The position numbers and the translations under genes were made by a program. From Bradyrhizobium sp. AUGA SZCCT0158 (GTDB lineage Bacteria; Pseudomonadota; Alphaproteobacteria; Rhizobiales; Xanthobacteraceae): a stretch of DNA of 64,000 bases. The stretch's first letter is position 1. Every line of letters begins with the position of its first letter. Under the pieces are notes generated by a model that ran no database searches, had not been told where the DNA came from, and was given only the letters and a program-made list of their open reading frames with translations. The stretch lies in NCBI RefSeq assembly GCF_018130065.1, contig NZ_JAFCME010000015.1:124001-188000 (forward strand), given 5' to 3'. Positions 1 to 64,000 of the stretch are shown here, one piece after another.

Positions 1-502
1 CCGGCGCGTACATCGCGTCCGCCATGGTGCGTTCGCCGAACAGGAACGGCCCCCCGGACTGGGCAAGGCACTCGCGCCAGATGGTACAGACGCGGTCGAT
101 ATCGGACTGTGCGCGCGACCAGATCTTGAAGTTCGGGAAATGGCCCTTGAGGTTGACCGGCAGTGAGGCCCGCAGCGTGGTGAAGCCGGAATGGATTTCA
201 CCGCAGATCGATCGGCAGTGCGCCCGCCGCACCCGGTCCGCCGGCAGCAGGCCGGCGTCCGGCATCACCTCGTTGAGATATTCGGCGATCGCCAGCGTGT
301 CCCAGACGGTGGCGCCTTCGTGCCGCAGGCACGGCACCAGGATCGACGACGACAGCAGCAGGATTTCGGCCCGCGCCGACGCGTCGTCAGGTGCGGTCAC
401 GACCTCTTCGAAGGGAAGACCTGAGAATTTCGCGAGCAACCAGCCGCGCAGCGACCAGGACGAATAGTTCTTGCTGCTGATGGTCAGTGTCGTTTTCGCC
501 AT
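1..502 (-). CDS. Glutathione S-transferase family protein, partial (C-terminal end outside window)
   Basis: The reverse strand from the ATG at 502 stays open to the window edge, so about 167 N-terminal residues are present. The product starts MAKTTLTISSKNYSSWSLRG and continues with a thioredoxin-like fold pattern: an N-terminal strand, the SSWSLRG glutathione-site helix, a cis-proline segment (SSSILVPCLRHEG) and the following 'WDTLAIAEYLNE' element that binds the gamma-glutamyl moiety. A helical C-terminal GST domain begins near residue 90. It is divergent from phaZ, with a 180 bp shared upstream region. Substrate is unknown; glutathione conjugation or peroxide reduction is inferred from the family only. 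Confidence 0.85.
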   Translation of the reverse strand, partial: MAKTTLTISSKNYSSWSLRGWLLAKFSGLPFEEVVTAPDDASARAEILLLSSSILVPCLRHEGATVWDTLAIAEYLNEVMPDAGLLPADRVRRAHCRSICGEIHSGFTTLRASLPVNLKGHFPNFKIWSRAQSDIDRVCTIWRECLAQSGGPFLFGERTMADAMYAP

Positions 503-684
503 AGGGCCTTCCCTCACGCCTGAACGTCTTCCGCAAGGCTGAGCCGGCCGCACCAGCGCGCCGCCGATAGCTTACGCCGGTCACTTGCGCCGGTCACGTT
601 CCGCAGCAAGCCACGTGCCAGTTTTTCGGGCCGGTTCGCTCCGCTTTGGCTTCGATATTGCATGGCATCATCGGGCAAGGGCGG

Positions 685-1914
685 ATGCGTATGATGTCAT
701 TGATGTACCAAGCTTATCAGAACCATATGGACCTCACGGCGCCGTGGCGGACCGGGGCCGGAGCGGCGCTGAAATACCTCAACCTCGTGCCGCAAGGCGT
801 GTCCGACAAGGCGTTGGGGCGGCTGGCTGCGGCGCTCGAACTGATCTCGCGCACCTCGCTGACCTACACCCGCCCGGCCTACGGCATCGACAAGGTCATG
901 GTCGGCAATCAGGAACTGGAGGTAACCGAGGAAGTCGCCTTTGCCACGCCGTTCGGATCGCTGCTGCGGTTCAAGAAGGAGCACGCGCCGGAGCAACCGA
1001 AGTTGCTGCTGGTGGCGCCGATGTCCGGCCATTTCGCGACGCTGCTGCGCGGCACCGTGAAGACCCTGCTGCAGGACCACGACGTCTACATCACCGACTG
1101 GCACAATCCGCGCGAGATCCCGCTCAACGCCGGCCGCTTCGGCCTCGAGGATTACACCGACCACCTCATCACCTTCCTGGGCAAGATGGGCCCGCGCTCG
1201 CACATGGTGGCGATCTGCCAGCCCTCGGTCTCGGCGCTGGCGGCGGCGGCCGTGATGTCGGAGCAAAATCACCCGGCGCGGCCTGCGACGCTGACGTTGA
1301 TGGCGGGGCCGATCGACACCCGCATCCAGCCGACCAAGGTCAATGACTTCGCCAAGAGCAAACCGATCAAATGGTTCAAGGAGAATTTGATCAACTACGT
1401 GCCCGTTCAATGCAAGGGCGCGTTCCGCCAGGTCTATCCGGGCTTCGTGCAGCTCACAGCGTTCGTCTCGATGAACCTCGAGCGTCACATCAAACAGCAC
1501 ATCGACCTTGCCCAGCATCTGGCCAAAGGCGAGAAGGAGAAGGCGGAAGTCATCAAGACCTTCTACGACGAATATTTCGCCGTGATGGACCTGCCCGCGG
1601 AATTTTACATCGAGACCGTGCGCGACGTGTTTCAGGAGCATCTGCTGCCGCTGGGCAAGCTGATGCATCGCGGCAAGCCGGTGAACCCGGCCGCGATCAA
1701 GCGCATGGGCCTGATGACGGTCGAAGGCGAGAAGGACGACATCTGCTCGATCGGCCAGACGCTGGCCGCCCAAGATCTCTGCACCGGCGTGCGCGCCTAT
1801 CGCCGCGTCCATCACATGCAGGCCGGCGTCGGCCATTACGGCGTGTTCTCCGGCAAACGCTGGAACAACGAGATCTATCCGCTGCTGCGGGATTTTGTTC
1901 ATGTGAACTCGTGA
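685..1914 (+). CDS. phaZ: Intracellular polyhydroxyalkanoate (PHB) depolymerase
   Basis: About 409 residues, the usual length for intracellular PhaZ. The product starts MRMMSLMYQAYQNHMD and carries the family signature ICQPSVSALAA near residue 185, in which the Cys is the predicted nucleophile (thiol instead of the Ser of extracellular depolymerases), and a C-terminal GHYGVFSG with the catalytic His. It hydrolyses stored PHB granules to 3-hydroxybutyrate oligomers or monomers in the cytoplasm. The frame is open further upstream to a TTG at 646, but the ATG at 685 is preceded by an AAGGGCGG ribosome site; the ATGs at 691, 694 and 703 are alternatives. The two phasin genes and scoAB in this window belong to the same storage-carbon theme. 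Confidence 0.92.
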   Translation: MRMMSLMYQAYQNHMDLTAPWRTGAGAALKYLNLVPQGVSDKALGRLAAALELISRTSLTYTRPAYGIDKVMVGNQELEVTEEVAFATPFGSLLRFKKEHAPEQPKLLLVAPMSGHFATLLRGTVKTLLQDHDVYITDWHNPREIPLNAGRFGLEDYTDHLITFLGKMGPRSHMVAICQPSVSALAAAAVMSEQNHPARPATLTLMAGPIDTRIQPTKVNDFAKSKPIKWFKENLINYVPVQCKGAFRQVYPGFVQLTAFVSMNLERHIKQHIDLAQHLAKGEKEKAEVIKTFYDEYFAVMDLPAEFYIETVRDVFQEHLLPLGKLMHRGKPVNPAAIKRMGLMTVEGEKDDICSIGQTLAAQDLCTGVRAYRRVHHMQAGVGHYGVFSGKRWNNEIYPLLRDFVHVNS

Positions 1915-1959
1915 GGGGCAGGCTTTGGCTTGGCGTCGTTGTGAGCCCGGCTGCTCCAC

Positions 1960-2075
1960 GCACCACTGTCATCCCCGCGGATGCGGGGATCCAGTACGCC
2001 GCGGCTTCTCGGTTCTATCATCGGCGCCTCTGGAATACTGGGTCGCCCGGTCAAGGCCGGGCGATGACAACTGAA
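1960..2075. repeat. Intergenic palindromic repeat downstream of phaZ
   Basis: Two imperfect hairpins, TGTCATCCCCGCGG...GCGGGGATCCAG and CTGGGTCGCCCGGTCAAGGCC...GGGCGATGACA, have ends that are complementary to each other, so the whole segment can fold as one bulged hairpin. It belongs to the REP-like family seen in most intergenic gaps here. It may protect or terminate the phaZ transcript. Confidence 0.7.
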
Positions 2076-2092
2076 TATGTGGCCGCATTCTC

Positions 2093-2600
2093 GCGACGCA
2101 TTGCGCCCGAGGCTTGCCAGAAACTTCCCGCCCTCCATACAAAGGGCGCAGGGAAGACCGGGTGCGCGCTGCACCCGCGGTCTCGTGTGCGGTTTGCACT
2201 AAGTAGGCTGCACACGAGCATACAGGGCAGCGGTGAACACCCGGCCTTCCCTGCGCAATGGCTTTACGGCTTATGCCGTGATCTCCCCGGAGACGAGTTC
2301 TTGGTTGACTCCGTCACCGCCGGTTCAGCTCACGCCTAGCCGACGGCTTGACGCCAGCAACGGGCGCCAGGACCACACGGTTTTGCCGTACGCTTAATCC
2401 ACGCCGTCGTCTCAGCGCAAACAAGCGTCCACCGCAACCCGTCCAACGTCCGTGACGACGGCCGACGCCCTCTGAGTGGGACGGGATGGCAAAACATATG
2501 CACCTGATTTGCCTTCCGGTAAACAGAAATATTATTTTATTTTGGGGCTTGACATGATTTCTGTAAAACAGAACTGCTTTGCCCCGGCTTCGCCAAGGCT
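2093..2600. repeat. Probable dispersed non-coding repetitive element
   Basis: About 500 bp with no convincing gene: short frames exist on both strands but none has a ribosome site or family motif. The text (TTGCCAGAAACTTCCCGCCC..., ...GGACGGGATGGCAAA) resembles, from memory, a repeat that is often mis-annotated as small hypothetical proteins in Bradyrhizobiaceae genomes. Its right end carries an AT-rich patch with the inverted pair ACAGAAAT (2523-2530) and ATTTCTGT (2557-2564) around a TTGACA at 2549-2554, which could be a promoter-operator. Identity as a repeat needs a genome-wide self-comparison. Confidence 0.4.
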
Positions 2601-3152
2601 ACGCCGGGCGCGGCCGTCGGGTTGATTTGTCGCGCCTTGGCTTGCAGATTGCTATTGCGCGCGCCGCGACGCAGTTCTCAAGGCGCAGGCAGATTGCGGG
2701 GTGAACCCATAAGTTCAAGCGATCACCCGGCGTCGGCTTTACCCTGGACTACGGACGCAATTCAGGCGTGGCGTGAGGTCCGGACGCGCCCGAGCTTGAG
2801 CTTGGGTAAGGGCGCTCAACAATTGCCACTGCCGGTTTGAAGTGCCGGGCTTTTCCTGACTCCACAGAATTTTGGGAAGATCTTCTTGCCGGGGCGCTTT
2901 TCATCCCGAACGAATTTGAACTTGACCGGCGAGGGTCGCGCGAATGCGGCCCTTTTGATGCACAATCACAAGGGGGTGGTTAACAGCGTTGTTAATCGCC
3001 CCTCTCGCTGTTTGACTCACACCCAACTGAGGCGGCCCCGACCCCCAATATCAGCGCATGAGCGATTGAAAATATTCCGGTCCCAAGAAAGAGGCCGCCA
3101 ACATGAGACGGCCCTGCGCTTTGGTCAGAGCCTTCTGGCGAGGCGCGGCAAA
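2601..3152. other. Gap without a supportable gene
   Basis: Frames here are short and lack ribosome sites or recognisable motifs. The one structured element is TTAACA-GCGT-TGTTAA at 2980-2995, a perfect inverted repeat with a 4 bp spacer that could be a regulator site, although no clear gene starts next to it. Confidence 0.4.
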
Positions 3153-3356
3153 TCAATCCTTGTCTTGCGCGTACTTCTCCAAAACCAGCCGATTATACTC
3201 ATCTCTCACAGCTCTCCGTGAGATATGCCCTTTTCGGTCCTTGGCAATCTTCAGAAGATCAGGATCAGTCGGTGCCTGTGATTTCCTTCTGAATCTGGCA
3301 AAGAGCCGACTGGTAGGCCCCGAGGCTCTTCTAAACAGCCGGTCAAACCATCCCAT
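3153..3356 (-). CDS. Small hypothetical protein (67 aa)
   Basis: A short reverse-strand frame starting MGWFDRLFRRASGPTSRLF, with the ATG at 3356 preceded by GGTGAGGACACA, a good ribosome site; the frame is also open from an ATG at 3374. The product is basic in its first half and acidic to mixed in its second half (DPDLLKIAKDRKGHISRRAVRDEYN), with no signal peptide or membrane segment. I do not recognise a family. The ribosome site is the main reason to list it. It lies tail-on about 200 bp upstream of nothing obvious and may be a spurious call. Confidence 0.4.
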   Translation of the reverse strand: MGWFDRLFRRASGPTSRLFARFRRKSQAPTDPDLLKIAKDRKGHISRRAVRDEYNRLVLEKYAQDKD

Positions 3357-3574
3357 TGTGTCCTCACCGGTCATACTGCGAATTACGACACCCTATCATC
3401 ATGAACTTAGGACACTAGGGTCAAGTACGGACAGTACCCTTCCAGCCCTATGCAGCTGAAAACGCAGGTCGAACTCAATATCGTATGACCGTTCAGGGAA
3501 GCTGACATCGGCTATCCCGTCGACCCCTTTCGCCAAGGGCCAATTGCCGACGTTCCATCCGCGCCAGGCTCGCT

Positions 3575-4945
3575 TTACAGGTGGCCAGCCACGCCCAGTT
3601 GATAGTTCACATCTAGCGCAGCACGCTTTTTGTGTGGAGAATCAGGATTCCAACCAACAATGGCGAACATAACGAAGAAGCCCACAATGTACGCTACCGC
3701 GACATACCAGCCGTGGCGCAGCCACAAGCCGACCGACTTGGCCTCCGGATACATATTGGAGATCGCGACGCCCGCAGACGAGCCGAACCAGATCATCGAA
3801 CCGCCGAAGCCTACGGCATATGCAAGGAAACCCCAGTCGTAGCCGCCCTGCTTGAGTGCGAGCGCCGTCAGCGGAATGTTGTCGAACACGGAAGACAGGA
3901 AGCCGAGCCCCAGCGCCGTTTGCCACGAGGCGACAGGCAATTCCTCGACCGGCATAAAGGACGCGTTAGTGACAAGGGCCAGGAGGAAGACCGTTCCCTT
4001 GAACGTTTCCGGCATGATCGCCCAATCCGGCCGACGCAGCGGCGCGGCCGCGAGAATGACGATCCATACCGCAAGTCCGATCACGGGGATAACATCGAGC
4101 ACCGCCGGAAACTTCAGGTTGGCGATGACGTTGGCCAAAACAGCGCTGGTCAGGATTGCACCGACAACGCCCGCATAAGTCCAATCGATGTGCAGGCGAC
4201 GCTGCGTATCCTTCTCTATTGGGGAATGGCGGTGTTGTGCCAGCGAAGCCGGTATCCCGTAGATCAGGAAGCCGGCGACGGCTGCGACGTAGGCTTCGAC
4301 GACGCGCAGCGGGCTGATGCCGTCGATCCACATCATGGTGGTGGTGGTATCACCGACCACGCTGCCGGCGCCGCCGGCATTGGCGGCCGCAACGATGGCG
4401 GCAAGGTAACCGATATGTAGTTTGCCCTTGAACAAGTGCCGCGCCATCGTGCCGCCGATCATGGCCGCGGCAATATTGTCGAGGAAGCCCGACATCACGA
4501 ATACAGTAGCAAGCAGAACCAGGCAGCCGCTCCAACCGTTTGGCAGCAACGCCGGCATCGCGTCGGGGATTCGACTGTTCTCGAAATGCCGCGACAGGAT
4601 GGCGAAACCCATCAGCAGCAAAAACAGATTGGCGAGAACAACCCATTCGTGGTGGAGCTGGAGCATCAGGCCGGTCAGGCTCTCGCCTTGCCGGAAGCCG
4701 GTAAACAGGAGCTTGTAAAGTGTGACGGCCACGAGCCCGGTCAACGCCACCTCAAGCGTCTTGTGGTGGAACACCGCTACACCCAGCAGTGTCAGGCCGA
4801 ACAGAATGAAATCAACCGGAATGCCGAACAGGAAGACGGGCTGAGCCGAATACGGGCCAGTTGTGGATGCTGCCGCGACGGGATTTGCGATCAGGACGGC
4901 TGGGAGAGCCACCGCGGCTGCAACAAGCAGCAGGGGCACATTCAT
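3575..4945 (-). CDS. NhaD/ArsB-superfamily ion antiporter (probable Na+/H+ antiporter)
   Basis: A polytopic membrane protein of about 456 residues with roughly 12 hydrophobic segments. Two halves each carry a charged 'DN' motif in a membrane segment, SGFLDNIAAAMIGG and SSVFDNIPLTALAL, and there is a loop GDTTTTMMWIDG. This paired architecture is that of the ion transporter (IT) superfamily, closest by feel to NhaD-type sodium/proton antiporters. The start at 4945 gives MNVPLLLVAAAVALPAVL, a plausible signal or first membrane segment; a GTG at 5014 would add 23 non-hydrophobic residues. It sits alone, with no operon partner. Ion specificity cannot be decided from sequence; citrate/SLC13-type transport is an alternative. 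Confidence 0.75.
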   Translation of the reverse strand: MNVPLLLVAAAVALPAVLIANPVAAASTTGPYSAQPVFLFGIPVDFILFGLTLLGVAVFHHKTLEVALTGLVAVTLYKLLFTGFRQGESLTGLMLQLHHEWVVLANLFLLLMGFAILSRHFENSRIPDAMPALLPNGWSGCLVLLATVFVMSGFLDNIAAAMIGGTMARHLFKGKLHIGYLAAIVAAANAGGAGSVVGDTTTTMMWIDGISPLRVVEAYVAAVAGFLIYGIPASLAQHRHSPIEKDTQRRLHIDWTYAGVVGAILTSAVLANVIANLKFPAVLDVIPVIGLAVWIVILAAAPLRRPDWAIMPETFKGTVFLLALVTNASFMPVEELPVASWQTALGLGFLSSVFDNIPLTALALKQGGYDWGFLAYAVGFGGSMIWFGSSAGVAISNMYPEAKSVGLWLRHGWYVAVAYIVGFFVMFAIVGWNPDSPHKKRAALDVNYQLGVAGHL

Positions 4946-5322
4946 GGCCTGCCCGGTGAGGGATTGGGCACGGAGGATTTCTTGGGCTGAACGTCGGGGA
5001 TGCATTGGGCGCACGCTTTCCGCGTGGCGGCCCGACCATCGCTTGACCTGTCACTGCCACATGCAGCGAGCACCCGAGTGCCGTTCTACACGCCAACCGA
5101 AAGAAAGCAATGTGTGCTGGAGGCTGATGTCCGCTCTGAGTCATTCGGCGGAAGCTGACGTCCGGGTCGGCGACTTCCGATCTTCCCCTAACAACGGACT
5201 TCACTCGTCAGATCGGCTAGTTCTGAAAAGTGCCCAAAAGCAGACATCACGATCTTTGCCGGATTCCTGCTTTGCTCCCAAGATCGGTTCGAGGCGATGA
5301 CGGAGGCGTTTTCCGTTGGGTG
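4946..5322. other. Gap without a supportable gene
   Basis: About 375 bp between two leftward genes. Apart from a possible GTG start extension of the antiporter up to 5014, I see no ribosome site, coding motif or strong terminator. The text is typical of eroded intergenic sequence. Confidence 0.4.
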
Positions 5323-5994
5323 CTAGCTTGCGCCCGAGCCGGGTGCCGGACTGAGCGGAGCGCCCCCTACCGAAAAGGGGCCGACAGGCCTGGAAAGTGG
5401 CGGAGGGGTCGGAGGAAGAACCGGAGGGAGTACTTTTCTCGACGCCTGGATGACCCGCGTGCGAGGATTTGGACGTGGGATGCTGGAAGTCGTCAACGGT
5501 GCGATGCTGGAAGTCGTCAGCGGTGGCGCCTGATTCTGCAGGGAGCTCACCTGCGCCGTCAGCAGGGAGAGTTGACGGGTTATTCTTTTCAAATCCGCCT
5601 GTTGGGCTGCGGAGCTCTGGATCAGCGACATCAACACATCGGCGTTTTGCTCCTGCGACGTCTGAATGTCCCGCAGTCCCGCCCTGACAACCGGATCCGG
5701 TACGAGGACCGGAGCCGGGACAGGCGGAGGAGATGCAGCGACGCGATTGTAATTTGGCGGGGAGAAGCGGCTGAAGTCCGGCAAGGACAACCGATCGACG
5801 CTCGGCAAAGAGAACTGATTGAAAACCGGCAGTGAGAAGCCGCCGAAACTCGGCAAGGAATTGGCGGTGGCGGCACCAATGACGGCCATGGCAGCCAGCG
5901 AGACAGCTAACACCGGCACCGGGCTTGAGGCCACCCGCGGTGCCCCCTCGGGCTGTTTGTCTCCTTGCGTTTCCCTGCCGGGTGCTTCGGTCAC
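5323..5994 (-). CDS. Hypothetical membrane-anchored protein with FSLP repeats and a coiled-coil segment
   Basis: 223 residues from a GTG at 5994 (AGGGAA lies about 6 bp upstream). It has a short polar N-terminus, one membrane helix (PVPVLAVSLAAMAVIGAA, about residues 26-45), then a periodic stretch of short units of the type F-S-L-P-x-F/V-x-x (residues 48-80), a Pro/Val-rich linker, a glutamine-rich helical stretch (about 105-155) able to form a coiled coil, and a Pro/Ser/Thr-rich tail. The predicted topology places most of it in the periplasm. No known domain recognised. Composition matches its neighbours, so it looks native to this genome. Function unknown. Confidence 0.65.
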   Translation of the reverse strand: MTEAPGRETQGDKQPEGAPRVASSPVPVLAVSLAAMAVIGAATANSLPSFGGFSLPVFNQFSLPSVDRLSLPDFSRFSPPNYNRVAASPPPVPAPVLVPDPVVRAGLRDIQTSQEQNADVLMSLIQSSAAQQADLKRITRQLSLLTAQVSSLQNQAPPLTTSSIAPLTTSSIPRPNPRTRVIQASRKVLPPVLPPTPPPLSRPVGPFSVGGAPLSPAPGSGAS

Positions 5995-6214
5995 CTGCGT
6001 TCCCTACGTCTCAGCCCATCGCCGGTCAGCAAAACAAAAGAGCCATCGCGGTGACAAACCAGCAATGGCTCGCGCGCGCTTGCCCACCTGAATTCGGCTC
6101 AAATCATGGGCTCGTATGGTTAATGTTCAGTTATTCCAGAGACCAGCCGGCATCGCTGCCCGTCCGAGCCAGGTCGCAAGCGTCATCGTGAACAGGCTTG
6201 TGGTCCTGCCGTCG

Positions 6215-8149
6215 TCAGTTCGGCTTCGTGGCACCTTCTGCCGCCGCCGGCGCCGCCGGCCTTGGGCCGCCGCCGGTGATCCGCTCGATCACCGAGCGAA
6301 CGGCGTCGCGGGTCTTGCGATCCTTTACCGCATCCAGCAGCGGGGCGGCACCCGGCGAGCGGCGGATCAGGCTTTCGGGATCGGGAAACACCAATGGATC
6401 GTCCCAGGGTCCCTGCACCACGAACGGCAGGTCGAAGCCGGGCGGCGCGTTGGGTGCAGACGTCAGACTGGCGACGCCCTTCAGATCGTATTCGCGCGCC
6501 GGCACCGAGGCCGTGCCGGTCAGCGTGAGCCGCGTCGTGGGACCCTCGACGCGGACGTCTTCGGCGGTCGCGATGCCGTCGTTGAATTTTACCTCCACGT
6601 TGAGCGTATCGAAGGGCGTCGAGCCGTTGCGGAAATTGCCGCTGCCGGACAGCGGCCGCCGCTCCAGCCGCTTCAACAGCTGTTCGACATTGAAGCCGGA
6701 GATCGCGCCGTCACGGCCGTTCAGGGTCGCGGTGCCGTCGAGCGAGGTGACGAGCCCGAACGGGCTGGAGCCCGAGGCCACCAGCGAGACATTGAGATTG
6801 CCGCGGCCGGAGAGTTTGTTGATGCCGAACAATTCGGATGCGCAGGCGTGCAGGTCGACATCGGTGAACTGGAACTGGGCCTTGACGTCGGCCACCGCGT
6901 CCGAGCGCGCGACACCGAACGTGCCCTTGGCGATGCCGCCATACATCTGCGCCTCGGCGACCGAGAGCGCGAGCGCGCCGCCGCGCAGATTGGCGCCGAA
7001 GGCGGTGCGGCCGAGCTTGGTCGAACCGACCGTCACCCTGGCGGCCGACAGCCGCATGTCGAGATCGGTGGTCGACAAAGAGTTCAGGTCGAACAATTGC
7101 CGATTCCAGTCGCGCGCGCCGCTCGCCAGCAGGCGGAAGGTCGAGATGTAGGGCGTGAAATCCAGCGCCCCGGCGGCCAGCGTCGCCTGCAGCGTCTGTC
7201 GGCCGTTATTGGCGAAGGTCATCACGCCTTCGGCGACGTTGCCGTCGAGTTCGACATTCACATTGGTCAGCGCAACGGAAGCGCCGACGACATTGGCGCG
7301 GGCCTTCAGCGCGAAGCGGCCGAAGCCGCCGCCGGGCGGCGTCTGTCCCATCCAGCGCAACGCGTTGCGCAGGGACGGGCTGTCGATCGTCACCGTGCCT
7401 TCCATCATCAGGCTGGTGCGGTTGGCGAGTGCGCCATCGAATGCCAGTTTCAGCGGTGCGCTGACCAGCCGCGCCTTCACGCCGGAGCGATCTCCCGACA
7501 GCAGCGCGAGGAAATCGCTGGCGCTGACCGAGCCGTCGACGCGCTCGCCGCGCCAATCGAACTGTCCGGTGGCGGCGAACGAACGCGAGATCGACGGCCA
7601 GGCCAGCGACAGGTCGATATCGCTTAGCGCCTCGGAGGCCTGGCTGGTGGCGTCTTCATAGTTGAGCACGCCGTCCTGGATCCGGATCTCGGAGAACGAC
7701 ACCTGATTCTCGGCGCCCGGCTTCATGGCGCGCGCGATGGTCTCGACGAACGGCGTCCAGTTGCTCTCGCCATGGCCGTTCCTGACGACGCGGATATGCG
7801 GCCGCAGCATCATGACGTCGGCGATCTCGAACCGCCGCAGCAACAGCGGCAGCAAGCGCAGATTGGCCGTCAGCACGTCGACCTGCAGCGCCGGGTCGAC
7901 GGTGGCACCGCCCTTCAGCCTGACATTGTGAAACGAGACATAGCTGCCGGGAAATACCGAGACGTCGATCGCACCCGAGACGACCAGATCGAGCCCGGTG
8001 ACGGCGCGAATCTGCGCTTCGACCGCCTGGCGCAACGCGTCCCGGTTGAGGAACCAGGAGGTCCCGATCAGGCCAATCAAAGCCAAGCCGAGAAACGCCG
8101 CAATCGGCATCCCCAGGCGCTTCATTCCTTGGGCCATCGTCAAAGACAT
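6215..8149 (-). CDS. AsmA family protein
   Basis: About 645 residues. The start at 8149 gives MSLTMAQGMKRLGMPIAAFLGLALIG, one N-terminal membrane helix; a GTG at 8224 would add 25 charged residues. The remainder alternates short beta-strand-like segments typical of AsmA (VFPGSYVSFHNVRLKGGATV, VDVLTANLRLLPLLLRRFEI, the C-terminal LTLTGTASVPAREYDLKGV). AsmA-like proteins are inner-membrane anchored with a long periplasmic beta-structure and are thought to bridge lipids to the outer membrane. The C-terminal AsmA domain (about 430-600) is the clearest part. It is monocistronic and divergent from scoA. Confidence 0.85.
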   Translation of the reverse strand: MSLTMAQGMKRLGMPIAAFLGLALIGLIGTSWFLNRDALRQAVEAQIRAVTGLDLVVSGAIDVSVFPGSYVSFHNVRLKGGATVDPALQVDVLTANLRLLPLLLRRFEIADVMMLRPHIRVVRNGHGESNWTPFVETIARAMKPGAENQVSFSEIRIQDGVLNYEDATSQASEALSDIDLSLAWPSISRSFAATGQFDWRGERVDGSVSASDFLALLSGDRSGVKARLVSAPLKLAFDGALANRTSLMMEGTVTIDSPSLRNALRWMGQTPPGGGFGRFALKARANVVGASVALTNVNVELDGNVAEGVMTFANNGRQTLQATLAAGALDFTPYISTFRLLASGARDWNRQLFDLNSLSTTDLDMRLSAARVTVGSTKLGRTAFGANLRGGALALSVAEAQMYGGIAKGTFGVARSDAVADVKAQFQFTDVDLHACASELFGINKLSGRGNLNVSLVASGSSPFGLVTSLDGTATLNGRDGAISGFNVEQLLKRLERRPLSGSGNFRNGSTPFDTLNVEVKFNDGIATAEDVRVEGPTTRLTLTGTASVPAREYDLKGVASLTSAPNAPPGFDLPFVVQGPWDDPLVFPDPESLIRRSPGAAPLLDAVKDRKTRDAVRSVIERITGGGPRPAAPAAAEGATKPN

Positions 8150-8304
8150 ATCCAGGTCGGGTTGAGGTCGAGGGTTTGGTTGTCCGGGGCGGCCGCGCCT
8201 AGCTTTCAGCCCTTGCCAACCCACACAACCTGAAGGGTTTTCTTGACGCTTTCAAGGCCATCCTGGCGTTGTGAACCGCCGCCGGTGGTCCAAAAGCGCG
8301 CGCA

Positions 8305-8334
8305 TTGACGCAGTGCGAAGATTTCGCCTAATAA
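8305..8334 (+). promoter_or_regulatory. Probable sigma-70 promoter of scoAB
   Basis: TTGACG at 8305-8310, an 18 bp spacer, and TAATAA at 8329-8334, ending about 52 bp upstream of the scoA ATG. The spacing and hexamers fit a housekeeping promoter. Inferred from sequence alone. Confidence 0.5.
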
Positions 8335-8386
8335 TCCTTAAGATTATGCCGGCCTTGAGCCGTTTCCTCCATCAGGTCAGACATCC

Positions 8387-9094
8387 ATGAACAAGGTTTA
8401 CCCCGACGCCAAATCGGCACTCGATGGCGTTCTCAAGGACGGCATGATGATCATGTCGGGTGGTTTCGGTCTTTGCGGCATCGCCGAGACCCTGTCGGAC
8501 GCGATCCGCGAATCCGGCGTGAAGGGCCTCACCGTCATCTCCAACAATGCCGGCGTCGACGGCATCGGGCTGAGCCGGCTGCTGGAGACGCGGCAGATCA
8601 AGAAGATGATCTCGTCCTATGTCGGCGAGAACAAGCTGTTCGCCCAGCAATACCTCGCCGGCGAACTGGAACTCGAATTCAATCCGCAGGGCACGCTGGC
8701 CGAGCGCATCCGCGCCGGCGGCGCCGGTATCCCGGCCTTCTTCACCAAGACCGGCGTCGGCACCCTGATCGCCGAAGGCAAGGAAGTGAAGGAATTCGAC
8801 GGCGAGAAATACATCATGGAGCGCGGGCTGTTCGCCGACCTCGCCATCGTCCACGCCTGGAAGGGCGATACCGCCGGGAACCTGGTCTATCGCAAGACCG
8901 CCCGCAATTTTAACCCGATGATGGCGACCGCTGCCAAGATCACCATCGCCGAGGTCGAGCATCTGGTGCCCGCCGGCGAGATCGACCCCGACCACATCCA
9001 CACGCCCGGCATTTTCGTCAAACGCATCATCGACGTCGGCACCGGCAAGAAGCGGATCGAGTTCCGCAACACCCGTCCGCGCCCCGCAGCGTAA
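8387..9094 (+). CDS. scoA: 3-oxoacid CoA-transferase subunit A
   Basis: 235 residues, full length for the alpha subunit. It shows the glycine-rich start MSGGFGLCG of the CoA-transferase I family and the motif [15 protein letters not shown], followed by the conserved [19 protein letters not shown]. With scoB it moves CoA from succinyl-CoA to acetoacetate (or a related 3-oxoacid), the entry step for ketone-body and PHB-derived carbon. The gap to scoB is 20 bp, so they are one operon. The presence of phaZ and phasins nearby fits a role downstream of PHB breakdown. Confidence 0.95.
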
Positions 9095-9114
9095 CTCAAC
9101 AGGAAGCAGACACC

Positions 9115-9765
9115 ATGGCCTGGACCCGTGAACAGATGGCCGCTCGTGCCGCCAAAGAGTTGCGCGACGGTTATTACGTCAATCTCGGCATCGGCATTCC
9201 GACGCTGGTCTCGAACTATATCCCCGACGGCATCGACGTCAGCCTGCAGAGCGAGAACGGCATGCTCGGCATGGGCCCGTTCCCCTATGAGGGCGAGGAA
9301 GACGCCGATCTCATCAACGCCGGCAAGCAGACGGTGAGCGAACTGCCGTCGACCAGCTATTTCTCGTCAGCCGAGTCCTTCGGCATGGTGCGCGGCGGGC
9401 ATATCGACCTGTCGATCCTCGGCGCAATGCAGGTGGCGCAGAACGGCGACCTCGCCAACTGGATGATCCCCGGCAAGATGGTCAAGGGCATGGGCGGCGC
9501 GATGGACCTCGTCGCCGGCGTCAAGCGCGTCGTCGTTGTCATGGAGCATTCCGCCAAGGACGGCCCGAAACTCCTGAAGACCTGCAACCTGCCGCTGACC
9601 GGCGAGAAGGTCGTCGACATGGTGGTGACGGATCTGGCTGTGTTCACCATCGACAAGCACGGCAAGGACGGCATGGCGCTGATCGAACTCGCCGACGGCG
9701 TCACGCTGGACGAGGTCAAGGCCAAGACCGAAGCCGAATTCCGCGTCGCGCTGAAGAACGCGTAA
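9115..9765 (+). CDS. scoB: 3-oxoacid CoA-transferase subunit B
   Basis: 216 residues, normal for the beta subunit. The catalytic glutamate lies in [12 protein letters not shown], whose Glu forms the thioester with CoA; the [13 protein letters not shown] segment near the N-terminus and the [19 protein letters not shown] core are also typical. Its ribosome site is AGGAAGCAGACACC ahead of the ATG. It forms the heteromeric enzyme with scoA, directly upstream. The operon is followed by a palindromic repeat rather than a clear poly-T terminator. Confidence 0.95.
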
Positions 9766-9785
9766 GGCGCGACTCGCGGTTTATC

Positions 9786-9947
9786 GTCGTCCCGGGCTTG
9801 ACCCGGGACCCATACGCCGCGGCGGGTGTTATTAGCAAAGGTCGCTGACGCCGGCGTGCTTGCCGAGGGGCCGCGGCGTATGGGTCCCCCGATGCGCAAT
9901 TGCGCATCTGAGATCGGCGCTCGCTGTGCTCGCTTGTCCGGGACGAC
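9786..9947. repeat. Long palindromic repeat, 'GTCGTCCCGG' family
   Basis: Begins GTCGTCCCGGGCTTGACCCGGGACC and ends GTCCGGGACGAC, the reverse complement, with an inner pair ACCCATACGCCGCGG / CCGCGGCGTATGGGT. It also contains the 18 bp palindrome GATGCGCAATTGCGCATC (9891-9908). Related copies lie at 41135, 46781 and 63842. It fills the gap between the convergent scoB and iron-permease genes. Confidence 0.75.
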
Positions 9948-9961
9948 GGGTGTTGTTCGCG

Positions 9962-11608
9962 CTACGCCGGGCCTGACGGAACGTCGGAGAACCGCGTCAG
10001 CCACGCCACCGGGCCGATGCTGGCGGCGACGATCAGCAATGCTGCGAGCGCGCCGTCTTCAAAACTGCCGCGGCTGGCGAACTGGTAGATCGAGGTCGCC
10101 AGCGTCTCGACGTTGAGCGGACGCAGCAGCAATGTTGCCGGCAATTCCTTCAGACAGTCCACGAACACGATGATGACGGCGCCCAGCATCGCCGGCCGCA
10201 GCAGCGGCAGATGGATCAGCCGCATCGTGGTTGATTGCCTTGCGCCGGCGGCGCGCGCGCTGTCGTCGTAGTCGTGCGGGATTCGCTCGAAGCCTGCCTT
10301 GATCAGTCCGGTCGGCACCGCCAGGAAGCGGATCACATAGGCGATCACGACGGCTGCACCCGAGCCGACCAGGAACAGTCCCGGCAGTGAACCTCCGAGC
10401 CATCCGCCGAGCGCGCTCAGGCCATTGTCGATCGCGAGCACCGGGGTCAGCAAGCCCAGCGCGAGAACCAGGCCGGGCAGGGCGTAGCCGGTTTGCGAGA
10501 TGTTCATCGCAACGAGGCGCACCGGATCCGGGCGCCAGCGCCAGGCCAGGATGGTGGCGAAGCCGAGGAAGAGCGCGATCAGTGTCGCCAGCGTTGCGAA
10601 CGCCACCGAATTGAAGGCATCGCGCCCCAGCGTCATGTCGAAATTGGTCAAGAGCCCGCGCTTGAAACTCTGCTGCAGCAGAAACAGCACCGGTACAATG
10701 AAGCCGAGCAGCACCGGCGTGAGGCAGGCGGCAAACGTCCACCAGCCCCGGCTGCCGTGCAATCGCGTGCGCGGCGTCAGCCGCGGGCTCTCGGCGGAAA
10801 ACCCGGTCGCGACATTGCGGCGGCCATAGCGTTCGATCGCGATCAGGCCGGCGACGATCGCCAGCATGAAGCAGGACAATTGCGCCGCGCCGGCGAGGCT
10901 GCCGCGGTTGAGCCAGGTCGTGAAGATCGACACGGTCAGCGTACGGACGCCGAGATATTCGCTGGCGCCGATGTCGTTCAACGTTTCCAGCGACACCAGC
11001 GCGACGCCGACCGCCAGCGCCGGCCGTGCCATCGGAAGCGAGACGCGGAAGAATATCTGCAGGCGGCTGGCGCCGAGCGTTCGCGCGGCCTCGGCGAATT
11101 CGGCGCTCTGGAACTGAAACATCGTCCGCGCCGAGAGATAGACGTAAGGGTAGAGTACGAGGCCGATGACGATGATCGCGCCCGGCATCGAACGCAGATT
11201 GGGCAGGACGGCCACCGTGTCGCGCAGCGGAAACCAGATCGCGAGCGTGCGATGAACCAGGCCGAGCGGCTCGAACAGGTCGGCATAGACGTAGGCGGCG
11301 ATGTAGGTCGGAATCGCCAGCGGCAGCGGCATCAGCCACAACAACAGCGCGCGGCCGGGAAAGTCATGCAGCGAAATCAGCCACGCGGTGCCGGCGCCGA
11401 TCACAAGCGCCAGCGCGCCGACGCCGAACAGCAACAGCGCGGTGTCGAGCATCGCCCGCGGCAACACATAGGCGATCAGATCGCGCCACAGATCGGGCGC
11501 GGGGTTCATCGCCAGCGCGATGACCGCGATCACGGGCGCGGCGACCATGATCGCGGTCATGACAGCGATGGCCGCCGAGATCCGTCCGGCGTGCGCGGAG
11601 GGGTTCAC
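9962..11608 (-). CDS. Fe(III) ABC transporter permease (FbpB/AfuB type)
   Basis: About 548 residues with about 12 membrane helices in two homologous halves. Each half holds a cytoplasmic EAA-type loop (EAARTLGASRLQIFFRVSLP and the second ARAAGARQSTTMRLIHLPLLRP), the layout of fused two-copy iron permeases. It would form the channel for the binding protein encoded just upstream at 11813-12841. The frame is open for 63 more codons upstream, but that extension is translated from the palindromic repeat at 11661-11762 and is not believable; I take the GTG at 11608 (VNPSAHAGRIS). No ATPase gene is present nearby, so the nucleotide-binding subunit must lie elsewhere. Confidence 0.85.
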   Translation of the reverse strand: MNPSAHAGRISAAIAVMTAIMVAAPVIAVIALAMNPAPDLWRDLIAYVLPRAMLDTALLLFGVGALALVIGAGTAWLISLHDFPGRALLLWLMPLPLAIPTYIAAYVYADLFEPLGLVHRTLAIWFPLRDTVAVLPNLRSMPGAIIVIGLVLYPYVYLSARTMFQFQSAEFAEAARTLGASRLQIFFRVSLPMARPALAVGVALVSLETLNDIGASEYLGVRTLTVSIFTTWLNRGSLAGAAQLSCFMLAIVAGLIAIERYGRRNVATGFSAESPRLTPRTRLHGSRGWWTFAACLTPVLLGFIVPVLFLLQQSFKRGLLTNFDMTLGRDAFNSVAFATLATLIALFLGFATILAWRWRPDPVRLVAMNISQTGYALPGLVLALGLLTPVLAIDNGLSALGGWLGGSLPGLFLVGSGAAVVIAYVIRFLAVPTGLIKAGFERIPHDYDDSARAAGARQSTTMRLIHLPLLRPAMLGAVIIVFVDCLKELPATLLLRPLNVETLATSIYQFASRGSFEDGALAALLIVAASIGPVAWLTRFSDVPSGPA

Positions 11609-11660
11609 GTAAAAAATTTCTCGGGCGAGAGGTACCGGTAGTTCGACCTGCCGAGGTCTA

Positions 11661-11762
11661 CTCCCTCCCCCCTTGCGGGGGAGGGCAGGGGAGAGGGGTA
11701 AGCCACGCCCACCGCCGTTGCCGCCGCCCCTCTCCCTAACCCTCCCCCGCAAGGGGGGAGGG
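11661..11762. repeat. Intercistronic inverted repeat in the iron transporter operon
   Basis: Arms CTCCCTCCCCCCTTGCGGGG and its near-complement CCCCGCAAGGGGGGAGGG flank a short centre, giving a very stable hairpin between the binding-protein and permease genes. Such hairpins may set unequal expression of the two cistrons by partial termination or mRNA protection; this is inference. Confidence 0.75.
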
Positions 11763-11812
11763 AACAGGGCGGAGCAAGTCCGGGCATCACGGCACAATCA
11801 GTCGTCAAAGCA

Positions 11813-12841
11813 TCAATTATCAAAGCCGACCTTGTCTACCAGCGTCGCGGCCGCCTTGCGGTTGGCGGCGACCTTGGCGATCGGCAGGGTATCGGCGTTG
11901 AGCTTGCCGTAGCCCGCAATCGTCGGGTTGATGGCGACGCCGGCGCGCACCGGATATTCGTAGTTCTGGTCGGCATACATCTGCTGCGCCTTTTCGCCGG
12001 CGAGCCATTCGATCAGCTTGACGCCGTTGGCCTTGTTCGGCGCGTGCTTGGCCAGCAGCACGCCGGACAGATTGACGTGGGTGCCGCCGCCCGCGAACGT
12101 CGGCAGGATCACCTTGGTGGCTTCCGCCCACGGCTTCTTTTCCGGATCGTTGTTCATCATCAGCGCCCAGTAATAGGTGTTGCCGATGCCGATATCGCAC
12201 TTGCCGGCGGCGACGTCGCGCGCGGCCTCGCGATCTCCGCCCGACGGCTTCTGCGCCAGATTGGCCTTGACGCCGCGCAGCCATTCCTCGGCTTTGGCCT
12301 CGCCGTACTTCGCGGTGTAGGCCGCGAACAGTCCGTTGTTGTAGATGTGCTGGCCGGAGCGGATGCAGATCTTGCCCTTCCACTTGGGATCGGCGAGCTC
12401 TTCATAGGTGATGGCGTCCTGCTTGACGCGATCCTTCGAGGCGTAAATCACGCGCGCGCGCATCGAGATGCCGGCCCAGTGTCCGTCGGGATCGCGGTAT
12501 TGCGCCGGCACGACCTTGTCGAGCGCCTCCGACTTGATCGGCTGGGTCACGTCGGCCTTCACGGCCTCGTCCATGCGGCCGATATCGACCGTCAGCAGCA
12601 CGTCGGCCGGGCTGTTGGCGCCCTCAGCCTTCATGCGCTGCTCGAGCCCCGAACTGGCCGAGACGACGTTGACCTTGATGCCGGTGTCCTTGGTAAAGGC
12701 ATCGAACAGCGGCTGGACCAGCTTGGTTTCGCGATAGGTATAGACGTTGACTTCGCCGTTATCGGCGGAAGCCGTGGTGATGGCCGACGAAGCCAAACCA
12801 AGCAACGCCGCTGATGCGGCGAAGACGCGAAATTTAATCAT
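11813..12841 (-). CDS. Fe(III) ABC transporter periplasmic binding protein
   Basis: 342 residues from the ATG at 12841, giving the signal peptide MIKFRVFAASAALLGLASSA and a mature start near ADNGEVNVYTYRE. A frame extension to 12904 adds residues that break the signal peptide. The ferric-binding family hallmark, two adjacent tyrosines, is present in GNTYYWALMM, and the N-terminal VNVYTYRE strand and IGIGNTYY hinge match FbpA/AfuA proteins. It would carry Fe(III) through the periplasm to the permease encoded downstream. Two Irr-type iron boxes lie about 95-130 bp upstream. Confidence 0.9.
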   Translation of the reverse strand: MIKFRVFAASAALLGLASSAITTASADNGEVNVYTYRETKLVQPLFDAFTKDTGIKVNVVSASSGLEQRMKAEGANSPADVLLTVDIGRMDEAVKADVTQPIKSEALDKVVPAQYRDPDGHWAGISMRARVIYASKDRVKQDAITYEELADPKWKGKICIRSGQHIYNNGLFAAYTAKYGEAKAEEWLRGVKANLAQKPSGGDREAARDVAAGKCDIGIGNTYYWALMMNNDPEKKPWAEATKVILPTFAGGGTHVNLSGVLLAKHAPNKANGVKLIEWLAGEKAQQMYADQNYEYPVRAGVAINPTIAGYGKLNADTLPIAKVAANRKAAATLVDKVGFDN

Positions 12842-12933
12842 GAGGGCTGCTCCGGCAGGCACGAGGATGATGCCGGTTTCACTAGCCCAGCGGATAGCGC
12901 GCACGAAGCGCCGCGATGTCGCGACTGCATTCT

Positions 12934-12973
12934 TTTAGAGCGATTCCAGATTTTAGTTTAGAAGCATTCCAAA
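12934..12973. promoter_or_regulatory. Tandem iron control elements (Irr-box-like)
   Basis: Two similar imperfect inverted repeats with the same 3 bp spacer: TTTAGAG-CGA-TTCCAGA at 12934-12950 and TTTAGAA-GCA-TTCCAAA at 12957-12973. The second matches the remembered rhizobial ICE pattern, TTTAGAA...TTCTAAA, at all but one position per arm. They lie between the divergent iron-binding-protein gene and the cNMP-domain gene. Irr regulation of the iron importer is inferred. Confidence 0.55.
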
Positions 12974-13032
12974 ATATCTGTTCGACCTTGGCACGCTCCG
13001 TGCCTAATCTCGGCCTTAGCGGAGGTAAGCCG

Positions 13033-13518
13033 ATGCGCGACATTCTCGAATATTGCATTGGCGGTACGAGGCGGAGCGTCGCCGCCGGCACCGAAGTTCT
13101 TCATGAGGGCGCCCGCACCGGGCATCTATATGTGCTGATCGAGGGACGGCTCGAGGTCATCAAGGGCGACACCATCGTTGCCACCATTGTCGAGCCAGGC
13201 GCGGTGCTCGGCGAAATGTCGGTGCTGCTCGACACGCCGCATACCGCCACCGTGCGTGCGGCGCAGGATTCGGCGATCTACGAGATCGACGATGCCGCGT
13301 CCTTCCTGCGGCAGCAGCCGGCGGTGTCGCTGATGATCGCGAGGATGCTGGCGCAGCGGCTCAACGTCGCCAACACCTATCTCGCCGATCTCAAGCGGCA
13401 ATATGCCGGCCACGGCAACCACCTCGCGATGGTCGGAGACCTCCTGCAGAGCATGATCAACCTTCCGCCGACACAGGTTTCACCAGGCTCGGATCGGCAA
13501 TCTGATCCAAGGATATGA
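13033..13518 (+). CDS. Cyclic nucleotide-binding domain protein (Crp-like sensor domain without HTH)
   Basis: 161 residues. The ATG at 13033 has a perfect AGCGGAGGTAAGCCG ribosome site; the frame extends upstream but without one. It has the beta-roll of the cNMP-binding fold (HLYVLIEGRLEVIKGD, PGAVLGEMSVLLDTPHTATVRA). In Crp the phosphate-binding cassette carries Arg-Ser after the glutamate helix; here that site reads PHTATVRA, so the key Arg appears replaced by His and cAMP binding is doubtful. No DNA-binding helix-turn-helix follows. The last 62 bp overlap the end of the opposite phosphoesterase gene. Confidence 0.8.
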   Translation: MRDILEYCIGGTRRSVAAGTEVLHEGARTGHLYVLIEGRLEVIKGDTIVATIVEPGAVLGEMSVLLDTPHTATVRAAQDSAIYEIDDAASFLRQQPAVSLMIARMLAQRLNVANTYLADLKRQYAGHGNHLAMVGDLLQSMINLPPTQVSPGSDRQSDPRI

Positions 13519-14284
13519 GCCAGGGCGGCGCGGTTTGAATCGTTGCCGCCGGCCGCTGCAACGGCGCCTTGAGGTCGATCGATTGCGCGTGGTCCGCCGA
13601 AAGCCAGAACGCGGTCGCTTCGTCGAGATCGAGCACGATGTAGGTGGGCGGCCGGCCAGGCTGCAATCCGGTATTGAATACCCAGGTATCGCCGAGCCGG
13701 TCGAACCATGAGCCCTCGGAAATGAAGGGCGACTGGTGGACATGGCCCGAGATCACCATCGAGGGCTGGTGGCGCGCGATCCACTGCACGAGATCGACAT
13801 CGCCGAAATACCGCTTGCCGCCCCAGCTGGTTGGCGAATTCCCCGGCGGCGCGTGATGCACCCAGATCCAGTGCGCCAGCCGCTCCACCGAGGCCTTCTG
13901 CAACTGCGTTTCGAGGCGCTGCTTGACCAAGGGACCGTCCCACCACGGACAGACCGTGAAGAGCGTGTCGCCGATGGTCAGGCTGTCGCCGTCGCAGGCG
14001 ATGCCGAGTTCGCGGACCTCGCCGATCCAGCGCGAGATTTTTTCGCCCTCGGCGCTATGGTCGTCGAGGTCATGATTGCCCGAGCAAAGGATCACGCGGG
14101 TGATGCGTGAAAGCAGCGAGAGGTACTTCTTCACGACGACGATCTGGGCGCGGAAATCGACCATCGAGCTGATATCGAGCGCGTCGCCGGCAAAGATCAC
14201 GAGATCGAACCGGGGTGCAGCGCTGAGCAGCCAGTCGAACTGCGGCAATGAATAATGCAGGTCCGCGACGACGAGACAGCGCAT
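13457..14284 (-). CDS. Calcineurin-like metallophosphoesterase
   Basis: 275 residues from the ATG at 14284 (MRCLVVADLHYSLPQFDW). The di-metal motifs are in order: DLH (residues 8-10), GDALD, CSGNHDLDD, HHAPPG and GHVHQSP. These are the ligands of the calcineurin-like phosphoesterase fold. Substrate unknown; the set matches cytoplasmic phosphodiesterase/Icc-like enzymes. It is convergent with, and overlaps by 62 bp, the cNMP-domain gene, which allows antisense effects but proves nothing. Reading upstream to 14356 is possible but adds no signal. Confidence 0.85.
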   Translation of the reverse strand: MRCLVVADLHYSLPQFDWLLSAAPRFDLVIFAGDALDISSMVDFRAQIVVVKKYLSLLSRITRVILCSGNHDLDDHSAEGEKISRWIGEVRELGIACDGDSLTIGDTLFTVCPWWDGPLVKQRLETQLQKASVERLAHWIWVHHAPPGNSPTSWGGKRYFGDVDLVQWIARHQPSMVISGHVHQSPFISEGSWFDRLGDTWVFNTGLQPGRPPTYIVLDLDEATAFWLSADHAQSIDLKAPLQRPAATIQTAPPWLISLDQIADPSLVKPVSAEG

Positions 14285-14411
14285 AGTGGCCAATCCAGTT
14301 GCCTGACAAATAGGCGATCCGGGTCCGGATGCGTTCAGGCAGCTGGATTCGAGCAAAAATTGTGCCGTGCCGCAGCGATCCGGGAGCGGCAGATACCCGC
14401 AGTTCGCCTTC

Positions 14412-15368
14412 TCAGCGCGTGAGGTCGAAATTCACCGCGGCGGTGTTGCCGCCGCTGACGACGACGGCCACGCGTTCGCCGTTGGCCGGCCGATAGGCGC
14501 CGGACAGGATCGCCGAAAAGGCGGCGGCGCCGCCCGGCTCCGCCACGATGCGCAAGGCGCGCCACAGCGTCTTCTGCGATTCGGCGATCGCCTCGTCGGT
14601 CACCAGCACGGTGCGCGGCGCGTATTTCTGCACGATCGGGAATACACGCTCGCCGACGCGGCGCGGCGCCAGCGAATCGGCCGCCAGCCCGCCGGCCTCC
14701 GCATCGACGGGATGTCCGGCCTCCAAAGCCCTGGTCAGCGTCGGCGAGGCAAACGGCTCGACGCCGATCACCTTGATGCGGCCGGCGTACCAGGCCGCTA
14801 TCCCCGCAACCAGCCCGCCGCCGCCAACCGCAACGAGCACCGTGTCGATGTTGGGAAGTTGTTGGTCGAGCTCCAGGCCGATCGTTCCCTGACCCATGAT
14901 GGTTTCGTTCTGGTCGAATGCGTGAACCGGCAGCGCGCCGGTTTGCTGCGCCCATGCTTCGCTTCCGGCGAGCGCATCCGCATAGCCATCGCCCTCGATG
15001 GTGAGATCGGCGCCGTATTCGCGGATGCGCGCGATCTTGGCCGGAGAAGACACGCTGGGCACGAAAATCTTGGCCGGTATGCCGAGCCGCATCGCCGCAT
15101 AGGCGACGGCAGCGCCATGATTGCCACCCGACGCCGCGACGACGCCGGCTTTGGGTATCTCGCGGGTCAACAGATTGGTGAAGGCGCCGCGGGCCTTGAA
15201 TGCTCCCGAGTGTTGCAGCAATTCGAGCTTGAGGCCGATTGCGCCGGCGGACAGCCCGAACTCGCTGCCATCGGTCTCGATCACGGGCGTGCGCCTGATA
15301 TAGGGCCGGATGATCTTCTCGCACGCTGCGATGGCTTGCGGCGTTACGGCATCATCAGGTTCACCCAT
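14412..15368 (-). CDS. Threonine/serine dehydratase, PLP-dependent (fold type II)
   Basis: 318 residues from the ATG at 15368, preceded by GGAGATTCCC. The PLP lysine is in HSGAFKARGAFTNL, the asparagine motif in SGGNHGAAVAYAA, and the phosphate-binding tetraglycine loop in VAVGGGGLVAGIA. It deaminates threonine to 2-oxobutyrate (or serine to pyruvate). It lacks the C-terminal ACT-like regulatory domain of biosynthetic IlvA, so it is the short catabolic or serine-racemase-like type. It is divergent from an ArsR-type regulator with a palindrome between them, which suggests regulation by that protein. Confidence 0.85.
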   Translation of the reverse strand: MGEPDDAVTPQAIAACEKIIRPYIRRTPVIETDGSEFGLSAGAIGLKLELLQHSGAFKARGAFTNLLTREIPKAGVVAASGGNHGAAVAYAAMRLGIPAKIFVPSVSSPAKIARIREYGADLTIEGDGYADALAGSEAWAQQTGALPVHAFDQNETIMGQGTIGLELDQQLPNIDTVLVAVGGGGLVAGIAAWYAGRIKVIGVEPFASPTLTRALEAGHPVDAEAGGLAADSLAPRRVGERVFPIVQKYAPRTVLVTDEAIAESQKTLWRALRIVAEPGGAAAFSAILSGAYRPANGERVAVVVSGGNTAAVNFDLTR

Positions 15369-15413
15369 GGGAATCTCCGCGGCTTGTCGACATTGACAGG
15401 AATTAGTCATTTA

Positions 15414-15423
15414 GCTAATTAGC
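15414..15423. promoter_or_regulatory. Palindromic candidate operator between the dehydratase and arsR genes
   Basis: GCTAATTAGC, a perfect 10 bp palindrome, ends 3 bp before the ArsR start codon. No ribosome site is visible for that gene, so the palindrome may be both promoter element and operator of a near-leaderless transcript. Confidence 0.45.
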
Positions 15424-15426
15424 AAT

Positions 15427-15744
15427 ATGACTTCTTTCGAGGATGACGTCGAGTCTGCTTTTCGTGCGCTCGCGAGCGACCGTCGGCTTTTGATTTTGGA
15501 GTGGCTGAAGCGCCCGAAGGCGCATTTCCGCGCCCAGGTCGACGGCGACCTGGTCAAGGACGGGGTCTGCGGCGTGCTGATTGCCGAGAAGCTTGGGGTC
15601 AGCCAGCCCACGGTGAGCGAACATCTGAAAGTATTGTCGAAAGCGGGGTTGGTGAGCGCCAAGCGCGTCAAGCAATGGACGTTCTACAAGCGCGACGAAG
15701 TACGCATCGCAAAACTGAAGACGGCCATGCTGGCAAAGATCTGA
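15427..15744 (+). CDS. ArsR-type winged helix transcriptional regulator
   Basis: 105 residues. The winged helix spans about residues 10-90, with the dimer-contact opening ESAFRALASDRRLLILEWLK and recognition helix GVSQPTVSEHLKVLSKAGLV. The metal-binding Cys pair of ArsR/SmtB proteins is not seen, although one Cys occurs in KDGVCGVLIAEK. It is probably a repressor of itself and of the divergent dehydratase. No Shine-Dalgarno sequence precedes the ATG. Confidence 0.85.
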   Translation: MTSFEDDVESAFRALASDRRLLILEWLKRPKAHFRAQVDGDLVKDGVCGVLIAEKLGVSQPTVSEHLKVLSKAGLVSAKRVKQWTFYKRDEVRIAKLKTAMLAKI

Positions 15745-15753
15745 CGATTACGA

Positions 15754-18700
15754 TCACACCTTCGCGGCCGCGTGCGAGAACACCACCTCGATCAGCGTGC
15801 CCGAGCGCGCGCCGGTCTTGATCTGGAATCGGGCGCGGTTGGCTTCGACCAGCGCCTTGGTCAGCGACAGGCTGACGCCGGTGCCCTCGGAGGCCTGATC
15901 GGACGGCGCCGGGGTGCGGAACGGCTCCAGGGCGGCGGCGACTTCATTGTCGTTGAGGCCGTGGCCGGTATCGCGGACCCGCAGCATCACCTCGCCGAAA
16001 TCGGACAACGCCGTGGAAACGATGACCTGGCCGCCGGCATTGGCGAGATGAATCGAATTGCCGATCAGGTTGAGCGTGATCTGGCGCAGCGCGCGCGCGT
16101 CGGCGACCACCGGCGGCAGCGTGTGTGCCAGCGAGGTGCGGATGATGATGCGTTCGCGGTTGGCCTGCGGCTGCAACACGGCGACGCAACTCTCGACCAG
16201 TTCGTTGAGATTCTGGTTGGTGAACGACAAATCGAGCTTGCCGGTCTCGATCCTCGACAGATCGAGCAGATCGTTGATGATCGAGATCACCCGTTCGCCG
16301 GAAGCGCGGATGTCCTTCATGTATTCGCCATAGCGCTCATTGCCGAGCGCGCCGAAGCGTTCGCCGATCATCACCTCGGAGAAACCGATGATGGCGTTGA
16401 GCGGCGTGCGCACCTCATGGCTGATGCGGGCCAGCACGTCGGCCTTGGCGCTGGCGGCGCGCTCGGCCAGCCGGCGCGCTTCGCGCAACTCGTTCTCGCT
16501 CTGCTTGGCTTGCGACAGGTCGCGGAACACCGCGAAGAAGTTCGGACCGTCGGCCTTTGTCCGTCCCATGGTCATCGACAGCGGAATGAAGCCGCCCTTG
16601 CTCTCGCGCCCGAGCGTCTCGCGGCCGTGCTCGAGCAGGCTGGCGACGCCTTCGGATTTGATGCTGGCGAGATAGTCGAACACCTCGTGCTGGCTTTCCG
16701 GCGCAAACAGATCCGCCAGATTGCGTCGCGCCAGGTCCTCGCCGTCATAGCCGAACAGCGCTTCGGCGCTGCGATTGACGGAGCTGATGTTGCCCTCGGC
16801 GTCGAACATCACGATGCCTTCGGCCGTGGTGTCGAGGATGGCGCCGAGTTCTTCGGCATCGGCGTGGCCCGCCGGCAACGGTTCGGGGACCAGTGGTTCG
16901 GCAACTGGCGGTTCGGCAACCGGGACAGCTTCCGCGATCGCAGCGGCGACGGCGGCGCCTTCGTTGCGCGCGCCCGAGAAGATCAAAGCGAGCGCGGAAT
17001 CGCCGTCCCATGAAATCGTGTAGAGGCGCGCGTCGGTCGCCGCCGGTGGCGTCGATGCGGGCCCTTCCGGGTCTTCTTGCGCATGTTGCGGCTGGCTCGC
17101 GGAGATCATCACCGGCGTGCCGGTGTCCGACGTCGAGGGCGCGCTGGAGACGCCGGGCTCGACATAGAGCGCGTCGAGGCCGCCGGCATCTTCCAGCGCA
17201 TGCAGGCTCGGATAGCCCATCTGCGTGAGGAAAGCGGGATTGGCGTAGAGCAGCCGATCGAGCCGGTAGATCAGAATGCCGACCGGCAGCAAGTCGAGCA
17301 GCGCCTTGTCGCGCCTGCTTTCGCCGCGCGCCGGCGGCTCGGAAGGGGCCAGCCATTCCGGCTGCACCGGGGCATCGCTCGCGGCTTCCTGTGAAACTGC
17401 CGCATACGCGTCCGTCGGTGCGGCGTTCTCGACCACGGTTTCATCGAGGCCGGTGACGGCCTGTGTCGTCTCATTGCCGTTCTCGTTCTCGAGCCGCGCC
17501 GACAATTGCCGCGCGAGTTCGTTGAAGGCGCTGTTTTCGACCGGCGTCAGTGATGGCGGCTTGGCGTCGCCGGGGGGGCGGAACGGCAGAACGTTCTTCG
17601 GCGTTTCCGCCTGCGTTTCTGCCAGAGTATCCTTTGGGGTATCCACGGCGGCATCCAGATCGGTTGGGTGTGAAGTCTCGGAAGCAATTGGCTCGGGCAA
17701 TTCCGTAACGGGAGGCGACGCGACGCTGGTCTCGATGACAAATTCCGCGGGCCGGTCATCTGCCGCGGTCGGCTGCGCGGTCACGTGCTCGCTGAAGCTT
17801 TCGCTGAAATTTTCTTGCGGCAACGCTTCTTGAGGCGCGTCCTCCACGGACGGGCCCTGCGCGGGCAACTCCTGCGCAGTCAAGTCTTGGCCGACCGAAT
17901 CCGACGCTGGGCCCGCCTGGACGATATCAGCCGAGCGCGGTTCCGGCGCGATCGGCGCGGGTGCTCCACCGAAGAATTCGTAGCGGCGCAAGGCGGCCAG
18001 CCGTGCCAGGCCGTCGAGATCGCGGCAAACGCCGAAGCCGCGAAAGCCGGCAAAATGCCGTGCGCGATCGAAGATCGGCAGGCCCGACAATTCGACCGGC
18101 AGCCGCGCGCCGCCGTCAACCGGCCAGTTCAGCGTGATGCCGCTCCAGGTCTGGCGCGTGGCAAACGCCTTCGTCACACGGCCTTCGGGATCGAGCCCGA
18201 AGGCTTCCGCGATCTCGCTCCACAACCGGCCGAAGCCGGCGGTGGTGTGCGGGCCGATCAGCCGGGTGAATTCATCGGCGCCGAGCGTGAAGCGGCCTTC
18301 CTGATCCATCTGCCACATGAAGCGCAACGGAAGCCGCCGCGCATGCGGCGACCGCTCTTCGAACCACGACGGCGCCTTGACGGGTTCGGCGGCGATCGGC
18401 GCTATCAGGTTTTCGGCTGATGATTCAGGCGCGGCGTCGGCGAATGCGGGCGTGGCTTCGTCGGCGACCGCTGCGACGTCAGGCCATGGTTCAGGCGGCA
18501 ACGCGGCGGATGGTTCGCTGCTGGACGGCGCCGCCGCGGCGACCGGCTCGGTTTCGGGTTCTTCCGGCGCCTCTGCGAGGGCGTCGAACAGCGCCAAGGC
18601 GGCCGGCGCTTCGCCCGGAGCGGGCTGCTGCGGTTCGGGTGCGGGATCGTTCGCGACAATTCCCGCCACCGGCGGTTCGAGTGGTTGAGGCACTTCTTCT

Positions 18701-19410
18701 TGCGGCTGCTCTTCTTGTGGCTGCGCGGCCGCGACGGGCTCCGGTGCTGCGGCGTGCACGGCGTCCGGCACGATCAGCGCGACAAGGCCGATGTCGGCGC
18801 CAGCGCCAACCCGTTGCAGCACCATGCGGCCGATGTCGATCGCGGTTGCGACGGCGCCCTGCTTCAGCGCGTCCTGGCGCGCATCGTCGAGGCCGGCCTC
18901 GACCAGATTGTGAACGCCGAGCAGGGGACGCGCCGCATCGCTGGTGCCGATCAGGATGCCGTCACGGGTAAACGCCGCGACTGGCATCGCGAGACCCTCG
19001 ACCAGCCGCTGCAGCCGTTCCGTCAGCGGCATGGCGCGGCCAGAGATGTTGCCGGCGGCAACCAAAATACCGTGGCTGCCATCGGGTAGATCGAGACGCG
19101 AACAGCCGCAGGTCGCGAGCATGCCGGGCGTCGCGCCAAAACCTTGCAGCCGCTCCAGCCGGACCGCGCCGCCCGCAAGCAGGCGGCCGGCGAGCCGCGC
19201 GATCTGCCGCCGATGCGGATCGGCCGGTCCGAATATTTTCCCCGCCAGCGCCGTGCTGTTGGCCGTGCCGAACAAGCGCGCGCCGACCGGATTGGCCCAC
19301 AGAACCCGCGTGCCGTCGCTCGACCACAGCCACGCGGCCAGGGCGCTCGTCGCGTGCGCCGCCAGCCGCGGATCGCCGAGTGCTAGCATCTGGAGTTCGG
19401 CGTTATTCAT
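15754..19410 (-). CDS. Large PAS-domain sensor histidine kinase (PdhS/DivJ/PleC-like)
   Basis: About 1218 residues from the ATG at 19410 (MNNAELQMLALGDPRL); a longer frame to 19521 lacks better support. N-terminal PAS-like region (TSALAAWLWSSDGTRVLWANPVG), a very long acidic, Pro/Ala/Glu-rich linker (about 220-760), two further PAS units (RLDRLLYANPAFLTQMGYP; GIVMFDAEGNISSVNRSAEALFGYDG), then HisKA with the phospho-acceptor in SHEVRTPLNAIIGFSEV and an HATPase with LIGNSI (N box) and GTGVSLSLTKALVE. The kinase core resembles that of alphaproteobacterial PdhS/PleC/DivJ cell-cycle kinases acting on DivK. That role is inferred. No transmembrane helix is evident, so it is likely cytosolic, and no response regulator is adjacent. 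Confidence 0.8.
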   Translation of the reverse strand: MNNAELQMLALGDPRLAAHATSALAAWLWSSDGTRVLWANPVGARLFGTANSTALAGKIFGPADPHRRQIARLAGRLLAGGAVRLERLQGFGATPGMLATCGCSRLDLPDGSHGILVAAGNISGRAMPLTERLQRLVEGLAMPVAAFTRDGILIGTSDAARPLLGVHNLVEAGLDDARQDALKQGAVATAIDIGRMVLQRVGAGADIGLVALIVPDAVHAAAPEPVAAAQPQEEQPQEEVPQPLEPPVAGIVANDPAPEPQQPAPGEAPAALALFDALAEAPEEPETEPVAAAAPSSSEPSAALPPEPWPDVAAVADEATPAFADAAPESSAENLIAPIAAEPVKAPSWFEERSPHARRLPLRFMWQMDQEGRFTLGADEFTRLIGPHTTAGFGRLWSEIAEAFGLDPEGRVTKAFATRQTWSGITLNWPVDGGARLPVELSGLPIFDRARHFAGFRGFGVCRDLDGLARLAALRRYEFFGGAPAPIAPEPRSADIVQAGPASDSVGQDLTAQELPAQGPSVEDAPQEALPQENFSESFSEHVTAQPTAADDRPAEFVIETSVASPPVTELPEPIASETSHPTDLDAAVDTPKDTLAETQAETPKNVLPFRPPGDAKPPSLTPVENSAFNELARQLSARLENENGNETTQAVTGLDETVVENAAPTDAYAAVSQEAASDAPVQPEWLAPSEPPARGESRRDKALLDLLPVGILIYRLDRLLYANPAFLTQMGYPSLHALEDAGGLDALYVEPGVSSAPSTSDTGTPVMISASQPQHAQEDPEGPASTPPAATDARLYTISWDGDSALALIFSGARNEGAAVAAAIAEAVPVAEPPVAEPLVPEPLPAGHADAEELGAILDTTAEGIVMFDAEGNISSVNRSAEALFGYDGEDLARRNLADLFAPESQHEVFDYLASIKSEGVASLLEHGRETLGRESKGGFIPLSMTMGRTKADGPNFFAVFRDLSQAKQSENELREARRLAERAASAKADVLARISHEVRTPLNAIIGFSEVMIGERFGALGNERYGEYMKDIRASGERVISIINDLLDLSRIETGKLDLSFTNQNLNELVESCVAVLQPQANRERIIIRTSLAHTLPPVVADARALRQITLNLIGNSIHLANAGGQVIVSTALSDFGEVMLRVRDTGHGLNDNEVAAALEPFRTPAPSDQASEGTGVSLSLTKALVEANRARFQIKTGARSGTLIEVVFSHAAAKV

Positions 19411-19750
19411 CAGCGCGACATGACCGTGGATATGAGCCTTCTGCTCGAAGATGGTTTTTGCGAATCGGCGGCCGAACGCTGACTGCCCTGCAGGATCGCA
19501 AGTGGATCGCCAGTATCGCAAGCGTGGCGCGGCAGGTCCACGGCCGGCGGACCCAAGCGGTATTCTAAGCCGCGATAACCTTAATCCGGCTGAACCGAAT
19601 CGGCCTCTGCGGCGTTGAGCTTGTTACAAAAGACCACCGGAGGTTCACGATGTGAACCCGAGGCCACAGCCCAAGGTGCACGATGCGGAACCGCCGACGC
19701 GGCATCCTGGACGCCTGCCAAGCAGCCCCCAACGCCACAGGAGTGGGACC

Positions 19751-20128
19751 ATGAGCGACGATGGCCGTTTCGAGATTCCAAAGGAAATGCGGTCGATGGC
19801 AGAAGCGAGCTTCGAGCAGGCCCGCCAGACCTTCGAGAAATTCCTGTCCTCCGCGCACCAGGCCGCGGGCACGTTCGAGGATCGCGGCGACGCCGCGCGC
19901 ACCAACGCCAAGGAAATCGGCAGCAAGGCGGTCGCCTTCGCTGAAAAGAACGTGCAGACCTCGCTCGACTACGCGCAAGCGCTGCTGAAGGCCAAGGATC
20001 TGACCGAGGTGATGCGGCTGCACAGCGAGTATGTGCAGGGCCAGATGCGTGCGCTGGCGGAGCAAGCCAGCGAGATGGGTCAGATTGTCAGCCGCGCCGC
20101 GATGGACGCGGCGAAGCCCAAGAGCTGA
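19751..20128 (+). CDS. Phasin family protein
   Basis: 125 residues from the ATG at 19751 (AGGAGTGGGACC just upstream). It is helical and amphipathic, with MAEASFEQARQTFEKFLSSA and NVQTSLDYAQALLKAKDLTEVM, the pattern of phasin_2 proteins that coat PHB granules. It has no signal peptide. The frame is open 33 codons upstream, but that segment is proline-rich and unlike phasins. It is followed 330 bp later by a second phasin. Granule coating is inferred from the family. Confidence 0.88.
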   Translation: MSDDGRFEIPKEMRSMAEASFEQARQTFEKFLSSAHQAAGTFEDRGDAARTNAKEIGSKAVAFAEKNVQTSLDYAQALLKAKDLTEVMRLHSEYVQGQMRALAEQASEMGQIVSRAAMDAAKPKS

Positions 20129-20245
20129 GGAGAGGCCTGAGGGGCATTTGCTTCAAGAGCCTCACCTGTTCTACTTTAGGATCTATAGAGGACTGAAATA
20201 CACCCAGTACGGGCAATGTATGTCGCAGTGCACATTGTTTTGCTT

Positions 20246-20265
20246 TGCGTTGCACAAAATTGACA
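20246..20265 (+). promoter_or_regulatory. PhaR-type box beside a -35 element upstream of the second phasin
   Basis: TGCGTTGCACAA at 20246-20257 fits the PhaR consensus I remember for Bradyrhizobium (TGCRNYGCASMA) at every position. It is followed 2 bp later by TTGACA (20260-20265). PhaR is the PHB-sensing repressor of phasin genes, so this would be a repressor site at the promoter; a clear -10 is not seen. The rest of the 20129-20460 gap holds no gene. Confidence 0.6.
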
Positions 20266-20460
20266 TGATAAGGGTGTTTATTGGGCAAGCCCGACGATGG
20301 GCACTCCCCAAGACCGGAGTTCGATCCGGAAATATGTACCGGTATTCCGAGAAGATCGTGCTCAGACAAGCAAAGACCGTGTGATCCAGTACGGCGCTAC
20401 CGGCGTTCACCGGTGGCGGTCGCAAGGGGTCACCACGATTCACCCCGTTGCGAAGGAAGC

Positions 20461-20901
20461 ATGCGAATGACCAGTTCGACCGATCCGTTCTCCGCCTCCA
20501 TCATTCCGTTCGAAGTCCCCGAGCAGGTGCGTGCGTTCGCCGAAAAGGGCGTTTCGCAGGCGCGCGACAACTACGCCAAGTTTAAGGATGTGGCCGAGAG
20601 CCATAACGGCACGATGGAAGCCGTGTTCACCTCGGCCAACAAGGGCGCCAGCGCCTACTCGGCCAAGCTGTTCGAGTTCTTCAAGGCCAACACCACGTCC
20701 TCACTCGACTTCGCTCAGGACCTGCTTAGCGTGAAGACGCCGGCAGCCGCCATGGAGCTGTGGACCTCGCACGCCAAGAAGCAGTTCGAGACGTATTCGG
20801 CCCAGGCCAAGGAACTCGCCGAACTCGGCCAGAAGGTTGCGACCGAAACCGTCGAACCGATCAAGGCGTCGGCCGCGAAGTACCAGCAGCCGGCCGCCTG
20901 A
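20461..20901 (+). CDS. Phasin family protein
   Basis: 146 residues starting MRMTSSTDPFSASIIPFEVP (ATG at 20461, or 20467; GAAGGAAGC upstream). It has helical repeats KGVSQARDNYAKFKDVAESH, SAKLFEFFKANTTSSLDFAQ and a C-terminal ETYSAQAKELAELGQKVATE, the classical phasin_2 pattern. It is expected to be a major PHB granule surface protein. It is transcribed from the region with a PhaR-like box and ends in a strong terminator. Confidence 0.92.
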   Translation: MRMTSSTDPFSASIIPFEVPEQVRAFAEKGVSQARDNYAKFKDVAESHNGTMEAVFTSANKGASAYSAKLFEFFKANTTSSLDFAQDLLSVKTPAAAMELWTSHAKKQFETYSAQAKELAELGQKVATETVEPIKASAAKYQQPAA

Positions 20902-20918
20902 GCCCGCATTAAGGTTCG

Positions 20919-20953
20919 AAAAAGCCCGGGCAGGTCAGCCCGGGCTTTTTTTG
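20919..20953 (+). terminator. Intrinsic terminator of the phasin gene
   Basis: A GC-rich stem AAAAAGCCCGGG / CCCGGGCTTTTT with an 8 nt loop is followed by a T run. The arms are symmetric, so it can also act on the reverse strand. Confidence 0.9.
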
Positions 20954-21118
20954 TTGCCCCTGGGCCGGTCCTTCGCCATCGAGGCTCCGTAGCAAATGAA
21001 CTTTGTCCGCCCCCGAAACGACTGATAATCGGGTGGCTGGTGGCCTTGCCAAAGCGTGGCGTTGCACCTAGTTTCCCGCCCATTCGCTACCCCCTTTTTG
21101 TGGGGGCTCGCGCAGGAT

Positions 21119-21196
21119 GCAGTTGTAGCTCAGTCTGGTTAGAGCGCCTGTCTGTGGAACAGGAGGTCGGTGGTTCGAGCCCACCCAACTGTACCA
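21119..21196 (+). tRNA. tRNA-His (anticodon GTG)
   Basis: A 78 nt cloverleaf: acceptor GCAGTTG / CAACTGT, D-arm GTAGCTCAGTCTGGTTAGAGC, anticodon loop CTGTGGA within CTGTCTGTGGAACAG, and T-arm GGTGGTTCGAGCCCACC. CCA is encoded and the discriminator is A. No extra G-1 is encoded, and the discriminator is A instead of C. This is the known atypical alphaproteobacterial tRNA-His form, recognised by a specialised HisRS. Confidence 0.95.
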
Positions 21197-21278
21197 ACCC
21201 CATCGCGTATATTCCCAAAGACCGCCCGCTTCGTTGCGCTGGCCGCAGCGCGTGTCCGGCCAATGATGCCTGACCGGA

Positions 21279-21719
21279 TCAGACCGGCACGCCCTTCACC
21301 TGATGGCCGATCCAGCCGTGCAGCCGCGATGCGGTCGCGGCGGCCACCACCGTCGCCAGCAACTCGAGCGGGCTGTCGAACGCTATTCTGGCTGCGCTCC
21401 ACCAACTGGGCAGATCGTCGAGGTCGCCGATCAGGCCGACCGCCAGGAGCCCGGCCAATACCGGGAGCAGCACAATAAAAAAGCTTTTCAGGATCAGCCA
21501 GCTTCGACCCTTGGTATCCGCCATCACATGGCGCAGCGAGGCACCGGGCGCGTCAGCCGCGATCGCCGGAAAAAGAATAGCCAGCCGCACCAGGACGACG
21601 ACGATCGCGGTTGCAATCCGGCCGGTGAAATCAGCGCTGGTCGCCGCACTTGTGCTGTGGCGTGTTGTCCACCCCTGCTTGCCAATCCCGGGCGGTTCAC
21701 CCACAATTCGTGGAATCAT
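21279..21719 (-). pseudogene. Likely truncated membrane protein gene downstream of tRNA-His
   Basis: A reverse-strand frame of about 146 residues with three hydrophobic segments (FTGRIATAIVVVLVRLAILF, SFFIVLLPVLAGLLAVGLIG, FDSPLELLATVVAAATASRL). The text resembles the C-terminal half of a polytopic protein whose 5' part is missing; its first codons run into the promoter region of the opposite gene at 21736. No good ribosome site. I read it as a decayed remnant, but a small real membrane protein cannot be excluded. Confidence 0.4.
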
Positions 21720-21735
21720 TGCCTCGGGGGGATTC

Positions 21736-22098
21736 ATGGCGACTTTTCGGATCAGCAATTGCGGGTTTGGTTTGGTGCTGGCGACGGCGCTCGCATTTTC
21801 ATCGCCGCCGGCTTCGGGGCAGAGCTACACCCCTGAACAGGAACAGGCCTGCACCAGCGACGCTTTCCGGCTTTGCAGTTCCGATATCCCCAATGTCGAG
21901 CGCGTCACGGCCTGCATGGTCGCCAAGAAGTCTCAGCTTTCGCCGCCCTGTCGGGCGCAATTCAGATCCGGTCCCGAACCGAGCCGGGCCGCTTCAGCGC
22001 CCGCCGGCAGGCCAATGGCGATCAAGCCGGCGGCCCCGCGCAAATCCGCGGCCAAGGCGCGTAAGCCCAAGAAACCGGCAAAACCAGCCCGGACCTGA
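21736..22098 (+). CDS. Secreted Cys-rich protein with basic Lys/Ala/Pro tail
   Basis: 120 residues. Signal peptide MATFRISNCGFGLVLATALAF with cleavage near SPPASGQ. Four cysteines follow in CTSDAFRLCSSDIPNVERV, then TACMVAKKSQL and SPPCRAQF, a spacing like the cysteine-rich GLG1-type repeat found in small bacterial secreted proteins. The last 30 residues are strongly basic, with AAKARKPKKPAKPA like a histone H1 tail. The ATG at 21736 has GGGGGGATTC upstream. Function unknown; periplasmic location and two disulfides are predicted. Confidence 0.75.
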   Translation: MATFRISNCGFGLVLATALAFSSPPASGQSYTPEQEQACTSDAFRLCSSDIPNVERVTACMVAKKSQLSPPCRAQFRSGPEPSRAASAPAGRPMAIKPAAPRKSAAKARKPKKPAKPART

Positions 22099-22194
22099 GC
22101 GCGGCACGCCATTTCAAGCCCCCTTCGCGCGACAGACTGACACCTTGTGCCTCCAGCTGCGAGTCAACATCTCTTCAGCACGAGGAGAGATCAA

Positions 22195-22506
22195 TTGAGC
22201 AAAGAATCGCAAATGGAGCTCGACCGGCATTTTGCCTGGTTCGAAGCCAAGCTGCCTGCCGGCCCGGCCAGATTCGTCGGCTGGCTGCGCAAGCCATCGT
22301 CGCGCTACGTCAGGATTCCGATCGCCATTCTGCTGATCTTCGGCGGCATTTTCAGCATCTTGCCGGTGCTCGGACTCTGGATGCTGCCGCTCGGACTCCT
22401 TTTGTTCGCGCAGGACGTCCCGTTTCTGCAGACGCCGATGGCGAAGCTGCTCGGATGGATCGAGCGCAAATGGATCGAACGACAGCGCACAAAAAGCATG
22501 CGCTGA
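22195..22506 (+). CDS. Small inner-membrane protein (PGPGW-like)
   Basis: 103 residues from a TTG at 22195, chosen because CGAGGAGAGATCAA precedes it; an ATG at 22213 is the alternative. It has a short amphipathic N-terminus (MELDRHFAWFEAKLP), then two closely spaced membrane helices (VRIPIAILLIFGGIFSILP and LGLWMLPLGLLLFAQDVPFL) and a basic helical tail (WIERKWIERQRTKSMR). This hairpin layout is like small PGPGW-type membrane proteins. Function unknown. Confidence 0.7.
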   Translation: MSKESQMELDRHFAWFEAKLPAGPARFVGWLRKPSSRYVRIPIAILLIFGGIFSILPVLGLWMLPLGLLLFAQDVPFLQTPMAKLLGWIERKWIERQRTKSMR

Positions 22507-22643
22507 ATCGATCAAGCCACTCTGGCGATTCCGTTTTTGCGATTCCGTCACCGATTGCGCGGTCGCACGCAGTGTGACTCAAAAAGCAACTTTATTGGCT
22601 AATCAGTGGCTTCTTCGCAATAAGCAGCAAATTTTTCTTTCAC

Positions 22644-22661
22644 GAATCAGTGCGCTGATTC
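22644..22661. promoter_or_regulatory. Inverted repeat upstream of orphan parA
   Basis: GAATCAG-TGCG-CTGATTC is perfect, ends 36 bp before the parA start, and lies in an AT-rich stretch unlike the rest of the window. A second half-site with the same AATCAGTG core lies about 46 bp upstream (near 22600). The pair looks like an operator region, possibly autoregulatory. Confidence 0.5.
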
Positions 22662-22697
22662 ATTTTCGGCTTCTGGGGTCAATCTGGAGGCCAAGGT

Positions 22698-23378
22698 ATG
22701 AACGTCATAGTTTTTGCTTCGCGTAAGGGGGGCTCGGGAAAAAGTACCCTGGCTGCTCACATTGCTGCGCACGTCCATAAGTCGACGAAGCCCTGTTTGA
22801 TGGTTGATGCTGATCCGCAGGGATCGCTTACTCTCTGGCACAAATTGCGTGGAACGAACGAGCCGCCGATCAAGGCCGCGGTAAATTCGGTCAGCGGAAT
22901 TATTGCCGCCGCCAAGCGCGACGGTATCGAATGGGTGTTCATCGACACGCCGCCGAATTTGTCGGCCGTCGTCGACGACGCCATCAAGAACGCCACGATG
23001 GTGATCATTCCGGCGCGGCCCGGCGTGTTTGACGTCAATGCCGTGCAGGAAACCATTCAGACCTGCCGTGCGGCGCGCAAGCCCTACGCGGTCGTCATCA
23101 ACGGTGCCCCCGCGAGCCGGGACGGCGTTGAAAGCCGCATCGTCACCATTGCGCGTGAAGCGTTGATCAAGTTCCGTGCGCCGGTGTGGAGCGGTCAGAT
23201 CACCAACCGTGCCGATCTGTTGCTGGCGCTCGGCAACGGCGAAGGCGCCCGCGAATATTATGCGGAAGGCCGGGCCGCTGCGGAAATCAGCCGGCTGTGG
23301 GCTGCGATCGAACGTTCGATCAAGGCCATCCGCGGCAACGCGTCGGCTTCCGGCGCCATGCACAAGCAAGCAGCGTAA
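22698..23378 (+). CDS. Orphan ParA-family ATPase
   Basis: 226 residues starting MNVIVFASRKGGSGKSTLAA, with the deviant Walker A KGGSGKST of ParA/MinD proteins, switch I VDADPQGSLTLWHK, and Walker B WVFIDTPPNLS. The ATG is preceded by CTGGAGGCC. It lacks the N-terminal HTH of plasmid ParA and no parB lies beside it, so it is a solitary ParA-type positioner of protein cargo rather than a standard chromosome-partition pair. Its cargo is unknown; phasins and small membrane proteins are in the vicinity, but no link is shown. A strong terminator follows. Confidence 0.88.
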   Translation: MNVIVFASRKGGSGKSTLAAHIAAHVHKSTKPCLMVDADPQGSLTLWHKLRGTNEPPIKAAVNSVSGIIAAAKRDGIEWVFIDTPPNLSAVVDDAIKNATMVIIPARPGVFDVNAVQETIQTCRAARKPYAVVINGAPASRDGVESRIVTIAREALIKFRAPVWSGQITNRADLLLALGNGEGAREYYAEGRAAAEISRLWAAIERSIKAIRGNASASGAMHKQAA

Positions 23379-23397
23379 CAACGCCGCTTACGGACTC

Positions 23398-23428
23398 AAA
23401 AAGACGCGCGGGACTCCGCGCGTTTTTC
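23398..23428 (+). terminator. Intrinsic terminator after parA
   Basis: Stem ACGCGCGG / CCGCGCGT with a GACT loop, flanked by an A run and followed by TTTTT. Confidence 0.85.
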
Positions 23429-23437
23429 TTTGTCTGC

Positions 23438-23491
23438 GTCATTGCGAGCCAACGGGCGCGCATTCGCGCGACCCGTTGGCTCGCAATGACG
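23438..23491. repeat. Perfect long palindrome (GTCATTGCGAGC family)
   Basis: Arms GTCATTGCGAGCCAACGGG and CCCGTTGGCTCGCAATGAC around a GCGCGCATTCGCGCGA centre. The outer GTCATTGCGAG also opens the repeat at 52050. It is a REP-like intergenic hairpin. Confidence 0.85.
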
Positions 23492-23506
23492 GCGGAAGCA
23501 GTCCGC

Positions 23507-23641
23507 TCACGCCACCATCAGCATATAAAATACGACGACCGGCGACATGGTCAGGATCACCGACCAGATGCCGACCGCCCAAAGAACGTCCTCGGTCGTA
23601 AAACCCTGTTGATCAGGGAGAGTATTGTTTTCGATTTCCAC
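23507..23641 (-). CDS. Tiny membrane protein (44 aa)
   Basis: Found by direct translation of the reverse strand: a GTG at 23641 gives MEIENNTLPDQQGFTTEDVL, then one hydrophobic helix (WAVGIWSVILTMSPVVVFYM) and a short LMVA end. Acidic N-terminus outside or in the cytosol, single membrane span. It resembles in plan the 49 aa protein encoded 130 bp upstream on the same strand: both have a polar N-terminus ending in DVL, one span with a Pro-Val near its middle, and a terminal L-M-x-A. The two may be a duplicated pair. Ribosome site is weak. Confidence 0.6.
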   Translation of the reverse strand: MEIENNTLPDQQGFTTEDVLWAVGIWSVILTMSPVVVFYMLMVA

Positions 23642-23772
23642 GACGCGCCCCCGCGTTTTTCCGTTGTGACGAGCTTGATACGCGACCGCTTTTAAAATCC
23701 CGGTCGCAATTTCGCTCGCATTTGACCGCAGGTGCTACCGCCGATTAACCACGGCAGCTCCTGCGTTTTCGT

Positions 23773-23922
23773 TCAAGCCATCAGCAGACGCCAGGTCGCG
23801 ACCGGCGCGAAGCCGATCAGCGTCGCCCACAAGGCAAAGGACGAAACCAGCAGAACGTCCTGCACTCGCTGGACGCGTTCGCTGGTCGGAAATTTCCAAT
23901 TGTCAGTGGTGTGGTCGATCAT
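23773..23922 (-). CDS. Tiny membrane protein (49 aa)
   Basis: ATG at 23922 with GGGGGACATCAA upstream, a good ribosome site. Product MIDHTTDNWKFPTSERVQRV then QDVLLVSSFALWATLIGFAP and VATWRLLMA: a polar N-terminal half followed by one hydrophobic span. It shares its plan with the 44 aa protein downstream. No known family recognised. Such short single-span proteins often act as subunits or modulators of larger membrane complexes; nothing here says which. Confidence 0.6.
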   Translation of the reverse strand: MIDHTTDNWKFPTSERVQRVQDVLLVSSFALWATLIGFAPVATWRLLMA

Positions 23923-24213
23923 TTGATGTCCCCCGTTTTCTCAATGAGGACATCAATACGCCCGAGATTTAAAGTTGACGGCAAGGCTTTGGACGATTTT
24001 GAAGCGCCACCCTCACCAGCCGTTAACCAGCGTTCCGGAAGGCCGCGGCGTTTGCAAAGGTCACGCGGCGATCGGCTGAGGCGACCGCGGGCGAATGCGG
24101 TTAACATTGCGCCAACGCGGTCAGGCAATTTTGCTGGCCGGCGTCCACGCCATTGGAAGATATTCCGGTCACCTTATCCGCCTCCGCATCATCCGAGCCG
24201 GTGTGGAGCGACA
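23923..24213. other. Gap without a supportable gene
   Basis: The stretch between the tiny membrane protein and the terminator of the DapA-like gene holds no frame with motif or ribosome site. It is AT-rich near 23950-23990 (AGATTTAAAGTTGACGG), where a leftward promoter for the tiny genes may lie. Confidence 0.4.
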
Positions 24214-24214
24214 G

Positions 24215-24256
24215 AAAAGCCGTCGCCGCGGTCTTCCGCGTGCGGCGGCTTTTTTG
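24215..24256 (-). terminator. Terminator of the DapA-like gene
   Basis: Imperfect stem GCCGTCGCCGCGG / CCGCGTGCGGCGGC flanked by AAAA on the left and TTTTTT on the right, so it can work in both directions. It lies 48 bp after the stop of the leftward gene. Confidence 0.75.
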
Positions 24257-24303
24257 TGCGCAACGCTCCCTATAAGCGGGAGGGACCCGGCTGCGACGCC
24301 TTG

Positions 24304-25224
24304 CTACGCCCGCCGCAACAGGGCCGGCGCGCGCCGTTCCCGCTCCGCATCGAGCCGCGCCGCGAGCTCCGCGCTGACTTCCACCATCGGCAGCCGGACC
24401 TCGGCACTGTCGATCAGCCCGCTCTGCGCCAGCCAGTATTTTGCAGGCGCCGGGCTGGGTTCGGCGAACAACAGCCGCGTCAGTTCGGAAATATTGTTCC
24501 AGCACGCCTGTGCGCCCTGGTGGTCGCCCTGCTGCATCAGCGTCCGCACCGAGGCGAACGCTTCGGTCTCCAGATGCGCCGACAACAGGATAGCGCCGTC
24601 GGCGCCGTCGACGAGCGCCTCGTGATAGTGCGCGTCCTCGCCGGTCAGCACGCGAAAGCCTTTCGGCCGCAGGGCCAGGAACTCGATCGACTGGGCGCGG
24701 TCGGCAGAGCAATCCTTGATGCCGACGATGTTGCGATGTGCGGCGAGCTGCAGCAGGGTCTCGTTGGAGAGATTGACCGCGGTCCGGTAGGGGATGTTGT
24801 AGAGCACGATCGGCCATGAGGCGTGATCGGCGAGCACCGTGAAATGCCGCAGCAGGCCGCGCTGCGACGGCCGCGTGTAATAGGGGCTGGCGATCAAATA
24901 GAAGTCGATCGGCCAGGCGGCGGTCTCTTCGAGCGTATCCAGCATCTTGCGCGTGCTGGCGCCGGACAGGCCGAGACAGATCGGGATGTACCGCCGGCTA
25001 GCCGAGATCTCGGCCCGGGTCACCGACACCAGCTGCTCGAGCTCGTGGAGGTCCAGCGTCATGCCCTCGCCCGAGGTGGCGGCGAGGATCAAGCCGTCGA
25101 CCGGGCTATTGGCGTAGTGCCTGATCATGCGGCGCAGCGACGGCTCATCGAGTTCGCCGTTGCGAAACGGCGTAACGAGGGGCAGCCAGAGGCCCTGTAA
25201 TCGGTCTTGTGGATCGGTAGACAT
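24304..25224 (-). CDS. DapA-family lyase (dihydrodipicolinate synthase / N-acetylneuraminate lyase superfamily)
   Basis: 306 residues from the ATG at 25224 (AAGGAGATGGAACC upstream). TIM-barrel aldolase: the GEGMTLD loop, the Tyr of SPYYTRP, the YNIPYRT motif and the Schiff-base lysine in NIVGIKDCSADR. Family members condense or cleave pyruvate with an aldehyde. Whether this is the lysine-pathway enzyme or a catabolic paralogue cannot be told; the second Tyr of DapA is present. No other lysine genes are adjacent. It has a structured leader with a terminator-like hairpin. Confidence 0.85.
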   Translation of the reverse strand: MSTDPQDRLQGLWLPLVTPFRNGELDEPSLRRMIRHYANSPVDGLILAATSGEGMTLDLHELEQLVSVTRAEISASRRYIPICLGLSGASTRKMLDTLEETAAWPIDFYLIASPYYTRPSQRGLLRHFTVLADHASWPIVLYNIPYRTAVNLSNETLLQLAAHRNIVGIKDCSADRAQSIEFLALRPKGFRVLTGEDAHYHEALVDGADGAILLSAHLETEAFASVRTLMQQGDHQGAQACWNNISELTRLLFAEPSPAPAKYWLAQSGLIDSAEVRLPMVEVSAELAARLDAERERRAPALLRRA

Positions 25225-25264
25225 GGTTCCATCTCCTTGAAGGCTATTGCCGGAGACGGGACAC

Positions 25265-25292
25265 ATGAAAAAACCCCGTCCAGACGGCGGGG
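25265..25292 (-). terminator. Terminator-like hairpin in the leader of the DapA-like gene
   Basis: On the coding strand of the lyase, AACCCCGCCGTCTGGACGGGG is followed by TTTTTT, about 40 bp before the start codon. A second hairpin, GGTCCCC/GGGGACC, lies upstream at 25339-25356. It could be an attenuator of the lyase gene or the end of an upstream transcript; the two cannot be separated by sequence. Confidence 0.6.
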
Positions 25293-25338
25293 TTTCGGGA
25301 TCGGCTTGGCGGTTGATCTATCGCGCGCGTCGATCTCG

Positions 25339-25362
25339 GGTCCCCGGGTGGGGACCTTTTTT
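25339..25362 (+). terminator. Hairpin with T run, rightward
   Basis: GGTCCCCGGGTGGGGACC followed by TTTTTT on the + strand. No rightward gene precedes it, so its role is unclear; on the other strand it is a plain hairpin in the lyase leader. Confidence 0.5.
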
Positions 25363-25531
25363 CGACGACAGAGCGGCGCACGAATTCGTGATCATGTGAC
25401 GATGATGATGGCGCAACGGCGCGCTGTCAATCCGCGCACGCTCGATGACGTTTGTTTTACGGAAGAAGAAAAGATCTGGAGACGACGAAGGATCAGCTGA
25501 AATCATCTGCAGACGAAACGATCCGGAGAAG

Positions 25532-25675
25532 AAAAAAAGCCGGGCCCAAAAGAGCCCGGCTTAAGGTATTGGCCACGTGAGGCCGACACAATCACCTTCC
25601 AAGAGGGATTACTGAGCGCCCGCGCCACTGGAGGAGGGGGACATATGCGCGACACGATCGCTCAGCGTGTAAGCA
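25532..25675 (-). ncRNA. Candidate AbcR-type (alpha-r15) trans-acting small RNA
   Basis: Three consecutive stem-loops are seen on the reverse strand. The first closes with CTGAGCG (25665-25659) and CGCTCAG (25618-25612), has an inner CGCGC/GCGCG, and exposes CCCCCTCCTCC (complement of 25630-25640). The second is AAGGT...GGCC TCACGT GGCC...ACCTT. The third is AAGCCGGGC/GCCCGGCTT followed by TTTTTTT, an intrinsic terminator. The anti-Shine-Dalgarno loop, three-hairpin plan and position next to lsrB match AbcR RNAs of Agrobacterium, Sinorhizobium and Brucella, which lie beside this LysR gene and repress transporter mRNAs via Hfq. A promoter TTTACG-18-CATAGT lies just upstream. Confidence 0.6.
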
Positions 25676-25713
25676 CTATGATCCCCATCTGCGGCTTGCG
25701 TAAACCGGTTAAG

Positions 25714-25732
25714 CCGCATGTCTGACATGCGG
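25714..25732. promoter_or_regulatory. 19 bp palindrome upstream of the candidate sRNA
   Basis: CCGCATGTC-T-GACATGCGG is perfect. Its centre lies about 50 bp upstream of the predicted sRNA start, where LysR-type activators usually bind. LsrB/VtlR is the obvious candidate protein since its gene is next door. Confidence 0.45.
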
Positions 25733-25791
25733 AGACCGGGGGCTTTATAAGAGCCGCTAATCGGGAAGGCGGGAAACGTCAGCCGCTGCGA

Positions 25792-25915
25792 AAGCGTTTT
25801 CGTGCGAAGCCCGTGCCGCACGTGATGCGGGATCGATACCGGCTCGCGTCAAGAAAACGCGTCAAAACAAGAATCTAGAGCTTCGGTTCTGATTCAATCA
25901 GAACCGAAATTCCAG
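25792..25915. repeat. Dispersed element with AGCGTTTTCG ... GCGTCAAGAAAACGCG core
   Basis: Core GCGTCAAGAAAACGCGTCAAAACAAGAA recurs at 39827 in the same order after AGCGTTTTCG-GCGAAG. This copy extends into the inverted pair CGGTTCTGATT/AATCAGAACCG (25884-25905). It is likely an intergenic repeat family of these bacteria. Confidence 0.7.
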
Positions 25916-25928
25916 TCAGACCGAAATG

Positions 25929-26858
25929 CTAGGAGGGCCAGCGCTGCGCCTTGCTCACAACGAAATCGCGGAACACCTGCACCCGCGCCACCGTCTTCAA
26001 CTCTTCGGGATAGACGAAGTAGGTGTCGATCTGGATCGAGTCGGTCTCGCCGAACAGCTGCACCAGACGGTTGTTCTCCTCGACGAGGTAGTCGGGCAGG
26101 GCGGCGATGCCGAGCCCCTGCTGACAGGCCCTGACAAGACCAAGGATGTTGTTGACCTTGAAATAAGCCTCGCGCGGACCCGAGCCGTTGCGGCCGGCGT
26201 CGATCAGCCAGCTGCGGTTCTGCAGGTGCGGCGGCACCTGGGAATCGCCGAGCATGATGATGCGATGCGAGTCGAGGTCATCGAGGGTGCGCGGCGTGCC
26301 GAAGCGCTTGATGTATTCCGGCGAGCAATAGGCATGGAAGCCGATCGAGAACAGCTTGCGCTGGATCAGGTCCGGCTGGGTCGGCTTGCGGGTCCGGATC
26401 GCGACGTCGGCCTCGCGCATCGACAGATCGAGATCCTCGTCGGTCACGATCAGCGAGATGCGGATGTCCGGATAGAGGCTGGTGAACTCGTCGAGCCGCG
26501 GAATCAGCCAGTTGATGCCGAGCGCCGGCGGCGTGGTGATCTTGAGGTCGCCTGACGGCCGCTCGCGGCTGTCGGTGAGCTTGGCGCGCGCCGCCTGCAG
26601 CTGCATGAACACGTCATGCGCGGTGCGGAACAAGAGGTCGCCCTGTTCGGTGAGGATCAGCCCGCGCGCATGGCGATGGAACAGCGATACCGCAAGCTCC
26701 TGCTCCAGCGCCGAGACTTGCCGCGATACCGCCGATTGTGAAAGCCCGAGTTGCTCGCCGGCATGGGTGAAGCTGCCCGCTTCCGCCGCCGCGTGAAACA
26801 CCTTCAGCTTGTCCCAATCCATGTCCGTGAATCCGTCCCGTGTTCGACGCGTAATCAT
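25929..26858 (-). CDS. lsrB: LysR-type regulator of the LsrB/VtlR group
   Basis: 309 residues if started at the ATG at 26858, which overlaps the trxB stop as ATGA; most relatives begin at MDWDKLKVFHAAAEAGSFTH, which is the ATG at 26822. HTH at residues 20-70 (LGLSQSAVSRQVSALEQELA), then an effector domain of periplasmic-binding fold. The N-terminus matches the LsrB/VtlR proteins of rhizobia, Agrobacterium and Brucella, which control stress and cell-envelope genes and AbcR small RNAs. It is co-transcribed with trxB, and a candidate AbcR RNA lies directly downstream, which supports the assignment. Confidence 0.85.
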   Translation of the reverse strand: MITRRTRDGFTDMDWDKLKVFHAAAEAGSFTHAGEQLGLSQSAVSRQVSALEQELAVSLFHRHARGLILTEQGDLLFRTAHDVFMQLQAARAKLTDSRERPSGDLKITTPPALGINWLIPRLDEFTSLYPDIRISLIVTDEDLDLSMREADVAIRTRKPTQPDLIQRKLFSIGFHAYCSPEYIKRFGTPRTLDDLDSHRIIMLGDSQVPPHLQNRSWLIDAGRNGSGPREAYFKVNNILGLVRACQQGLGIAALPDYLVEENNRLVQLFGETDSIQIDTYFVYPEELKTVARVQVFRDFVVSKAQRWPS

Positions 26859-27820
26859 TCTGCTGCCGCCCGATCACTCGCACGCAAGGCGAGAAAGCGC
26901 TCGGCCTCGAGGGCCGCCATACAGCCAAGGCCCGCGGCCGTGACCGCCTGCCGCCAGGTTTCGTCCGCGACGTCGCCGGCGGCGAACAGGCCGGGCACCG
27001 ACGTCGCCGTCGAGTTCGGCGCCACCTCGACATAGCCGGAGGGTTTCAGTTTGACCTGGCCGGCGACGAGTTCGGTTGCCGGCGCGTGGCCGATGGCGAT
27101 GAAGACGCCGTCCGCGGGCACCTCCGTCAGCGCGCCGCTCTTGACGTTTTTCAGGCGCACATGGGTGACCTTGCCTGGATTTTCGGTGCCGCAGATTTCG
27201 TCGATCGCACTGTCCCAGATCACCTTGATCTTCGGGTTCTTGAACAGGCGATCCTGCAGGATGCGCTCGGCGCGGAAATGATCGCGGCGATGCACGATGG
27301 TGACCTGCGAGGCGAAGTTGGTGAGGAACAGCGCTTCCTCGACCGCGGTGTTGCCGCCGCCGACCACCATGACTTCCTTGCCCCGATAGAAGAAGCCGTC
27401 GCAGGTCGCGCAGGCCGAGACGCCAAAGCCCTTGAACTTCTCTTCCGACGGCATGCCGAGCCAGCGCGCCTGGGCGCCGGTGGCAAGGATCACGGTTTCG
27501 GCGAGATAGACCTCGCCGCTGTCGCAGGTCAGACGGAACGGCCGCTGCGTGGTGTCGAGTTTGGTGACGAGATCGGTGACGAGCTTGGTGCCGACATGGG
27601 CCGCCTGTTTTTCCATCTGCTCCATCAGCCACGGACCCTGGATGACATCCGCAAAGCCCGGATAGTTTTCCACGTCGGTGGTGATGGTGAGCTGGCCGCC
27701 GGGCTGGATGCCCTGGATCAGCACCGGCTCAAGCATCGCCCGCGCGGCGTAGATCGCTGCGGTGTACCCGGCAGGGCCGGAACCGATAATGACGACCTTG
27801 GCATGGATAGGCGCGGGCAT
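26855..27820 (-). CDS. trxB: Thioredoxin-disulfide reductase
   Basis: 321 residues, the normal length. FAD site GSGPAGYTAAIYAAR at the N-terminus, redox motif CATC in SACATCDGFFYRG, NADPH site VVGGGNTAVEEALFL, and the C-terminal FAD motif GLFAAGDVAD. It passes electrons from NADPH to thioredoxin in the cytoplasm. The stop overlaps the first ATG of lsrB by 4 bp, so the pair is translationally coupled, tying a redox enzyme to its regulator-like neighbour. Confidence 0.96.
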   Translation of the reverse strand: MPAPIHAKVVIIGSGPAGYTAAIYAARAMLEPVLIQGIQPGGQLTITTDVENYPGFADVIQGPWLMEQMEKQAAHVGTKLVTDLVTKLDTTQRPFRLTCDSGEVYLAETVILATGAQARWLGMPSEEKFKGFGVSACATCDGFFYRGKEVMVVGGGNTAVEEALFLTNFASQVTIVHRRDHFRAERILQDRLFKNPKIKVIWDSAIDEICGTENPGKVTHVRLKNVKSGALTEVPADGVFIAIGHAPATELVAGQVKLKPSGYVEVAPNSTATSVPGLFAAGDVADETWRQAVTAAGLGCMAALEAERFLALRASDRAAAE

Positions 27821-28019
27821 CGGCAGATTCCCTCTCTTTGGAGGATTTTGATGAGGACTTGTGCGAGGAAGCGCCGGGAAATGCGTCGCGCGGCGCTAAA
27901 AGTGTCAAATCCAAGTCTATGATATCTGGGTAGCCATGCAAGATTTGCAATTCAAATAAGCGAATTTTCCCCGGAACTGCGGTATTTTCTCCGGATTCAC
28001 GCAAAATGGCGCAGTGCAC

Positions 28020-28036
28020 GCGCAATAAAATTGCGC
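28020..28036. promoter_or_regulatory. Inverted repeat upstream of the Lrp-family gene
   Basis: GCGCAAT-AAA-ATTGCGC, a perfect repeat with an AT-rich centre in the 312 bp gap between trxB and the Lrp gene. Lrp/AsnC proteins bind such dyads and usually regulate themselves. Confidence 0.5.
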
Positions 28037-28132
28037 AATCGATGCCAGCTGCGCTAAGAGTGTTGCCTGCAAACACCTTCCCAAGCCAAACCAGCCCCAA
28101 AGAACCTAGGGAACCCAAAGGAACCGGACCGC

Positions 28133-28612
28133 GTGTCGAAGAATCTCGACGAGATCGACCTTAGAATTCTTTCCGAAATCCAGGCCGATGGCCGAATCAC
28201 CAACGTCGAACTGGCCAAACGGGTCGGCATCTCGCCGCCGCCTTGCCTGCGCCGGGTCAGGACGCTGGAGGAAGAAGGCTACATCCAGGGCTACCGCGGC
28301 ATGCTGGATCCGCGCCGGCTCGGCTTCGACGTCACCGTGTTTGCCTCCGTGCACCTGTCGAGCCAGGCCGAAGCCGACTTGCGCGCCTTCGAGGAATTTG
28401 TCCGCGCCGAGCCGCTGGTGCGCGAATGCTGGATGCTGTCGGGGGAGGTGGATTTCATCCTGAAATGCGTGGCGCCCGACATGGCGACGTTCCAGGATTT
28501 CGTCACCCATCTGACGTCGGCGCCCCATGTGCGCAATGTCAGGACGTCGCTGGTGCTGCACAATTCCAAATACGAGGCGGCGGTGCCGCTCGATTTGAAG
28601 GTGACGGGATAA
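28133..28612 (+). CDS. Lrp/AsnC-family transcriptional regulator
   Basis: 159 residues from a GTG at 28133 (GGAACCGGACC upstream). N-terminal HTH (DLRILSEIQADGRITNVELA then VGISPPPCLRRVRTLEEEG) and C-terminal RAM/ligand domain (VTVFASVHLSSQAEADLRAF, CWMLSGEVDFILKCVAPDM). It senses an amino acid or related ligand and controls metabolic genes; the effector is unknown. Divergent from trxB. The Lrp-type dyad at 28020 suggests autoregulation. Confidence 0.9.
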   Translation: MSKNLDEIDLRILSEIQADGRITNVELAKRVGISPPPCLRRVRTLEEEGYIQGYRGMLDPRRLGFDVTVFASVHLSSQAEADLRAFEEFVRAEPLVRECWMLSGEVDFILKCVAPDMATFQDFVTHLTSAPHVRNVRTSLVLHNSKYEAAVPLDLKVTG

Positions 28613-28627
28613 TGCTGCGCGCTATCC

Positions 28628-28716
28628 CGTCATTCCAGAGCGATGCGGAGCATCGAACCTCAGATGCGCAATTGCGCACCTGCGGTCTGGTCCTGCGGAC
28701 CATCCCGGAATGACGG
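28628..28716. repeat. REP-like inverted repeat
   Basis: CCCGTCATTCCAGAG and CCCGGAATGACGG pair across a centre holding the AGATGCGCAATTGCGCA palindrome also found at 9891 and 52603. Confidence 0.7.
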
Positions 28717-28741
28717 TATTAGCAAAAGTGCCGTTTGCTCC

Positions 28742-29164
28742 TCAGCTCTTCTTCCGCATGGCGTCGACGCTGATCGGTCCACCGCCGGCGGTCGACAGAT
28801 AGAGGCAGGCGAAACAGAACAGGATCGCGAGCGTGCCGCCGTTGATGAGCGGATAAAAGCCCTTCGGCGCGTGACCCATGAAATAAGCAAAGGCCATCTC
28901 GCCGGCAAGAATGAAGGCGACGGGCCGTGTGAACAGTCCGAGCAGCAAGAGAGCGCCCAGAATCAACTCAATCGCACCGGCGGCTCCGGATAGCGACATC
29001 AACTCCACCTTGTTGAGAAAGGCGTAAGGATTACCCTGCGGAATTGTCGGAAACTTCAGAATCTTCGCGACGCCGAATTGAAACAGCAGCAGCCCGGTGA
29101 TGAAGCGAAACAGGCTCAGTGCTGGCGGCTGGAATTTCGAAAGCAGCTTATCGATTGCGTCCAT
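28742..29164 (-). CDS. DoxX family membrane protein
   Basis: 140 residues from the ATG at 29164, chosen since GGGGGACAAC is its ribosome site; the TTG at 29176 is not needed. Four hydrophobic helices with DoxX features: the first FRFITGLLLFQFGVAKI, the second GAAGAIELILGALLLLGLF, then FILAGEMAFAYFMGHAPKGF and TLAILFCFACLYL. DoxX proteins are small quinone- or redox-linked membrane proteins of uncertain function. It stands alone. Confidence 0.85.
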   Translation of the reverse strand: MDAIDKLLSKFQPPALSLFRFITGLLLFQFGVAKILKFPTIPQGNPYAFLNKVELMSLSGAAGAIELILGALLLLGLFTRPVAFILAGEMAFAYFMGHAPKGFYPLINGGTLAILFCFACLYLSTAGGGPISVDAMRKKS

Positions 29165-29369
29165 GTTGTCCCCCAAGTTGGATCGAGTTCCACTTGGTAT
29201 CGCGTCGCGGCCTTAAGGAAAAGCGCGTGGCGGCCGGATTCCGATGACGTTTTGGCGAGCAGCACGGGATTCTACGGGAGTGCTGACTGTTTGCCACACC
29301 GCTGTGCCGGTTACCTCGAGGTGACTTTGCGGCACTGTGCCACCAGCGCAGAAACGCCGGGCACTGGAA

Positions 29370-29648
29370 TCACTGCGTGCCGAGGCAGCGGATGGCTTTG
29401 GGCTGACAGGCAATGCCGATGTTGGAGCAGGTCGCGGGCTCATTCTTGGCGCCACGCGTGCAGTTGACGCAGTCGTCGGTCCAGCGGCTGCAGTTCGGCG
29501 GACCGGATTGCATCGAAAAATTGCCGGCGTCTTTGGGCGCTTTGCGCGGCGGAATCGCGAGTTCAGTCGCAGCCGAGATGTTGCATCCGGTGATCACGAT
29601 CGTCAGCGCGAAAGCAAGGCACGCAACGAGATCGTGATCTGGCCGCAT
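29370..29648 (-). CDS. Small Cys-rich lipoprotein
   Basis: 92 residues. N-terminal signal with lipobox VITGC (Cys at residue 22), then a region rich in cysteines: PPNCSRWTDDCVNCTRGAKN, ATCSNIGIACQPKAIRCLG. Seven cysteines in all after the lipobox suggest a disulfide-rich periplasmic or outer-membrane lipoprotein. No known domain recognised. The frame ends 158 bp upstream of the DoxX gene in transcription order, and may share its promoter. Confidence 0.65.
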   Translation of the reverse strand: MRPDHDLVACLAFALTIVITGCNISAATELAIPPRKAPKDAGNFSMQSGPPNCSRWTDDCVNCTRGAKNEPATCSNIGIACQPKAIRCLGTQ

Positions 29649-29729
29649 GCCGTCTTCCTCAAGGCGATGAACGCATCTCCCGGCCCCGGACCGGCGGGCA
29701 GTGCCCGCCGGGGCAAACCTGGCTCCAGC

Positions 29730-30206
29730 CTAGCGCCACTCGACCTTGGTGATCTCGTAGGCCTTGGCGCCGCCGGGCGCCATGACCTCGACGGTCGTGC
29801 CCTTCTTCTTGCCGATCAACGCGCGGGCCAGCGGCGAGGTGATGGAGATGCGGCCCTTCTTGGCATCGGCCTCCGGCTCGCCGACGATCTGCCACACTGC
29901 TTTCTTTTCGGTATCCTCGTCGACCAGCGTGACGGTGGCGCCGAACATGATGGTGTCGCCGGAGAGCTTCGAAATATCGATGATGTCGGCGCGCGCGAGC
30001 TTGTCTTCGATCTCGGCGATGCGGCCTTCATTATGCGACTGCTCTTCCTTGGCGGCGTGATATTCCGCGTTCTCCGAAAGGTCGCCATGCGAGCGCGCCT
30101 CGGCGATGTGCTCGATGATGCGCGGCCGGTCCACCGACTGGCGCTGCTTCAACTCGACCTCAAGCGCGGCATAGCCGCCGGCGGTCATCGGAACCTTTTC
30201 CATCAT
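29730..30206 (-). CDS. greA: Transcription elongation factor GreA
   Basis: 158 residues from the tandem ATGs at 30206/30203 (GGAAGAG upstream); the frame extends upstream but does not look coding. N-terminal coiled-coil domain holds the active acidic tip [19 protein letters not shown], and the C-terminal FKBP-like domain ends with [13 protein letters not shown]. GreA stimulates RNA polymerase to cleave backtracked RNA. It lies downstream of carB on the same strand. Confidence 0.95.
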
Positions 30207-30427
30207 CTCTTCCGTCCTTCGCCCGTGCGAGCCGCTCCTTGAGAAGTTGCGCGCACGAAGCAGTCTTTCGATTTCGATTCGGAGCCATTCGGGCTCGAAA
30301 CGCGAGCCCGCCAGCCTATTAATTTTCGGCCCCGTCAGGGGCCGATACAACTTCCAAACGAGCGGTGGGTTCCAGCCATATGGCTTTGTTGCCAATCGTT
30401 TAGCGGGCAATTTGGCCCGGCGAACGA

Positions 30428-33892
<3,465 letters not shown>

Positions 33893-33920
33893 CAGGTCTC
33901 GCGGACTGGAATTTGGGCAC

Positions 33921-33950
33921 AAAAAAAGGGCGCGCATGCTGCGCGTCCCC
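33921..33950 (-). terminator. Terminator-like hairpin between the tRNA-like gene and carB
   Basis: On the reverse strand, GGGACGCGCA / TGCGCGCCC with a short loop is followed by TTTTTTT. It is 30 bp before the carB start, so it either ends the upstream tRNA transcript or attenuates carB. Confidence 0.7.
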
Positions 33951-34079
33951 TAAGCCAAGAGCGCGGGTTACCCTCGCGCGCGGGTGGTCTTTAGACCAGA
34001 TTCCGCACCCGCGAAACCCCCAAAAGCGGGCCATCAACCGGCAAATTGGCTATTTTGGGCTGCGGCTTGGTGAGTTGGG

Positions 34080-34178
34080 AAAGGCTGGCCGAGGCCCGAC
34101 TTCGCCCTTCGGGCTACGTCGCGGCAGCCTTCGCTACGACGGGGCTTGCCGAGCCGTAGCTTGCGCAGCAAGCGAAGG
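34080..34178. repeat. Repeat-derived sequence flanking the tRNA-like gene
   Basis: CGAAGGCTGCC/GGCAGCC and CGCAGCAAGCGAAGGC with GCTTGCCGAGCCGTAGC form nested inverted pieces directly 3' of the tRNA-like gene. They look like REP fragments, common in this genome type. Confidence 0.4.
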
Positions 34179-34179
34179 C

Positions 34180-34254
34180 TGGAGGCCCGGCCTGGACTTG
34201 AACCAGGATAAGAACGTTGCATCGTTCTCGCGTTGTCGCTTCCGCCACCGGGCC
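34180..34254 (-). tRNA. Non-canonical tRNA-Cys-like gene (anticodon GCA)
   Basis: A 75 nt tRNA is readable on the reverse strand. Acceptor GGCCCGG / CCGGGCC, discriminator T, CCA encoded, T-arm CCTGG-TTCAAGT-CCAGG, D-stem GCG/CGC. The anticodon stem GAACG/CGTTC closes a loop of only six bases, ATGCAA, which contains T-GCA-A. U73 and GCA are the identity elements of tRNA-Cys. Two canonical features are missing: the D-loop has no GG doublet and the anticodon loop is one base short. It is either a degenerate copy or an odd functional paralogue. The sole canonical tRNA-Cys is not in this window. Confidence 0.6.
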
Positions 34255-34312
34255 AAGGCGATCATTACCGATCACGGGCGGGTGAGCTACGTTTACCTTT
34301 TATTAACCCTAA

Positions 34313-35014
34313 CTAGCGCACCGATGGGTGGTGGGCGATGAAGGTCATCCTCCAGGGGTTGTGGCCGATATTTGTCTGCGCGCGCGAAGCGGCGAAGCCG
34401 GCCCGCGTCAGCTTGGCGATCATCTCGCTTTCGCTGTAGCGTTGCAGGCCGACACGGGTGCGCAATTGCCGGTAGTCCGACAGCGCGGTTGAGGCGAGGC
34501 CGTAGAGCGCGTCCGTCAGGAAGCCGTGGGCGCTTGCGAATTTCAACAGCGCCAGCACGTCTCGCCCCATGCCGACCTCGGGCCGCAGGATATCGCCCAG
34601 CACCAGCCGCCCGCTCGGCTTCAACAGCCGGCGAACGACCGCGAATGCGGAATCCAGCTCTTGCTGCGTCATGTATTGCGCCACCGAGTTCATGACGACG
34701 AGATCGATCGACTGCGCGTCCATACTCCGGAGCTCATCCAGCGAACGGACGCGGATCTTGGTGTTCGGCGCAAAGCGCGCGATCAGCCGGCCGCGCACGC
34801 CGGGGGCGGGTTCGGCGAGATAGAGTTTTGCGCAGGCGTCCGCCACCTTGGCCGCCGACAGCGCCTCGCCGCAGGCATAGTCCAGCACCACGGCGTCAGG
34901 GGTTGAGATGTAGCCGATGATGTCGCGCGCGATGATCTGGAAATGCAGGTCTCGATGAAGCTTGCTCGCATAGATCGTATGCGTGGAATCGTAATAGTCG
35001 ATCCATTCGTCCAT
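34313..35014 (-). CDS. SAM-dependent methyltransferase
   Basis: 233 residues from the ATG at 35014 (MDEWIDYYDSTHTIYASKLH); a frame extension to 35092 adds residues without motif. Class I Rossmann methyltransferase: motif I as VVLDYACGEALSAAK (Gly-rich), acidic end of strand 2 YLAEPAPG, motif IV SIDLVVMNSVAQYM, then RRLLKPSGRLVLGDIL. Substrate unknown. It is divergent from dps, with about 120 bp between the two starts. Confidence 0.8.
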   Translation of the reverse strand: MDEWIDYYDSTHTIYASKLHRDLHFQIIARDIIGYISTPDAVVLDYACGEALSAAKVADACAKLYLAEPAPGVRGRLIARFAPNTKIRVRSLDELRSMDAQSIDLVVMNSVAQYMTQQELDSAFAVVRRLLKPSGRLVLGDILRPEVGMGRDVLALLKFASAHGFLTDALYGLASTALSDYRQLRTRVGLQRYSESEMIAKLTRAGFAASRAQTNIGHNPWRMTFIAHHPSVR

Positions 35015-35137
35015 CGGGGCTGCGTCCGGCAAACAGGGGTTTCCGGCAAGGAACCGCCGGGAAAGTGATGCGTCAGGGTGTTCGGCGGCCAATGTCCAAT
35101 GCCACCGCTGTCCGGTTTCCTAACAGGAAGGTTCAAC

Positions 35138-35668
35138 GTGAGCAAAGCCAACAAATCCGAAAAAGTGTCCCCCGATCTCGATACGCCGACCGATCTGCCG
35201 CAGGCCGCGGTGGACAAGATTTCGGCGTCGCTCAACGTGCTGCTGGCCGACGCCTTCGCACTCTACATGAAGACCAAGAATTTCCACTGGCACGTCTCCG
35301 GCCGGCATTTTCGCGACTACCATCTGATGCTGGACGAGCAGGCGGAGGCGATCTTCGGTACCACCGATCAGCTCGCCGAGCGGGTGCGCAAGCTTGGCGG
35401 CATCACGCTGCGTTCGATCGGGCAGATCGCAAAGCTGCAGACCATTCAGGACAACAACGAGGCTTACGTCCCGCCGCGCGAAATGCTGCGCGAATTGATG
35501 GAGGACAACAAGCACATGGCCGCCGCCATGCGCAAAGCCCACAAGCTTTGCGACGACCACGAAGATACCGGCACCGCGCAGTTGCTCGAATTGTTCGTCG
35601 ACGAGACCGAGCGCCGCACCTGGTTCCTGTTCGAAGCCAGCCGTCAGGAAAGCGCCAACGCGGCGTGA
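35138..35668 (+). CDS. dps: Dps-family DNA-protection/ferritin-like protein
   Basis: 176 residues from a GTG at 35138 with AGGAAGG upstream. The ferroxidase ligands of Dps sit at the dimer interface: KTKNFHWHVSGRHFRDYHL with H/H and MLDEQAEAIFGTTDQLAERV with D/E. A four-helix bundle follows. A lysine-rich N-terminus (SKANKSEKV) could bind DNA. It oxidises iron with peroxide, stores it, and shields DNA in starvation or oxidative stress. Confidence 0.9.
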   Translation: MSKANKSEKVSPDLDTPTDLPQAAVDKISASLNVLLADAFALYMKTKNFHWHVSGRHFRDYHLMLDEQAEAIFGTTDQLAERVRKLGGITLRSIGQIAKLQTIQDNNEAYVPPREMLRELMEDNKHMAAAMRKAHKLCDDHEDTGTAQLLELFVDETERRTWFLFEASRQESANAA

Positions 35669-35679
35669 GATTGCTTCTT

Positions 35680-35822
35680 CCCCTTCTCCCCTTGTGGGAG
35701 AAGGTGGCGCGAAGCGCCGGATGAGGGGTTCTCTCCTCACGATAAATCTTACGGTGTGGATAGAACCCCTCATCCGTCGCGCTTCGCGCGCCACCTTCTC
35801 CCACAAGGGGAGAAGGGAAAAG
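35680..35822. repeat. Long inverted repeat between convergent dps and enolase-superfamily genes
   Basis: The arms CCCTTCTCCCCTTGTGGGAG and its complement at the other end, plus inner GAAGCGCCGGATGAGGGGTT / AACCCCTCATCCG, make a hairpin spanning about 140 bp. A close copy with the same arms is at 37057-37222. Confidence 0.8.
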
Positions 35823-35831
35823 AGTATGCCG

Positions 35832-36929
35832 CTAAATCCTGTGCTTCAGCACCTCTTCCTTGAACTGCAGCCCATGTCCCGGCCGCTCCGGCGCGGTGAT
35901 CATGCCGTTGGCAATTTGCGGCGGATCGACCCAGAGGTCGTCGATCAGCCCCATGTTCTCGCACCAGATGCCGTTCGGGATCGAGGCCAGGAGGTGCACG
36001 TTGAGTTCGGGAAACAGATGCGGCGCGATGGTGATGCCCCAGGTGTCTGCAAGGGCTGCGATCTTGCGCAGGTCCGTCATGCCGCCGCGCATCGGGTCGG
36101 GCTGCAGGATCGGCAGGCAGGGATTGATAAAGAACGGCCTTAGATCGTAGCGCGTGAAATGGGTCTCGCCGCCGACGACGCGCATGTCGAGAGCTGCGGC
36201 AATGCGCTGGTAGCCGGCGAAATCGTCGGCCGGCACCGGCTCCTCGAGCCAGTAGATATCGTACTTTTCGAATTTGCGTCCCATCTCGATCGCGACGTCG
36301 GCGCTCCAGCCCATATTGACGTCGATCATGATGTCGATGTCGGGCCCGAGCGCCTCGCGCATGCGGCGTACATTATCGAGGTCCTGCGCGGGCGTGTGCA
36401 CATGCGCGACCTGCATCTTGATCGCCTTGTAGCCCTGCTTCACGAAGTGCAGCGCCTTCTCGATCATGCCGTCGCCGCCGGCGCCGCGGAAGCAGCCCGA
36501 GCCGTAGATCGGGATTTCAGAGCGATAATGACCCCACAACCGGTGCAGCGGCAGGCCGGCGCGCTTGCCGACCGCGTCCCACAGCGCGATGTCGATCGCC
36601 GACATCGCCATCGCGGCGATGCCGCCGCGGCCATAGGTCATCGTCGCCGTCCACAGATCGCGCCAGATCGCCTCGATCGCGGTGGCGTCCTTGCCCTTCA
36701 CGCGCGGGATGATGCACTCCTCGAGACACGCCGCGATCGACTTCATGCCCGGGCGGAACACGAACAGATAGCCCATGCCGGTGACGCCGCCTGCGGTCTC
36801 GACTTCGCAGATCAGGATGTCGCGCGTCGGGCCCAGCGCGTGTCCCTTGAGCGAGGGATCGTCGGCCCAGGGCAGGCGCAGCATCGTCACGGTGATGTCG
36901 CGGATGGTCATGTCTGGGTTGGCTGTCAT
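35832..36929 (-). CDS. Enolase-superfamily enzyme (mandelate racemase/muconate lactonising-like)
   Basis: 365 residues from the ATG at 36929 (AGGGAAACGTCCA upstream). N-terminal capping domain then a barrel with ligands in IMIDVNMGW (Asp), WLEEPVPADDF (Glu), VGGETHFT (Glu) and the base His in TIAPHLFPEL. The usual KxK catalytic pair appears as KAIKMQ, so only the first Lys is in register and the second is Gln. This points to a dehydratase or an unassigned subgroup. Substrate unknown (probably an acid sugar). The next genes are a cupin and a thioesterase; a shared pathway is not evident. Confidence 0.85.
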   Translation of the reverse strand: MTANPDMTIRDITVTMLRLPWADDPSLKGHALGPTRDILICEVETAGGVTGMGYLFVFRPGMKSIAACLEECIIPRVKGKDATAIEAIWRDLWTATMTYGRGGIAAMAMSAIDIALWDAVGKRAGLPLHRLWGHYRSEIPIYGSGCFRGAGGDGMIEKALHFVKQGYKAIKMQVAHVHTPAQDLDNVRRMREALGPDIDIMIDVNMGWSADVAIEMGRKFEKYDIYWLEEPVPADDFAGYQRIAAALDMRVVGGETHFTRYDLRPFFINPCLPILQPDPMRGGMTDLRKIAALADTWGITIAPHLFPELNVHLLASIPNGIWCENMGLIDDLWVDPPQIANGMITAPERPGHGLQFKEEVLKHRI

Positions 36930-37056
36930 TGGACGTTTCCCTGTGCTGGCCGGATCACGTTGGCCTGATCTCGGACAGGGAAAGTCAATCACATAACGGC
37001 GGCGCTGATCCAGCACCGTGCGTCATGCCTCCAATGCGGGACTCTATTTTGTTTGC

Positions 37057-37222
37057 CCTCTCCCCTTGTGGGATCGAGACGAGCGAAGCTCGCTCTTGGG
37101 GTGGCTTCGCGAAGCGAAGACGGGTGAGGGGTTCTCTCCTCGCGGCAAGATTTCCAGATGCGGATAGAAACCCCTCATCCGGCGCTTCGCGCCACCTTCT
37201 CCCACAAGGGGAGAAGGAAGGA
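37057..37222. repeat. Long inverted repeat, copy of the 35680 element
   Basis: Same ends (CCTCTCCCCTTGTGGGA ... TCTCCCACAAGGGGAGAAGG) and same inner GAGGGGTTCTCTCCTC / AACCCCTCATCCGGCGCTTC, with a different centre. It separates the cupin from the enolase-superfamily gene. Confidence 0.75.
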
Positions 37223-37226
37223 AGTG

Positions 37227-37754
37227 TCAGCCGCGCTTCCACAGTTTTACAAGCGGTCCATTCGTCCCCATCACCGGATCGGCCTTCGGCAGCTTCACTT
37301 CCGGAATCGTCTTCAACGCCTTCGCGTGATTCTCCGGCGTCGCGCGGGTGATCTCGACCGGCGGGCCGGGCGGATAGGCGCCGACGACGGAGAAATCGGC
37401 GCTGCAAGACAGACACTGATGCCCGGTGCCCGCGGGCAGGATCGCGACGTCGCCGGCCGCGATCGCGAGATCCGTGCCATTGTCGCCGCCGAACCGAACG
37501 ACGGCGTTGCCACGGGCGACGCCGAGCACTTCGTGCACGGTCGCGTGGTAGTGCAGATAATCATAGACGCCGTTGCGCCACATCGCGCCCCAGCCATTGG
37601 CGCCGAACAGGCCCTCGATGGTCTTTTCGGGATGATCGTTGTCGACGTCGACCGCGCGCTTGTAGACCAGGAACGGCATCTTGCTGTTCGGCACCAGGCC
37701 GTCATCGACGAAGTCGAAGGTGAGCGGCTGAAGGTCTTCGCTGACGACGGACAT
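37227..37754 (-). CDS. Cupin-domain protein
   Basis: 175 residues from the ATG at 37754 (TGGGAGAACGATC upstream). Cupin beta-barrel with the two metal-binding motifs: LHYHATVHEVLGVARGNAVV and PAGTGHQCLSCSADFSVVG. The first motif has the G(X)5HXH(X)3,4E(X)6G plan with His residues present. This resembles the YjlB-like cupins. Role unknown. Confidence 0.8.
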   Translation of the reverse strand: MSVVSEDLQPLTFDFVDDGLVPNSKMPFLVYKRAVDVDNDHPEKTIEGLFGANGWGAMWRNGVYDYLHYHATVHEVLGVARGNAVVRFGGDNGTDLAIAAGDVAILPAGTGHQCLSCSADFSVVGAYPPGPPVEITRATPENHAKALKTIPEVKLPKADPVMGTNGPLVKLWKRG

Positions 37755-37821
37755 GATCGTTCTCCCACGTACAAACCATACGTCGGGATTCAACCGCTGT
37801 CAGGGCCTCGCGTTCCCAGTC

Positions 37822-38316
37822 TCATCCCTTCGGGATTTCAAACACCAGACAGGTCGTGGTGGCGTGGGCGAGCAGGCGGCCCTTGGAATCGGTGATGCGC
37901 GCTTCCGCGGTAGCGGCGCGGCGGCCGACGCTGAGCGTGCGGCCCTCCGACTTCACAGGGCCGGTGTCTTTGGTCATGCCCTTGATGAAGGAAATCTTGA
38001 ATTCCAGCGTGGTGTAGCCGGTGCCGGCCGGCAGCGTGGTGTGGACGGCGAGCCCCATCGCGGAATCCAGCAGGATCGCGGCGTAGCCGCCATGCACCGA
38101 GCCGATCGGGTTGTAGTGCCGGAAGCCCGGCACGCTGTGAAAGGTCACGACGCCGTTCTCGGCGGTGGAATCGAACGGCTCGACATTCTCCATGATCGGC
38201 GGCGCCGGCAATCTGCCCTCGAAGATCGCGCGGACGAATTCGAGACCCGTCATCGACGCCATCACGCTGGTCGGCGTCACGCCGTATTCGACCTTGGGGG
38301 CGGGGGCGGTGTCCAT
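37822..38316 (-). CDS. PaaI-like hotdog thioesterase
   Basis: 164 residues from the ATG at 38316. Hotdog fold with the family HGG motif and acidic residue in GSVHGGYAAILLDSAMGLAV, then TTLEFKISFIKGM, GRTLSVGRRAATAEARI. It would hydrolyse acyl- or aryl-CoA thioesters in the cytoplasm. It is transcribed in the same direction as the cupin, with about 65 bp between; co-expression is plausible. Confidence 0.85.
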   Translation of the reverse strand: MDTAPAPKVEYGVTPTSVMASMTGLEFVRAIFEGRLPAPPIMENVEPFDSTAENGVVTFHSVPGFRHYNPIGSVHGGYAAILLDSAMGLAVHTTLPAGTGYTTLEFKISFIKGMTKDTGPVKSEGRTLSVGRRAATAEARITDSKGRLLAHATTTCLVFEIPKG

Positions 38317-38379
38317 TGGGCGGTTCCTGTTTAATATTACCGACATCATACTAAGACTTTAGACGGCAATCCAGTGACA

Positions 38380-38480
38380 GATTGTCATATGCGGACGACA
38401 GATTGTCATGCCCGGACTTGATCGGGGCATCCATCAATCTTCAAAGTGGATGGATTGCCGGGTCAAGCCCGGCAAAGACG
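38380..38480. repeat. Palindromic repeats between the thioesterase and carA
   Basis: GACAGATTGTCAT occurs twice in direct orientation (from 38384 and 38399), then a hairpin GCCCGGACTTGATCGGGGC...GCCGGGTCAAGCCCGGC follows. Confidence 0.6.
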
Positions 38481-38487
38481 GTGGCGC

Positions 38488-39678
38488 TTACGCCCGCTTG
38501 TTCGCCCGCATCAGATCCGCGAACCGCTTGAACAGGTAATGCGAATCCCGCGGCCCGGGCGAGGCTTCCGGGTGGTACTGCACGGAAAATACCGGCTTGC
38601 CGTCGAGCTGGATGCCGCAATTGGAGCCGTCGAACAGCGAGATGTGGGTCTGCGTGGCGCCCTTGGGCAGCGTGTCCTGGTCCACCGCAAAGCCGTGGTT
38701 CATGGACGTGATTTCCACCTTGCCGGTGGTCTCGTCCTTGACCGGATGATTGGCGCCGTGATGGCCCTGATGCATCTTCTTGGTCCTGGCGCCGACGGCG
38801 AGGCCCAGCATCTGGTGGCCGAGACAGATGCCGAAGGTCGGCGTGCCCGAATCGATCACCTGCTTGATCACGGGCACCGCGTATTTGCCGGTCTCGGCAG
38901 GATCGCCGGGGCCGTTGGAGAGAAACACGCCGTCCGGCTTCATCGCCAGAATGTCTTCGGCCGACGTTGTCGCCGGCACCACCGTGATCTTGCAGCCTTC
39001 GCCGGCGAGCAGCCGCAGGATGTTGCGCTTGATGCCGTAGTCGATCGCGACCACGTTGAATTCGGGCGCGGTCTGGCGGCCAAAGCCCTTTTCCCAGCCC
39101 CACGGCGTCTCGTCCCAGGTGAAGCGCTGGGCGGAAGTTACCATCGGCACCAGGTCCATGCCTTCGAGGCCGGGCCATTCGCGCGCTTCTTCCTTGAGGC
39201 CGTGCAGGTCGAACTTGCCGTCCTTGGCGTGCGCGATCACGGCATTCGGCATGCCCTTGGAGCGGATCAGCGCGGTCAGCGCGCGGGTGTCGATGCCGGA
39301 AAGGCCGATGATGCCGCGCGCCCTCAGCCATCCGTCGAGATGTTTCGCCGAGCGGTAGTTCGAAGGATCTGATATGGCGGAGCGCAGGATCACGCCGCGC
39401 GCGCCCGGCGTCGCCGCCATGTTCACCGTCTCGATATCCTCGTCGTTGGTGCCGACGTTGCCGATATGTGGGAAGGTGAAGGTGATGAGCTGCCCGGCAT
39501 AGGAGGGATCGGTGAGGATCTCCTCATAACCGGTCATCGCGGTGTTGAAGCAGACTTCGCCGACCGCCTGGCCTTCCGCGCCGAGGCCAAAGCCTTCCAG
39601 CACGGTGCCATCGGCGAGCACGAGGAGCGCGGTCGGTTTGAGGTCCGGCCAGGCTGACGAGTTTTCAGGGATTGTCAT
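38488..39678 (-). CDS. carA: Carbamoyl-phosphate synthase small subunit
   Basis: 396 residues, normal. N-terminal interaction domain, then a triad glutaminase with the nucleophile in [11 protein letters not shown] and the His-Glu pair in [10 protein letters not shown]. It strips ammonia from glutamine for CarB. carB lies downstream on the same strand but four leftward genes, the rightward dps and the tRNA-like gene intervene. Confidence 0.96.
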
Positions 39679-39807
39679 GAGCGCATTACATAGTCGGCGT
39701 ACCCCGCCGCGTGAACCCCCAAAAACGCGGATTCACACGCGTTTCACTGCATATTTGACAGGCTGTGCCACCAGCCTAATCTGGAGTTCCCATTTCATAG
39801 CGTTTTC

Positions 39808-39862
39808 GAGCGAAGTGGACGCCGGTTCGCGTCAAGAAAACGCGTCAAAACAAGAAGCTAGG
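39808..39862. repeat. Second copy of the GCGTCAAGAAAACGCG element
   Basis: AGCGTTTTCGAGCGAAGTGG then GCGTCAAGAAAACGCGTCAAAACAAGAA, matching the element at 25792-25880. Confidence 0.7.
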
Positions 39863-39900
39863 GCCGCTTTTCACCCCAAGGCGCCCAATCAGGAGTCCGC

Positions 39901-40602
39901 ATGGACAATACGATGCCGATCCTGCTCGTTCCGGGTCTGGCGTGCTCGCCGCGGCTCTTTGGCCCCGTGGTGCCGGCCCTCTGGCAGTTGGGGCCGGTGA
40001 CAGTCGCCAATCACAAGCGCGACGACAATATGGGCGCCATCGCCCGGCGGATCCTGGCCGAAGCGCCGCCGCGCTTTGCGCTCGCCGGGCATTCCATGGG
40101 CGGCTACATCGCCTTCGAGATCATGCGACAGGCCCCCGAGCGGGTGGCGAAGCTGGCGCTGATCAGCACCCAGGCGCGGCCCGACACCGGCGAAGCGACG
40201 ACGCGCCGCCAGGGCATGATTGCCCGCGCCAAAGGCGGCGAATACCGCGCCGTGCTCGACGAGCTGTTTCCCGGCTTCGTGCACCCGTCGCGGCAGGGCG
40301 ATGCCGCGCTACGCCAGCTGGTCCATGACATGGGCGACGATATCGGGCCGGAAGGGTTCGTCCGCCAGCAGACCGCCGTGATCGGGCGGCCGGATTCGCG
40401 CCCCACGCTGGCGTGGATCAGGTGCCCCACGCTGGTGCTGACCGGCGACCAGGACAACACCATCCCGAACTCGCTCTCGATGGAGATGGCGAGCGGCATT
40501 CCCGGGGCCAAACTGGTGGTGCTGGCCAATTGCGGTCACCTGCCACAGGTGGAAGCGCCGCAGGAGACCGCCGACGCGCTGACGGAATGGCTTCGGGGCT
40601 AG
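39901..40602 (+). CDS. Alpha/beta hydrolase
   Basis: 233 residues. The nucleophile elbow is AGHSMGGYIAFEIM (Ser), the acid is LTGDQDNTIP (Asp), and the base is CGHLPQVEAP (His), so the triad is complete. The ATG at 39901 begins MDNTMPILLVPGLACS. Esterase or lipase-like activity is likely; natural substrate unknown. It is divergent from carA and precedes yqeY by 58 bp, probably as one operon. Confidence 0.85.
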   Translation: MDNTMPILLVPGLACSPRLFGPVVPALWQLGPVTVANHKRDDNMGAIARRILAEAPPRFALAGHSMGGYIAFEIMRQAPERVAKLALISTQARPDTGEATTRRQGMIARAKGGEYRAVLDELFPGFVHPSRQGDAALRQLVHDMGDDIGPEGFVRQQTAVIGRPDSRPTLAWIRCPTLVLTGDQDNTIPNSLSMEMASGIPGAKLVVLANCGHLPQVEAPQETADALTEWLRG

Positions 40603-40660
40603 GTTGTTTCGAGAGCGCGAACAGCCTAGATCAGGGCTCTGATAGCCGAAGGATACGAAC

Positions 40661-41116
40661 ATGCTGCGCGACGACATCAACAATGCGGTCAAGGACGCGA
40701 TGCGGGCCAAGGACGAGCGCAAGCTGTCCACGCTGCGCATGGTCAATTCGACGATCAAGAACGCCGACATCGCCGCACGCGGGGAGGGCAAGCCGCCGCT
40801 CAGCGATGCCGACCTGCTCGGCGTGTTCCAGAAGATGATCAAGCAGCGCCAGGAATCCGTCGAACTCTACGACAAGGGCGGCCGCGCCGAACTCGCCGCG
40901 CAGGAGCGCGAGGAGATCGCGGTGATCTCCGCTTATTTGCCGAAGCAGATGTCGGAAGATGATGTGAAGGCGGCGATATCGGCCGCGGTCACTGAAACCG
41001 GCGCCGCCGGGATCAAGGACATGGGCAAGGTGATCGCGGTGCTGAAGGCGAAATACGCCGGCCAGATGGATTTTGGCAAAGCCAGCGGATTGGTGAAGGC
41101 CGCGCTCGCGGGATGA
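40661..41116 (+). CDS. yqeY: GatB/YqeY domain protein
   Basis: 151 residues, MLRDDINNAVKDAMRAKDER at the start. The YqeY helical bundle covers the whole protein (EREEIAVISAYLPKQMSEDD, KDMGKVIAVLKAKYAGQMDF). It is related to the tRNA-binding tail domain of GatB. In related genomes, as I recall them, this gene sits between carA and dnaG; here dnaG lies 12 kb to the right, so accessory genes separate them. Confidence 0.9.
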   Translation: MLRDDINNAVKDAMRAKDERKLSTLRMVNSTIKNADIAARGEGKPPLSDADLLGVFQKMIKQRQESVELYDKGGRAELAAQEREEIAVISAYLPKQMSEDDVKAAISAAVTETGAAGIKDMGKVIAVLKAKYAGQMDFGKASGLVKAALAG

Positions 41117-41134
41117 GTGGATATCTCATTGGAT

Positions 41135-41259
41135 GTCGTCCCGGCGAAGGCCGGGACCCATAGCCACCGGCGGTAATTGTTTTTACGCGCTGGTGGTTGT
41201 CTTTCTTCTCCAACAACCCCTGCCGCGGAGTATGGGTCGCGGCCTTCGCCGGGACGACG
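41135..41259. repeat. Long palindromic repeat, 'GTCGTCCCGG' family
   Basis: GTCGTCCCGGCGAAGGCCGGG at one end, CCTTCGCCGGGACGAC at the other, and the inner ACCCATAGCCACCGGCGGTA / CCGCGGAGTATGGGT. Same plan as the copies at 9786, 46781 and 63842. Confidence 0.8.
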
Positions 41260-41283
41260 CAAAAATTCGAGGGCCTCTCCGCC

Positions 41284-42894
41284 ATGCTCACCGAAGCCTC
41301 CGACTACGAAACCCTGTACCGCAACTTCCGCTGGGATATCCCGGCGCGGTTCAACATCGCGACCGCGTGCTGCGACCGTCATGCCGACGGCTCTGGCCGC
41401 CTCGCGCTGATCTATATCGACGAGGACGGCACCGCCACCAAGACCTCGTTCGACGAGGTTGCGGACCTGTCACGGCGCTTCGCCAATGTACTTGAGGCCG
41501 ATGGCCTCGTGCGCGGCGACCGCGTCGCGGTGTTTCTGTCGCAATCGCTGGAATTGCCGATCGCGCATCTGGCGGCGTTTCGCTCCGGCCTGATCTCGAT
41601 TCCCCTGTTCGCGCTGTTCGGCGAGGACGCGCTGGAGTTTCGTCTCGGTAATTCCGAGGCCAAAGCTGTCATCACCGACGAGGCCGGCTGGGACAAGCTC
41701 GCAAAGATCCGCGACCGCCTGCCCGAGCTGAAGACCATCTATGTGATCGGCGATCGCGCGCCCGCGGGTACCAAGCCGTTCTGGTCTTCGTTGAAAGCCG
41801 CATCACCGGATTTTACGACCGTCGATACGTCGGCCGACGATCCCGGCCTGATCATCTACACCTCGGGCACCACGGGAAATCCCAAGGGCGCGCTGCATGC
41901 GCACCGCGTCGTGCTTGGCCATCTGCCCAATGTCGAGATGTGCCACGACTTCATTCCAAAACCCGGCGACCTGATGTGGACGCCGGCGGACTGGGCCTGG
42001 ATCGGCGGGCTGATCAACGGACTGTTTGCCTTCTGGTATCACGGCGTGCCGCTGGTCGGGCACCGCGCGCGCAAATTCGAGCCGCAGGCGGCGATGGCGG
42101 TCATGGCCGAGCACGGCATCCGCAACGTGTTCCTGCCGCCGACGGCGCTGAAACTGATGCGGCAGGCCGGCGTGAAGAACGCGGGCGTAAAGCTTCGCAG
42201 CATCTTCACCGGCGGCGAGTCGCTGGGCGGCGAACTGCTCGACTGGGTGCGCGCTACGTTCGGCGTCGATGCCCATGAAGTGTTCGGCCAGACCGAATGC
42301 AATCTCGTCATCGGCAGCAATTCCAAACTGTTTCCGATCAGGCCGGGTTCGATGGGCCGGGCGACGCCCGGTTTTGACGTGCGCATCGTCAACGACCAGG
42401 GCGAGGAGCTGCCGCGTGGTACCCGCGGCGTCATCGGCGTTCGCCAGCCTTGTCCGTGCACCATGATCGAATATTGGCGCAATCCGGAAGCGACGGCGAA
42501 GAAGTATGCCGGCGAGTTCTTGCTGACCGGCGATCTCGGCGTGCAGGATGAGGACGGTTACTTCTGGTATGTCAGCCGCGAGGACGACGTCATCACCACG
42601 GCCGGCTATCGCGTCGGTCCGTCGGAGATCGAGCACACGTTGATGAAGCACCCGGCGGTGGCGATGTCGGCGGTGGTTGGTATTCCCGATCCGATCCGTA
42701 CCGAATCGATCAAGGCCTGGATCGTGCTGCGTCCGGGCTTTACGCCCAGTGACGCGCTGGCGCGCGAGATCCAGGAATTCGTGAAAGTGCAACTCGCCGC
42801 CCACGAATATCCGCGCTTCGTGCAGTTCGCGGAAAGCCTCCCGATGACCGCGACCGGCAAGGTGCTTCGACGCGAATTGCGGGCGCTCGGGTAA
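41284..42894 (+). CDS. Acyl-CoA synthetase (AMP-forming)
   Basis: 536 residues from the ATG at 41284; the frame upstream is repeat sequence. Adenylate-forming motifs are intact: IYTSGTTGNPKGALHAH (P-loop), GQTECNLVIGSN, FLLTGDLGVQDEDGY and the C-terminal catalytic lysine in MTATGKVLRREL. The chain-length range is unknown; medium-chain or acetyl-like substrates both fit. The next gene is MarR, 33 bp away, probably its regulator. Confidence 0.9.
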   Translation: MLTEASDYETLYRNFRWDIPARFNIATACCDRHADGSGRLALIYIDEDGTATKTSFDEVADLSRRFANVLEADGLVRGDRVAVFLSQSLELPIAHLAAFRSGLISIPLFALFGEDALEFRLGNSEAKAVITDEAGWDKLAKIRDRLPELKTIYVIGDRAPAGTKPFWSSLKAASPDFTTVDTSADDPGLIIYTSGTTGNPKGALHAHRVVLGHLPNVEMCHDFIPKPGDLMWTPADWAWIGGLINGLFAFWYHGVPLVGHRARKFEPQAAMAVMAEHGIRNVFLPPTALKLMRQAGVKNAGVKLRSIFTGGESLGGELLDWVRATFGVDAHEVFGQTECNLVIGSNSKLFPIRPGSMGRATPGFDVRIVNDQGEELPRGTRGVIGVRQPCPCTMIEYWRNPEATAKKYAGEFLLTGDLGVQDEDGYFWYVSREDDVITTAGYRVGPSEIEHTLMKHPAVAMSAVVGIPDPIRTESIKAWIVLRPGFTPSDALAREIQEFVKVQLAAHEYPRFVQFAESLPMTATGKVLRRELRALG

Positions 42895-42927
42895 CCTCTC
42901 CTCAAGCCAATTCTATGCGGTAGGAAA

Positions 42928-43398
42928 ATGCAAAAAACTGTGCCTCACGCCGCGGGCTTGCACCGCGCCTCGCTCAAGAAACTCCATGATTTGGACGCGG
43001 CGCTGGAGCTGATGTATTACGGCTGGCGCGGGATGACGCTTTCCGCCGACCAGTATCTTGCGACCCTTGGCCTGTCACGCCCGCACCACCGCATTCTCTA
43101 CGTGGTTGCCAGGCAGCCCGACGTGTCGATCGGCTCGCTGATTGAAATTCTCGGCATATCCAAACAAGCCCTGAACCGGCCGCTCAGCCTGCTGCTGGAG
43201 CGCAAGATGCTGACCTCGAGGCGGTCGCCCGAGCAGCATCGCTCCAAATTGCTGCGGCTGACGGAAGCAGGAAAACGCACGGAACAACGGGCATCGGACT
43301 ACGAGCGCAAGGTCGTGAGCGAGGCGTTCGATCGTGTCGGCCCGCGTGGCGCTGCCGCGTGGATGGCCGTCATGGGGGCTATCGCCGACAGCAATTGA
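42928..43398 (+). CDS. MarR-family transcriptional regulator
   Basis: 156 residues with a winged HTH: LSRPHHRILYVVARQPDVSI, SLIEILGISKQALNRPLSLLL (recognition helix) and the wing RRSPEQHRSKLLRLTEAGKR. It begins 33 bp after the acyl-CoA synthetase and may respond to a CoA ester or an aromatic acid. No ligand residues are clear. Confidence 0.88.
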   Translation: MQKTVPHAAGLHRASLKKLHDLDAALELMYYGWRGMTLSADQYLATLGLSRPHHRILYVVARQPDVSIGSLIEILGISKQALNRPLSLLLERKMLTSRRSPEQHRSKLLRLTEAGKRTEQRASDYERKVVSEAFDRVGPRGAAAWMAVMGAIADSN

Positions 43399-43477
43399 TT
43401 TCTAAGGTCAATATAGTTGACTTGAAGATCGTGCCGTGACAACTTTCTCTGCAGTGATGCCGAGGAGGTGCGGGAGC

Positions 43478-43846
43478 TTGAGCAAACAGACGATGGACCG
43501 GGCCGCCGCCGGACGCTTTGTCGAGGCGTGGTGCGCAAGCTGGTGCAAGGTTGATATCGACGCTGTCGTCTCGCACTTTGCCGACGACGCGGAGATGCGT
43601 TCCCCCTTGGCCCTCAAACTGACGGATTCTCCTGTGGTCGCGGGCCTTGAGAACATTCGCGCCTACTGGCGCAAGGCTTACGGACACATCGAGAGCGCCG
43701 ATCTGAAAATCCTGAGCTGGAGCTGGGACGATACGATCGCGCGCCTGACGGTCTGGTGGCAACTGGGCGACACGCGCGCCAGCGAGTTCATGGACTTCGA
43801 CGCTGCCGGCCGTGTGGTGCGCAGCGAGGCCTTCTACGGAAAATAG
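43478..43846 (+). CDS. SnoaL/NTF2-like protein
   Basis: 122 residues if started at the TTG at 43478 (GGAGG 10 bp upstream); an ATG at 43493 and a GTG at 43436 are alternatives. A cone-shaped alpha+beta NTF2 fold: helix RFVEAWCASWCKVDIDAVVS, then strands HFADDAEMRSPLA, LKILSWSWDDTIARLTVWW, ASEFMDFDAAGRVVRSEAFY. Many members are small-molecule binding or isomerase-like. Next gene begins 20 bp later. Confidence 0.75.
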   Translation: MSKQTMDRAAAGRFVEAWCASWCKVDIDAVVSHFADDAEMRSPLALKLTDSPVVAGLENIRAYWRKAYGHIESADLKILSWSWDDTIARLTVWWQLGDTRASEFMDFDAAGRVVRSEAFYGK

Positions 43847-43865
43847 CCATGTACGGAAAGTAACG

Positions 43866-44303
43866 ATGCGATTTTCGGATTTCGTCCTGCTGCTCAACAC
43901 ACTCTGGTTCGGCGGCGCCTTCATCCAGTTCAGCATTGCCCAGAGCAATACGCTGAAAATACTGGTGCCGCGGGAAGAGCGCGGAAATCCGATCGCGCCG
44001 ACCCTATCGGCCAGCGTGGCGTTCCTGGGCGGGATCAATCTGCCAATCGGCCTGCTGTCGCTGTATCTGCTGGCCCGGCCGCCCTTCTTTGGGGCCGCTG
44101 ACGCGCAGCTTGCGTTATTCCTGTTCTTTGCCGCGTGCCACTTCAGTCAGTTCGCCTATAACCTTCCGGTCCTGATGCGCGGGGGACGCGTCGGGGTGGC
44201 GTACTGGCCGGTGTTGAAGGGCCCGATGCTCCGGATATTTGTCATCGACGCGATCCTGTTCGTGGCAAATCTAGTCGTGGTCTTCCTGCTGCTGTCCTCC
44301 TAG
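43866..44303 (+). CDS. Small polytopic membrane protein, family not recognised
   Basis: 145 residues from the ATG at 43866. Four hydrophobic segments: FVLLLNTLWFGGAFIQFSI, ASVAFLGGINLPIGLLSLYL, LALFLFFAACHFSQFAYNLP, and IFVIDAILFVANLVVVFLLL. It contains no catalytic motif that I know. It follows the SnoaL-like gene closely, so the two are probably one operon with marR and the acyl-CoA synthetase. Confidence 0.8.
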   Translation: MRFSDFVLLLNTLWFGGAFIQFSIAQSNTLKILVPREERGNPIAPTLSASVAFLGGINLPIGLLSLYLLARPPFFGAADAQLALFLFFAACHFSQFAYNLPVLMRGGRVGVAYWPVLKGPMLRIFVIDAILFVANLVVVFLLLSS

Positions 44304-44307
44304 CCGC

Positions 44308-46533
44308 TCAACTCTCCTTCAACGCACGCCGCAGCATCAGCGCCAGGTCGTTTCGCCGGTACGGCTTGTTCAAAATTTTCGCTTCGCTGTCGAGGCTGTC
44401 GAGCGGCTGGACCGGATGTTCGGTGTGGCCGGAAGTGAAAAGCACCTTGAGTTCTGGCCGCAGCCGCGATGCTTCCCTGGCAAGCTCGGGTCCGAACATG
44501 CCGCCGGGCATCACCACATCCGTAAACAGCAGATCGATCTCGCTGCGTTGGCGCAATACCTCCAGCGCCTCGCGGCCATTGCGTGTCACGATGACGCGAT
44601 AACCAAGCTCCTTCAGCTCCTTTTCAACATACGCGCGGACCAGATCATTGTCCTCGACAACGAGAATGGTCTCGGTGCCGGCATGTGCGGCGAGCTGGTC
44701 AGCGGGCGGCGCGGCGCCTCTGTGCGGGGCATTGATGCGGGGGAAGAAAAGCCTGACGGCGGTGCCGCGTCCCGGCTCGGAGCGTATTTGCATCGCGCCG
44801 CCGGATTGTTTTGCAAACCCATAGACCATGCTGAGGCCGAGGCCGGTGCCTTTGCCCACCTCCTTGGTGGTAAAGAACGGTTCGAAGGCGCGGCTGGCCA
44901 CTTCGGCAATCATACCGCTGCCGGTATCGGTCACGGCCACCTCGACGTAATCGCCGGGCCGCGCCTCGCCATTGACGTCGAGGTCGGATTCATCGAGCGC
45001 GATGTTGCGGACCTCGACCGTCAGCTTGCCGCCCTGCGGCATCGCATCGCGCGCGTTGAGCACCAGATTGAGCAGCGCGGACGCCAACTGACCGGGATCG
45101 ACGCTGGCGCGCCACAAGTCCCGATCGAGCAGGAATTCGCATTCGATATGTTCGCCCAGGGTCCGCCGCAGCAATTGTTCCATGCCGAGAATTTTCTGGC
45201 CGATGTCGATGTCCTGCGGCGTCAATGGCTGCTTGCGTGCGAAGGCGAGCAGGCTCCTTGTGAGGTCCGAGCCGCGCTCGGCGGCGGTGGCGATGCTGTC
45301 GGCGATGGTGTGCAGTTCCCGGTTCGCGGCCAGCTTCTCGGCGAGGTATTCCGCGTTGCCCAGGATGACGGTCAAGAGATTGTTGAAATCGTGCGCGACG
45401 CCGCCGGTGAGTTGACCCATCGCCTCCATCTTCTGGGATTGACTGAGCTTTTGATTGAGCTCGTCGATGGCGGCGCGCTGCCGCTCGAGCGACTCGGCGG
45501 TGCCGTTGAGCAGCGTCATCAGCCCGCCCAGTTCGCCGCCTGGGTGTGGCTCGGGAATCCGCGCGCTCAAATCGCCAAGGCCGAGCCGCCGCGCCATCCC
45601 GGCGAGCCGTCCGACCTGACGGCCGACGCCCAATGTCGCCAGCAGCCAGACGCCTGCGAGCAGCAGCAGCGAGGCCACCGCTAGCATCGCCAGATCCTCG
45701 TAGACGCGGCGGTTGGCGGCGGCAACCAGGCCGTCCTTGCGCAGCCCCACCATGATATAGAGGCCGGCGTCCCGGATCGAAGGCGAGCGGGCGACGGCCC
45801 ATACATGCGTCCGGCCCTCAGCGTCTTGCATCTCGTGGAAGGGTTCGTGATTTGCTGCGGCCGCAAACCGGAACAGGTCCGAGTTTGCGATCGATGCGCC
45901 GGCGGGCGTGGTCCACCCCTTTCCCTGCGGGACGACCAGGACGGTGCCTTTCCTGTCAACCAGCAGCACATCCTTGCCGTTCAGCAGGCGCTTGTCGTAC
46001 TCGGCGAATTTGCGCAAGTTGAACGATGCGAGCAGGATGAATTTCAGATCGCCGGATTCCGAGCGGGTGGGGTACGCGATCTGCAGCACGGAGGTCCCGG
46101 TCAGCCGGCCGAACACCGGCTCCAGCGTGACGATACCGTGCGCGGTCAGGGCCTGTTTGAAATAGGCACGATCCCGCAAGTCGAGAGTGCGGTTGGTCCG
46201 CAGCGAGTCGCAGAACAGGGCGCCGTCAGGTGTGATGGTCAGGATGCCGGTGAACTGCGGGTATTCCTCGCGCACCGCGGAGAGGAAGGCCGAACAGGCC
46301 GCCTTGTCTGACGTGTCGAGGTCGCGGGCGCGGGCCAGACCGTAGTGAAGCTGCGCCGTGCCCTGAATTTTCTCGTCCAGATCCCTGGAAATATCGTCGG
46401 CCGTTGCCGACAAATTGGCGAGCGCCGCGTTGATTTCGCTGGCGCGATTTTGGGCGAAGCGCAGTCCCACGAGGATGGCCGGCACCAGCATGGCCGCGAT
46501 AACGAGTATCAGTAGCCGGGTGCGCAGGCTCAT
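44308..46533 (-). CDS. Hybrid sensor histidine kinase with C-terminal receiver
   Basis: 741 residues. Membrane helix 1 ([17 protein letters not shown]), periplasmic Cache-like sensor domain (about 35-280; [40 protein letters not shown]), helix 2 ([20 protein letters not shown]), a HAMP-like linker, HisKA with [20 protein letters not shown], HATPase with [14 protein letters not shown] and [13 protein letters not shown], then a receiver whose phospho-Asp is in [15 protein letters not shown]. It likely senses a small external ligand and relays phosphate to an unlinked regulator. It is convergent with the membrane protein gene, with only 4 bp between. Confidence 0.9.
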
Positions 46534-46780
46534 CGGTCGGTAATTTTCGAGCTCGAATCAGACAGTTTCATTTTTAACTAATAATGTGCGGCAATCGTGT
46601 GCCGCTCCGTCCGCCGGGGATGGCAAATGCCCCTTGCGAAAAACCGGGCCGGCAGTTCTCAAATGGCTTCTATTGGAGTCCCTCGGAGCGACCCTACAGA
46701 CTCTGGTCGGCTATCGCAATCAGGGCGGGTGACAAGGGAAGGAACGTGCTGCGGTTAACAGGGCTGGCGTCAACTCCACC

Positions 46781-46903
46781 GTCGTCCCGGCCTTGAGCCG
46801 GGACCCAAACGCCGCGGCCCATCGGTGAGAGCCCAGGTGTTAGATACCTTCCTCGACAACGAACGCCGCGGAGTATGGGGTCCCGGCTCAAGGCCGGGAC
46901 GAC
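46781..46903. repeat. Long palindromic repeat, 'GTCGTCCCGG' family
   Basis: GTCGTCCCGGCCTTGAGCCGGGACC and GTCCCGGCTCAAGGCCGGGACGAC are its two ends; the inner CCAAACGCCGCGG / CCGCGGAGTATGGG is the family core. It fills the gap upstream of the histidine kinase gene, which holds no further gene in 46534-46904. Confidence 0.8.
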
Positions 46904-46904
46904 A

Positions 46905-47417
46905 TCAAGGCGTCCCGATCCCCATCGCCTTCAGCGCGTCCAGCATGCGCTGCGGCGGCGCCATCTTGATCGCGAGCGGCTGACCCGTCTCCAGCACGCT
47001 CTTGAGGCTGGAGAGGATCGCCGGCCAGCCCTGGCGGCCGCCGGAGAGGATATCGTCGCTGATGACTCGGTCGTGCGATTGCAGCATTGTCAACTTCACC
47101 GCCTCGCCCGCTTGTTCGATCTCGTACGTCACCAGCGTCGGCCCAAGCTTTTCGATCAGCGCCGGCCAGTTGACGTTGAAGGTGACGGTCAGCCGCCTCG
47201 GTGGATCGCATTCGATCACCTCGCCGCTGATATGCAGCGCGCCATCAGGCGTACGCACGGTGTAGGCGCCGCCGAGCTTCAGATCGACTTCGACGGCATG
47301 GCCGAAGAAATATTTTCTGCTGAACTCCGCCGTCGTCAGCGCCTGCCAAACCTTCTCGGGGGTCGAGGCGATGTAGATCGTGTAGACGATCGCGGGTTTG
47401 AATTTGTCGATGTTCAT
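46905..47417 (-). CDS. SRPBCC (AHSA1-like) protein, second of a tandem pair
   Basis: 170 residues from the ATG at 47417, which overlaps the stop of the upstream paralogue as ATGA. AHSA1/START-type helix-grip fold: IYIASTPEKVWQALTTAEF, HISGEVIECDPPRRLTVTFN, QGWPAILSSLKSVLETGQPL. It resembles the product of 47414-47884 closely, so the two are a tandem duplicate. Such proteins next to an ArsR gene often bind hydrophobic ligands; the ligand is unknown. Confidence 0.88.
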   Translation of the reverse strand: MNIDKFKPAIVYTIYIASTPEKVWQALTTAEFSRKYFFGHAVEVDLKLGGAYTVRTPDGALHISGEVIECDPPRRLTVTFNVNWPALIEKLGPTLVTYEIEQAGEAVKLTMLQSHDRVISDDILSGGRQGWPAILSSLKSVLETGQPLAIKMAPPQRMLDALKAMGIGTP

Positions 47418-47884
47418 GACGCGCCCTCGATTTCGAGCGCGGACAGGGGGACTGCAAGTGCGGTGCCTGTCTCCAGCAGGCTCTTGAGGCTGGACAGGAT
47501 GGCTGGCCATCCCTTGGAGATGCCTTCCAGCAGCTTGCTGCCTTCAGCAAAGCCTTCGTGGGTCAGCGTCAGTTTGACGAGCTTGCCGTGGGGCTCAAGG
47601 TGGAAGACGACCTTCGTCGGCTGCTCGTCGCGCATCTTATCGTCGATCTCATGCTTGAAGGTGTACGAGAGCCGCCGCGGCCGATCGACCTCGAGAATTT
47701 TGCCGGTATCCGTGGTCGTGCCGTCCATGATGAGCGCAAACGGCGAGCCGACCTTCCAGTCGGTTTTCAGCTCGGTGCCAAACCAGTAACGCCGCGAAAA
47801 TTCGCTCGATGTCAGCGCCTCCCACAATTTCTCGGGCGTGGTCTCAATGTAGATGACATAGACGAATTCCGGCTTACTCATCAC
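47414..47884 (-). CDS. SRPBCC (AHSA1-like) protein, first of a tandem pair
   Basis: 156 residues starting MMSKPEFVYVIYIETTPEKL. The fold pattern is that of the downstream protein: WEALTSSEFSRRYWFGTEL, KILEVDRPRRLSYTFKHEI, GWPAILSSLKSLLETGTALA. It overlaps the ArsR gene by 11 bp and the second copy by 4 bp, so all three are one translationally coupled operon. Confidence 0.88.
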   Translation of the reverse strand: MMSKPEFVYVIYIETTPEKLWEALTSSEFSRRYWFGTELKTDWKVGSPFALIMDGTTTDTGKILEVDRPRRLSYTFKHEIDDKMRDEQPTKVVFHLEPHGKLVKLTLTHEGFAEGSKLLEGISKGWPAILSSLKSLLETGTALAVPLSALEIEGAS

Positions 47885-48188
47885 GCTTCTCCAATTGCCG
47901 TTTCAATTCGCTGAGCGCAGTGAGCTTGCCGCGCTCGAATTTTTTGATCCAGCGTTCACCGATCTGATGGATCGGAACAGGGTTCAAATAGTGCAGCTTC
48001 TCGCGGCCATGCCTTAACGTGGTGACGAGGTTGGCCGCTTCGAGGATTCCAAGGTGCTTGGTCACGGCCTGCCGCGTCATGGCGAGGCCGTCGCATAGTT
48101 CGCCCAATGTTTGTCCGTTCCTGGCATGAAGCCTGTCCAGCAGCGCGCGTCGCGAGGCATCGGCCAGCGCTCGGAAGACCTCATCCAT
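47874..48188 (-). CDS. ArsR-type regulator heading the SRPBCC operon
   Basis: 104 residues from the ATG at 48188 (MDEVFRALADASRRALLDRL). The winged helix has recognition helix GLAMTRQAVTKHLGILEAAN and wing TTLRHGREKLHYL. It belongs to the SdpR-like group that accompanies SRPBCC proteins, without metal ligands. The ATG lies 10 bp after the -10 of a palindrome-bearing promoter, so the mRNA should be almost leaderless. A longer reading to 48227 would start inside the -35 and is rejected. Confidence 0.88.
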   Translation of the reverse strand: MDEVFRALADASRRALLDRLHARNGQTLGELCDGLAMTRQAVTKHLGILEAANLVTTLRHGREKLHYLNPVPIHQIGERWIKKFERGKLTALSELKRQLEKRDE

Positions 48189-48197
48189 GGCGGGGGG

Positions 48198-48227
48198 ATA
48201 ATAGGCAACCAAATGGTTGCATGTCAA
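48198..48227 (-). promoter_or_regulatory. Promoter with embedded ArsR operator
   Basis: On the reverse strand, TTGACA (48227-48222), an 18 bp spacer containing the perfect palindrome GCAACCA-TT-TGGTTGC (48205-48220), and TATTAT (48203-48198). The operator fills the spacer, so the regulator would block RNA polymerase directly. Confidence 0.75.
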
Positions 48228-48379
48228 GGTCTGCTAGGCGCGTTGGTAATGCGATGGAAGGACGGTGAGGCTGCTTTTCTTCCCTTCTCCCACAAGGGGA
48301 GAAGGAAGAATGCACCGCTTCCATCTCCCCCGCTCACGTGCATAAATGGCGTAAGCTCCCTCCCATCCCGAGTTCCATC

Positions 48380-48997
48380 ATGTCCCTCCAGGTCTATCTC
48401 GCTTTCGTCGCTGCCTGCATCGCGCTGGCGTTGCTGCCAGGTCCGGTGGTCACGCTCATCATCGCCAACGGCCTGCGCCACGGCACCCGCGCGGCCCTGA
48501 TCAATGTCGCCGGCGCCCAGGTCGGCCTTGCCATCGTGATCGGCATCGTCGCGGTCGGCCTGACCTCGCTGATGGCGACGATGGGCTACTGGTTCGACTG
48601 GGTGCGTTTCGCCGGTGCGGCCTATCTGATCTGGCTCGGCATCAAGCTGGTTCGTGAGCCGGTGGTGGGCATCAAATCAGACGAACCGCCACCGCCGCCG
48701 CGCGGCGGCTTCTTCCTGCAGGGCTTCCTGGTGCTGCTCTCGAACCCCAAGGTGCTGGTGTTCTTCGGCGCCTTCATCCCGCAGTTCATGGACATGAAGC
48801 AGGACCACTTCCCGCAAGTGGCGCTGCTCGGCGCGACGTTCATGGTGACCGCCGCCATGACCGACGCGGTCTATGCGCTGCTCGCCGGCCGGGCCCGGCT
48901 TTTCTTCTCGGCGGAGCGCACACGGCTGGTGTCGCGGATCTCAGGCGGCTTCATGATCGGCGGCGGCATCTGGCTGGCGCTGACAAGGGCAAAATAG
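48380..48997 (+). CDS. LysE/RhtB-family exporter
   Basis: 205 residues from the ATG at 48380; the frame upstream has no ribosome site. Five to six hydrophobic helices and the family N-terminal pattern LLPGPVVTLIIANGLRHGTR, followed by FAGAAYLIWLGIKLVR and LQGFLVLLSNPKVLVFFGAF. These proteins export amino acids or homoserine-lactone-like compounds from the cytoplasm. Substrate unknown. Confidence 0.88.
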   Translation: MSLQVYLAFVAACIALALLPGPVVTLIIANGLRHGTRAALINVAGAQVGLAIVIGIVAVGLTSLMATMGYWFDWVRFAGAAYLIWLGIKLVREPVVGIKSDEPPPPPRGGFFLQGFLVLLSNPKVLVFFGAFIPQFMDMKQDHFPQVALLGATFMVTAAMTDAVYALLAGRARLFFSAERTRLVSRISGGFMIGGGIWLALTRAK

Positions 48998-49100
48998 CAC
49001 GCCTCGGTGGCTTCATCCTTCGAGACGGCCGCGGTGCGGCCTCCTCAGAGTCTGACTCAAAATGTCGCCAACGAAATAGGACTTTGTAGTGAAACTCTTC

Positions 49101-49335
49101 ATGCCCGGCCTTGTGCCGGGCATCCACGTCTTAGTTTCACTTAAGCAAGAAAGACGTGGATGGCCGGGACAAGCCCGGCCATGACGAGAAAGCGAATCAT
49201 TTGCAGGCAGCTAGGAAGCGCCCGAAATTGCTGGCTGCTTTTTCGGTCAGCCTCTCAGGATGAGGTCTGAAGGATATTAGACCCTCATGGTGAGGAGCGC
49301 GCTCTTGCGCGCGTCTCGAACCATGAGGCCATTGG
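49101..49335. repeat. Two REP-like hairpins in an otherwise empty gap
   Basis: First: ATGCCCGGCCTTGTGCCGGGCATCC with the matching GGATGGCCGGGACAAGCCCGG (49101-49184). Second: CCTCATGGTGAGGAGCGCG with CGCGCGTCTCGAACCATGAGG (49268-49335). No gene is seen between 48998 and 49419. Confidence 0.6.
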
Positions 49336-49419
49336 GTGCGCGGCGGTAATCCGTTTGAACCGCGGCGTCTCGACCCCGCAGGGGGAGAGGGAACGCAGCT
49401 TAGGTGTGGCGACTGAAAT

Positions 49420-50223
49420 CTAAATCACTTGCCGAGACCGAAAAATCGTCTCGACCTCACCAAGAATGCGCGCCAGCCGGTCGGCCCACGCTTTCTCGCC
49501 GGCCTGATCCGAAATCAGGTCCTGGCGAATCTCGATGCCGGTGTTCATCAGGCCGCGCGCCTCGGCGTGAACGGGAATGGTGTAGTCGGTCTGGTCGCTG
49601 ACCGCGTAGGGTTCGTTGTCGCCGACGACGAGATCAGGCTCCGCGCGCAGCAATTGCAGCAGCAGCGGCGGCAATAGCTTGTCGCGCTGATAGAGCGTGC
49701 CGATGTGCCAGGGACGCGCGATGCCGGCATAGACAGGCGTGAAGCTGTGCAGCGAAACCAGTATCGTCGGCATCTTCCGCTCTCGGCGCGCGTCGATGAT
49801 CGCGCCGATACGGCGGTGATAGGGCTCGAAGATCTGCGTTCGGCGCAGTTCCGCGGCTTCTCGCGCGATACCTTCATTGGCGGGGATCGTCGTGGTTTCG
49901 CTGATCAGCGGGATCGAGCTTGCGACATCAGGCGGGCGGTTGCAGTCGATCACCAGCCGCGAATAGCGCTGCGCGATCAGATGCGCGCCGAGATGTTTTG
50001 ACAGCATCTCGGCGACCCCTGCGATGCCGATGTCCCATGCGATGTGCCGCACCAGTTCGCTCTCCGGCAATCCGAGATCGCCGAGCACGCGGGGAATCAA
50101 GCGGCCGTAATGGTCACAAGTGAGCAGAAACGGCGAGCGTCCCTCGGCATTATATTCGCGGACCGGGGGAACATCCTGAGATCCCAAGAGTAATGATGTG
50201 TCGCCGACGTCGTTCAAAACCAT
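49420..50223 (-). CDS. N-formylglutamate amidohydrolase family protein
   Basis: 267 residues. The family motifs are LTCDHYGRLIP, DIGIAGVAEML, LVIDCNRPPD, PTILVSLHSFTPVYAG and the acidic/His site GDNEPYAVSDQTDYTIPVHA, followed by GLMNTGIEIRQDLIS. The fold is zinc-dependent, like carboxypeptidases. The best-known activity removes formate from N-formylglutamate in histidine breakdown, but no hut genes are adjacent, so the substrate here is open. Divergent from the first transglutaminase gene. Confidence 0.88.
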   Translation of the reverse strand: MVLNDVGDTSLLLGSQDVPPVREYNAEGRSPFLLTCDHYGRLIPRVLGDLGLPESELVRHIAWDIGIAGVAEMLSKHLGAHLIAQRYSRLVIDCNRPPDVASSIPLISETTTIPANEGIAREAAELRRTQIFEPYHRRIGAIIDARRERKMPTILVSLHSFTPVYAGIARPWHIGTLYQRDKLLPPLLLQLLRAEPDLVVGDNEPYAVSDQTDYTIPVHAEARGLMNTGIEIRQDLISDQAGEKAWADRLARILGEVETIFRSRQVI

Positions 50224-50322
50224 TTTTCCTTACGCATTGCCTATCGAAGCGGCATGTCGGCCTACAAATGAGCAGGTTTTTGTATAGATTAGCTGGCCCA
50301 GAATCACGATGATTGTTTGACG

Positions 50323-51222
50323 ATGCCGTTACTCACGATTCATCACAAGACCGTATATCGCTACACGCACCCGGTGGCGTTCGGCGAACACCGCATCATG
50401 CTGCGTCCGCGCGACGGCCATGATCTGCGCGTGCTGTCCGGCAACCTCGCGATCGAGCCGCAGCCGATGCAGTTGCGCTGGATCCATGACGTGTTCGGCA
50501 ACAGCGTTGCGATCGCAACCTTTGATGAGCGGGCCGAGACGCTGTCGTTCACCTCCACGGCCACCGTCGAGCACAACCCGGCCGAAGAGTTCGCGCTGAC
50601 CGCTGATGATCCCGCCTATTTCTATCCGTTCCTGTACGACGAGGAGGAGTTTCCCGATCTTGTGCAGTTCATCACGCCGCAATATGGCGACCCGAATGGC
50701 GAGCTGTCGGCATGGGCGCGCAGATTTCTCGACGCCGAAGGGCCGACGCCGACGTTCAATATCCTCAGCGGCATGACCCATGGCATCCGTGACGCCTTCA
50801 CCTATCGCAAGCGCTACGAGCAGGGCACGCAGCACCCGCTCGATACGCTGCAGACCGGATCGGGCACCTGCCGCGACTATGCGCTGTTCATGATCGAGGC
50901 GCTGCGGCGGCTCGGCATCGCCGCGCGTTTCGTCTCCGGCTATCTCTTCATTCCCGGCGACCGTGCACATGGCTATGTCGGCGGCGGTTCGACCCATGCC
51001 TGGGTGCAGGTCTATCTGCCGAGCGCGGGCTGGATCGAGTTCGATCCGACCAATGGCATCATCGGCACCCGCGACCTCATTCGCGTCGCGGTGGCGCGCG
51101 ATCCGCGCCAGGCCATTCCGCTGCACGGCGCCTATCTCGGCTCGGCGGATGCCTTCGTCGGCATGGAGGTCAATATCAACGTCGTCTCCGTCATTGACGA
51201 AGCGCAGGCGGAAAAGGTCTGA
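50323..51222 (+). CDS. Transglutaminase-like protease/amidase domain protein
   Basis: 299 residues from the ATG at 50323 (a TTG at 50317 is in frame). N-terminal beta domain (TIHHKTVYRYTHPVAFGEHR), then transglutaminase core with Cys in TGSGTCRDYALFMIEALRRL, His in STHAWVQVYLP, and Asp in WIEFDPTNG. The triad is complete. Such proteins are usually linked to peptide or cell-wall modification. It is in an operon with a second family member, 2 bp apart. Confidence 0.9.
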   Translation: MPLLTIHHKTVYRYTHPVAFGEHRIMLRPRDGHDLRVLSGNLAIEPQPMQLRWIHDVFGNSVAIATFDERAETLSFTSTATVEHNPAEEFALTADDPAYFYPFLYDEEEFPDLVQFITPQYGDPNGELSAWARRFLDAEGPTPTFNILSGMTHGIRDAFTYRKRYEQGTQHPLDTLQTGSGTCRDYALFMIEALRRLGIAARFVSGYLFIPGDRAHGYVGGGSTHAWVQVYLPSAGWIEFDPTNGIIGTRDLIRVAVARDPRQAIPLHGAYLGSADAFVGMEVNINVVSVIDEAQAEKV

Positions 51223-51224
51223 TC

Positions 51225-52037
51225 ATGGAGATCAAGGTCGGCTTCGAGATCGCCTATGCGGCCGTGCAGCCGACGCCGATGGTGATCATGCTCTCGATCC
51301 ACCCGTCGCGCTTTTCCGACATCGTCGGCACGGAAAGCATTGTCGCCGAGCCTGACGTGCCGATCGGTTTTTATCGAGACATCTTCGGCAATGTCTGCGG
51401 ACGGCTGGTGGCGCCCGCCGGCGGCGTGACCCTGCGCGGCAGCGCGCTGGTGCGCGATTCCGGCCTGCCCGATATTGTCATGCCGACCGCGCAGCAGATC
51501 CCGATCGACCAGTTGCCGGACGAGGTGCTGCAATATCTGATGCCGAGCCGCTATTGCGAAACCGACAAGCTTACCGACGTTGCCTGGTCGCTGTTCGGCA
51601 ACACGCCGGAGGGCTGGGCGCGGGTGCAGGCGATCGTCGAATTCGTCCATAACCACGTGACGTTCGGCTACCAGCATGCGCATCACATGAAGTCGGCGCA
51701 TGACGTCTACGAGCAGGGCGCCGGCGTCTGCCGCGATTTTGCCCATCTGGCGCTGACGTTCTGCCGCTGCATGAACATCCCGGCGCGTTACTGCACGGGT
51801 TACATGGGCGATATCGGCATCCCCAGGGATCCTGCGCCGATGGATTTCTCCGGCTGGTTCCAGGTCTACCTGTCCGGCCAATGGTACACCTTCGACGCCC
51901 GGCATAATCATCCGCGGATCGGCCGCATCCTGATGGGCACCGGCCGCGACGCCGCCGACGTCGCGCTGACCACGAGTTTTGGCCGGATGGATCTTGTGAA
52001 ATTCGTCGTCGTGAGCGACGAGGTGGTGGTGGCTTAA
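51225..52037 (+). CDS. Second transglutaminase-like protein, catalytic His not conserved
   Basis: 270 residues. The Cys motif is intact (QGAGVCRDFAHLALTFCRCM), and the Asp is in YTFDARHNHPRIG. The His position, which reads HAW in the upstream protein, is MDFSGWFQVYL here, so the base His is replaced by Ser. The gene starts 2 bp after its partner's stop. It may be a binding subunit of the first, or use a different base; the substitution might be usual in this subfamily. Confidence 0.85.
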   Translation: MEIKVGFEIAYAAVQPTPMVIMLSIHPSRFSDIVGTESIVAEPDVPIGFYRDIFGNVCGRLVAPAGGVTLRGSALVRDSGLPDIVMPTAQQIPIDQLPDEVLQYLMPSRYCETDKLTDVAWSLFGNTPEGWARVQAIVEFVHNHVTFGYQHAHHMKSAHDVYEQGAGVCRDFAHLALTFCRCMNIPARYCTGYMGDIGIPRDPAPMDFSGWFQVYLSGQWYTFDARHNHPRIGRILMGTGRDAADVALTTSFGRMDLVKFVVVSDEVVVA

Positions 52038-52049
52038 GACGCGCACTCT

Positions 52050-52139
52050 CCGCCGTCATTGCGAGGAGCGGAGCGACGACGCAATCCATTCTTTCTTTGC
52101 GCGGCAAGATGGATTGCTTCGCTGCGCTCGCAATGACAT
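52050..52139. repeat. REP-like repeat (GTCATTGCGAG family)
   Basis: GCCGTCATTGCGAGGAGCGGA and TTCGCTGCGCTCGCAATGAC are its ends, with CAATCCATTCTT... / GGCAAGATGGATTG inside. Confidence 0.8.
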
Positions 52140-52147
52140 GAAGGGCC

Positions 52148-52546
52148 ATGATTTCAGATCGTCTGTTCGTCTACGGCACCCTGATGCGCGGCTTCGACCA
52201 TCCGATGGCGAAGCTGTTGTCGCGCAGCGCCGATTTCATCGGCGAGGCCAATTGCCGCGGCCGGCTCTATCTCATCAAGCATTATCCGGGGCTGGTGCTG
52301 TCGGACGATCCTGCCGACACCGTGTCCGGTGAATTGTATCGCCTGCGCGACCGCGATGCGTTGCTCGGCGAGTTCGACATGTATGAGGCCTGCGGCCCGG
52401 GGTTTCAGGCGCCGACCGAATATGTGCGGCAGATGCTGAACGTCACGCTCAGCGACGGCAGCGCGAGCGAGGCGTGGACCTACGTCTACAACTGGCCGGT
52501 CACCGGCCTGCCGCGCATCGCCTCGGGGAAATTTTTGGAGAACTAG
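52148..52546 (+). CDS. Gamma-glutamylcyclotransferase-like (AIG2) protein
   Basis: 132 residues. The GGCT hallmark VYGTLMRGF is at residue 8, then CRGRLYLIKHYPGLVLSDD, VSGELYRLRDRDALLGEFD with the acidic residue, and WTYVYNWPV at the end. It may act on gamma-glutamyl amines or glutathione-derived peptides; not proved. It is followed by a palindromic repeat, not by another gene in the same direction. Confidence 0.85.
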   Translation: MISDRLFVYGTLMRGFDHPMAKLLSRSADFIGEANCRGRLYLIKHYPGLVLSDDPADTVSGELYRLRDRDALLGEFDMYEACGPGFQAPTEYVRQMLNVTLSDGSASEAWTYVYNWPVTGLPRIASGKFLEN

Positions 52547-52554
52547 AACACTCT

Positions 52555-52708
52555 CCGTGTCCCGGACGCGGTGCAGCGTGCAACGCTGCTCCGCAGAGCT
52601 CAGATGCGCAATTGCGCATCGGGGGACCCATACCGTCCGTTCCGCGGTGGGCCCCGGATCAGCAGCGCACCGCCAAAGCGGCGCTGCGCAGCATCCGGGG
52701 CACGAGAG
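52555..52708. repeat. Palindromic repeat with AGATGCGCAATTGCGCATC
   Basis: Contains GATGCGCAATTGCGCATC (52603-52620) in a larger set of inverted pieces (GGGGGACCC... / CGGGGCACG). It separates the GGCT gene from the leftward chlorite dismutase. Confidence 0.6.
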
Positions 52709-52713
52709 CTGCG

Positions 52714-53280
52714 CTAACCCGCGTCCAGCCGTTCTTGCTCAAGCCGCACTTCAATCTCGCGCTCGACGTAATTCCATTCTTCCGTCGCCCGCAGCATCGC
52801 GACCAGTTCCTCGAACAGCGCGGAATTCGCCGGGTCGTATTCGAACCAGGTCAGGAAATCGAAGGGCTCGCCGAGGTCGCGGCAGTGATAGAGCTGGCGG
52901 GCGATCGCGGGGAGGTATTTCAGGCTGGCGGCGATATGCTGCGACTTGTCCTCGAAAATCTGGCGCCGCTCTTCCTGGGTCAGGTCCCACCACGCGGCGT
53001 TCTTCTTGATCGGGATCAGCGCCGCGCGGGTTGCTTCGGGCCGGCCGAGCCCGGCCTGCACCGCCACCAGCTTGTCCTTCTCGGCGCGCTCGGTATAGCG
53101 CACATGGCTCGCGACCCCGGCGAGCCGCCAGGAGGTCTGCGAGGGCAGGATCGGCAGCGCGATCGAGGCAGAATGGACGACCGACACCGCCGGCGTCAGC
53201 AACAGCTCGGCGCCCTTGACCGCGGCCTGCGACACCACCTGCCAGGCCCCGCTTTGCCCGCCTCTGAAGGTCGTGAACAT
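52714..53280 (-). CDS. cld: Chlorite dismutase, short (Nitrobacter-type) clade
   Basis: 188 residues, matching the short dimeric clade rather than the longer pentameric one. The conserved core is ASHVRYTERAEKDKLVAVQA, IKKNAAWWDLTQEERRQIFE, KSQHIAASLKYLPAIARQLY then HCRDLGEPFDFLTWFEYDP. His115 in KSQHIAAS and Arg128 in AIARQLY sit where the proximal heme ligand and distal Arg of the Nitrobacter enzyme (His114, Arg127) would be. The enzyme converts chlorite to chloride and O2. No chlorate reductase genes are adjacent. No signal peptide, so cytoplasmic. Confidence 0.85.
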   Translation of the reverse strand: MFTTFRGGQSGAWQVVSQAAVKGAELLLTPAVSVVHSASIALPILPSQTSWRLAGVASHVRYTERAEKDKLVAVQAGLGRPEATRAALIPIKKNAAWWDLTQEERRQIFEDKSQHIAASLKYLPAIARQLYHCRDLGEPFDFLTWFEYDPANSALFEELVAMLRATEEWNYVEREIEVRLEQERLDAG

Positions 53281-53465
53281 GGGCCTATGGAAGCGTGGAA
53301 CCGGGCCGGGTTCAAGATGTCATCCGGGCCATCCGGGATGGCGGGGCCTGTGAATAACGGCAAGAAGCCCAATACGTTTCGTATTTCCCGCCGCCCGCCC
53401 TGTATCCATGGCCGGTTGGCCAACTGCTAGAATCCGGCCCAGCGAATCAAGGCCCCAATTCACCC

Positions 53466-55496
53466 ATGCGCTTTACGCCCCAATTCCTCGAAGAACTGCG
53501 CGCCCGGCTTCCGGTCTCGGAAGTCGTGGGCCGGCGCGTCAAGTTGAAGAAGGCGGGACGGGAGTGGAAGGGGCTGTCGCCGTTTCAACAGGAGAAGTCG
53601 CCGTCCTTTACGGTCAACGACCAGAAGGGTTTTTACCACGACTTCTCCTCCGGCAAGCACGGCGACATCATCTCGTTTTTGATGGAAACCGAGGGCGTCG
53701 GGTTTCCCGAGGCTGTCGAACGCCTCGCCTCGATGGCCGGCATGGCGCTCCCTGCGGTGACGCCGGATGCGGCAAGGCACGAGCAGCGCCGCAAGACGCT
53801 GTATGACGTGATGGAGCTCGCCGCCAAATTCTTCGCCGACACGCTGGCTTCGCGGGGCGGCGCCAAGGCGCGCGGCTATCTTGCCGACCGCGCGATCTCG
53901 CCGGCGACGCAGCTGCAGTTCCGCATTGGTTACGCGCCCGGCGATCGCTTTGCGCTGAAAGAATATCTCGGCGCGCAGGGCATCCCGACCGAGGACATGG
54001 TCGAGGCGGGGCTGCTCAACGGCGGCGAAGAAATTCCGGTGCCGTACGACAAATTCCGCGACCGCGTGATGTTTCCCATCACCGATGTCCGCAACCGCGT
54101 CATCGCCTTCGGCGGCCGGGCGCTGGAAAAGGACGTCCCCGCCAAATACATGAATTCGCCGGAAACCCCGCTGTTTCACAAGGGTGACAATCTCTACAAC
54201 CTCGCCACCGCACGGCAGGCCACGCATGACGGCGCGCCCTTGATCGTGGTCGAAGGCTATGTCGACGTCATCGCGATGGTCACGTCAGGCTTCAAAGCCA
54301 GCGTCGCGCCGCTCGGCACCGCGCTGACCGAAAACCAGCTGATGCTGCTGTGGAAGATGGTGGACGAGCCGATCCTTTGCTTTGACGGCGACAAGGCCGG
54401 CAAGAAAGCGGCGTGGCGCGCGGCTGATCTCGCGCTGCCGCATTTAAAACCCGGAAAGAGTCTGCGCTTTGCGCTGCTGCCCGAGGGACAGGACCCCGAC
54501 GACCTCGCGCGCTCTGGCGGCCGCGCCGCGATCGAGGAAGTGATTTCGGCGGCGCGTGGGCTCGCCGATATCGTGTGGTCGCGCGAGATCGAAGGTGGCA
54601 CGTTTGCAACGCCGGAGCGGCGCGCGGCGCTGGAAGCGCGGATCGGCGAACTCAGTAACGGTATCCGCGACGAAGTGGTGCGGCGCTATTATCGCCAGGA
54701 TCTCTCCGAGCGGCTTCGCAACACCTTTGCGCCCGAAGGCGGCCGCGGCGGCTACGGCCGCGGCAATTTCGGCGGCGGCAATTTCGGAGGACGACCCGGC
54801 GAATCAGGCCGCCGTTTTGCCTCCCGCAGCTTCACCCCGGGCGCGGCGGGCCGGGCGGCGCCCTATGGCGGCCGCGGGCAGGCGGGCTCGGCCAGCCAGA
54901 CCATCAACCGCGGCCCCTACCAGGCCGCGAGCCCCCAGCTCGCCAACAGCCCGATCATGCGCGGCCAGCGCAGCGCGATGTCCCGCCGCGAGGCGCTGAT
55001 CCTGCAGTCCCTGATCAACCACCCTTGGCTGCTGCACGACCATCTGGAGGAGGTGGCGGCCCTGGAACTGGCCCATCCGGAGGCCAACAAGCTCCGCGCC
55101 GGCATTATCGCGGCCTTTGCCGGCGACCATCACCATTCCCCCGATGTCGAAGAACAGGCCGAGAAAATGCGCGCCGATCTCGAAGCGCGCGGATTTTCGC
55201 AAGTTCTTCAAAGGGTTGGCGGCGCGATCACGACCGGGGCGGTGTGGGGCGTGCAAATCGGGGCCGCCCGCGAGGATGTTCTTTCGACCTGGCAGCAACT
55301 CGTTGCCTTGCATCAGAAAACACACGCCTTACTTAGGGAAAAGAAAGATGCCGAGCTGGCTCTGGGCGAGGAGTCCAGCGAGGCCAATCTGGCGTGGTTA
55401 AAGGACGTCAGCGCCCGGCTGGAGTCGCTGGACGGCACCGAGGCCTTGATTGAGGGTTTTGGCGAGCTTTCAGGCCGGTTCCGGCAAGGCGTCTGA
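53466..55496 (+). CDS. dnaG: DNA primase
   Basis: 676 residues. N-terminal domain, TOPRIM core with the catalytic Glu in LIVVEGYVDVIAM and DxD in LCFDGDKAGKKAAWR, and a C-terminal DnaB-interacting helical domain (about 495-676). The N-terminal zinc ribbon normally has Cys-His-Cys-Cys; here the same positions read GLSPFQQEKSPSFTV and GFYHDFSSGKHGDIISF, with no Cys, so zinc binding is absent. The core and C-terminus are joined by a Gly/Arg-rich linker (about 420-475). It is essential for RNA priming of replication and is followed by rpoD. Confidence 0.96.
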   Translation: MRFTPQFLEELRARLPVSEVVGRRVKLKKAGREWKGLSPFQQEKSPSFTVNDQKGFYHDFSSGKHGDIISFLMETEGVGFPEAVERLASMAGMALPAVTPDAARHEQRRKTLYDVMELAAKFFADTLASRGGAKARGYLADRAISPATQLQFRIGYAPGDRFALKEYLGAQGIPTEDMVEAGLLNGGEEIPVPYDKFRDRVMFPITDVRNRVIAFGGRALEKDVPAKYMNSPETPLFHKGDNLYNLATARQATHDGAPLIVVEGYVDVIAMVTSGFKASVAPLGTALTENQLMLLWKMVDEPILCFDGDKAGKKAAWRAADLALPHLKPGKSLRFALLPEGQDPDDLARSGGRAAIEEVISAARGLADIVWSREIEGGTFATPERRAALEARIGELSNGIRDEVVRRYYRQDLSERLRNTFAPEGGRGGYGRGNFGGGNFGGRPGESGRRFASRSFTPGAAGRAAPYGGRGQAGSASQTINRGPYQAASPQLANSPIMRGQRSAMSRREALILQSLINHPWLLHDHLEEVAALELAHPEANKLRAGIIAAFAGDHHHSPDVEEQAEKMRADLEARGFSQVLQRVGGAITTGAVWGVQIGAAREDVLSTWQQLVALHQKTHALLREKKDAELALGEESSEANLAWLKDVSARLESLDGTEALIEGFGELSGRFRQGV

Positions 55497-55747
55497 TTAA
55501 GCGTCAGATGAAAAAATGATGCGGACGGCTCGTGCCGGAGCCGTTAAAAGACTCGCCAAACCCATGGTTTGGCTGCAAAAACAGGGTTAAGCGAAGCTTA
55601 AGAGCCTTACGGCTAGTAGACATAACCGGCGAAACGGGGATTCGGGGTGGCGACAGTCTGCGCCGCCCTTTCCGCGTCGTGACTTACTTTTCGTATTGCA
55701 GGTGCGGCGGCCGCATCCTGCATGAGCGTGTTTCGGGAGCTTGATGA

Positions 55748-57877
<2,130 letters not shown>

Positions 57878-57925
57878 TTTCAGATTGTCATGCCCGGGCT
57901 TGACCCGGGCATCCATCCAAACAAA

Positions 57926-57952
57926 GCGGCGGGCGAAAGCCCGCCGTTTTTG
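57926..57952 (+). terminator. Intrinsic terminator of rpoD
   Basis: GCGGCGGGC-GAAA-GCCCGCCG with a TTTTT run; the loop is a stable GAAA tetraloop. Confidence 0.9.
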
Positions 57953-58027
57953 CTTGGCCTGACCTGCATCAAGCTGCCGCGATGAACTCGATGAAACCGG
58001 ATTACGCCGCCTCCACGCCACCGGTGC

Positions 58028-58160
58028 GCTCCCTCTCCCGCTTGCGGGGGAGGGCGGGGTGGGGGTGTCTCCGCGAGCCACACTCTTCGTGAGGAGAGAG
58101 CCCCCACCCGGATCGCATCTTCGATGCGATCCGACCTCCCCCGCAAGCGGGAGAGGTGCA
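58028..58160. repeat. Long inverted repeat
   Basis: CTCCCTCTCCCGCTTGCGGG / CCCGCAAGCGGGAGAG ends with GGGTGGGGGTG / CCCCCACCC inside, about 130 bp. It fills the gap between rpoD and the next gene. Confidence 0.8.
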
Positions 58161-58195
58161 CCGAGTCTGCGGATACGCAGGTGTGATCGCGCGCC

Positions 58196-58432
58196 CTACT
58201 TCTTCTTCGCCCCGACCCGGCTGATGCTCTTGATCTCCAGCGGCGTGCGGCCGGATTTCTCGGCGATCTCGCGGTCCTGCTCGAGGATGAACGCGCGCGC
58301 CGGCTCGTCGCCGTCGAGCCCGCCGAGCAATTCGGCAGGCACGCGCCGGTTGGAGCGCTGCGAGTCGTCCTCATAGACGACATTGAAGAAGGCAAACTCG
58401 CCTTTGGGATTGGTCCCGGGTTTCTTGGCCAT
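58196..58432 (-). CDS. Small conserved-looking hypothetical protein (78 aa)
   Basis: MAKKPGTNPKGEFAFFNVVY at the start, acidic centre (DDSQRSNRRVPAELLGGLDG), basic end (SISRVGAKKK). No membrane segment or catalytic motif. Composition matches the high-GC surroundings, so it belongs to the core and marks the left border of the low-GC island. Function unknown. Confidence 0.7.
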   Translation of the reverse strand: MAKKPGTNPKGEFAFFNVVYEDDSQRSNRRVPAELLGGLDGDEPARAFILEQDREIAEKSGRTPLEIKSISRVGAKKK

Positions 58433-58642
58433 GCGGGCTTTTGGTCGATAAGGGGGCAGGAGTCAAAGAAAATTGCGGGGCGGTACGAATATCGACCAAG
58501 CGCTGGAACATCTTGCTCAACGGTCCTCGGTGGCTCGCGAACGGGTGGCGCGCGTAGGACTTTTTATCGACCCGCGCCGCCTTTCAAAATCCTGTGAAGT
58601 ATGCAACCGTATGTTGTAGCGTCGTTAGAATCGGAGAATGGG

Positions 58643-58822
58643 ATGCAGGAGTGGGGATCGGAGCTAATAAGCTTTGTGGCAGGGTTGCTCGGCGGTGCAA
58701 CCATTGGTTCGCTCGTAACGATAAAATTTGTCCGGTCGTCCTCGGCAAACCGGACTGTCCGTCAGTCAGGTATTACTGCAGGTCGCGATAATATTGGCGG
58801 CGATCGTACAAATAAAGGTTAG
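58643..58822 (+). CDS. Small membrane protein at the head of an ABC-3C-like system (possibly the N-terminal part of the next protein)
   Basis: 59 residues from the ATG at 58643 (GGAGAATGGG upstream; 58601 is the alternative). One membrane helix, LISFVAGLLGGATIGSLVTI, then a polar tail ending QSGITAGRDNIGGDRTNKG. The motif GITAGRDNIGG recurs as GISAGRDNAAG at the start of the next protein. The frame ends in TAG (58820-58822), and the downstream protein continues in the same frame. So this may be the N-terminus of a single membrane-anchored effector interrupted by an amber codon. It lies in the low-GC island. Confidence 0.65.
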   Translation: MQEWGSELISFVAGLLGGATIGSLVTIKFVRSSSANRTVRQSGITAGRDNIGGDRTNKG

Positions 58823-58828
58823 TTCCGA

Positions 58829-59419
58829 TTGCCGATCATTGGCGATAGCACCACGCAAAATGGAATATCTGCAGGCCGCGACAATGCAGCCGGCAACATC
58901 ACGAACACAAATTCGAACAATCAGACATTCCAATTCAATTTGGCAGGTGAGAAATCACCTATTGCTGCGTGGATGGCGCTTCTTGCGGAGGAGATTAGCA
59001 CCGATAAGCACGTCAGCGACTTCATCGATACGCTTCAGATGTATCATGAGAAGCACAGCCATGATGGCGTCGAAGGCTTGGAGGCAAAACTCATCTACTC
59101 TGGGCGGCATTCGGAGCTCTCGCTGGCGCTCCGCAAGAAAGAGTTGTTCACGCGTCTTCTTGCAAAATATTCAATGTTCGATTCTGCTCAACAAATTCTT
59201 GCCTATCTTCTCTCAAAGATGGAGCAGGACTTCCGGTCTTATGTCCTTCCGAATCTTGATGGTGGCTCGCCTGCAGATATCGATCACTTATTTGGCCAAT
59301 ACCTCATTGAACCCTGCGCGAACGAAATAAAGTCCGGTGTTTTCTGTTTGAATGCGGCGATCGCTGCAGGGATGGCATATTGGCTCGCCGAACAGTGCTA
59401 CATTCGGTGGCACGCATGA
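58829..59419 (+). CDS. ABC-3C-like C-terminal/effector-type component
   Basis: 196 residues from a TTG at 58829, a weak start (AAAGG 10 bp upstream), in the same frame as the preceding gene after one TAG. The N-terminus has TQNGISAGRDNAAGNITNTN, an Asn/Gly-rich motif-repeat segment, then an all-helical domain (about 45-196): DKHVSDFIDTLQMYHEKHSH, EAKLIYSGRHSELSLALRKK, DSAQQILAYLLSKMEQDFRS. The helical domain recalls the C-terminal domain of ABC-3C systems, where it is fused to a sensor or effector. Its stop overlaps the next ATG as ATGA. Confidence 0.6.
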   Translation: MPIIGDSTTQNGISAGRDNAAGNITNTNSNNQTFQFNLAGEKSPIAAWMALLAEEISTDKHVSDFIDTLQMYHEKHSHDGVEGLEAKLIYSGRHSELSLALRKKELFTRLLAKYSMFDSAQQILAYLLSKMEQDFRSYVLPNLDGGSPADIDHLFGQYLIEPCANEIKSGVFCLNAAIAAGMAYWLAEQCYIRWHA

Positions 59420-59931
59420 TTCATCTTTCGTATCACCCGGCTTTTGATGCATTTCACGCGATCTTTCGTTTTCTGCGCGTAAAATTCCGGCAAGACGTTT
59501 CAGATATCGAAGTCGATAAGCTCCGTATACTCGACTATTACCTGTTGTTTCCTTGGAGAGCCGCAGCCATTCGGTTGGCTCAAAAGGATCTGGAGGTGCG
59601 ACGAATCGCCAAGAGACTGGAGCAGAAGCAAGACTATGCAACGTTGCCAAATGGTGAGGCTCTTCTTGAGAGGATGCGAGCGTCACAAATAGCTGCACTG
59701 CAGACGATGGCCCAGGATGGGGTCGTCGACGCGAAGCACCTTCGAGATGGGATCGTGAGGTTCAAGGCCTTCTCGTTGCCAAGTGAACTTAAGAAGCGCA
59801 TCGATAGTAAGAATGACGAAGAGGCAGACAAGATGGCGATCATCGATGCTCTGAGCGCGTATCCGCTTCTTGGCGCTGATGGTTTGAAGGGAAGAACCGC
59901 TTTGCTTGAGCACCGCTATGACAAGATTTAA
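59416..59931 (+). CDS. ABC-3C-like middle component
   Basis: 171 residues from the ATG at 59416, overlapping the upstream stop by 4 bp. MIHLSYHPAFDAFHAIFRFL and EVDKLRILDYYLLFPWRAAA recall the YHPA...FR and DFYLLFP motifs of the middle component of ABC-3C systems. The rest is helical and basic. It would bridge the ATPase and the effector. The end overlaps the ATPase gene by 14 bp. Confidence 0.65.
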   Translation: MIHLSYHPAFDAFHAIFRFLRVKFRQDVSDIEVDKLRILDYYLLFPWRAAAIRLAQKDLEVRRIAKRLEQKQDYATLPNGEALLERMRASQIAALQTMAQDGVVDAKHLRDGIVRFKAFSLPSELKKRIDSKNDEEADKMAIIDALSAYPLLGADGLKGRTALLEHRYDKI

Positions 59932-61849
59932 GCCAACCCTTCGGGTTCAGCGGCTCCGGATCGAGCGCCTCGGCACTAGTGTATATGACGAGGTCTTCCA
60001 CCAAGGGGTCAACATCATTCGAGGCGATAACTCGTCCGGAAAATCTACGATTCTGAACTTTCTTTATTATAGCATCGGGGGTGACATCAGTGATTGGAGT
60101 CAGACTGCGCTCTTGTGCACGCGGGTCTTGGTAGAAGTTTCGCTCAATGGGAACGTAGCCACTTTTGCTCGCGACATAACAGAAAAGTCGGGTCAACCGA
60201 TGGAGATTTTTGCCGGCCCTCTTGAAGAGGCTCTCAAGGCGCCGGCTGCGATCTGGGCGAGATATTCATATCGTCGCTCAGACACACGGGAGAGTTTCTC
60301 CCAAGTCTTGTTTCGGCTCCTCGACATACCGGAAGCAAGCAATGAGGCGAGCGGTAACGTAACCATTCATCAGATACTCAGGCTGATGTATGCCGATCAG
60401 CTCAGCCCAATAGGCACGTTGTTCAAGTTCGAGCAATTTGATCCGCCCTTACTGCGGGACACAGTCGGCCGGCTTGTCTTTGGTGCCTATGAAAACGAGC
60501 TTTACGCAAACGAGCTCCTCTTTCGCGAGCGAGAAAATGAGTTCAAGAACGTCAGCTCTGAACTTGCGGCCATCTCGAAACTAGTCGGGCAAACTGGGCA
60601 GATTCTTACGCCATCGTGGCTAGAAGCTGAGCACAGGCGCATTGAGGAGGAGCGTAAGTCGATTGAGGCTCAGATCTCTGAGGTAGAAAGGGCGGTGTAC
60701 GAGGCTGGTGCCAAAGATTCTCTTTCATTGGAGTCACAGCGACAGGCCTACACCGAGGTTCAACAACTTCAAGCGGAAATCAGCAAAGTTGCTGCTAGCA
60801 TTGATGCAAGCAAATTTGAAATTGCTGATGCTACTCAGTTCATTTCCGACTTGGAGTCGAAGCTTGCAGCACTGAACGACTCATCTGCAACGTCAGACGC
60901 CTTCGGCAGAATCACGTTTCAGTACTGTCCGGCTTGTTACTCCGCAGTTGAGGCCGAGCATCCGGCACATGCTTGCCATCTCTGTAAGAACCCCTTCGAT
61001 AGCGAGCGGGCGCGCTCGCGGATCGTTTCGCTAGTCAACGATACATCAAGGCAACTAAGGCAATCACGCTCTCTGCAAAAGGAACGATCGGAAGAACGCG
61101 TGAGACTTGACGCGAGGTTGGCTGACCTGACGTCGCGTTGGAACGCCGCTTCTGACAAGCTTACGCGCTCTGCGCTAACTCCATCGTCTGAAGCGCGGCA
61201 GAGCCTAAGAGTTCTACAGCGGGCCGCTGGTTATGTAGATCGACAGTTGGAAGATCTCAGGAGCAAAGAGCAGCTATCGGCATCTCTCGAAAAGCTAATC
61301 GCGCGAAAGGCTGAGCTCAATGCTGAAATGAGCCAGCTTTCGGATCGAAATGCAGCGATCAAACTCGCGCTCAGTCGACGACTCAATGTTGCGTATGCCG
61401 CGGTGGAAAAGGAAATTCTTGCCCTGTTGCACGGGGACCTGCCTCGCGAGCAGGCATTCATTCAAGCTACAACTGTTCAGTTTGATTTCGCAGCCAATAA
61501 ACTCGGGGTGAATAATGAGTCGTATTTCTCCGCGAGCTCGCGCGTAATTCTAAGGAATAGCTTTTTCGTTGGGCTCTTTGCGGCGGCTACAAAAGACACG
61601 TCTTTCCGGCACCTACGGCTTTGTATGCTTGACTCTATCGAGGACAAAGGGATGCAGCCTGATAGAAGTCACAACTTCCAGCGAATGCTTGTCGCGGTGT
61701 CTCAAGCTGCGCTTTGTGAGCATCAAGTGATTTTCGCGACATCGATGATCGCTCCAGAGCTTAACATTCCCAATCTAACTGTCGGGCATTCCTCTACCCT
61801 CAAACAGCCTACTTTAAACATCAAAACGTCCAGTCAACCATCCTTGTGA
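59918..61849 (+). CDS. SMC/Rad50-like ABC ATPase with zinc hook, motor of the ABC-3C-like system
   Basis: 643 residues from the ATG at 59918. Walker A RGDNSSGKSTILNF (Gly36-Thr44), a long coiled-coil centre interrupted by a zinc hook with CPAC (337-340) and CHLC (353-356), a degenerate signature in NESYFSASSRVILRNSFFVG, and Walker B RLCMLDSIED (Asp572). Coiled-coil arms LESQRQAYTEVQQLQAEISK and SLEKLIARKAELNAEMSQLS. This is the Rad50/RecN-like layout. In such systems the ATPase is thought to sense nucleic acid and drive the effector. Lower GC than the neighbours supports horizontal origin. Confidence 0.75.
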   Translation: MTRFKPTLRVQRLRIERLGTSVYDEVFHQGVNIIRGDNSSGKSTILNFLYYSIGGDISDWSQTALLCTRVLVEVSLNGNVATFARDITEKSGQPMEIFAGPLEEALKAPAAIWARYSYRRSDTRESFSQVLFRLLDIPEASNEASGNVTIHQILRLMYADQLSPIGTLFKFEQFDPPLLRDTVGRLVFGAYENELYANELLFRERENEFKNVSSELAAISKLVGQTGQILTPSWLEAEHRRIEEERKSIEAQISEVERAVYEAGAKDSLSLESQRQAYTEVQQLQAEISKVAASIDASKFEIADATQFISDLESKLAALNDSSATSDAFGRITFQYCPACYSAVEAEHPAHACHLCKNPFDSERARSRIVSLVNDTSRQLRQSRSLQKERSEERVRLDARLADLTSRWNAASDKLTRSALTPSSEARQSLRVLQRAAGYVDRQLEDLRSKEQLSASLEKLIARKAELNAEMSQLSDRNAAIKLALSRRLNVAYAAVEKEILALLHGDLPREQAFIQATTVQFDFAANKLGVNNESYFSASSRVILRNSFFVGLFAAATKDTSFRHLRLCMLDSIEDKGMQPDRSHNFQRMLVAVSQAALCEHQVIFATSMIAPELNIPNLTVGHSSTLKQPTLNIKTSSQPSL

Positions 61850-61925
61850 AGCTACTGATAGACGATTGGCGCACGAAAGAAGCGTGGCCTGCGAGGGACC
61901 CTGAGCGTTAACCCCGCCCACCCGC

Positions 61926-62867
61926 CTACGGCGCCACCAACTCCACCCGTCTATTCATCGCCCGTCCGGCCTCGCTCGCGTTCGACCCCACCGGCGACAG
62001 ATGCGCCACGCCCGCGGTGCGCAGCCGTGGCGCGCCGATGTGATAGGTCTTCACCAGTTCTTCGGCGATCGCCTCGGCGCGGCGGCGCGAGAGGTCGAGG
62101 TTGTAGGTGTAGGGGCCCTGGCTGTCGGTGTGGCCGACGATGAAGACGCTGAGCGCGACCTGCGAGGCCAGGAGCTTTGCGATCTGTTCGAGGGTGGGGC
62201 GGCTCTCGGGCCGGATGATCGCCTTGTCGGTGTCGAAGTAGATGCCGTAGAGCGCGACGCGGCCGGTTTCGCGCAGGCCCTTCTCCATGACGGTTGCATC
62301 CACCATCTTGTTCTCGATCGCGCCGAGTTCGGCGATCGTGAGCTGCGCGTAGATATCGCGGTTGTTCTCGCTGACGATGACGCTGGCATAGGTCTCGCGT
62401 CCGTTCTCGCGCTTGTGCGCCGCATGGTAGCGATAGTTGAAGCCGTCCACCCACATCTGCGGGATCGGCAGCGCCTCGATCGCCTCGGTGAAGGGAATGC
62501 CGCCGCAGGCGTCGGTGTCGCAGCTCAGCAGCGTCTCGAATCCGGCTTTTGTTAGCTGCGTCTCGAAATTCCGCGAGACTTCCACGATCGACGGGCCGGG
62601 AGCAGAGCGATAGGCGATGCGGGTGATGCGGCCTTCGAGGCGCGGCGTATCCGATGGCTTGCCGTCCTTGAAGACCGCTGCCTGCATGCGCGCGACATCG
62701 AAATTCTTCACCTGGTGTCCCGATATCACGCTGCCGGCGAAACGGCCGATGCCGGGGAAATCCTTCGAGCCCGCGACATCGCGGGTCTGCGCCAGGGCCG
62801 CGGCCGGCGCGAGCGACAAGGTGAGCAGAACGAGGAGCGGCTTGATGATCTCGTGGGGAAGGGCCAT
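61926..62867 (-). CDS. DUF4892-type/OmpA-family outer-membrane protein
   Basis: 313 residues from the ATG at 62867, giving a signal peptide MALPHEIIKPLLVLLTLSLA with ALAQ cleavage; the longer frame to 63188 lacks one. N-terminal domain (GSKDFPGIGRFAGSVISGHQ, FDVARMQAAVFKDGKPSDTP) of DUF4892 type, then C-terminal OmpA peptidoglycan-binding domain with FIVGHTDSQGPYTYNLDLSR and RRAEAIAEEL. The OmpA domain should bind peptidoglycan in the periplasm. It is divergent from the lytic transglycosylase, 127 bp apart, so both concern the cell wall. Confidence 0.85.
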   Translation of the reverse strand: MALPHEIIKPLLVLLTLSLAPAAALAQTRDVAGSKDFPGIGRFAGSVISGHQVKNFDVARMQAAVFKDGKPSDTPRLEGRITRIAYRSAPGPSIVEVSRNFETQLTKAGFETLLSCDTDACGGIPFTEAIEALPIPQMWVDGFNYRYHAAHKRENGRETYASVIVSENNRDIYAQLTIAELGAIENKMVDATVMEKGLRETGRVALYGIYFDTDKAIIRPESRPTLEQIAKLLASQVALSVFIVGHTDSQGPYTYNLDLSRRRAEAIAEELVKTYHIGAPRLRTAGVAHLSPVGSNASEAGRAMNRRVELVAP

Positions 62868-62994
62868 CCGGAAAATCTCTGCATTTTTGGGAAAGATACC
62901 GGCCAGGCGGCCCTGCCGCAACGCTCGAAGCGCGGCGGCAGACGTGCTAGAAGCAGGCCTGATATTCCGGCGCCCACACCAAAGATGGTTTCCC

Positions 62995-63810
62995 ATGTAC
63001 TTCTTTCGCCATGCCTTTGCCTTCTGCTCCCTTGTTCTGGCCGTTTTTCTTGCCGTTTTCCTGGCATCCTTCTCGCAAGCCAATGCCGCGCAATGCGGCA
63101 ACTCCGCCGCCGGCTTCGAGGCCTGGAAGCAGTCGTTCGCCGGCGAGGCCCGCGCCAAGGGCATCAGCGCCGCGACCGTCCAGGCCATGATGGCGACGAA
63201 TTACGCGCAGGCGACCATCAACGCCGATCGCGGCCAGCGCAGCTTTCAGCTGACGCTCGATCAATTCCTCGCCAAGCGCGGCGCCAACGCGATCGTCGCC
63301 AAGGGGCGTCAATTGAAGAATTCGCAGGCCGCGCTGTTTTCTTCCATTCAGCAGCGTTACGGCGTGCCGCCGGGACCGCTGCTCGCGATCTGGGGCATGG
63401 AGACCGGTTTTGGCGCCGTGCGCGGCAACCAGAACATGCTCTCTTCGATCACGACACTGGCCTATGACTGCCGGCGCACCGCCTACTTCACCGAGCACCT
63501 TTACGCGGCGCTGCAATTGATCGATCGCGGCGTGCTGTCGCCGAACCAGCGCGGCTCCATGCACGGCGAAGTCGGCCAGACCCAGTTCATGCCAAAAGCC
63601 ATTTTGGCCTACGGCACCGGCAATCTCGAGAACTCCGCCAACGCGCTGACCTCGGCGGCGAATTTCCTCAAAGCCCATGGCTGGCGCGCCGGCGCCGGCT
63701 ACCAGCCAGGCGAACCCAACTTCGCCGCCATCCAGGCCTGGAACGCCGCGGGGGTCTATCAGAAGGCGATTGCGCTGATGGGCCGGCAGATCGACGGGGG
63801 GAGTGAGTAG
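62995..63810 (+). CDS. Lytic murein transglycosylase (MltB-like, GH103)
   Basis: 271 residues from the ATG at 62995 (the frame upstream is antisense to the OmpA gene). Signal peptide MYFFRHAFAFCSLVLAVFLA with a cleavage near ANAAQ. Catalytic Glu is in AIWGMETGFGAVRGNQN, then HGEVGQTQFMPKAILAYG and a C-terminal KAHGWRAGAGYQPGEPNF. It cleaves the glycan strand with formation of anhydromuramic acid. No lipobox, so it is a soluble periplasmic enzyme. Confidence 0.9.
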   Translation: MYFFRHAFAFCSLVLAVFLAVFLASFSQANAAQCGNSAAGFEAWKQSFAGEARAKGISAATVQAMMATNYAQATINADRGQRSFQLTLDQFLAKRGANAIVAKGRQLKNSQAALFSSIQQRYGVPPGPLLAIWGMETGFGAVRGNQNMLSSITTLAYDCRRTAYFTEHLYAALQLIDRGVLSPNQRGSMHGEVGQTQFMPKAILAYGTGNLENSANALTSAANFLKAHGWRAGAGYQPGEPNFAAIQAWNAAGVYQKAIALMGRQIDGGSE

Positions 63811-63841
63811 GGGTGGTGTAGTGTGAACCACAAATAAAGCT

Positions 63842-63966
63842 GTCGTCCCGGGCTTGACCCGGGACCCATAGCCACCGGCGGTAATTGGTTTGCACGCTGA
63901 TCGTTATCTTCCTTTGCCGACAACGGGGGCCGCGGCGTATGGGTCCCGGCTCAAGGCCGGGACGAC
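63842..63966. repeat. Long palindromic repeat, 'GTCGTCCCGG' family
   Basis: GTCGTCCCGGGCTTGACCCGG and CCGGCTCAAGGCCGGGACGAC ends with CCCATAGCCACCGGCGGTAATT and GCCGCGGCGTATGGG inside; the closest copy is at 41135. Confidence 0.8.
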
Positions 63967-64000
63967 GAAAATTAGCTCCGCACCCTCATCTCATGGCATG

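Follow-up and report, generated by a model that had tools for sequence, protein, structure and literature searches.

The systems closest to the RNA gene described here are those of the AbcR (alpha-r15) RNAs. Sinorhizobium meliloti has two of them in tandem, 121 and 114 nt long. AbcR1 is encoded beside lsrB, with an LsrB box about 60 nt before its start, and it contains three hairpins, an anti-Shine-Dalgarno sequence in the first loop, and a U-tail (PMC8844928, PMC3712013); the loop reads UCCUCCC (PMC3712013). The box, GCAT-N3-TG-N3-T, is reported at -61 to -49, and removal of the LsrB motif cuts the abcR1 promoter more than 22-fold (PMC8844928). A northern blot of S. meliloti 1021 points the other way, as the AbcR RNAs are described there as not being under LsrB control (PMC7486931, contrary to PMC8844928). 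In Agrobacterium tumefaciens, the abcR1 promoter is bound by VtlR (PMC7486931). In this species and in Brucella abortus, one of the RNAs AbcR1 and AbcR2 is under VtlR/LsrB control, and both carry a motif M1 in loop 1 and a C/U motif, M2, between hairpins 1 and 2 (PMC7486931, PMC5461406). M2 is required for the virulence of Brucella (PMC5461406). Members of alpha-r15 are said to be always multi-copy (PMC3712013).

The RNA gene that we predict in Bradyrhizobium resembles S. meliloti AbcR1 in its place beside lsrB, in the distance of the box from its start, and in its three hairpins, anti-Shine-Dalgarno loop, and U-tail. It further resembles the A. tumefaciens and B. abortus RNAs in its candidate VtlR/LsrB control and in the places of the two motifs. 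Unlike the S. meliloti pair, it is present as one copy of about 137 nt, with a longer C-rich loop and without a match to RF02345, the Rfam model of alpha-r15 (cut-off 40 bits). Compared to the A. tumefaciens and B. abortus RNAs, it is again single-copy and has AUCCCUCUUGG in place of GUUCCC at M2. The enterobacterial RNA GcvB differs from it in structure and in its regulators. It can be likened to the Bradyrhizobium RNA in the function proposed for the latter, as it represses many ABC transporter mRNAs (PMC3712013).

No description of an AbcR-type regulator in Bradyrhizobium was found in the literature searched, although an earlier one may exist. In a contig of 9,105,828 bases, which we take to be that of strain USDA 110, the RNA lies at 8.12 Mb. 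Small RNAs reported from the same lineage include BjsR1-BjsR10 and BjrC68/80/174/1505 (PMC5082802), and the BjsR coordinates given in that source do not coincide with the position of the RNA in this contig (about 8,121,231-8,121,366, plus strand). Identity with BjsR1, which starts at 1,134,665 (PMC5082802), was considered on account of one genome that has the RNA near 1.134 Mb, and was ruled out by the position at 8.12 Mb. Bradyrhizobium is a major crop symbiont. The small RNA, its promoter, and its regulator are now concrete objects for testing.

Gene order and predicted fold

The window, by which we mean the whole stretch of 64,000 nt that was analysed, comes from a genome of 7.35 Mb. On its minus strand, trxB is followed by lsrB, the predicted RNA gene, and a DHDPS-family gene (Table 1). 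The LsrB protein is identical over 309 residues to that of Bradyrhizobium sp. SZCCT0428 (L209). The predicted RNA gene and its structure, its AbcR homology, its synteny, and its LsrB box are all read from the DNA sequence.

Table 1. Predicted features of the trxB-lsrB-RNA locus (window coordinates)
Feature	Position	Strand	Basis or remark
trxB, thioredoxin reductase, synteny marker	26855-27820	-	TIGR01292 above cut-off
lsrB/vtlR, LysR-type regulator, likely activator	25929-26858	-	PF00126 and PF03466 matches
Candidate LsrB/VtlR box, palindrome GCATGTCTGACATGC	25716-25730	.	fits GCAT-N3-TG-N3-T on the plus strand
-35 region TTTACG	25699-25704	-	TTG at about the same place in many relatives
-10 box CATAGT	25675-25680	-	same place in family alignment
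AbcR-type sRNA gene, predicted, about 137 nt	25532-25668	-	fold, terminator, covariation, conservation; 5' end near 25668 set from the -10 box, 3' end in the T-run near 25532
Stem-loop 1 (SL1)	25611-25666	-	predicted fold; outer stem 25666-25659 with 25618-25611, inner stem above
CCCCCUCCUCC loop, anti-Shine-Dalgarno, at the AbcR M1 place	25630-25640	-	
AUCCCUCUUGG, at the AbcR M2 place (GUUCCC in Brucella)	25599-25609	-	family alignment, coordinates
25-nt core CUCUUGGAAGGUGAUUGUGUCGGCC, near-invariant	25581-25605	-	alignment of BLAST-found relatives
Stem-loop 2 (SL2), GGCC-UCACGU-GGCC	25571-25584	-	predicted fold
Intrinsic terminator, 11-bp stem and T-run	25532-25562	-	fold, terminator scan, covariation
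DHDPS-family gene	24304-25227	-	

The region 25525-25685 has a predicted folding energy of -68.7 kcal/mol (z = -4.39), which was reached by none of 200 shuffled sequences. In the fold, SL1 leaves its CCCCCUCCUCC loop open, SL2 is the GGCC-UCACGU-GGCC stem, and the terminator has its 11-bp stem; a small additional hairpin between SL1 and SL2 is part of the minimum-energy fold and absent from the centroid. The loop is complementary to ribosome-binding sites and has a mean unpaired probability of 0.95 (52 sequences). A terminator scan returned the same hairpin at 25562-25537 (minus strand), which by itself is not telling, because 2 terminators were found against 1.0 (sd 1.0) in shuffles.

Covariation was counted in 52 of the 59 relatives, seven being omitted for indels or an odd SL1, and with SL2 drawn as the GGCC stem instead of the version given by RNAalifold. 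In these non-redundant sequences, 95.1% of cells were paired compared to 91.3% in shuffles, a percentage that is slightly flattering because of the seven omissions. Changes on both sides occurred in 15 of 31 pairs, amounting to 59 such cells versus 18.8 in shuffles, and none of 500 shuffles attained any of the five measures used. Slid versions of the structure, which served as a control, had 25-47% of cells paired. SL1 contributed the bulk of the covariation, with both-side changes in 10 of its 16 pairs. SL2 was paired in 98.6% of cells and is backed by conservation within the family, because no pair there changes on both sides. In a cross-family alignment of 34 rows, 2 of which are wrong-strand terminator matches (L092, L093), both-side changes were seen in 29 of 31 pairs, including 4 of 4 in SL2, and 88.8% of cells were paired versus 65.6% in shuffles; these figures lean toward the model, because the alignment was fitted to it.

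An earlier note, made from the letters of the window, had described three stem-loops here, one of them GGCC TCACGT GGCC, together with an exposed CCCCCUCCUCC, an intrinsic terminator, and an LsrB/VtlR gene upstream. All of these elements were recovered at that position, all on the minus strand: the fold and the covariation agree with the stem-loops, the loop is open, the terminator has its stem and T-run, and the upstream gene encodes a LysR-type regulator and is itself preceded by trxB. The range given in that note, 25532-25675, does hold the RNA (25668-25532), while the promoter signals and the LsrB box extend beyond it, up to 25730.

Conservation, promoter and LsrB box

Of 265 genomes of the genus, 260 have the RNA by BLAST (250 of the 251 of good quality), and 258 of the 260 carriers gave a single match. 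Within the bacterial family, 52 of 149 genomes had a match at E <= 0.01 (53 rows, 42 long and 11 short or weak). R1, a model built from 59 sequences of that bacterial family, confirmed four of the weak places with E-values no higher than 4e-12. Among the matches listed, the named carriers include Bradyrhizobium, Afipia, Tardiphaga, and Rhodopseudomonas. In the source genome, BLAST and R1 each gave a single match, a count that a strongly diverged second copy could escape. The 25-nt core CUCUUGGAAGGUGAUUGUGUCGGCC was exact in 185 of the 190 loci returned by a search that allowed up to 7 mismatches, the named loci among these having been picked by the core itself. A Bradyrhizobium-type trxB-lsrB-RNA locus was also present in a record titled Frankia sp. 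RB7 (L217), which is probably mislabelled or contaminated.

Promoter-like signals precede the RNA in the family alignment. In raw counts, a loose CAWA pattern occupies the -10 place in 55 of 59 relatives and a loose TTG pattern the -35 place in 58 of 59. An LsrB-box match lies within 130 nt in 56 of the 59, compared to 0.56 expected from shuffles, and it starts at -53 to -60 in 56 of 59 if the RNA is assumed to begin 66 nt before the core. Of 13 alpha-r15 loci linked to lsrB, 10 have the same box at -59 to -65; among the 7 others, 4 have it at -59 or -60. Matches to the short LsrB consensus are nothing unusual in the window, which holds 5 of them against an expectation of 8.6; the telling features are the position and the full palindrome. 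An exact copy of GCATGNCWGACATGC occurs once in the whole genome, at the RNA promoter, and six further places are one base off. Most likely, as far as the box and its place can tell, LsrB switches the RNA on.

Since the perfect palindrome occurs only once in 7.35 Mb, it is also conceivable, if doubtful, that LsrB has this RNA as its principal output, and perhaps as its ancestral and sole direct one. The regulon would then be close to a single gene, with a redox regulator acting on metabolism through one small RNA. If so, AbcR would be a wide alphaproteobacterial RNA family, which the narrow Rfam model sees only in part.

Relation to the AbcR RNAs

The earlier note had proposed an AbcR-type RNA and had named the lack of a covariance match to alpha-r15 as a result that would refute it. 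With RF02345 there is indeed no match in the window or the genome, nor does any Rfam family match the RNA locus; the only genome match of RF02345 at E <= 10 per genome scored 16.3 bits and lies elsewhere, and a match below about 16 bits at the RNA would go unseen. All 14 Rfam matches listed at the locus at E <= 10 fall under their gathering scores, 10 of them over the terminator, and were taken as chance. As a positive control, RF02345 was run on 199 genomes of the order, of which 24 had matches at E <= 0.001 and 7 had matches above the cut-off.

The proposal itself is nevertheless supported by other searches. Among 20 alpha-r15 loci taken from the order, 13 have an lsrB homologue within 1.5 kb. 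R1 recovers 18 of the 20 at the alpha-r15 place (E 1e-10 to 4e-4), with no match at L031 and L032, the two top-scoring loci of the 20. As RF02345 finds lsrB-linked RNAs in other families that R1 also finds, we read the Rfam model as narrow. The GC-rich terminator alone can score about 20 bits with R1, even on the wrong strand, and a profile without the terminator was therefore also searched against 45 loci. This gave 13 hits with E 6e-4 to 0.14, all at the AbcR place, which comprise 9 of the 24 given alpha-r15 places and 4 places of the RNA's own family; the next hit had E 2.1 and the best in five-fold shuffled loci E 2.4.

A survey anchored on lsrB itself served as an unbiased test. Of 121 genomes of the order, 113 have an lsrB match at E <= 1e-60. 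R2, a model that carries the structure tested on the 52 relatives, was searched at 110 of 115 lsrB places, the 5 weakest lsrB matches being omitted, and found 31 matches at E <= 0.001, 28 of them outside the genus. Every one of the 31 lies downstream of lsrB on the same strand, 62 to 793 nt away. R2 found nothing at this threshold in the other 79 of the 110 loci; some of these are diverged and not empty, as the lsrB locus L390 has two copies of the core, yet was missed by R2. Of 109 loci, 27 have the core motif itself downstream of lsrB, and none has it on the opposite strand or inside lsrB; in 20 of these 27 an LsrB box lies 60-200 nt upstream of it. A shared core, CAGCTGTTCCCCTCTGGAAGGTGATTG in the intermediates versus CAGTAATCCCTCTTGGAAGGTGATTG in the window RNA, serves as a bridge. 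R1 misses L031 and L032 and R2 misses L390; the link to classic AbcR goes via such intermediates.

R1 was also run on other orders of the class, where it matched 13 of 239 genomes other than the source, with a match beside lsrB in four of them. The lsrB-AbcR pair thus extends past the order, and the Rfam model of this well-studied family stops short. In two genomes of another order (G764 and G637; L226 and L231), one AbcR-like match lies beside lsrB and a second has no lsrB within 1.5 kb.

Together with the position downstream of lsrB and the LsrB box, the results with R1, R2, and the terminator-free profile support homology between the RNA and the AbcR (alpha-r15) RNAs. As far as the sequence can tell, it also works in the manner of AbcR. 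As it has no RF02345 match and is not multi-copy, it falls outside alpha-r15 as defined by Rfam, and we class it as a variant of AbcR that is single-copy, divergent, and only distantly related to the known members.

Proposed function, alternatives and neighbouring features

Our preferred explanation, to which we assign a probability of roughly 0.85, is that the RNA is the AbcR homologue of the Bradyrhizobium lineage, activated by LsrB and repressing transporter mRNAs, probably with Hfq. LsrB, made from the gene just upstream, would bind the GCATGTCTGACATGC box and activate a housekeeping promoter, and its own terminator would end the RNA after about 137 nt. The open CCCCCUCCUCC loop of the RNA could then pair with purine-rich ribosome-binding sites and block translation of the targets, mainly solute-binding proteins of ABC transporters, while Hfq would probably help at the U-tail. 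In this way, nutrient uptake would be lowered under a redox or growth signal sensed by LsrB. Within this explanation, we infer the transcription of the RNA, the binding of LsrB and of Hfq, and the targets. Counted against it are the missing RF02345 match, the single copy, the altered and partly paired M2, the 79 of 110 lsrB loci without an R2 match, the failure of R1 at L031 and L032 and of R2 at L390, the M1 target test, and the northern blot in PMC7486931.

The target test compared 30 of 56 Peripla_BP_6 genes of the source genome with 30 of its 108 short-chain dehydrogenase genes, using the top scorers from each group and start codons chosen by script. M1 pairs better with the Peripla_BP_6 genes (p 4e-4), but the 16S tail shows the same preference (p 5e-4), and the corrected value for M1 is p 0.08; the M1 result is not separable from plain Shine-Dalgarno strength. 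For M2, a raw p of 0.047 became 0.49. With the advantage of M1 this weak once corrected, and none to speak of for M2, the transporter role is drawn from homology. By that analogy, the RNA most likely blocks ribosome-binding sites, chiefly those of transporter mRNAs, and Hfq is probably its helper. A U-tail is present.

These corrected values also leave room for an RNA that is AbcR by descent and has taken up a new job dictated by its frozen core, either damping translation in general or binding protein. The near-invariance of the 25 nt fits this, and so does the changed M2, of which AUCCCUCUUGG has a mean unpaired probability of 0.52 (in the 50 of 52 sequences having it) and is half paired in the model. 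The M1 loop, however, is still open and C-rich and the LsrB box has been retained, and we regard such a change of function as unlikely. Descent itself could be disputed if an unrelated, lineage-specific small RNA beside lsrB had become AbcR-like by convergence on an anti-Shine-Dalgarno loop. Such loops are known elsewhere, for example in SmelA075 (PMC3927594), and the Rfam alpha-r15 model does miss the RNA. Intermediates from other families, however, share the position, the strand, the promoter box, and the GGAAGGTGATTG core with it, which makes convergence very unlikely.

The two readings that deny an independent RNA gene fare worse. The RNA runs in the same direction as lsrB and, in the three Bradyrhizobium loci measured, is separated from the upstream lsrB match by 62 to 255 nt, as would be a processed 3'-UTR piece of a trxB-lsrB mRNA with no promoter of its own; given that promoter-like boxes and the LsrB box are conserved directly upstream, and that the distance to lsrB ranges from 62 to 793 nt in the 31 homologues, we find this highly improbable. 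As for a short protein-coding gene (MSPSSS...), an ATG or TTG does precede TCC-CCC-TCC in 47 of 59 relatives. The frame stops after 11 codons in 20 of the 59, however, has no stop within 68 codons in 8, and differs greatly in length in the rest. This wide variation in length led us to reject the small ORF; the loop moreover contains indels, the stems show compensatory changes, and, by analogy, AbcR1 and AbcR2 of S. meliloti are reported to be hardly translated (PMC10117765). The chance that the locus encodes a protein is next to negligible.

The region downstream of the RNA holds a further candidate element. A 25-codon ORF (MITNSCAALSSKKGPHPGTRDRRAR) at 25318-25395 is followed by a GC-rich hairpin and T-run at 25268-25295, just before the DHDPS-family gene, and has upstream of it a promoter-like TTGACA-N17-CATCAT (10/12) at 25402-25430, all on the minus strand. 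The ORF and hairpin look like a leader peptide with an attenuator. Of 190 loci, 108 have an ORF beginning ATGATCACGA downstream of the RNA. It takes 81 forms, and most of the 40 forms listed of these read like MITxSCA..SKK.P.PG. Elsewhere in the window, an nhaA-I RNA motif was detected at 5023-5075 (minus strand), with 44.3 bits against a gathering score of 37.
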